From a virus: a stretch of DNA of 21,402 nucleotides. Below the pieces are notes generated by a model. The model worked only from the letters and a program-made list of their open reading frames with translations. It was not told the origin of the DNA and made no database searches. Below, piece by piece: positions 1 to 21,402 of this stretch. Every line of letters begins with the position of its first letter. Position 1 is the first letter of the stretch. Location of the stretch: IMG/VR virus record IMGVR_UViG_3300031715_000029, positions 1-21,402 of that record; one strand, given 5' to 3'. The position numbers and the translations under genes were made by a program.

Positions 1-191
1 GTGCATTTTATCAATGCTGGTTGCAGTCGATAGATACCGACCAGTTTATTCACGAGAATGCTGGGCGCGTTCGGATTCGTGGCGTATTCGGAGAACTCAA
101 TCATTTGGATGTCACCCCTATCGCCACGGGACACTTTCCCAAATGTGGCGCCCTTGTGTTGCCTACTTGGCTTTTTCCGCCGCGCGGTCAT
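1..191 (-). CDS. Hypothetical protein, C-terminus cut by the window edge
   Basis: This leftward reading frame starts at the ATG complementary to 189-191 and is still open at base 1, giving 63 codons. The protein begins MTARRKKPSRQHKG, a strongly basic start, and continues with a mixed sequence (IEFSEYATNPNAPSILV) that reads like real protein. An AAAGGA-like ribosome site lies about 10 bases upstream of the start on the minus strand. I do not recognise the family. It is the most distal visible member of a set of small leftward genes that diverges from the rightward early operon. The plus-strand frames across the same bases read as low-quality sequence, so the minus strand is preferred. Confidence 0.6.
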   Translation of the reverse strand, partial: MTARRKKPSRQHKGATFGKVSRGDRGDIQMIEFSEYATNPNAPSILVNKLVGIYRLQPALIKC

Positions 192-463
192 AATTCTTTC
201 ATCCTTTCTAATCTGTCAACAACTGAATCATGGCACTGGAACAATCTGCAACCTATAGCAGCCGTAAGATTGCGCCTTGGCAATAATCATTGCGGTGGCG
301 GCAGGACTCTTACTCATCTTCGAGCCCTGCCGCCGTGTCGCGCGCGGACCGGGGTGAGGGATAATAGCCCGCGCGCAACTCGCATTTCCGGAGGGTTGGA
401 TTGCAGCCCGGAGGGGTTTAGCCCCACGTCGTCCCAAGCATTGCCAACCCGAAAGGGACGATC
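192..463. other. Gap in the leftward cluster with two stem-loops and doubtful mini-ORFs
   Basis: No convincing gene is seen here. Two inverted repeats lie close together: 297-305 with 326-334 (9 bp, 20-base loop) and 340-347 with 369-376 (8 bp, GC only). They could be RNA structures in the leftward transcript or a weak terminator, but neither is followed by a clear T-run. Two very short minus-strand frames, 314-385 (23 residues) and 228-317 (29 residues, starting MSKSPAATAM), overlap by ATGA. They lack good ribosome sites, so they are not called as genes. Confidence 0.3.
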
Positions 464-592
464 TCAATTTTCGCCAGTCGGATTTCTTCTCGGCGGCTCG
501 TATTCAAATCCCCTCATCCAAATCCACAGTATCAGCAGCATGACTGCGGCACCGCAGACAAAGCCGATAGCCAATCCGACAAAGAACATCAT
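464..592 (-). CDS. Small membrane protein, 42 residues
   Basis: The minus-strand frame begins with two consecutive ATG codons (592-587) preceded by a good ribosome site, GGAGAGGGG, about 7 bases upstream. The product begins MMFFVGLAIGFVCGA and continues with an unbroken hydrophobic stretch to about residue 26, then a short polar tail rich in Pro, Arg and Glu. This is the pattern of a single-span inner-membrane protein with a short cytoplasmic C-terminus. Family and function are unknown. Phage proteins of this kind include holin-like, superinfection and host-modifying proteins, but nothing here decides between them. The site and the hydrophobic profile make the gene convincing despite its size. 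Confidence 0.6.
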   Translation of the reverse strand: MMFFVGLAIGFVCGAAVMLLILWIWMRGFEYEPPRRNPTGEN

Positions 593-628
593 AGCTATTC
601 CCCTCTCCAGTTCGGCCGAGCCCCAAGC

Positions 629-775
629 CTATACCTTGGACCGAACGGCCGATAGACGGCGGCGGGCGGTGACATATGCTCTCGTCCGCTGTGGCGAGAG
701 TGATTCATCCGCGAGGCTGGATTTCCTGCCTGCCGCCGTCGCTTTTTCCAGGTCGGGCAGTGTAAATCCGTTCAA
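629..775 (-). CDS. Possible small hypothetical protein, TTG start
   Basis: Between the two better supported leftward genes there is a frame that could start at TTG (775-773) and give 48 residues, beginning MNGFTLPDLEKATAAG and ending in a basic tail (RRRLSAVRSKV). The composition is plausible for a small basic phage protein and the frame fills the gap. There is no strong ribosome site, and the frame extends upstream across the neighbouring gene, so the start is uncertain. It may not be translated at all. Confidence 0.3.
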   Translation of the reverse strand: MNGFTLPDLEKATAAGRKSSLADESLSPQRTRAYVTARRRLSAVRSKV

Positions 776-834
776 TCGGTTTCTGCCCAGACGGCGGCCG
801 CATCCTTCAGCCCACCGAGGGCCGGTGGCCGCCG

Positions 835-1035
835 TCACTCTTTCCAATCCTGCCAGGCGATCTCCTCCCGATCGTGGCCGGATGGCGAGTGGTGTTGAGC
901 GCGTCCCCTTTGCTCCGCCGCCCGCCGCTTCCACCGTTCCAATGCGAGATCAACAACGTTCGAACGCTTCGTTCGCACGTCCAGCATTGAGAGGAGGCGC
1001 CGCAAATCCACGATAACCGCATTTGATTTTTCCAT
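835..1035 (-). CDS. Small basic hypothetical protein, 66 residues
   Basis: This leftward gene is the first after the divergent control region. It starts at the ATG complementary to 1033-1035; a GGGATGA stretch about 5 bases further upstream on the minus strand may serve as ribosome site. The protein begins MEKSNAVIVDLRRLLSML and continues with alternating charged and hydrophobic residues that would form amphipathic helices (VVDLALERWKRRAAEQRG), then a polar tail ending IAWQDWKE. It looks like a small helical, possibly DNA-binding or regulatory protein, but no family is recognised. Two overlapping minus-strand frames read as Arg-rich shadow sequence. Confidence 0.5.
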   Translation of the reverse strand: MEKSNAVIVDLRRLLSMLDVRTKRSNVVDLALERWKRRAAEQRGRAQHHSPSGHDREEIAWQDWKE

Positions 1036-1180
1036 CGTTATTCATCCCGAAAAGCTACACAAAAGGGGCATGTCGCATTGAGCTGCGGTCGGCCCCGAGA
1101 TTAAGGAGAGGGGGCTCTGTAAGAGATCACAACCCGTCTCCCCATGAGCCGAACCTACTAAGACCCATGGAGAGAAAACC
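1036..1180. promoter_or_regulatory. Divergent control region between leftward and rightward genes
   Basis: Transcription diverges from here: leftward genes end at 1035 and the rightward early operon starts at 1181, so promoters for both directions are expected. A weak rightward sigma-70-like candidate is TTGAGC at 1078-1083, a 17-base spacer, then TTAAGG at 1101-1106; the match is poor. A purine-rich AAGGAGAGGGGG stretch lies near 1103-1114. GGAGAG just before 1181 is the ribosome site of the first early gene. No repressor-like palindrome and no GANTC site was noticed in it. Confidence 0.4.
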
Positions 1181-1564
1181 ATGAAAAAGTTTTACACGAG
1201 GGAGCTAGTCGCCAGGATAGGAGGCTATTTCCAGCACAACGAAAACCGAAAAGCTTGGCTGGCGCGTGTCGCGAAAACCGCTGGCATTACTGCGCGCCAA
1301 GCGTATGTGGCGTTCTACGATGAATGGCGGGTCAGCGAAAATACTCGGCTTAAGCTAGAGGCTGCCGCGAAAAGGAGAGATTCAGAAAATGATAGCGAGC
1401 TCATCCTGCGACTTTACGCCTACGCCCGTTACCTTGAGTCGGTGGACCCTGAGATGTATCGGGCGGACATTGAGGCTGCTCGGAGAATTATTGCTCGCTA
1501 CCAGGATTTTGCCTCGAAGGGCGTGTCTCCGCATTTGCCTCCTGGGGTTCTCCCTGATTGCTAA
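1181..1564 (+). CDS. Hypothetical early protein, first gene of the rightward operon
   Basis: The gene encodes 127 residues from an ATG preceded by GGAGAG about 8 bases upstream. The N-terminal half (RELVARIGGYFQHNENRK, then KTAGITARQAYVAFYDEW) contains a short helix, turn and helix that could be a DNA-binding element, followed by many charged residues (AAAKRRDSENDSE) and a helical C-terminal part rich in Tyr and Arg. No family is recognised. First place in the operon upstream of DnaA-like and GcrA-like genes fits an early regulator, but this is inference from position only. Confidence 0.6.
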   Translation: MKKFYTRELVARIGGYFQHNENRKAWLARVAKTAGITARQAYVAFYDEWRVSENTRLKLEAAAKRRDSENDSELILRLYAYARYLESVDPEMYRADIEAARRIIARYQDFASKGVSPHLPPGVLPDC

Positions 1565-1576
1565 GAACAGCAAGAG

Positions 1577-1780
1577 ATGAACGACCCTTGCCAACTCTTC
1601 GCCGAGCATGATTGGCCATACATCAGGGTCCCGATCGACCGTGCCGACGAAGCATTAAAGGAGGGGCTGATTCCAGCTCCTCCGGTCATCCCAACTTACT
1701 GCGATTTTCATGTGGTTTGGTTTCGCTGGATACCGTGCGCGTGCGGGAGAGCAATGCCGGTGCTTAGGGAGGAGAAATGA
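1577..1780 (+). CDS. Small hypothetical protein, 67 residues
   Basis: The frame starts at the ATG at 1577, 12 bases after the previous stop and with an AAGAG ribosome site. Its stop overlaps the start of the DnaA-like gene in an ATGA arrangement, so the two are probably translationally coupled. The protein begins MNDPCQLFAEHDWPYIRV and contains a Trp- and Cys-containing C-terminal part (WFRWIPCACGRAM) but no recognised motif. A metal-binding role is possible from the clustered cysteines but not shown. The real gene is supported mainly by spacing and coupling. Confidence 0.5.
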   Translation: MNDPCQLFAEHDWPYIRVPIDRADEALKEGLIPAPPVIPTYCDFHVVWFRWIPCACGRAMPVLREEK

Positions 1781-2187
1781 CAAACGCTATCGAAATGCCG
1801 AATTTCCTAAATCATCGCAACAAAGGTGCCATCCCCTCGACCCGCTCTATCGTCACCGTCAAGGGAATTATCGACGGCACATCAAAGTTTTTCAATGTCC
1901 CTGTCATGGAGCTTATTTCGAATCGCCGGAATGCCAACCTCGTATTTCCCCGCCATATCGCCATGTATCTCGCGAAGAAACTCACGCCCTACTCTTTGCC
2001 GACCATCGGGCGGCGTTTCGGCAAGGATCACACGACGATCATCCACGCTCTCCGCAAGGTCGAGATCATGATGACGACAGGAAACTACACCAACAACCGC
2101 AGGCGGATGACGCACAGCCCGGCAGAGGTGACCGCCATCATCGCGGAAGTTGAGAGAAAAATCCTCTCCGGGGATGATGAGCTATGA
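1777..2187 (+). CDS. DnaA domain IV protein (origin-binding domain only)
   Basis: The 136-residue product carries the signature of the C-terminal DNA-binding domain of bacterial DnaA. Residues 78-96 read GRRFGKDHTTIIHALRKVE, matching the conserved GRDHTTV-type motif that contacts DnaA boxes, and residues 25-75 supply the preceding helices. The AAA+ ATPase and oligomerisation domains of DnaA are absent. Such stand-alone domains could bind the phage origin or compete with host DnaA at oriC. The start has a strong AGGGAGG ribosome site and overlaps the previous stop. The gene is followed, after one small coupled gene, by a GcrA-type regulator, so two host cell-cycle factors are imitated in one operon. 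Domain assignment is secure; role is inferred. Confidence 0.85.
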   Translation: MTNAIEMPNFLNHRNKGAIPSTRSIVTVKGIIDGTSKFFNVPVMELISNRRNANLVFPRHIAMYLAKKLTPYSLPTIGRRFGKDHTTIIHALRKVEIMMTTGNYTNNRRRMTHSPAEVTAIIAEVERKILSGDDEL

Positions 2188-2342
2188 CGGAGGATCAATA
2201 CCGCAAGGAATGGATCGCCGAACTGAAAAACGGAATTGATTGCGGAACGCTCGAACGCGAGAACAAGCGCGTCACGCTCCGCACTTCTCAAATGACGCTC
2301 AGCGAATACGAGCAATTCAGAAGGAACTTTACGAAACAATGA
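2184..2342 (+). CDS. Small hypothetical protein between DnaA-like and GcrA-like genes
   Basis: This 52-residue gene overlaps the DnaA-like gene at its start (ATGA) and the GcrA-like gene at its end (ATGA), so it is locked into the operon by translational coupling on both sides. The protein begins MTEDQYRKEWIAELKNG and is rich in Glu, Lys and Arg, with a likely helical N-terminal half and a basic tail (EYEQFRRNFTKQ). No family is recognised. The two-sided overlap is the main reason to accept it. It may be a small helper of one of its neighbours. Confidence 0.55.
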   Translation: MTEDQYRKEWIAELKNGIDCGTLERENKRVTLRTSQMTLSEYEQFRRNFTKQ

Positions 2343-3007
2343 ATACTCCTCCCCCTGTCCCCGTAGAGCGCGCGATCAGCATTTACATTCAGAATAACTG
2401 CACCTGGGGGCAAGTCTCCCATTTCCTGCGAGAAGAGACCGGGCACTTCTGGAATCCAGCGACGATCAACAGCGCGGTCAACCGTTTCCGCGCAGGCATC
2501 CCGCAGCGCTCCATAGGCTGGACTGACGAAAAGATCGAACTCCTCAGAAAGCTCTGGGCGGAGCGTGAGCGGAGCGCGCCCAATATCGCAATCGAGATCG
2601 GCGGCCTCACGCGTAACGCGGTAATAGGCATGGTCCATCGCTTGGGGCTTCCTCGCCGGGCCAAATCCCCGCCTCCGCCGCCAGCAAAAAAGCCGCGACC
2701 GAGAAACAACTTCAATCCGTCGCTAAAGCAGCGCGTCCCGCCGCCGCCGCGCGTCCCCTATCTGCCGCCAGAGACCAAAGAATACATCCTGGGTGCTGGC
2801 AAGAAGCTGCTCGATCTCGCGGACCACGGTGAATGCAAGTGGGCCCTCAATGAAGTGAGAGACGCCGCCGACTATTTCTTCTGCGGGGAAAAGACGGGGG
2901 AAGGATTGCCTTATTGCCCACACCACAGCGCACGGGCGTATAGCCGGACATCGACGCAAGTGGTTCGAGATACGGGTGAGCGGCTGAAGAAGCGGTTGTG
3001 GAGCTGA
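2339..3007 (+). CDS. gcrA: GcrA-family cell-cycle regulator
   Basis: The 222-residue protein has the GcrA DNA-binding domain at residues 61-107 (WTDEKIELLRKLW, then GGLTRNAVIGMVHRLGL), a Pro- and Lys-rich linker at 111-145, and the typical C-terminal part at 166-197 with CKW, FCG and PYCPHH Cys/His elements. An extra N-terminal helical part (residues 8-52) lies ahead of the domain. GcrA binds RNA polymerase with sigma-70 and activates promoters carrying methylated GANTC sites in Alphaproteobacteria. The start at 2339 is chosen over upstream in-frame starts because it overlaps the preceding stop and gives the canonical spacing. It probably redirects host transcription towards phage or cell-cycle promoters; targets cannot be named from the sequence. 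Confidence 0.85.
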   Translation: MNTPPPVPVERAISIYIQNNCTWGQVSHFLREETGHFWNPATINSAVNRFRAGIPQRSIGWTDEKIELLRKLWAERERSAPNIAIEIGGLTRNAVIGMVHRLGLPRRAKSPPPPPAKKPRPRNNFNPSLKQRVPPPPRVPYLPPETKEYILGAGKKLLDLADHGECKWALNEVRDAADYFFCGEKTGEGLPYCPHHSARAYSRTSTQVVRDTGERLKKRLWS

Positions 3008-3008
3008 G

Positions 3009-3380
3009 ATGATGAGAACCGAGAAATATAAAGCCGCGCTTCTGCGCATTTCCTTAGGGGAAAAAGATGCCGCAGAAATAGCACGAAAAGCCTTGGAGAA
3101 ACCGCCGCCGTTGGTTGCCCCAGGCGCCAAATTTGGTCGTCTGACAGTCCTCAGGCAGGGCGAGGGTCGCCGTTACCCAGGCGGTTCTGTCAAATGCAAT
3201 TGGCACTGTCTATGCGGCTGCGGAAACGAAACCCTCGTAGGCACTTCTGAGCTGATCCAGGGCAAGACGCGATCTTGCGGTTGTCTGCAAAAACAAATGG
3301 TCAAACTGAGAAAACGCGGATGGAACAAATGGCGGGCAGCCGCAAGCGCAGACACGAAGCTATCTGTTTATGACGACTAA
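3009..3380 (+). CDS. Phage Cys-rich zinc-ribbon protein (FGRLTVL type)
   Basis: The 123-residue product contains the FGRLTVL motif (residues 42-48) followed by cysteines at 63, 67, 69, 71, 90 and 92, ending the domain with SCGCLQ. This pattern is common in phage proteins, alone or fused to HNH or AP2 domains, and should bind zinc and probably nucleic acid. No HNH or AP2 part is visible here, so the protein is the short stand-alone form. The start lies one base after the GcrA-like stop, with ATG codons at 3009 and 3012. An N-terminal helical part (residues 1-35) and a basic C-terminus flank the ribbon. The exact role is unknown. Confidence 0.65.
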   Translation: MMRTEKYKAALLRISLGEKDAAEIARKALEKPPPLVAPGAKFGRLTVLRQGEGRRYPGGSVKCNWHCLCGCGNETLVGTSELIQGKTRSCGCLQKQMVKLRKRGWNKWRAAASADTKLSVYDD

Positions 3381-3431
3381 GAAGAGAGGGTCGTGGTCGT
3401 GAGCTGATGCGCGACCGCAGAGGAGCGTAGG

Positions 3432-4073
3432 ATGAGCAACGTCTATGATCTGCGTCGCAGAAAGGTCGAAACTATTAGCGAAATGGTGAATGAGATTCAC
3501 CGTCAGTTTGATCATGCGCTCTCTTCCGAGAAGAAAGCCTACAGCAGCCGCATTTACGCTGGTCAACTTCTTAATGCACTGAGAAAACGTATTGAAGCCG
3601 GAGAGGAGGGCGATGGCGTCAAATGGTGGGAATGGTATGGCATAAAATTTGTGCGCTCACGCCGTGATGCTGAAAGAGTAATGAAGATGGCCCGGGCTGA
3701 AAACCCGGAAGTCGCCGCAGAGGAGGAACGCGCCAAAGCACGGGAAGGAATGCAAGCGGGGCGTAGCGCTTTCCCTGATGAGGGTGCCGATGACATTCCT
3801 CTGTTCGATTACTGCTCTCGGCCGGAGCAAACACTGTTGGTTGCGGGCTGTGAGGAGAACACTACGACAAACGTTAGTCGTAGTGCGCGGTCATGTGATA
3901 AACCTTCGGTTGCAGAAGATGTTGTTGACCACGCCTTTCGTCTCGTGGCGCCGTTGCTGGCGAAAATGGACGAACAACAGCGGGACCGATTTCTCGCGCT
4001 CATAACTGAGGTTCGTTATGAAAAGCAAGGCAAAGCTAGCGGAAACGATTCGTTTCAGGGTCACCGTCACTGA
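3432..4073 (+). CDS. Hypothetical protein, resembles DUF3102-type phage/plasmid proteins
   Basis: The gene has a GAGGAG ribosome site and starts MSNVYDLRRRKVETI. Residues 37-80 (RIYAGQLLNALRKRIEAG, then WWEWYGIKFVRSRRDAERV) recall the DUF3102 pattern in which a helix with an AGxLL core is followed by a Trp-rich segment and a helix-turn-helix-like part; this similarity is weak and from memory. The rest is acidic and low in motifs, with a helical C-terminal region near residues 165-200. The C-terminus overlaps the next gene by 56 bases. A perfect dyad (3860-3885) lies inside the coding region. The product may act in replication or gene control, but this is a guess. Confidence 0.6.
   Translation: MSNVYDLRRRKVETISEMVNEIHRQFDHALSSEKKAYSSRIYAGQLLNALRKRIEAGEEGDGVKWWEWYGIKFVRSRRDAERVMKMARAENPEVAAEEERAKAREGMQAGRSAFPDEGADDIPLFDYCSRPEQTLLVAGCEENTTTNVSRSARSCDKPSVAEDVVDHAFRLVAPLLAKMDEQQRDRFLALITEVRYEKQGKASGNDSFQGHRH
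3860..3885. promoter_or_regulatory. Perfect 9-bp dyad inside a coding region
   Basis: CACTACGAC (3860-3868) and GTCGTAGTG (3877-3885) are perfect inverted copies separated by AAACGTTA. The symmetry, size and spacing suit a dimeric repressor site, and the TACGAC/GTCGTA core recalls operators of the BlaI type, although that comparison is from memory. It could equally be a short RNA hairpin. It lies within the gene at 3432-4073, about 150 bases before the next gene starts. Confidence 0.4.
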
Positions 4074-4500
4074 GCGCGATATTAGAGAGGGCGAGTGCGG
4101 GCTGGCCAACAGATGCATGGAAAAGGTGGCGATCGAGCGCTCGCTGCGGGACATGGACCCGAAAAGCGGAGACCATCGCACCCGGGTCGATGCAGGTCAC
4201 ATCAGGTTTAACTTTTTCGGTTATAAATTCGAGGCGGACACGCCAAAAATAGCAAAATCAAGCCTGATCCAATTCGATAAAGAAGAAAAGGCGCGCGGCC
4301 GAGCTGAGCGCGACGGCATTGAGTTTATCTCAAAGGTGCGCCCGCACAGCTATATGGTCGAAGCTACTCGCCTCTACAAGCTAAAGAAGATATCACCCGA
4401 GCGGCAAGAAGAGATAACGCGCGCAAGACAAGCTCGCGCGGCGGCGGGCTTTAAGCCCAAGCGTTACACCCTCCATAAGCGCGTCGTCGGTTTCGCCTGA
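4018..4500 (+). CDS. Hypothetical protein, last gene of the early operon
   Basis: The gene encodes 160 residues. It starts inside the previous gene at an ATG with TGAGGT six bases upstream, giving a 56-base overlap. The sequence (FRVTVTERDIREGE, then IRFNFFGYKFEADT) alternates strands and helices and includes a basic C-terminal stretch (ARQARAAAGFKPKRYTLHKR). I recall similar hypothetical proteins in rhizobial phages with a VTxxDIxEGE start, but no function is known to me. It is followed directly by a strong terminator, so it closes the early transcription unit. Confidence 0.6.
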   Translation: MKSKAKLAETIRFRVTVTERDIREGECGLANRCMEKVAIERSLRDMDPKSGDHRTRVDAGHIRFNFFGYKFEADTPKIAKSSLIQFDKEEKARGRAERDGIEFISKVRPHSYMVEATRLYKLKKISPERQEEITRARQARAAAGFKPKRYTLHKRVVGFA

Positions 4501-4506
4501 ATTTTT

Positions 4507-4540
4507 GAGCGCCGTCCGAACCGGGACGGCGCTCTCTTTG
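4507..4540 (+). terminator. Rho-independent terminator after the early operon
   Basis: An 11-bp perfect stem (4507-4517 with 4524-4534, GAGCGCCGTCC and its complement) with a six-base loop is followed by TCTTTGTGT. It lies 6 bases after the stop at 4500 and 20 bases before the next gene, so it should end most early transcripts. The T-run is short, so some read-through is likely. Confidence 0.8.
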
Positions 4541-4559
4541 TGTCAAGAGAACGAGAACC

Positions 4560-5336
4560 ATGTCCTTCGAAGCCGTCGCTTGGGCGATGAAGCAAAAAAT
4601 TCCGGTCATCCCCAAGTTCGTGCTGGTCGCGCTATGCGAGCGGGCGAACCCGGACACGGGAGAATGCTGGCCTGGCATCAAGAAGGTGGCAAACGCCGTC
4701 TCGCTCTCTGAGCGGTCCGTTGTGACCTATATCGGCGCTCTCGTACGTAATGGCTACGTCATGCGGCAACCGATGCGGGGCAAGGACGGACGCAAACGCA
4801 CCAACCATTATTGGGTGATCTTCGATCGGCCCGCGGCACCATGGATTGGCGCTACGAAGGATGAATTGCCCCCGAATGAGCATGAAGATGAACCACACGC
4901 AAATCCTGCGTCAGGTGACGATGCGGAAGTCCACACGCAACTGGATTCCTGTGGACCACGCGCAACTGTGTGCGCCCCGCATATAATGCTTGAACCACCA
5001 GAATTAGAACCAGAAGAGACTATCCAAGAGGATAGGGCGCCAATCCCGCCCCCGCAGAGCTTCAACAGCAATAAGCGCGCTCGCGAGCTGCAGCTCATCA
5101 AGGCTGCCGAAGAAGCAAGAGCGAAAGCGGCGTGTCCGGTAATCGAAGGCTCGAAGCCTTGGCGCGAACACGTCAAAGCGGGGCATCCGCCAACATTGGT
5201 TGGCCACATCGTCGTCAACGGCCGGCGCTATCGTGGCTGGTATTTCCCAACCCTTTACCCCAAGGCCACCGGGCCTCCGCCTCACCCTCTCCTGACCGAG
5301 GCCGACGAAGAAGAACTTGCAAACAAATGGGGTTAG
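4560..5336 (+). CDS. HTH_36-type helix-turn-helix protein, replication initiator-like
   Basis: The N-terminal 90 residues (MSFEAVAWAMKQKIPV, PKFVLVALCERANPDTGECWPG, VSLSERSVVTYIGALVRNGYV, each a separate block in order) form the winged-helix domain common in phage and plasmid replication proteins of Rhizobiales: conserved start, CWPG turn and recognition helix. The middle (residues 95-165) is acidic and Pro-rich. The C-terminal part ends with a Trp-rich GWYFPTLYP-like segment and an acidic tail. The protein has 258 residues. It stands alone behind a terminator and three bases ahead of the NusG-like gene, so the two form a middle operon. An origin-binding or regulatory role is likely; the exact one is not shown. 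Confidence 0.7.
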   Translation: MSFEAVAWAMKQKIPVIPKFVLVALCERANPDTGECWPGIKKVANAVSLSERSVVTYIGALVRNGYVMRQPMRGKDGRKRTNHYWVIFDRPAAPWIGATKDELPPNEHEDEPHANPASGDDAEVHTQLDSCGPRATVCAPHIMLEPPELEPEETIQEDRAPIPPPQSFNSNKRARELQLIKAAEEARAKAACPVIEGSKPWREHVKAGHPPTLVGHIVVNGRRYRGWYFPTLYPKATGPPPHPLLTEADEEELANKWG

Positions 5337-5339
5337 GAA

Positions 5340-5873
5340 ATGGATCGCTGGCATATCGCTCTCATCGAGCCTCAGTCCGAACAGATTGCCTCTCGCGCAC
5401 TCAGAGCGAGAGGCTACGACGCCTATTGGCCGAAGTTCCCCAAGAAAACGAGGAAGCGCTATGGGGTTCACGAATTGCGCATGAGGCCGATGTTTCCTGG
5501 TTACATGTTCGTCAACGAATCAATTCGAGGCTGGGACGGACTTCGCACCGCGCCCGGCGTGCGGATCGGGCAAAGCCTGTTGATAGACCCAGGAACCGGA
5601 CGGCTCGCTGTGCTCCCAACAGGGGAGATAGAGCGCATCGGAGAAACCGAAAAGAGGCTTATCGATCAAATCATTAACCCACCTCCTCGATCGCTTCCCT
5701 ACGGGGTTGGTGATACGGTCCGCGTCACTGGCGGTGTCTTCTCCGGCTTCTATGCCACAATTGAGACACTTGACGATGAGGAGAGAATAGCCTTACTTAT
5801 GGACATCTTCGGGCGGAAATCCCGCGTCTTCGCTTCTCACGAGCACCTGTCAGCTCTTCCCTCTGTCTCTTGA
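5340..5873 (+). CDS. NusG/RfaH-like transcription antitermination protein
   Basis: The 177-residue protein has the NGN fold signature: WHIALIEPQSE at residues 4-14, the FPGYMFV hallmark at 52-58, and WDGLRTAPGV at 65-74. A KOW-like C-terminal domain follows at about 121-170 (GVGDTVRVTGG and the strand pairs after it). NusG-family proteins bind the RNA polymerase clamp and suppress pausing or termination; specialised members act only on chosen operons. The gene lies directly ahead of a strongly structured leader (5883-5969) and a terminator (6499-6523), beyond which the whole structural operon lies. This makes it a good candidate for the late antiterminator of this phage. The family call is firm; the target is inferred. 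Confidence 0.85.
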   Translation: MDRWHIALIEPQSEQIASRALRARGYDAYWPKFPKKTRKRYGVHELRMRPMFPGYMFVNESIRGWDGLRTAPGVRIGQSLLIDPGTGRLAVLPTGEIERIGETEKRLIDQIINPPPRSLPYGVGDTVRVTGGVFSGFYATIETLDDEERIALLMDIFGRKSRVFASHEHLSALPSVS

Positions 5874-5882
5874 AGCGAGATA

Positions 5883-5969
5883 GGCGCGCGGCGCGTCCGA
5901 GGACAATCCCAAATGCTAATCAGCTGGATGAAACGGGCACTCCGACGTCGCCGCGCGCCCCCACGTCGG
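5883..5969 (+). promoter_or_regulatory. Alternative RNA hairpins in the leader after the NusG-like gene
   Basis: GGCGCGCGGCG (5883-5893) is perfectly complementary to 5949-5959, and with one bulged base the pairing extends to 5897 and 5944. A second stem pairs 5942-5948 with 5963-5969 (CCGACGT and its complement). The two use overlapping bases and cannot form together, like an attenuator switch. No T-run follows either. The segment falls between the NusG-like gene and the Fn3-like gene. Confidence 0.5.
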
Positions 5970-6005
5970 GCCACTCGACTTAGAGCGCGACGAGGATATA
6001 GAAAC

Positions 6006-6317
6006 ATGAGCACCGCAACCCTTACCTGGACTCTGCCGACCTCCCGGACCGATGGGAGCCCGCTTGCCCCGACCGATATCGCATCCGTGCAGATTTGGGA
6101 TGCGGTAGGCGGAGCCGCGACTGTCCAGATCGGCACCGCGCAAGGCGCTGCCACGAGCTTCACAACCGGAACCCTCCAAGGAGGGAATCACGTCTTCACG
6201 GTTGTCGTGGTCGACACCAATGGTGATGATTCAGCGCCAAGCGCGCCGGCGTCCCTCACAATTACAGTGGCCGCGCCAAATCCCGCCACCAATTTGGTAG
6301 CGACGCTCAATCCGTGA
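6006..6317 (+). CDS. Fibronectin type III-like domain protein
   Basis: The 103-residue product is almost entirely one beta-sandwich domain: TLTWTLPTSRTDGSPL at the start, VQIWD in the middle strand, then a GGNHVFTVVVVDTNGDDS strand-loop that matches the late strands of Fn3 domains, and a C-terminal APNPATNL linker. Such domains decorate phage particles and are thought to help surface adhesion. The ATG at 6006 is preferred over the in-frame ATG at 5913 because the extra sequence would be a very Arg-rich shadow of the leader hairpin, and GAGG lies about 10 bases before 6006. The gene is short for a tail fibre, so it is probably a separate decoration or accessory protein. Confidence 0.65.
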   Translation: MSTATLTWTLPTSRTDGSPLAPTDIASVQIWDAVGGAATVQIGTAQGAATSFTTGTLQGGNHVFTVVVVDTNGDDSAPSAPASLTITVAAPNPATNLVATLNP

Positions 6318-6470
6318 TTCCGTCCCGGAAGGCCCTGGACGAGGATCCATCGCGAAGATGGCGAACCAATACCGTATGAGTTGGCGTATCTGTCGGACAC
6401 GCCGCTCGGATCTAATCAAAAGGCGCGGTTATTGAACCTTGCTCGACTCCACAATTGGCATAGCCAATAG
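6318..6470 (+). pseudogene. Possible broken small gene after the Fn3-like gene
   Basis: Directly after the TGA at 6315-6317, in the same frame, about 50 codons stay open and end at TAG 6468-6470. The translation after the first dozen residues reads like real protein (REDGEPIPYELAYLSD, then SNQKARLLNLARLHNW), but no ATG or GTG starts it. A GTG at 6314 overlapping the previous stop gives a different frame that ends after 21 residues. One frameshift between the two frames would give a complete small gene. It is either a pseudogene, a sequencing error or coincidence. Confidence 0.3.
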
Positions 6471-6498
6471 TGCGCAGCATCATTTCCCTAGCTGACTT

Positions 6499-6523
6499 GG
6501 GCCGTCCTAGTGGCGGCCCTTTT
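6499..6523 (+). terminator. Rho-independent terminator before the structural operon
   Basis: A 6-bp GC stem (GGGCCG 6499-6504 with CGGCCC 6514-6519) and nine-base loop are followed directly by TTTT and then an AT-rich stretch. It lies just ahead of the strongest ribosome site in the window. In this place it could gate transcription into the structural operon and be a target of the NusG-like protein. Confidence 0.65.
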
Positions 6524-6537
6524 CATTAGGAGGACTC

Positions 6538-7005
6538 GTGAGCAAAGACATTGGCGTCGTGATCGCGTTGCCGGCCGAGATGAAACACCGCATTGACGCA
6601 ATGGCCGCGCAAGTGGGCCTCAGTGCGCAAACACTTATGCTGGCGTGGGTATTGCAGGGGATGAAGGGGCCTGGCGCGGCTCCGTTCGTGCCATTCAACG
6701 GCACGCCAAATCACCGTGGAGGTACGAGAGTTATTGCGGAATTGCCGGTGGATGACGACGACGCCTGGCGCGGTCCGCCTCCCGATGACGATCCCGAGCC
6801 TACGTCAGATGTGGACGTAGACGCCATGATCGCCAGCCGCGTGGCTGAGGCTGAGAGCGCCGGCCTTGCGCAGCCGCCCGGGCAAGCGTACGAGGCGTTC
6901 GGACCGCCGACGGCCCAGGTCGCTCCCGCAAACGTGCGCGCGCTCCGCCGACCTCCGCCACAATTTGATCCAGCTAATCAGGCAAGCCACCTGCGGAGCC
7001 TGTAG
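6538..7005 (+). CDS. Ribbon-helix-helix-like N-terminus with acidic tail, hypothetical
   Basis: The gene starts at GTG 6538, fixed by a perfect AGGAGG ribosome site at 6528-6533. Residues 5-42 of the 155-residue product (VVIALPAEMKHRIDAMAA, then VGLSAQTLMLAWVLQGM) fit the CopG/Arc ribbon-helix-helix pattern: one strand followed by two helices with a GLS turn. The rest is low complexity, rich in Asp, Pro and Ala, including a DDDDAWRGPPPDDDPEP stretch. It is the first gene of the structural operon and lies just upstream of the DUF5681 gene. A DNA-binding role is suggested by the fold resemblance; a packaging or regulatory role would fit the position. Neither is proven. Confidence 0.55.
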   Translation: MSKDIGVVIALPAEMKHRIDAMAAQVGLSAQTLMLAWVLQGMKGPGAAPFVPFNGTPNHRGGTRVIAELPVDDDDAWRGPPPDDDPEPTSDVDVDAMIASRVAEAESAGLAQPPGQAYEAFGPPTAQVAPANVRALRRPPPQFDPANQASHLRSL

Positions 7006-7045
7006 ATGTTTGACCTTGACCTCACAGCAAGCCTAAAAGCAAGTC

Positions 7046-7408
7046 ATGGCAGACCACAACCGCAACCCGAACGGGAAGGGCGGGTTTCAGAAAGGCCGAA
7101 GCGGTAACCCCTCGGGGGCGAAGCGCCGGCATATTTCCGACCTCTCCAAAGAAGCGAGGCAATATGCGCAGCTCGCCCTCGGAACGCTTGTGAAAATCTG
7201 CCGCGAGGGCATCGAGCGCAACCGCCTGACTGCCGCGCGCGAGCTTCTCGACCGCGGATACGGCCGACCGGTCCAGGCCATCGACATGATCACAGCCGGC
7301 AAGAAGCTTTCGGAACTGACCAATGAGGAGCTCGCCGCCTTCGAGGCGCGACTGGTGACGGCCGCCGCAGCTGATGCTGAACCCTCACAGGGTGACATGT
7401 TCCACTAA
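7046..7408 (+). CDS. DUF5681 protein, candidate small terminase subunit
   Basis: The 120-residue protein starts with the typical DUF5681 motif: GKGGFQKGRSGNPSGAKRR (residues 11-29), a basic Gly-rich element. A helical part follows (residues 38-85, with LVKICREGIERNRLTAARELLDRG in two helices) and then an acidic Ala-rich C-terminus ending EPSQGDMFH. DUF5681 genes commonly lie directly upstream of the large terminase gene in prophages of Rhizobiales, which suggests the small, DNA-recognising subunit. Here about 1.7 kb of accessory genes separate the two. The ribosome site is weak. The final 22 coding bases are repeated at 7676-7697, at the end of the small gene 7526-7699. Confidence 0.75.
   Translation: MADHNRNPNGKGGFQKGRSGNPSGAKRRHISDLSKEARQYAQLALGTLVKICREGIERNRLTAARELLDRGYGRPVQAIDMITAGKKLSELTNEELAAFEARLVTAAAADAEPSQGDMFH
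7385..7406 (+). repeat. Direct repeat A, copy 1: end of the DUF5681 gene
   Basis: Twenty-two bases (TCACAGGGTGACATGTTCCA plus CT) encode the C-terminal SQGDMFH of the DUF5681 protein. They recur without mismatch at 7676-7697, 291 bases downstream, and the match continues with CC before and A after apart from single differences. Confidence 0.9.
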
Positions 7409-7443
7409 CCAGGGCAACGGGCAACGAGTCGGGAGTTAAATGG

Positions 7444-7542
7444 ATGACGGCCTTATGGTTTTGGGAAGATAACGGCCCGCTTTGGATGTGGCTATTTGAG
7501 CCCAATGAATTGATGGAATTAAGGGATGATAAACCTGATTAA
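7444..7542 (+). CDS. Very small Trp-rich hypothetical protein, 32 residues
   Basis: The frame begins with ATG 7444, preceded by GGGAG eight bases upstream, and ends at TAA 7540-7542, overlapping the start of the next small gene by 17 bases. The product (MTALWFWEDNGPLWMWLFEP and a short charged tail) has five Trp and several Leu and Phe residues, so it could associate with membranes. No family is known. The ribosome site and tight packing support translation, but the length gives little statistical weight. Confidence 0.35.
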   Translation: MTALWFWEDNGPLWMWLFEPNELMELRDDKPD

Positions 7543-7699
7543 TACTCACCTTGCGGCCCAGGGGGTCGCGCACGCAGGGGCGGACGGCCGTACGGTTGCA
7601 GTCGTCGCCATCGCTATGATATTTATTATCTGTGCCGCCACTGTAGTGTTGTTACGCATGATGAAGCGGCCGCCGTCACAGGGTGACATGTTCCACTGA
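7526..7699 (+). CDS. Small membrane protein carrying the DUF5681 C-terminal tail
   Basis: The 57-residue product begins MINLINTHLAAQGVAHAG, has a single hydrophobic span at about residues 23-45 (TVAVVAIAMIFIICAATVVLL) and ends with RPPSQGDMFH. The last seven residues and the underlying 22 bases are identical to the end of the DUF5681 protein. The stop overlaps the start of the DUF5131 gene (TGATG), so the coupling that would belong to a DUF5681 end is preserved. The gene looks like an inserted small membrane protein to which the end of the upstream core gene is joined. Function is unknown. The tail may be only a recombination scar or may mimic the DUF5681 C-terminus. Confidence 0.55.
   Translation: MINLINTHLAAQGVAHAGADGRTVAVVAIAMIFIICAATVVLLRMMKRPPSQGDMFH
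7676..7697 (+). repeat. Direct repeat A, copy 2: end of the small membrane gene
   Basis: This is the second, identical 22-bp copy of the sequence at 7385-7406, read in the same frame to give SQGDMFH before the stop. The repeat brackets the stretch 7407-7675, which contains the two small genes at 7444 and 7526. Confidence 0.9.
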
Positions 7700-8421
7700 T
7701 GAGAAACAGCGCAATTTCGTGGACCGACCACACCCAAAATTTTTGGGTGGGCTGCACCAAGGTTTCGCCGGCCTGTGATCATTGCTATGCCGAATCATGG
7801 GCAAAGCGCGGAGGTTATCCTGAGTTGTGGAGCGGGTTGCGCCGCCGAACTAAGACATGGAACGACCCGATCAAATGGGACCGGCAAGCCGCGATCGCTG
7901 GGCGGCGGCCGCGGGTGTTCTGTTCATCCTTGGCGGATTTCTTTGACAATGAAGTGCCTCCGGAATGGCGCGCCGAAGCCTTGGATGTGATCCGTAAGAC
8001 CACCAACTTGCGCTGGATGCTGCTGACGAAGCGCATCGGCAACGCTGCCAAGATGCTTCCGCTTGATTGGCCGATGCCACATGTCGGATTGATGGCAACG
8101 CTTGAAAATCAGGAAGCGTTTAATCGGGACTGGCCGAAGCTCGCCAGACTGCCGGCGGCGTGGAGAGGCGTTTCTATGGAGCCGCTCCTCGGCGCCGTCA
8201 ATATCGGCTACGCCGCCCCGGATTGGGTGATCGTTGGCGGTGAAAGCGGCCAAGGCGCCCGCCCGCTACGGCTAGAATGGGTGCGCGACCTTCGCGACCA
8301 GTGTGCCAGGAACCTTATTGCGTTCCATTTCAAGCAACATGGCGGGTTGCGGCCGACATCAAATGGGTGCGAAATTGATGGTCGCGAACACAAGGAATTT
8401 CCCAGCGCTCTTGCGGCATGA
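7699..8421 (+). CDS. Phage Gp37/Gp68 (DUF5131) family protein
   Basis: The 240-residue product begins with the family signature ISWTDHTQNFWVGCTKVS and continues CDHCYAESWAKRGG: cysteines at 19, 26 and 29 with Tyr30 resemble the metal-binding start of radical SAM-like proteins. Later family features are WMLLTKRIGN, GVSMEPLLG, WVIVGGESGQGARPL and a C-terminal FHFKQHGG with a DGREH ending. Length is normal and the frame is intact. DUF5131 proteins are widespread in phages and mobile regions, with no biochemical function that I can state with certainty. It starts at TGATG coupled to the previous gene. Its place between the DUF5681 and terminase genes is not part of the usual head module, so it appears to be cargo. 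Confidence 0.85.
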   Translation: MRNSAISWTDHTQNFWVGCTKVSPACDHCYAESWAKRGGYPELWSGLRRRTKTWNDPIKWDRQAAIAGRRPRVFCSSLADFFDNEVPPEWRAEALDVIRKTTNLRWMLLTKRIGNAAKMLPLDWPMPHVGLMATLENQEAFNRDWPKLARLPAAWRGVSMEPLLGAVNIGYAAPDWVIVGGESGQGARPLRLEWVRDLRDQCARNLIAFHFKQHGGLRPTSNGCEIDGREHKEFPSALAA

Positions 8422-8472
8422 TTGATGGGAGTTTTGCTCGAGCTTGTCCGCGCCGAACGACAAGCCAAGGCG
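8420..8472 (+). repeat. Direct repeat B, copy 1: duplicated terminase start
   Basis: This 53-base stretch is identical to 9074-9126. It includes TTGATG and the first 48 coding bases of the large terminase (MGVLLELVRAERQAKA). After the repeat both copies drift but still share the residue pattern A-I/V-E. The repeats bracket about 600 bases with two small genes. Confidence 0.95.
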
Positions 8473-8499
8473 ATTGAAGAAAGAGAAGTCATTGAATGA
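8425..8499 (+). pseudogene. Terminase start fragment, 24-codon mini-ORF
   Basis: From ATG 8425 the duplicated terminase start encodes MGVLLELVRAERQAKA, identical to residues 1-16 of the terminase, then IEEREVIE and a stop. The stop overlaps the ATG of the next gene (8496) as ATGA. The mini-ORF can therefore act as a leader that hands ribosomes to the inserted genes, in the same way that a terminase start would be entered from the gene before it. It may be only a recombination remnant, or a short peptide with the terminase N-terminus. Confidence 0.6.
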
Positions 8500-8786
8500 A
8501 CCCGAAAACCGTTCTGGGGCTCATGTTGATCTTCATCGCTGTGGGGCTCGGGCTAGTCGTATTTGGGGAACGTAGCCGAGTCGAAGCCGATCGGCTTCTC
8601 CGCAACCCTCCGAGGACAGACCAGAGTAACGGCGGCACATATGGATTCGACGGATCAAGTATTCTTCTAGAAGCTCCGACAATTGATTGTAAAGACGATG
8701 AGATAATGGTGCTCGGCGTCGATCCTCATGGACCGCCAGGCATTGGGCGTTGGTACTGCTTGAAGCACGAACCCGAAGGAAAATGA
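8496..8786 (+). CDS. Small membrane-anchored hypothetical protein
   Basis: The 96-residue product has a positively charged start and a single hydrophobic segment at residues 6-23 (VLGLMLIFIAVGLGLVVF) followed by a polar domain with two cysteines (IDCKDDEIMVLGVDP and WYCLKHEP). This is a type II membrane protein or an uncleaved signal anchor, placing the polar part in the periplasm. No family is recognised. The gene overlaps the mini-ORF before it and the gene after it by ATGA. It lies within the repeat-flanked insert 8473-9073. Confidence 0.6.
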   Translation: MNPKTVLGLMLIFIAVGLGLVVFGERSRVEADRLLRNPPRTDQSNGGTYGFDGSSILLEAPTIDCKDDEIMVLGVDPHGPPGIGRWYCLKHEPEGK

Positions 8787-9079
8787 CGCGTCATATGTCA
8801 GAAAAAAAGTCGACCGGCCAGGCCGTTGAAGTGCCTGAGGCAGCCATTGTCTCCATCATGAATGCGTCTCTCCATGAGTTGAGGGAGGCCCTCAGCAGGC
8901 TTGACGAGCATGTTTTACTGATGACGGACATCACGGTAAAAGAGAGACTAGTAAGGGCTTTCAAGAAGTGCGATCTAGATTGCGCTGATTGGGACGACGA
9001 TGTTCTTGGAGAACTTGCAGAGGTCGTTATCCGCGCCCTAACCCCTTATATTTTTGAGGGGTCAGATAAGGACGATTGA
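8783..9079 (+). CDS. Hypothetical acidic helical protein, second gene of the repeat-flanked insert
   Basis: The gene starts at ATG 8783 (a second ATG at 8795 is possible) overlapping the previous stop, and ends TGATG with the true terminase start. The 98-residue product has a polar start (MSEKKSTGQ) and a mostly helical body (VSIMNASLHELREALSRLDE, then VLGELAEVVIRALTPYIF) with an acidic end. No known motif was found. Coupling on both sides suggests it is translated at levels similar to those of the terminase. Confidence 0.6.
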   Translation: MTRHMSEKKSTGQAVEVPEAAIVSIMNASLHELREALSRLDEHVLLMTDITVKERLVRAFKKCDLDCADWDDDVLGELAEVVIRALTPYIFEGSDKDD

Positions 9080-9126
9080 TGGGAGTTTTGCTCGAGCTTG
9101 TCCGCGCCGAACGACAAGCCAAGGCG
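9074..9126 (+). repeat. Direct repeat B, copy 2: start of the functional terminase gene
   Basis: This is the second copy of the 53-base repeat at 8420-8472, 654 bases away, without mismatch. Here the frame continues into the full terminase ATPase domain, so this copy is the functional one. Confidence 0.95.
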
Positions 9127-9912
9127 GTCGAAAGCAACGAACCGGGTAGAGACCCGCAAACCGAGCGCCGCGGCCCTTTCCGCTACTTCCCGGATGATGG
9201 CGCTCTCCGCCGGGAATTGTATCCGAGGCACATGGAATTCTTCGCGGCCGGCGGGAGGCACCAGCCGCTTCCCACATGCGCGGATGATTGTGACGGTAGC
9301 CCGCATCGCGAGCGCCTGATGCTCGCCGCCAACAGAGTTGGAAAAACGGAATCGGTGGGCGCTTACGAAGTCGCGTTGCATGCCACTGGCCGCTATCCGG
9401 CTTGGTGGCCCGGTTTCAGGTTCGGTCGGCCCGTTGAGATTTGGGCTGCCGGTAAAAAAAATGAAACGACCCGTGACGTTGTGCAAAAAAAGCTATTCGG
9501 CCCGGTCACGACGCACGGCCATCTCAAGACCGTAGAAGGAACGGGCCTCATTCCAGCCGAAGACATCGGTGCCGTGAGCTGGAAACGTGGCGTGCAAGAT
9601 TTGGCCGATACTATCCGTGTCAAGCATCAATCAGGTGGATGGTCAACTATCGGTCTCAAAAGCTACGAGCAAGGTCGCGGCGCATTCGAAGGCACCGAAA
9701 AAGACCTAGTGTGGTTCGATGAGGAACCGCCGGGCGATGTCTACGTCGAAGCGCTCGTACGCACCATGACGACGCAAGGCCATGTTCTGCTGACGTTTAC
9801 GCCGCTTGAAGGGATGTCCGACGTGGTGCGGATGTATCTGCCCGGCGGTGGGCTGCCGAAGCGCGAAGAAGATCGAATGGCCAATGTGCTGAAGGCGGTC
9901 GGCTATTCATGA
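9079..9912 (+). CDS. terL: Large terminase, N-terminal (ATPase) half of a split gene
   Basis: The 277-residue product is the packaging-motor ATPase domain. It shows the Walker A motif ANRVGKTE (residues 84-91), a hydrophobic Walker B with DLVWFDEE (209-216) and the coupling motif TFTPLEG (239-245). It lacks any nuclease domain: after RMYLPGGGLP the sequence becomes unrelated and stops at 277. The nuclease domain is found at 10487-11236. The start is ATG 9079, coupled to the gene before. The stop overlaps the next small gene by ATGA. Normal terminases of this family have both domains in one chain of about 500 residues, and 277 plus 249 fits that well. Whether the two halves assemble in trans is not known. 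Confidence 0.9.
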   Translation: MGVLLELVRAERQAKAVESNEPGRDPQTERRGPFRYFPDDGALRRELYPRHMEFFAAGGRHQPLPTCADDCDGSPHRERLMLAANRVGKTESVGAYEVALHATGRYPAWWPGFRFGRPVEIWAAGKKNETTRDVVQKKLFGPVTTHGHLKTVEGTGLIPAEDIGAVSWKRGVQDLADTIRVKHQSGGWSTIGLKSYEQGRGAFEGTEKDLVWFDEEPPGDVYVEALVRTMTTQGHVLLTFTPLEGMSDVVRMYLPGGGLPKREEDRMANVLKAVGYS

Positions 9913-10172
9913 TTCTCAATAAACTCTCTCCGTCAGCGCTTGAGGCAGCTATGCGGGGCGGGACGGAGCTGTGGGGCCAACGCGGTTCGCTCGTGGAGCA
10001 TATCCTTTATGTGGAGCCTCAGAATGCAAGGGGCGGCCATTATCTCAAATGCCGGTGCGGCTGCGAGAAAAAAGCAAAGTTTCGCTTAATGGCCAATGGC
10101 GTTTGCATGAGCGAGGGATGTGAGTTTTCTATGCACGTGCAAAAAAACATGGAAAACCGGCGTGCCAAGTAA
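9909..10172 (+). CDS. Cys-rich hypothetical protein inserted in the terminase gene
   Basis: The 87-residue gene begins ATGA on the stop of the terminase ATPase half. Residues 44-77 contain HYLKCRCGC (Cys 48, 50, 52), then VCMSEGC (Cys 66, 71), a spacing that suits zinc binding. The N-terminal part is helical (LSPSALEAAMRGG). It has no HNH, GIY-YIG or LAGLIDADG motif, so it does not look like a homing endonuclease. Short A-tracts occur near its end. It sits with the following gene in a 574-base interruption between the two terminase halves. Confidence 0.5.
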   Translation: MILNKLSPSALEAAMRGGTELWGQRGSLVEHILYVEPQNARGGHYLKCRCGCEKKAKFRLMANGVCMSEGCEFSMHVQKNMENRRAK

Positions 10173-10188
10173 CGCGGCGGGACCAGAA

Positions 10189-10497
10189 ATGAGCGATCCA
10201 ACCTTGATCGAGCGGTTGGAAAGATGCGCGGCCCTGCTGCCGGATTGGGCGAATGATCCTGAGTGTGCCATGAAGGAAGCCGCCGCCCGCATCCGGGAGT
10301 TGGAGGCCGAGAATGTGCGTCTTCAAAGAGCAATCGACAATTTAATTGATAGGCCAACGGACGAAGCTAGCCGCCTCCGCGCCCACATCCGGAAGCTGGA
10401 GCGGTTACTTGGCGGCAAGGATACCGCAGACATTGCTTTGGCTGAGTTCGTTAGGAGGCACCCTAACCTCGCCGGCGGGAACGAGGATGCCCGGTAA
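10189..10497 (+). CDS. Coiled-coil hypothetical protein inserted in the terminase gene
   Basis: The 102-residue product starts MSDPTLIERLERCAALL and is dominated by heptad-like helices (AAARIRELEAENVRLQRAI, then ASRLRAHIRKLERLL), a short coiled coil. Similar small proteins with an R-I-x-x-L-E core are frequent in phages of Rhizobiales. Its last codons overlap the start of the terminase nuclease half (ATG 10487), so the downstream half is probably translated by coupling. The end of the gene, ending NLAGGNEDAR, weakly matches the YLPGG site in the ATPase half, a possible repeat at the insertion point. Confidence 0.55.
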   Translation: MSDPTLIERLERCAALLPDWANDPECAMKEAAARIRELEAENVRLQRAIDNLIDRPTDEASRLRAHIRKLERLLGGKDTADIALAEFVRRHPNLAGGNEDAR

Positions 10498-11236
10498 ATA
10501 CGTCGTCAACGCCGGCTGGGATAACGTGCCTCATTTGTCCGAAGAGGACAAGGCCAGCCAGCTCGCCGGCTATCAGCCATATCAGCGGGATGCTCGCTCA
10601 AAAGGATTGCCGCTCCTCGGCGCGGGAGCGATCTATCCCGTTGCTGAAGATTACGTCCTCTGCAATCCGTTCCAAATCCCCGATTGGATGCCTCAATGCT
10701 ATGCGCTTGACGTGGGATGGAATCGCACGGCGGCGCTGTGGGCAGCCTGGGATCATGACCAGGATATCGTCTACCTCTATTCGGAGTACTACCGATCCGA
10801 GGCCGAGCCGCCCGTGCACGCCAATTCTATCCTCGCCCGCGGCAAATGGATTCCTGGCGTGATCGATCCGGCGGCGCGCGGGCGCAACCAAAAGGACGGC
10901 ACGAAGCTCATCGAGGTCTACCACAATCTTGGCGTCGAGATGCTGTTCGCCTCAAGCAATGAATTGGAAGCCGGCATCTATGAGTGCTGGATCCGGCTAT
11001 CGACGGGGCGCCTCAAAGTGTTCCGGACCTGCCAGAACTGGCTCGCCGAGTTCCGCTTCTATCAGCGCGACGAAAAAGGCCGCGTCAAAGACGGACAGCA
11101 AGACCATCTGATGGATTGCATGAGATACATCGTTCTGTCTGGCCTCGCGCGCGCTGTCGTTCGTCCTGCCTCGATGTGGCGAATGCGAGGCGCGACGCCG
11201 CAGCACACTGGCGAATACGACCCGCTGAAATATTGA
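10487..11236 (+). CDS. terL: Large terminase, C-terminal (nuclease) half of a split gene
   Basis: The 249-residue product has the RNase H-like nuclease domain of large terminases: YALDVGWNRTAALWAAW with the first catalytic Asp at 75, GVIDPAARGRNQKDG with Asp127, and DHLMDCMRYIVLSG with Asp206 or Asp210. The N-terminal part (MPGKYVVNAGWDNVPHLS) is the linker that normally follows the YLPGG region of the ATPase domain. The start ATG overlaps the end of the inserted coiled-coil gene. The C-terminus ends GEYDPLKY; in some phages this tail docks onto the portal. All catalytic positions are present, so the half may be active with the ATPase half supplied separately. Confidence 0.88.
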   Translation: MPGKYVVNAGWDNVPHLSEEDKASQLAGYQPYQRDARSKGLPLLGAGAIYPVAEDYVLCNPFQIPDWMPQCYALDVGWNRTAALWAAWDHDQDIVYLYSEYYRSEAEPPVHANSILARGKWIPGVIDPAARGRNQKDGTKLIEVYHNLGVEMLFASSNELEAGIYECWIRLSTGRLKVFRTCQNWLAEFRFYQRDEKGRVKDGQQDHLMDCMRYIVLSGLARAVVRPASMWRMRGATPQHTGEYDPLKY

Positions 11237-11250
11237 ATTCTCGCGGCGGC

Positions 11251-11367
11251 ATGGAAAGCAGACATGCAGCGACATACCGGCAACTTAACCCCGCAGCAGG
11301 TAGACGATCGGCCTGGACTGGAGACGCGTTGCCAGCCGGAGTAGCGCCCGGCCCGCGAGGATACTGA
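11251..11367 (+). CDS. Doubtful small ORF between terminase and next gene
   Basis: The 130 bases after the terminase contain two competing short frames. One (11251-11367) gives 38 residues and ends TGATG on the next gene. The other (11264-11344) gives 26 residues and contains LTPQQVDDRPGLE, which reads more like protein and recalls a short LTPQ motif in small proteins of related phages. Neither has a good ribosome site. One of them may be a remnant. Confidence 0.2.
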   Translation: MESRHAATYRQLNPAAGRRSAWTGDALPAGVAPGPRGY

Positions 11368-11660
11368 TGGTTCGCGCTCTTTACCGCCCCGGCCGCGATC
11401 GGTTGCCGGATGGTGATGGTCTTCCGCCACGTGACTTTCCGCCGGGCCAATCCGCCTGGCAAGAAGCCGGCGATCTCCTCGCCGATCCGGAATCCGGCCG
11501 TCTGATGCGACCGCTTCACGCGGACGACCAGCAATTTTCCGATCTCGTCAACGAGCGCTTACGCACGATGACTTTGGCCGAGCGAGTCGATATCGAGATC
11601 GAGCTGACGCAGCGCTTCCGTCGCGCGCATAGCTTTGACTACGATCCTCTTAAGTTCTGA
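11367..11660 (+). CDS. Hypothetical protein with a terminase-like C-terminal tail
   Basis: The 97-residue product is rich in Asp, Arg and Leu, with a Pro-rich start (GDGLPPRDFPPGQ) and a helical second half (LVNERLRTMTLAERVD). Its last residues are FDYDPLKF; the terminase ends EYDPLKY. Five of the last seven residues agree and two are conservative, although all but one of the codons differ at the third base. No family is recognised. It overlaps the previous frame by TGATG and ends two bases before the next gene. The tail suggests either an old duplication or a product that competes for whatever binds the terminase tail. Confidence 0.55.
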   Translation: MVRALYRPGRDRLPDGDGLPPRDFPPGQSAWQEAGDLLADPESGRLMRPLHADDQQFSDLVNERLRTMTLAERVDIEIELTQRFRRAHSFDYDPLKF

Positions 11661-11662
11661 GC

Positions 11663-11920
11663 ATGGGCGTATTCACTCCGTCGTCCTCTGGCGTGCCACC
11701 GCCTATCCCCGGCGTGCCGCCTGTCGCTTCTCCACGCATGCAAGCCGCGCTCGCGCCGTTGCAGACCAAGATGAAGCTATCCGGCGTGGATGCGCAATTG
11801 CAGCAGCGCCCGGGTCAGCCAGGCCCGGCGCCGCAGAGGCAAGCTCAAAATGTGGACATCGGCGAAAACACGATCGGTATCGGTAATCCATCGGCAATGA
11901 CCGGGACGAGAGCGAGGTAA
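11663..11920 (+). CDS. Pro-rich hypothetical protein, MGxFxPS start like its neighbour
   Basis: The 85-residue product begins MGVFTPSSSGVPPPIPGVPP, and the next gene begins MGIFSPSVPTPPPPPP. The two share the MG-V/I-F-T/S-PS start and a Pro-rich segment, but the remainder differs: here a Gln- and Pro-rich middle and a polar end (NPSAMTGTRAR). The second gene fits the usual small protein of this position better, so this one is probably a divergent duplicate or an inserted gene whose start repeats the neighbour. It is likely part of the particle or of head assembly, but unproven. Confidence 0.5.
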   Translation: MGVFTPSSSGVPPPIPGVPPVASPRMQAALAPLQTKMKLSGVDAQLQQRPGQPGPAPQRQAQNVDIGENTIGIGNPSAMTGTRAR

Positions 11921-11923
11921 TCC

Positions 11924-12133
11924 ATGGGCATCTTCTCGCCGTCTGTTCCGACGCCTCCCCCGCCTCCTCCTCCGCCTCCCGCGGCTAATCCTCCAATCTT
12001 TGCGAGTGGCCAAACGCTCGCCTCTCTCGCCCGGCGCAATCAGGAAAAGCCGATGGGCGGAACTGACTTGACGACGGGCCAAGCGAAGCAAGCCATTACA
12101 ACCGCAGCGCAAGGATTAGGTTCAACCAAATGA
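11924..12133 (+). CDS. Small Pro-rich head-module protein
   Basis: The 69-residue product has the MGIFSPSVPTPPP start with nine consecutive Pro residues, then a short ANPP segment, a basic helix (ASLARRNQEK) and a Gly/Thr-rich C-terminal part. Small proteins of this composition lie between the terminase and portal genes in many podovirus-like prophages of Alphaproteobacteria; I know of no assigned function. Its stop overlaps the portal-fragment gene by ATGA. Confidence 0.5.
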   Translation: MGIFSPSVPTPPPPPPPPPAANPPIFASGQTLASLARRNQEKPMGGTDLTTGQAKQAITTAAQGLGSTK

Positions 12134-12390
12134 AATGCGTTTGCGCACTCGGCGACATTTATCGAGTCTCCGAAGGCATGAAATCTATCTACGACGTGCA
12201 ATTTGACGTCGAGCACATGGCGGCCTTGATCGAGAAAATCGAAGCGCGCGTTGAGAAGTGGTTCTTCGATGATGCCTTCAAGATGCTGGACAGAATAGAG
12301 GTTGAGGCGGAGCGGGAACGGCAAACTCAATTACAACTATGGGCTGATGATGGTGGCCGCGAAGAGCAAAACTCGGACGAGTCTGATTGA
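12130..12390 (+). CDS. Portal-fragment protein, 86 residues
   Basis: Residues 9-52 of this product (GDIYRVSEGMKSIYDVQF and the stretch through VEKWFFDDAFKM) copy the middle of the portal protein (about residues 377-420). Residues 17-47 differ from the portal nowhere and the DNA has a 53-base perfect match followed by mostly silent changes. The eight residues before (MKCVCALG) and the acidic tail (WADDGGREEQNSDESD) are new. The gene overlaps the previous stop by ATGA and has a clean stop, so it appears expressed. It may be a relic of duplication, or a portal fragment that binds portal partners and modulates ring assembly. Confidence 0.6.
   Translation: MKCVCALGDIYRVSEGMKSIYDVQFDVEHMAALIEKIEARVEKWFFDDAFKMLDRIEVEAERERQTQLQLWADDGGREEQNSDESD
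12173..12225 (+). repeat. Direct repeat C, copy 1: portal segment in the small gene
   Basis: Fifty-three bases from 12173 match 14251-14303 without mismatch (offset 2078). Similarity continues to about 12290 with scattered, mostly silent differences. Both copies are read in the same frame. Confidence 0.95.
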
Positions 12391-12520
12391 GCGTATCGCC
12401 TGGCTCGGCATTGTGCTGCTTTGGTTCTGGCCGCTTACGCTTGGCGTTCTTAGCCTCGCCGTACTGATCTACATCGCGATAGTCGCCATCCGCTTGATAG
12501 CGGTTGCGCCGGTCATCTGA
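12347..12520 (+). CDS. Small membrane protein, 57 residues
   Basis: Two adjacent ATG codons (12347 and 12350) start a frame that overlaps the previous gene by 44 bases. After a basic start (AAKSKTRTSLIERI) the product has an almost continuous hydrophobic region (WLGIVLLWFWPLTLGVLS and LAVLIYIAIVAIRLIA), long enough for two spans. The high content of Leu, Ile, Val and Trp is that of a small inner-membrane protein. Function is unknown. It begins a run of three genes with membrane or export signals. Confidence 0.5.
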   Translation: MMVAAKSKTRTSLIERIAWLGIVLLWFWPLTLGVLSLAVLIYIAIVAIRLIAVAPVI

Positions 12521-12531
12521 AAGGACAATTC

Positions 12532-12816
12532 GTGAGGGCTTTCAGCGCCATATTTATGCTTTTAGTGAGCACTGTCGCGGCAAACGCGCAATATTACCGC
12601 GGCGGCTATGCGTACCCCGGGCGCGGCTACTACGCCGGCGGCGGCCATTACAGCGAACATTATGGCCGACCATACGGTGGTTGTTACGGATGCTACGCGC
12701 CGCGACCAGCCCCGCGCCCAAGCTACGCGCCGCGAGGCGGTTACGACTTCAGTTGGGGCGGCGGCAATCGCGGTTACCTCGGAGGTCGAGGCGGCGGTTG
12801 GGGAGGTGAATGGTGA
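12532..12816 (+). CDS. Secreted Gly/Tyr-rich protein with Sec signal peptide
   Basis: The gene starts at GTG 12532, with AAAGGA about 8 bases upstream. The first 19 residues (MRAFSAIFMLLVSTVAANA) form a classical Sec signal peptide with an ANA-Q cleavage site. The mature 75 residues are low complexity, made of Gly, Tyr, Arg and Pro (GGYAYPGRGYYAGGG, then PRPAPRPSYAPRGGYD, ending GGWGGEW) with one CYGC pair. Such proteins are disordered and may coat surfaces; similar Gly/Tyr-rich secreted proteins occur in Bradyrhizobium-type genomes. A secreted protein does not belong in a head operon, so this is probably cargo that acts in the host periplasm. Confidence 0.65.
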   Translation: MRAFSAIFMLLVSTVAANAQYYRGGYAYPGRGYYAGGGHYSEHYGRPYGGCYGCYAPRPAPRPSYAPRGGYDFSWGGGNRGYLGGRGGGWGGEW

Positions 12817-13100
12817 ATCGTAGGTCATTCATTCGCGGATTGCTCGCGAGCGCTGCGGCGGTGCCGATAGCTGGCACGGTGGCCGACCTAACGGTTTATG
12901 GCCGTTCGCCGGCGATGTTGCCGCAGTATCTTGACGATATGTCGGAGATGCTATGTCAAGCCAATGAGATAATAGACGACATGCCTTTCCTGTGTGATGT
13001 CGGCTGGGACTGCAGGTACATAAGCCGTATTCGTCAGATCGACGGAGAGCTAGTAGTTGACACGGTGCCCCTCGAAGAAACATGGGTCGAGGCTGTCTAA
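12810..13100 (+). CDS. Tat-leader protein carrying a capsid N-arm-like segment
   Basis: The 96-residue product has a twin-arginine leader: NRRSFIRGLLASAAAVPIAG at residues 3-22, with the RR-x-F-I pattern, a hydrophobic core and a likely cleavage site soon after. Residues 43-59 read DMSEMLCQANEIIDDMP and match the major capsid protein near residues 21-37 (DMAELLSQCNEMIDDMP): 12 of 17 residues and 40 of 51 bases agree. The rest (WDCRYISRIRQIDGE and an acidic end) is unrelated. The start is ATG 12810 or GTG 12813, overlapping the previous gene. The stop lies directly before the portal start. A capsid-like piece on an exported protein is unexpected; a simple relic of recombination remains possible. 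Confidence 0.6.
   Translation: MVNRRSFIRGLLASAAAVPIAGTVADLTVYGRSPAMLPQYLDDMSEMLCQANEIIDDMPFLCDVGWDCRYISRIRQIDGELVVDTVPLEETWVEAV
12936..12986 (+). repeat. Diverged repeat D: capsid N-arm segment (second copy 19194-19244)
   Basis: Over 51 bases, 40 agree with the start region of the major capsid gene (19194-19244), giving 12 identical residues of 17. The copies lie about 6.2 kb apart in the same orientation and in the correct reading frame. Confidence 0.7.
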
Positions 13101-14975
13101 ATGCTTGACGCCTCCGCCTTAGCCCGCCGCGCCGGCGATGACGGCCTTCTCGCTCACTACGAGATCGCCAATGCATCGCTGCTCGCGCAGACGCCGGCCC
13201 TCGCCAAACAGAAATGGTACGAGGAAAGCCAAGGCTGGGAAGAGTTGCGGCTTCAGCTTGAGAATCGGCTTTATGGGCTAAGAAACTGGAGGCTGTCATG
13301 GTGGATGCATTGGGCGAAGCTGGCCGAGGCGATCCTCCCAAGAAGATATCACTGGCTGATCGTACCAAACACTATGACCCGTGGCCTCGCTATCAATCAA
13401 GCGATCAAGGACCCTACGGGATCGCAAGCCGTCTCTGTGTGTGTGGCCGGCATGCGCTCTGGCCTAATGTCATCATCCCGCCCATGGTTCGCGATCAAGC
13501 CTAGCCTCCAATCTTTTAAGCCGGACCGCGCCGCAGAGCTCTGGTTCGCAGATACGACAGATCGCATCTATCGCGTCCTCAACGGCTCGAATTATTACAA
13601 TTGCGGAACGCAATTGTTCGAAGACCTCACGGTGTTCGGCACCGCGCCGAAGATCATGTATGAGGACCGCGAAGACATCATCCGATGCTACAATCCATGT
13701 GCTGGCGAATATTATCTCGGCGCAGGCTCTGACAATCGCATCAATTCTTTCTATCGCACATTCGTGCAAACCGTTTTGCAATGCGTTCAGATGTTCGGCC
13801 TTGAGAATTGCTCCGCCGAAGTGCAGGGGATGTGGGAACAGAAGGGCGCATCGCTCGAAACTGAGATCATCGTTGCGCACGTCATAGAGCCAAATTTTTC
13901 CTTGCAGATGCCGGGAATGCCAGAGAATCTTGGCGTTATCCCATGGGGATTTCCGTACCGCGAATATTATTGGGAGTGGGGACGATATTCGAAGCAGCCA
14001 CTCAGCAAGCGCGGCTTCCATGAAAAGCCATTTATCGCGCCGCGCTGGACAATTGTTTCGAATGACGCCTATGGCCGCTCGGTCGGAATGGACGCTCTAC
14101 CGGACATCCTGCAGCTCCATCTCATGACGATGCGGCAGGCCGAAGGCATCGAGAAGATGCTTCGGCCGCCGCTCCTTGCTTCACTCGGTTTGAAGAATCA
14201 ACCGTCGTCGATCCTGCCCGGCAAAGTGACTTACGTCGAAGACGTAACGAAAGGCATGAAATCTATCTACGACGTGCAATTTGACGTCGAGCACATGGCG
14301 GCCCTGATTGAGAAAATCGAAGCGCGCGTTGAAAAATGGTTTTTTAACGATGCATTTCAAATGATGAGCAGCATCGAGGGCGTGCAGCCGCGCAATGAGA
14401 TGGAGATCGCCGAGCGACGCGGCGAGAAACTTCAGCGGCTCGGCCCGGTCGTCGAGAACGTCGAACAGGAACTCGCTCATGACGTAAGGCGCACCACGGC
14501 GATTATGGGGCGGCGCAATCTACTCCTGCCTAAGCCGCCCTCGTTGGTCGGTGTTCCGCTGGAAGTTGAATTCGACCCCATGACTCGGCAAGCCCAGCGG
14601 GCGGCCGAGACCGCCGTCATGGAGCGCGCCATCAGCGTCGTGACGAACCTTAAGAACAGCTATCCGGACGAGCATCCGGAAGACAATATCGACCTCGACA
14701 AGACGACGCGCCGCTATCTAGATCGGTCGAATTTCCCGAAAGATTGCATGCGCGACGAGGACGAGGTCAAGCAAGTGCGCGCCGGCCGCGCCAAAGCGAT
14801 GGCTGAGGCCGCCCAGAAGCAACAGGCCATGCAGGCGATCACGCATGCCGCGCCGGCCGCGGCAAGCGCCGCCAAGGACGCGAGCGAGATTGAGCCAGGC
14901 GGCGCTATCAACGCGCTCAATCTAATGAGCGGTATGGGCGGAGCCGCCCCAGGCGCAACAGGATTGCCACAGTGA
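13101..14975 (+). CDS. Portal (head-tail connector) protein, podovirus type
   Basis: The 624-residue protein belongs to the T7/BPP-1-type connector family found in podovirus-like phages of Alphaproteobacteria. Typical parts are NWRLSWWMHWAKLAEAILP near residues 61-79, the GLMSSSRPWF region, LFEDLTVFGTAP, the Tyr- and Trp-rich middle (GFPYREYYWEWGRYSK) and a C-terminal DNA-facing region with DEVKQVRAGRA. It forms the dodecameric ring at one vertex through which the terminase pumps DNA. Start is ATG 13101 directly after the preceding stop; the C-terminus is Ala- and Gly-rich. The next gene overlaps by GTGA. The segment at about residues 384-420 is duplicated in the gene at 12130. Confidence 0.88.
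   Translation: MLDASALARRAGDDGLLAHYEIANASLLAQTPALAKQKWYEESQGWEELRLQLENRLYGLRNWRLSWWMHWAKLAEAILPRRYHWLIVPNTMTRGLAINQAIKDPTGSQAVSVCVAGMRSGLMSSSRPWFAIKPSLQSFKPDRAAELWFADTTDRIYRVLNGSNYYNCGTQLFEDLTVFGTAPKIMYEDREDIIRCYNPCAGEYYLGAGSDNRINSFYRTFVQTVLQCVQMFGLENCSAEVQGMWEQKGASLETEIIVAHVIEPNFSLQMPGMPENLGVIPWGFPYREYYWEWGRYSKQPLSKRGFHEKPFIAPRWTIVSNDAYGRSVGMDALPDILQLHLMTMRQAEGIEKMLRPPLLASLGLKNQPSSILPGKVTYVEDVTKGMKSIYDVQFDVEHMAALIEKIEARVEKWFFNDAFQMMSSIEGVQPRNEMEIAERRGEKLQRLGPVVENVEQELAHDVRRTTAIMGRRNLLLPKPPSLVGVPLEVEFDPMTRQAQRAAETAVMERAISVVTNLKNSYPDEHPEDNIDLDKTTRRYLDRSNFPKDCMRDEDEVKQVRAGRAKAMAEAAQKQQAMQAITHAAPAAASAAKDASEIEPGGAINALNLMSGMGGAAPGATGLPQ
14251..14303 (+). repeat. Direct repeat C, copy 2: inside the portal gene
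   Basis: This is the portal copy of the 53-base identical stretch at 12173-12225. The near identity of this part, with none of its flanks shared, shows that the duplication is recent or kept alike by conversion or selection. Confidence 0.95.
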
Positions 14976-15547
14976 AGTGGGACAGGTTCGATAGGACCGC
15001 CGAGGTGAAGCCAAAAGCTGAGTATTGGAACATCCTCTATCAGGGAAAGAAAATGGCGCTTCAGGGACGCGAGGAAGCCGCGCCATTGTTGCGGCCTGAC
15101 ATCGAAGGAAAAATCTCTATGGCCCTTCAAGGACCGGACGGAGAGACGCATAGCCATCTCAGCGCAGAAGATCGCAGAGCAAGCGTGGCGAGCGACCATC
15201 TCGACGTGGGTCGCCGCCTATCTCGGCTGGCATCCGACGAGCAGGCGGTAAATGTCAGCATGGAACCTCGCGTTACTCTTCCCGACCGCGGAACCTGGGT
15301 CGGTCCTCACCCCGGCGAGACGCATGAGCAGCGCGCCAGCGCCGCCAAGGAATGGGGCGATCGGATGGACCGGGAGTTCGTCGAGCGTCAGCAGCGCCTA
15401 CAGGAAATGCGCGATGCTCCGTCGTTCAAGATACCGCGCCCCGTCCACCACACTGAATCGCTTGAGAAGCGCATCGATCAGCTAGAGAAATCGATCATGA
15501 AGCTGCAGTCGGCAATGATCGCTCTGCAATCCGAACGGATCAAATAA
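14972..15547 (+). CDS. Hypothetical protein with C-terminal coiled coil
   Basis: The gene starts GTG 14972 overlapping the portal stop (GTGA) and encodes 191 residues. Two similar short segments (KKMALQGREEAAPLL and KISMALQGPDGE) suggest an internal repeat of about 28 residues. The last 35 residues form heptads (SLEKRIDQLEKSIMKLQSAM), a coiled coil that may trimerise. The middle is polar (DRGTWVGPHPGETHEQRA). No family is recognised. Direct coupling to the portal suggests a role in head or connector assembly, but it may be accessory. Confidence 0.55.
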   Translation: MKWDRFDRTAEVKPKAEYWNILYQGKKMALQGREEAAPLLRPDIEGKISMALQGPDGETHSHLSAEDRRASVASDHLDVGRRLSRLASDEQAVNVSMEPRVTLPDRGTWVGPHPGETHEQRASAAKEWGDRMDREFVERQQRLQEMRDAPSFKIPRPVHHTESLEKRIDQLEKSIMKLQSAMIALQSERIK

Positions 15548-16095
15548 TGGCCGATCGCGAGTTCGACGATAGTTTAGACAGCGCCGCCGCCGAGATGGAG
15601 GATTTACACACCACTGGCCTGATCCAAGTCGATGCGAATGGCGATCCGCTCCCGCAAGGGACGCGGATGATCGAATACGAGTCTTATGAGCGGGTGATCG
15701 AAGGCTTGAAGATCGCCGCGGACGCGTGCATGCACCTCGCCAAGCGAGAGCTTACGCAGGAAGGCGTTGCTAACCGTCGCGGCCTAGCTCTGAAGCTCGA
15801 CCAGACGCGACGCATCTGCATGCAAAAGGCAGGCATCGAAGACGTCATTCGCTCGAATCCGACGCAGGAGATGCGCGGCGAGCCGCTTCCGTTCAAGCAA
15901 GCGAGAAACAGACTGTTGAATGGCCTGGCTCAAGCGTCCGGCGGTGCGCGCCAGCTTGCAACGTGTTTTCGGCTTGATATCACTTGGGCAAGCGTCGCAC
16001 AGCAGCTCGAAAAGCTTGAGCGCAATATCCGCAATCCGAAGCGAATGAAACACCAGCATCCGTTGCTCCTGCCGACCGGATATGTTCGGCACTGA
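15547..16095 (+). CDS. Hypothetical protein, 182 residues
   Basis: The gene begins at TAATG with the previous stop. The product starts with an acidic segment (MADREFDDSLDSAAAEMED), continues with helices containing Cys residues (VIEGLKIAADACMHLAK, then LDQTRRICMQKAG) and ends basic (IRNPKRMKHQHPLL). No motif or family is recognised. The order after the portal is like that of other podovirus head modules that carry extra genes at this place. After it comes a structured gap, so this may be the last gene of a coupled block. Confidence 0.5.
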   Translation: MADREFDDSLDSAAAEMEDLHTTGLIQVDANGDPLPQGTRMIEYESYERVIEGLKIAADACMHLAKRELTQEGVANRRGLALKLDQTRRICMQKAGIEDVIRSNPTQEMRGEPLPFKQARNRLLNGLAQASGGARQLATCFRLDITWASVAQQLEKLERNIRNPKRMKHQHPLLLPTGYVRH

Positions 16096-16098
16096 ACT

Positions 16099-16175
16099 CC
16101 ATCGTCCCCGGTGAATCGTTCCTTTGGGATTCCCCTGGTCACCGACGACAGGGCGTGACGGGCCGGGGACGATGG
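16099..16175 (+). repeat. 13-bp perfect inverted repeat in the gap after 16095
   Basis: CCATCGTCCCCGG (16099-16111) and its exact complement (16163-16175) bracket 51 bases. Inside are further short pairs: GAATC with GATTC, CCCTG with CAGGG and GTCAC with GTGAC. The whole could fold into a branched RNA. It lies between two genes, has no T-run after it and is close to the ribosome site AAAGGA at about 16185-16190. It may be a terminator-like or processing element, or a small RNA. It is one of the few gaps of about 100 bases in the late operon. Confidence 0.5.
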
Positions 16176-16197
16176 TTCCCAACAAAAGGAAAAGCGC

Positions 16198-16395
16198 GTG
16201 ATCGACGGGAATGCAATATTCGATAATGAAGGCGTTGCCGATCTCGGCCGTGGATTTACGCTCACTGATTGGCTGGATGGTCGATACTTATTTAGCTCAA
16301 TGGGTAACCATGCTACTCTAAGTCGGGATGAGGTCTACAATCTCGGCATCGCGCTCGCCCGTCTGTCTGATGCGCAGTCCAGCGGCAAGAAATGA
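16198..16395 (+). CDS. Small hypothetical protein, 65 residues
   Basis: The start is GTG 16198 with an AAAGGA ribosome site seven bases upstream. The product begins MIDGNAIFDNEGVADL and has a mixed polar sequence with a helical C-terminus (RDEVYNLGIALARLSDAQ). No family is known. It overlaps the following gene by ATGA, so a second coupled block starts here. Confidence 0.5.
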   Translation: MIDGNAIFDNEGVADLGRGFTLTDWLDGRYLFSSMGNHATLSRDEVYNLGIALARLSDAQSSGKK

Positions 16396-16748
16396 GCGCG
16401 TTTGCGCACTACAACGACAAGAACATACGATGGATCGAGCGCGGTGCCGATGAGGCGTTTCGTCGGGCGCTGATGGCTGGCGTCCCTCCGCAGCTGCGAT
16501 CGAAGATGCACCGCGCGCTAGCTACTGTGCCGAATCCGGCGAAAGACCTGGCGCACTCGCAGCGATATTTTGGCGAGCGTCTCAATGAGATTGCCGAGCG
16601 GGTGAGGCCCCTAGTGTTTGAGCTAGATCAGTATCTCCGGGACAAGTGGAAGTTGCCAGGATTCCGCGATTGGCTTAACATGACCGGATACGCGAACCAT
16701 TACGAGATGGTGAAGGTGTTCGACGAATGGGCGCAGATGAAAAAATAG
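16392..16748 (+). CDS. Hypothetical protein, 118 residues
   Basis: The gene starts ATGA on the previous stop and encodes a mainly helical protein (NIRWIERGADEAFRRALMAG, then RYFGERLNEIAERVRPLVFE) with several Trp and Tyr residues near the C-terminus. No motif is recognised. The net charge is about neutral to basic. The last 22 bases overlap the next gene in another frame. It belongs to the set of accessory genes between portal and Bbp19-like gene. Confidence 0.5.
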   Translation: MSAFAHYNDKNIRWIERGADEAFRRALMAGVPPQLRSKMHRALATVPNPAKDLAHSQRYFGERLNEIAERVRPLVFELDQYLRDKWKLPGFRDWLNMTGYANHYEMVKVFDEWAQMKK

Positions 16749-16984
16749 ACGTCTCCGCTCAATATATTGAGCGGACCCACGAAATGGTCAATGCGATCAG
16801 CGATATCTGTGCAACTACGGTCATCACGGATCAAATGACTCTCGATGATGTGGTGAATTTGTTTCATGAGACGCTGGCAAAGATTGATGCATTGGCCAAA
16901 TATCCAGAAGACTGCGAACCGTGGCCGGTGAAACATGACTGGACAGAGACGTATGTATTCAATTCAAGAAGAATTCGATGTTGA
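16727..16984 (+). CDS. Small acidic hypothetical protein, 85 residues
   Basis: ATG 16727 starts within the previous gene and gives MGADEKIDVSAQYIERTH, then a helical body (HEMVNAISDICATTVITD and TLDDVVNLFHETLAKIDAL). The layout, with a Thr- and Val-rich turn between two helices, faintly recalls the N-terminal part of MucR/Ros-type proteins, but there is no zinc finger and the likeness is weak. Base composition is less GC-rich than in the core genes, as for the next gene, which suggests a separate origin. Confidence 0.45.
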   Translation: MGADEKIDVSAQYIERTHEMVNAISDICATTVITDQMTLDDVVNLFHETLAKIDALAKYPEDCEPWPVKHDWTETYVFNSRRIRC

Positions 16985-17123
16985 AATTCTCCGCATGGTT
17001 GCCGAGAGGGGCAAGGATGAGCTCGAAAAGTACATCCGAGCCCAATTCGAGCCTTACGTCGAGAGTATAGTTCTGGATATTACTGGAGAGTGGCCAGAAA
17101 GCGTAATCAGGCGAGATCCGTGA
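16935..17123 (+). CDS. Small hypothetical protein, about 60 residues
   Basis: The frame starts at ATG 16935, or at ATG 16953 giving MYSIQEEFDVEILRMVAERG, and overlaps the previous gene by 50 or 32 bases. The product is mostly one long charged helix (RGKDELEKYIRAQFEPYVES) with a short C-terminal Trp-containing end. No family is recognised. Its stop overlaps the next start as GTGA. The start choice is uncertain because neither has a clear ribosome site. Confidence 0.4.
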   Translation: MTGQRRMYSIQEEFDVEILRMVAERGKDELEKYIRAQFEPYVESIVLDITGEWPESVIRRDP

Positions 17124-17305
17124 CTGACGAAATCAGCGCGGACAGACTGGATCACTACGCTCGCAAACTTCGGGCGCAAGCATTTCAGTTCATCTCGATG
17201 AATGAAGCTGCCGTATTGCTAGAAAAGGCCGCGACGCGAATACGGCACTTAGAAATGCTCATCGATGCCGCAGAGGGTGATGCGATGGATCGCGATCTCG
17301 GCTGA
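17120..17305 (+). CDS. Small helical hypothetical protein, 61 residues
   Basis: The start is GTG 17120 coupled to the preceding stop. The product (MTDEISADRLDHYARKLR, then AAVLLEKAATRIRHLEMLI) is a helical protein with an A-T-R-I-x-x-L-E core like that of the coiled-coil gene at 10189. Such short proteins are frequent in phages of Rhizobiales. Its beginning TGACTGACG is repeated at the start of the next gene (17306), which may be chance or another case of a repeated gene start. It ends TGATG on the Bbp19-like gene. Confidence 0.5.
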   Translation: MTDEISADRLDHYARKLRAQAFQFISMNEAAVLLEKAATRIRHLEMLIDAAEGDAMDRDLG

Positions 17306-17757
17306 TGACTGACGCTTACGACGCCTCCGACGAATCTGCAGAGAACAACGCCAAGCGCGATGAGGCTCGCAAGCTGCGCGAGGATCACGAGACGCTCAAG
17401 CGTCTCCTCTCGCATAGGAACGGCCGAGCGTGGTTCTATCGAGTACTTGAGAAATGCCACATCTATGGCACGCCGTTTATGCCCGGCGATGCCGAGACCA
17501 CGTTCTTTCGACTCGGCCAAGAAGACGTCGGAAAGCGCATGATGCTTGAGGCGGTTTACGCCTGCCCCGATCTCTACATGACGATGCTTGCAGAGGCGCG
17601 AAAGGAAGAAGAACGCGTTGCGGGCTTGCGGGCCGATGAAGAGAAGAAGCGCAAGGGCGACGAAGACATTGCATTGCTGACGCAAGGATTTGTACTGCCG
17701 GCGCCGCTCGGTCACCCGGGGCATGTGCCGCAGACAATGACCGAAGGAAAGACGTGA
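17305..17757 (+). CDS. Bbp19-like head-module protein
   Basis: The 150-residue product contains the compact Bbp19-type domain at about residues 26-80: a charged start (EARKLREDHETLKRLLS), GRAWFYRVLEKCHIYGTPF, and FFRLGQEDVGKRMMLEAVY. Proteins of this kind occur in BPP-1-like phages and prophages between portal and scaffold genes. Their role is not known to me, probably head assembly. The C-terminal part is a charged helix (EARKEEERVAGLRADEE) and a Pro-rich end finishing TMTEGKT. The bases for this end contain CAATGACCGAA (17735-17745), which is also the start of the scaffold gene. Start is at TGATG. Confidence 0.65.
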   Translation: MTDAYDASDESAENNAKRDEARKLREDHETLKRLLSHRNGRAWFYRVLEKCHIYGTPFMPGDAETTFFRLGQEDVGKRMMLEAVYACPDLYMTMLAEARKEEERVAGLRADEEKKRKGDEDIALLTQGFVLPAPLGHPGHVPQTMTEGKT

Positions 17758-17787
17758 TGGCCTTCATGACCCTTGAGGATATCGGGA
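17756..17787 (+). repeat. Diverged repeat E: capsid gene start (second copy 19133-19164)
   Basis: Over 32 bases, 24 agree with the start of the major capsid gene. The products share MAF-M/L-TL-E/L-DIG. The two copies lie about 1.4 kb apart in the same orientation, each at a gene start. Confidence 0.5.
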
Positions 17788-17966
17788 ATGACCCATTCTT
17801 CGAGCGGTGCTCGCGTGACCCATTATTCCTGCGTGAGGGCCTAGAGGGTCTAGCGATCGCGCTTAACGCTGGCTGGCGCCCCGATGAAGAGAGAACAATG
17901 CAGGAAGCCATCAGCGAGGCGATTGAGGAAAGCTATCGACGGAAAGCGCTCAAGGATGAACAATGA
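17757..17966 (+). CDS. Small hypothetical protein with a capsid-like start
   Basis: Starting at ATG 17757 (GTG 17754 also possible) the product has 69 residues beginning MAFMTLEDIGNDPFF; the capsid protein begins MAFLTLLDIGRHFDP. The remainder is unrelated: a helical acidic body (EGLEGLAIALNAGWRP, then TMQEAISEAIEESYRRKA) ending ALKDEQ. The last six residues also end the next gene. Both ends of this ORF therefore repeat other sequences of the operon. It overlaps the genes on both sides. Confidence 0.5.
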   Translation: MAFMTLEDIGNDPFFERCSRDPLFLREGLEGLAIALNAGWRPDEERTMQEAISEAIEESYRRKALKDEQ

Positions 17967-17971
17967 CCGAA
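17946..17971 (+). repeat. Direct repeat F: gene end plus scaffold start (copies at 17946 and 18191)
   Basis: The 26 bases 17946-17971 match 18191-18216 with three silent differences. Each encodes ALKDEQ, the stop and the overlapping start MTE of the next gene. The part CAATGACCGAA is found a third time at 17735-17745 within the end of the Bbp19-like gene. Confidence 0.85.
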
Positions 17972-18211
17972 ATGAGTGAGCGCGTGGCGAAAGCACTATT
18001 TCTTACAAACAATCCTCGGCTTTCCTGGGAAGAACAATCGACGAAATCTCCCGTCAGCGTGGACATTTATCGGTTGTTGGCAAAAATAGCTATCGAAGCC
18101 ATGCGCGAGCCGAACGACGAGATGCTGAATCTCGTGACCCCATGGAACAGAAAGAAGACCAAAGCATTTTGGCAAGCCATGATCGACGAAGCGCTTAAGG
18201 ACGAGCAATGA
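17963..18211 (+). CDS. Small hypothetical protein, repeat-flanked, 82 residues
   Basis: The gene starts with ATGA and the product reads MTEMSERVAKALFLTNNP, then a Trp-containing segment and a helical part (DIYRLLAKIAIEAMREPNDEM) ending IDEALKDEQ. Small proteins with an A-R-K-A-I-E-A-M-R-EP-like core are common in phages and prophages of Rhizobiales, with no known function. Its start and its end match the surrounding genes through repeat F, which suggests insertion at the junction before the scaffold gene. It is coupled on both sides. Confidence 0.55.
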   Translation: MTEMSERVAKALFLTNNPRLSWEEQSTKSPVSVDIYRLLAKIAIEAMREPNDEMLNLVTPWNRKKTKAFWQAMIDEALKDEQ

Positions 18212-19059
18212 CCGAATCCACTCCCACCGGAGCCGCGCCGGCCGCTGACGCTGCCCCAGCCGCAGTGACGTCCACAGAATCCGCAGCCGCTCCGGCTTCG
18301 CAGGACTCGACAACTGCCGCACAATCTGGCACACAGGATTCTGCGCCTAGCTTGCTCAGCGTGGCGACGGGAAAAACTCCCGATCAGCCGGCCCCGGCTG
18401 CAGAGCCTTCGACCGACGCCAAAGCCGCTGACGCTCCAAAGCCAGCAACGGCTAAGGAGCAACCGGCAAAGCCGGATGATCCCGGCAAGGCGGAGGTCAA
18501 GGCAGACGCAGCGACCGACCCGGCTCCGAAGGACGCCACGGCCCCCGAGCCCACGGCCCTTGCGAGCATCGAAGACCTGAAGCTGCCAGACGGCACGAAA
18601 CTTGATCCGGAAGCAGGCAAAGCGTTCATTGATCTGATCAACAACGCCGAGCTCTCCGCCAAGGATCGTTCCCAAAGCCTGATTGACCTCCATCAAAAAG
18701 AGATCAGTCGCGTTGCCGAAACAATGGCGCAGCACCAGCGTAAGGTCTGGGATGACACCAACGCCCAGTGGAAAGAGCAGACCCGGAAAGAATTCGGTAA
18801 TCGGCTCGACACCGTGTTGGCAACAGGCAAGGCCGTAATCGAAGAGTTTGGCGGCGACCGCGTCCAACGGCTTCTGCAATTCCTCGACTATACCGGCGCC
18901 GGTAATCATCCCGACATGATCTGGTTCCTGGGCAACATCGGCAGAAAGTTCGGGGTTTTCGAGAACAACATGGTCGGCGCCAATCCGAAAGCCCCCGCGG
19001 CCAAGAGCCCAGGCAATCGAGGCTGGTACGACAAGAGCCTCAACGCTCCCGGTACATAG
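18208..19059 (+). CDS. Capsid scaffolding protein
   Basis: The 283-residue product starts with about 110 residues rich in Ala, Pro, Thr and Asp (AAPAADAAPAAVTSTESA), including SLLSVATGK, and then has a charged helical body: DLKLPDGTKLDPEAG, SLIDLHQKEISRVAET and WKEQTRKEFGNRLDTV, ending PGNRGWYDKSL. This architecture, a disordered acidic N-terminus followed by helices, and the place directly upstream of the major capsid gene are typical of the scaffold of BPP-1-like phages. It would shape the procapsid and leave before DNA packaging. Start is ATGA-coupled. A long antisense frame over this gene is only a GC shadow. Confidence 0.8.
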   Translation: MTESTPTGAAPAADAAPAAVTSTESAAAPASQDSTTAAQSGTQDSAPSLLSVATGKTPDQPAPAAEPSTDAKAADAPKPATAKEQPAKPDDPGKAEVKADAATDPAPKDATAPEPTALASIEDLKLPDGTKLDPEAGKAFIDLINNAELSAKDRSQSLIDLHQKEISRVAETMAQHQRKVWDDTNAQWKEQTRKEFGNRLDTVLATGKAVIEEFGGDRVQRLLQFLDYTGAGNHPDMIWFLGNIGRKFGVFENNMVGANPKAPAAKSPGNRGWYDKSLNAPGT

Positions 19060-19095
19060 CAACCAGCCCCGCCGTCACGGGGAATAACAACGTCG

Positions 19096-19128
19096 GACTC
19101 TGAAATTGCCGCGATCGGCATCGGAGTC
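19096..19128 (+). promoter_or_regulatory. Hairpin that covers the ribosome site of the capsid gene
   Basis: Bases 19096-19103 pair with 19121-19128 (8 bp with one G-T), and after a three-base bulge 19107-19111 pair with 19116-19120 around the loop CGAT. The ribosome site GGAG (19123-19126) of the capsid gene, seven bases before ATG 19134, lies in the 3' arm and would be hidden in the folded state. A second small hairpin (19067-19071 with 19078-19082) lies upstream. Confidence 0.5.
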
Positions 19129-19133
19129 GATGG

Positions 19134-20171
19134 ATGGCCTTTTTAACCCTTCTAGACATTGGGAGACATTTCGACCCCGAAGGCAAAATCGCCGATATGG
19201 CGGAGTTGCTGTCTCAATGCAACGAAATGATCGACGACATGCCGATGGTCGAGGCGAATGGCCTCACCTCTCATGTCACCACGGTGCGGACCTCGCTGCC
19301 CAAGGGCGCGTACATCCGCTACTACCAAGGAACTCCCTATACCAAATCAAACCGAGCCCAGCTCGAGTTCGGTATGTCGCTTCTGCGGGATTATTCGCAG
19401 ATCGACAAGGAAATGTGCCGCCTCGGCGGGCAGGAGTCGGTCCTTCGCGAGAAGGAAGACATCGCCCACATGGAAGGCCTCAGCCAGCAGCAGTCAACGA
19501 CGCTCGGTTATGGCAACAGCTGGACGACCCCCGAACAATTCACCGGCTTCGCACCGTATTTCAACACGGTCTCCACAACGACTGCTGCGAATGCCGTCAA
19601 TGTGTTCGACTGCGGCGGTACGGCCTCCTCGAACGCATCCATCTGGCTGATCGGCTGGGGCGATTCGACCTGCTACGGCGTTTATCCGAAGGGAAGCAAA
19701 GGCGGTCTCGTCTTCGAAGACAAGGGCGACGTCGTCCCCGGCTTCGACAGCAACCAGCAGCGCTTTGAGGCTTACACCAGCCTCTTCCAGTGGCAGCTTG
19801 GTCTCGTCGTCGAGGACTGGCGCTATATCGTCCGCCTCTGCAACATCGACACCACCACCGCCGGGTTGCTCGGCCCGACCCCGCCCGATCTCTTCGCCAT
19901 CCTCGCCCGCGCCATCGTGCGCTTGCCGACCGCCGGCCGCACCGTCTCCGGGATCGTTAAGACCGACGCGCCCGACCGCATGTCCCCAGCCATCCGGTTG
20001 AAGCTCTACTGCGATCGCACCGTGCGCGCAGCCATGGACGTGCAAGCCATCCGCGACAAGAACGTTCTGCTTTCCCCGACCGACTACGCCGGCCGGCCCA
20101 TCGTCAATTGGCGCAATGTCCCGATCGGAGTTCAGGATTCGCTCCTGAACACCGAGGCGCGCGTGGTCTGA
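19134..20171 (+). CDS. Major capsid protein
   Basis: The 345-residue protein begins MAFLTLLDIGRHFDP and has the features of BPP-1/epsilon15-like capsid proteins: an N-arm with NEMIDDMPMVEAN (residues 30-42), then the conserved TTVRTSLPKGAYIRYYQG, LEFGMSLLRDYSQIDK and a C-terminal P-domain ending with LLNTEARV. This would be the HK97-fold shell subunit. The start at 19134 is chosen for GGAG seven bases upstream; another ATG at 19130 is in a different frame. The N-terminal start is echoed by the gene at 17757 and the N-arm by the gene at 12810. The next gene begins 17 bases after the stop. Confidence 0.88.
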   Translation: MAFLTLLDIGRHFDPEGKIADMAELLSQCNEMIDDMPMVEANGLTSHVTTVRTSLPKGAYIRYYQGTPYTKSNRAQLEFGMSLLRDYSQIDKEMCRLGGQESVLREKEDIAHMEGLSQQQSTTLGYGNSWTTPEQFTGFAPYFNTVSTTTAANAVNVFDCGGTASSNASIWLIGWGDSTCYGVYPKGSKGGLVFEDKGDVVPGFDSNQQRFEAYTSLFQWQLGLVVEDWRYIVRLCNIDTTTAGLLGPTPPDLFAILARAIVRLPTAGRTVSGIVKTDAPDRMSPAIRLKLYCDRTVRAAMDVQAIRDKNVLLSPTDYAGRPIVNWRNVPIGVQDSLLNTEARVV

Positions 20172-20188
20172 GGGAAGGATAACCAACC

Positions 20189-20740
20189 ATGCTCAACGAC
20201 CAAAACCTCGTCTTTTCGAGCGCGCAGAACGTCACGGTTACGGCTGCCTCGACCAATACCTATGACATCCTCAATGGTGCGGCGATTGCCACCTCTGGCG
20301 GCACCTACACCGTTCCGCCCAACTCGATCATCGGCAATGCGTCGTTCTTCGGCGAGGATCTCGGCGGCGGCCGCGGCGTGGGAACGCCGACGGTCGTGGT
20401 CATCAATGTATCCACGACCGCTCCGACCGGCGGCACCTCGCTTCAGGTGCAGCTGCAGGGCGCACCAGACACTCTGGCGGCTGCCGGCAACATCTCCGGT
20501 TTGGTGTTCACGCCCTACATCATGTCGCAGGTGATTCCGATCGCCTCGATCCTGGCTCCGCGGCGGCTCTGCTCGTTCGACTTCCCAAATCGTTCGCCAG
20601 ATAACGCAGGGCTGCCGCGCTTCATCCAGCTCAATTATGTGTGCGGTGGCACATTCGCCAACCTTTCCCTCAATGCGTACATCAATCTCGGTGACACCCA
20701 GGCGCAATCGACGCTCGGGCAGTATCCGGCCAATTACTGA
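20189..20740 (+). CDS. Bbp16-like capsid accessory (decoration) protein
   Basis: The 183-residue product is rich in Thr, Ser, Gly, Ala and Val, with a predicted all-beta pattern: MLNDQNLVFSSAQNVTVT, VVVINVSTTAPTGGTSLQ, and the C-terminal SLNAYINLGDTQAQ ending YPANY. Proteins of this kind directly follow the major capsid gene in BPP-1-like phages (Bbp16) and stabilise the shell. The ribosome site AAGGA lies about 10 bases before the start. The similarity is judged from memory, so homology is likely but not proved. Confidence 0.7.
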   Translation: MLNDQNLVFSSAQNVTVTAASTNTYDILNGAAIATSGGTYTVPPNSIIGNASFFGEDLGGGRGVGTPTVVVINVSTTAPTGGTSLQVQLQGAPDTLAAAGNISGLVFTPYIMSQVIPIASILAPRRLCSFDFPNRSPDNAGLPRFIQLNYVCGGTFANLSLNAYINLGDTQAQSTLGQYPANY

Positions 20741-20747
20741 GGACGGA

Positions 20748-20963
20748 ATGTCTGAACCAGAGCACCATCCGCATGATCCGAACCATCCGGTTCACCTTCA
20801 TTCCCATCACATCCATCGCGTCTATCTGCACGAGATCGGCAAGGTGCTGCACGCGCAGTACCCCCACCTTGTGCCGCTTCATCACGAGGCAGTGAAGGCG
20901 CACGACGACGCCAACAAGCTCCTCCTCGAGGCCGCCGCGGCCGGCGCCATTACAGGGCTGTGA
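20748..20963 (+). CDS. His-rich small protein, 71 residues
   Basis: Starting at ATG 20748, with GAGGACGGA directly upstream, the product begins MSEPEHHPHDPNHPVH and carries about a fifth of its residues as His in the first 50, then an Ala-rich helical end (NKLLLEAAAAGAITGL). Clustered His residues suggest binding of divalent metal ions. Such small proteins are seen after capsid genes in related phages, but I cannot assign a role. The stop is three bases before the next start. Confidence 0.55.
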   Translation: MSEPEHHPHDPNHPVHLHSHHIHRVYLHEIGKVLHAQYPHLVPLHHEAVKAHDDANKLLLEAAAAGAITGL

Positions 20964-20966
20964 TCC

Positions 20967-21402
20967 ATGAACGAGAAGCGCAACGGAAACCCGGAGCTCG
21001 CCGATCCTTTGGCGGGCACCCAGTTCGAGAACATGCCGGACGTGTTCATTCTCCAAACCAGGGACGGCGTAGTGCAGGAGCGCGCGCCGACTTACGAGGT
21101 GATGGCTCCGGGGTTCTATGGCCGAGGTCGATGGGGAACGTACGAGGAGCCGACGGCGATTATTGTTAACGAGACTCCCAATGATCATCTGTGGCCGAAA
21201 AATCGCGCCGCCGCTATCGAATGGCTCAAGTGGAAAAGGAGCCAGCCGAACGATGCCGCACCGATAGACCGAGAAGACTACGCTGAAGCTGCGCAGATGC
21301 TCGCATCTGACGCCCACAAAATGAATAAAATACAATGGAACGAGGCGGTATCAAAGCTGGCCCAAGAGCTAAAGGTCAAACGCCTTGGCGGCTATGCTCC
21401 TA
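20967..21402 (+). CDS. Hypothetical protein, C-terminus cut by the window edge
   Basis: The gene starts ATG 20967 and is open to the right edge, giving 145 codons. The product begins MNEKRNGNPELADPLAG and shows a polar, mixed sequence with VFILQTRDGVVQER, GFYGRGRWGTYEEPT and a helical, Lys-rich part further on (AAAIEWLKWKRSQ, NEAVSKLAQELKVKR). No family is recognised. It continues the operon after the His-rich gene. A long minus-strand frame over the same bases has a poor composition and is rejected. Confidence 0.6.
   Translation, partial: MNEKRNGNPELADPLAGTQFENMPDVFILQTRDGVVQERAPTYEVMAPGFYGRGRWGTYEEPTAIIVNETPNDHLWPKNRAAAIEWLKWKRSQPNDAAPIDREDYAEAAQMLASDAHKMNKIQWNEAVSKLAQELKVKRLGGYAP

Follow-up and report, generated by a model that had tools for sequence, protein, structure and literature searches.

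A piece of the portal gene lies in a small open reading frame (ORF) a short way ahead of the portal gene itself, in a 21,402-base stretch of viral DNA (the window). Is this 86-codon ORF, at 12130-12390, a gene that makes a useful fragment of the portal, or is it a leftover of recombination that happens to be open? A sequence-only reading had proposed the former, with a product that could block or tune portal assembly or protect against competing phages. Our comparison with related phages suggests that the ORF is probably a chimera made by recombination, a young scrap, in a clade that recurrently keeps scraps of its head genes. In Table 1, we report the features on which the argument depends.

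Table 1. Coordinates of features in the window and of comparable ORFs in related loci (L numbers)
Position	Strand	Feature	Basis or remark
8420..8478	+	Second copy of the terminase gene start, 59 bases	97% identical to 9074-9132
11924..12133	+	Small proline-rich gene that bounds the slot on the left; conserved	Homologues in L001-L004, L015, L016
12130..12390	+	Chimeric ORF, 86 codons	14-codon leader, portal-derived core, non-portal tail
12134..13100	+	Variable cargo slot, 967 bp	Flanked by the proline-rich gene (left) and the portal gene (right)
12173..12225	+	53 bases equal to the window's own portal gene, either converted recently or the newest patch	Sequence comparison
12173..12301	+	Portal-derived segment, portal residues 385-427 in the portal reading frame	112/129 bases identical to 14251-14379
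12302..12390	+	Tail without portal similarity, overlapping the next ORF from 12347	Comparison with portal
12347..12520	+	ORF for a likely membrane protein, begins inside 12130-12390	Codon composition like that of genes; hydrophobic product
12810..13100	+	Second scrap ORF: Tat-type signal, portal-like YGRSPAM, then major capsid protein (MCP) residues 21-39	TAT_signal and shuffle tests
12935..12985	+	MCP-derived segment, 51 bases	80% identical to 19193-19243
13101..14975	+	Portal gene, PF12236, epsilon15/Carin1/T7 type	Profile match, structure comparison
14251..14379	+	Portal segment matching the ORF: predicted second stem helix with the adjoining clip end and tunnel-loop start	Alignment and model
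19134..20171	+	MCP gene, PF20911, BPP-1 type	Profile match
L081 6475-6768; L058 5899-6177; L003 3732-4154		Small Tat-signal ORFs with an MCP piece	Piece differs between ORFs
L027 1754-1999; L078 1315-1548; L087 2029-2313		Small Tat-signal ORFs with an MCP piece	Piece differs between ORFs

The window and a portal gene piece in it

The start codon of ORF 12130-12390 overlaps the stop codon of the proline-rich gene in an ATGA junction. Its core keeps 37 of the 43 portal residues unchanged, and its first 53 bases carry no difference from the portal gene. The match is strong by tblastn (E 2.6e-21 for the ORF against the portal) and by hmmsearch (iE 1.6e-13 for the portal piece; the top reversed-sequence match has 0.26), and it has sharp limits: the flanks of the core are no more portal-like than shuffles, and neither is a gapped extension of the similarity into the tail. 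The portal copy is real, not a chance resemblance. The sequence-only reading thus described the ORF well in its overlapping start, its complete identity over 53 bases and its unrelated flanks; the copied extent, given as about 44 residues, is 43. A DNA similarity search against annotated phages returns no match. The ORF is not a portal, as a full-length PF12236 protein includes wing, stem, clip and crown, and the ORF aligns to profile positions 326-365 of 489 (E 0.0057; 15.6 bits, under the cut-off of 27).

Elsewhere in the window are genes for a protein with a DnaA C-terminal domain (1777-2187), a GcrA-type regulator (2240-3007) and a NusG-like protein (5340-5873). The GcrA-type gene points to an alphaproteobacterial host. 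No RNA families or tRNAs were found in the 21,402 bases. The large terminase is split into an ATPase part (9076-9912) and a nuclease part (10487-11236) with two small ORFs between them. The same split occurs in L001, L002, L007, L008 and L009, where the insert is different or absent, and L005 has a different terminase type (6959-9481) with an apparent intein (CFVAGTLIQTP ... HNAYYANDILVFNC).

Position of the copied segment in the portal

We modelled the portal from 40 sequences (mean pLDDT 73.5). In the model, residues 328-354 form a helix, prediction is poor over 355-395, and a helix with one break spans 396-423; after a loop comes a 39-residue helix, 433-471. Among solved structures, the fold is closest to the Carin1 portal (8ck0) and then to the LME-1 and T7 portals, and the Avs4-bound portal 8dgf is within the first five. 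T7 gp8 runs in the order stem helix, clip, stem helix, tunnel loop and 39-residue helix, and its two stem helices per subunit build a ring of 24 helices that forms the channel wall (PMC6702177). Because the model follows the same order, the copied piece would comprise the second stem helix (alpha9 of T7 gp8) and, before it, the last part of the clip. The model is of a monomer; by analogy with T7, the segment is predicted to lie at a subunit interface in the ring, the placement for which the sequence-only reading had proposed to look.

The copy is a mosaic

The sequence-only reading held that the copy had been made cleanly at fragment size, and the distribution of differences contradicts this. 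The 17 differences in 129 bases leave the first 53 free, which has P = 5e-5 under an even spread. The last 76 bases match the window's own portal at 59 positions, those of L003 and L016 at 61 and that of L087 at 62. At some of the differing positions it is the window's own portal that has a rare base, and the copy shares the one that is common in 25 relatives; at others it is the reverse. Since the first part is exact and the rest is no closer to the resident portal than to portals of other phages, the copy is a mosaic. The simplest reading is that the piece is older and came from this lineage or a relative, and that its first part was later made identical to the resident portal.

The claim that the copy shows no decay stands for the frame, which is open, but not for the encoded residues. 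The first 31 residues of the piece have no replacements, and that stretch equals or nearly equals the window's own portal; all six replacements fall in the last 12 residues (416-427). Two of them, N416D and G427V, replace residues that are almost fixed: 35 of 40 portals have N at the first position and 32 of 40 have G at the second.

We also considered mutagenic retrohoming by a diversity-generating retroelement (DGR) as the source of the differences, and rejected it: just 7 of the 17 lie at portal adenines, and part of the differences are changes of the window's own portal relative to its relatives.

The ORF in relatives and the nature of its tail

We collected 11 relatives from viral contigs, with portals 67-82% identical; after two wider scans the collection counted 102 non-redundant loci. 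The length of the cargo slot varies widely among relatives: 0 bp in L003 and L016, 6 in L004, 153 in L015, 598 in L001 and 2426 in L002. The sequence-only reading had suggested a search for the same fragment gene in relatives. ORF 12130-12390 is absent at this place in the nearest ones (L001-L004, L015 and L016), two of which have the empty slot. A direct scan with the ORF matches only the portal gene of L014/L015, and an HMM survey of the fetched loci finds no relative of it. Judged on these sequences, the ORF lacks the conservation in relatives that marks a functional phage gene.

The tail, which had been described as the ORF's own, is indeed not portal sequence, but it belongs in part to something else: its last 44 bases, about half of it, are the 5' end of the putative membrane-protein ORF that starts at 12347. 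A tail of 29 codons stays open by chance in 36% of shuffles. Its G+C content by codon position (0.79/0.39/0.46) is unlike that of the portal gene (0.61/0.43/0.68) or the MCP gene. Because the codon composition of the tail is not gene-like and half of the tail overlaps the next gene, we see no sign of selection on the copy, and for that reason we take the ORF as a young scrap. The description of a cleanly copied, undecayed gene that is expressed claims more than these sequences support.

Portal and MCP pieces in related phages

We carried out a profile search for portal and MCP pieces across all ORFs of the loci. The clearest portal piece is in L032, where a 91-residue ORF opens with the first stem helix and shares 93 identical bases with its own portal. 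In L043 (8243-8875), an exonuclease (PF16473) has a portal clip-like stretch at its C-terminus. Weaker pieces are found in L052, L127, L021, L025, L047, L120 and L087. All five pieces outside contig ends at E < 0.25 fall in model columns 314-425, that is, the clip and the residues flanking it on both sides (power-weighted P ~0.001); several of the pieces behind this clustering are weak singly (iE 0.1-2) and are supported mainly by their shared position. An ORF at 12072-12458 of L087, with relatives in L110 and L019, starts portal-clip-like and continues with pieces that resemble the MCP.

MCP pieces are commoner than portal pieces among the related loci. C-terminal pieces occur in L027, L003, L131, L078 and L081, there are other MCP pieces besides, and two loci carry DNA copies of their own MCP gene (82 bases at 87% in L100, 52 bases at 90% in L123). 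Near-complete mini copies of the MCP are found at L081 5322 and L150 2424. These two, 42% identical to each other over 229 amino acids, are examples of MCP-derived ORFs that are old and conserved between phages.

A second scrap lies in the window's own cargo slot, ORF 12810-13100. Its TAT_signal match (E 0.0012) is under the family cut-off, and none of 200 shuffles scores as high for the MCP, nor any of 200 for the portal. A search of viral contigs found no relative of this ORF, and among 347 genomes of one bacterial order there is one weak match (E 0.003). Similar small ORFs that join a Tat signal to an MCP piece recur in other loci (Table 1). Seven of the eight small Tat-signal ORFs, 12810-13100 of the window included, beat all of 200 shuffles for MCP likeness, L058 barely; the eighth, an esterase-like protein in L096, has no MCP likeness. 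A stricter Tat pattern misses L027 and L058, so that the count independent of MCP similarity is 5/6, or 6/7 when L058 is added from a looser pattern. A made-up Tat consensus peptide has no match in phages.

Short duplications and the choice of donor

Short dispersed DNA repeats are found in 26 of the 102 loci; of these repeats, 21 keep the phase of their source and 19 do not. With about half of the repeats in phase, the copying of short segments is on this count a general process in these phages. Five of six isolate genomes have short dispersed repeats too, several of which are DGR or tail repeats. The 59-base terminase duplicate of the window flanks an insert of two ORFs (8496-9079) and is likely an insertion scar. 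Two pairs of neighbouring small genes have near-identical 3' ends, 7382-7406 with 7673-7697 (25 bases) and 17944-17971 with 18189-18216 (28 bases), and these shared gene ends look like recombination insertion at the ends of genes.

The in-frame pieces have a narrower origin. When small ORFs are compared, without bias, against every large ORF from their own locus, the in-frame donor is the portal or the MCP in 6/6 independent cases. Together these two proteins make up 19% of the donor sequence searched, which gives P ~5e-5, a value to be read with only six independent cases, from loci chosen for encoding a portal or MCP. The test leaves out L058 (low-complexity) and L107 (a neighbouring tandem pair), and counts L117 and L119 as one. 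It is mainly this contrast between the in-frame copies and the copies as a whole that hints at selection for keeping some scraps. No scraps occur in six isolate phages that are related (BPP-1, epsilon15, Carin1, SR18, ctRVW222 and DC33). We also tried 20 prophage regions and set the candidates aside, as they were mostly host repeats or low-complexity matches.

Origin and possible role of the ORF

The chimera probably arose as follows. About 130 bases of a portal gene, from this lineage or a close relative, would have been pasted in the portal frame into the cargo slot and so become fused to a leader and a tail that are unrelated to the portal. The resident portal gene would later have homogenised part of this piece, or been the source of a more recent copy of that part. 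The coupled start makes translation plausible, and the product would be a short helix copying the second stem helix of the portal. Recombination of this kind has support within the window (the terminase start, 59 bp at 97%; the gene ends at 7382/7673; the MCP piece at 12935) and in the relatives (the portal copy of L032 and the MCP copies of L100 and L123). Since the clade keeps in-frame scraps of portal and MCP above chance, some scraps probably do a job. For those that do, the most plausible job would be that of a self-mimic, binding partners of the portal or capsid.

A serious competitor, to which we give somewhat less than an even chance, is a purely neutral scar: short duplications are frequent, this one happens to be open, and none is functional. 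Overall, duplications out of phase are about as frequent as those in phase, so that neutral copying alone could be enough, and what we find for ORF 12130-12390 itself agrees with it, from the missing homologues in the relatives read to the chance-like tail with its codon composition and the 3'-end replacements, two of them at nearly fixed portal positions. The restriction of in-frame donors to portal and MCP argues the other way, as do the MCP pieces on seven of eight small Tat ORFs and the old, conserved pair at L081 5322 and L150 2424. These observations concern the class of scraps, and it is for the class that we expect a function in some members. A metagenome assembly artefact around the exact 53-base repeat held by this contig is, in comparison, very improbable. 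A simple crossing at the repeat would not create sequence that continues beside both copies, and the full-length portal matches its relatives on both sides of the repeat, while the copy stays portal-like for 76 further, diverged bases; the analogous case in L032 comes from another sample.

If the ORF does act, its helix might interfere with portal assembly or packaging, of its own phage or of competitors, as the sequence-only reading supposed. The predicted position of the piece, in the wall of the 24-helix ring and adjoining the site where terminase and adaptor dock, would suit this role, and so would the clustering of the relatives' portal pieces around the clip. We nevertheless consider interference unlikely for this ORF, which is absent from relatives and has changed residues that are nearly fixed in portals, and several pieces in the cluster are individually weak. 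The fragment may otherwise serve as a decoy for host immune sensors of the portal, a lone stem and clip piece that occupies the sensor without assembling the ring that activates it; this we regard as a slim chance. In SPbeta, the clip of the portal YonE recruits the TIR protein SpbK and brings about its oligomerisation (PMC12847820). The placement of the Avs4-portal complex among the closest solved folds is in line with such an encounter. The MCP, the other donor of scraps, is a known immune trigger as well (CapRel). On the other hand, much of the clip is missing from the ORF, which has just the end of it; SpbK contacts the clip helix. The fragment might also trigger the sensor instead. Tat signals would also move the MCP scraps out of the cytosol. 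They fit neither the interference nor the decoy route well.

Taken alone, the ORF that we read as a young recombinational scrap is a modest case of phages making new reading frames from old ones. The more interesting result is the class: recurrent head-gene scraps, often behind an export signal, are unexpected, and their in-frame donors, portal and MCP, are the head proteins to which assembly partners and host immune sensors attach. Should some of the scraps have a function, these phages would be producing mimics of parts of the phage head. A broader conjecture, which we put forward as doubtful, is that a group of uncultivated tailed phages, probably of alphaproteobacteria, repeatedly turns pieces of portal (clip and stem flanks) and MCP into small chimeras, often Tat-exported and sometimes fused to another domain (exonuclease), and that these self-mimics are kept for an effect on head assembly, rivals or host sensors. 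Our search of the literature for portal or capsid fragments as genes found nothing relevant.

Comparison with known systems

With the PF12236 portals of the epsilon15, Carin1 and T7 type, ORF 12130-12390 shares a core that is residues 385-427 of one such protein; it holds about 7% of the protein, and wing and crown are absent. Partial duplication and illegitimate recombination, the source of mosaicism in tailed phages, likewise produce a short gene piece with unrelated flanks in a variable cargo slot. The case here differs from general phage mosaicism in that the in-frame donors are portal and MCP only, the piece is a mosaic, apparently with parts of two different ages, and an open frame has it as its core. 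Recognition of portals by SpbK and Avs4 illustrates how a portal (for SpbK, its clip region) can be a binding surface for other proteins, but there a host sensor meets a complete portal, and here we have the piece alone, known from its sequence. A further parallel is found in capsid-derived restriction factors such as Fv1, a Gag-derived gene of the mouse with antiviral action, in which a piece of a viral structural gene is likewise kept as a separate gene. Fv1, however, sits in the host, whereas the putative gene described here, read from DNA alone, is carried by the phage itself.
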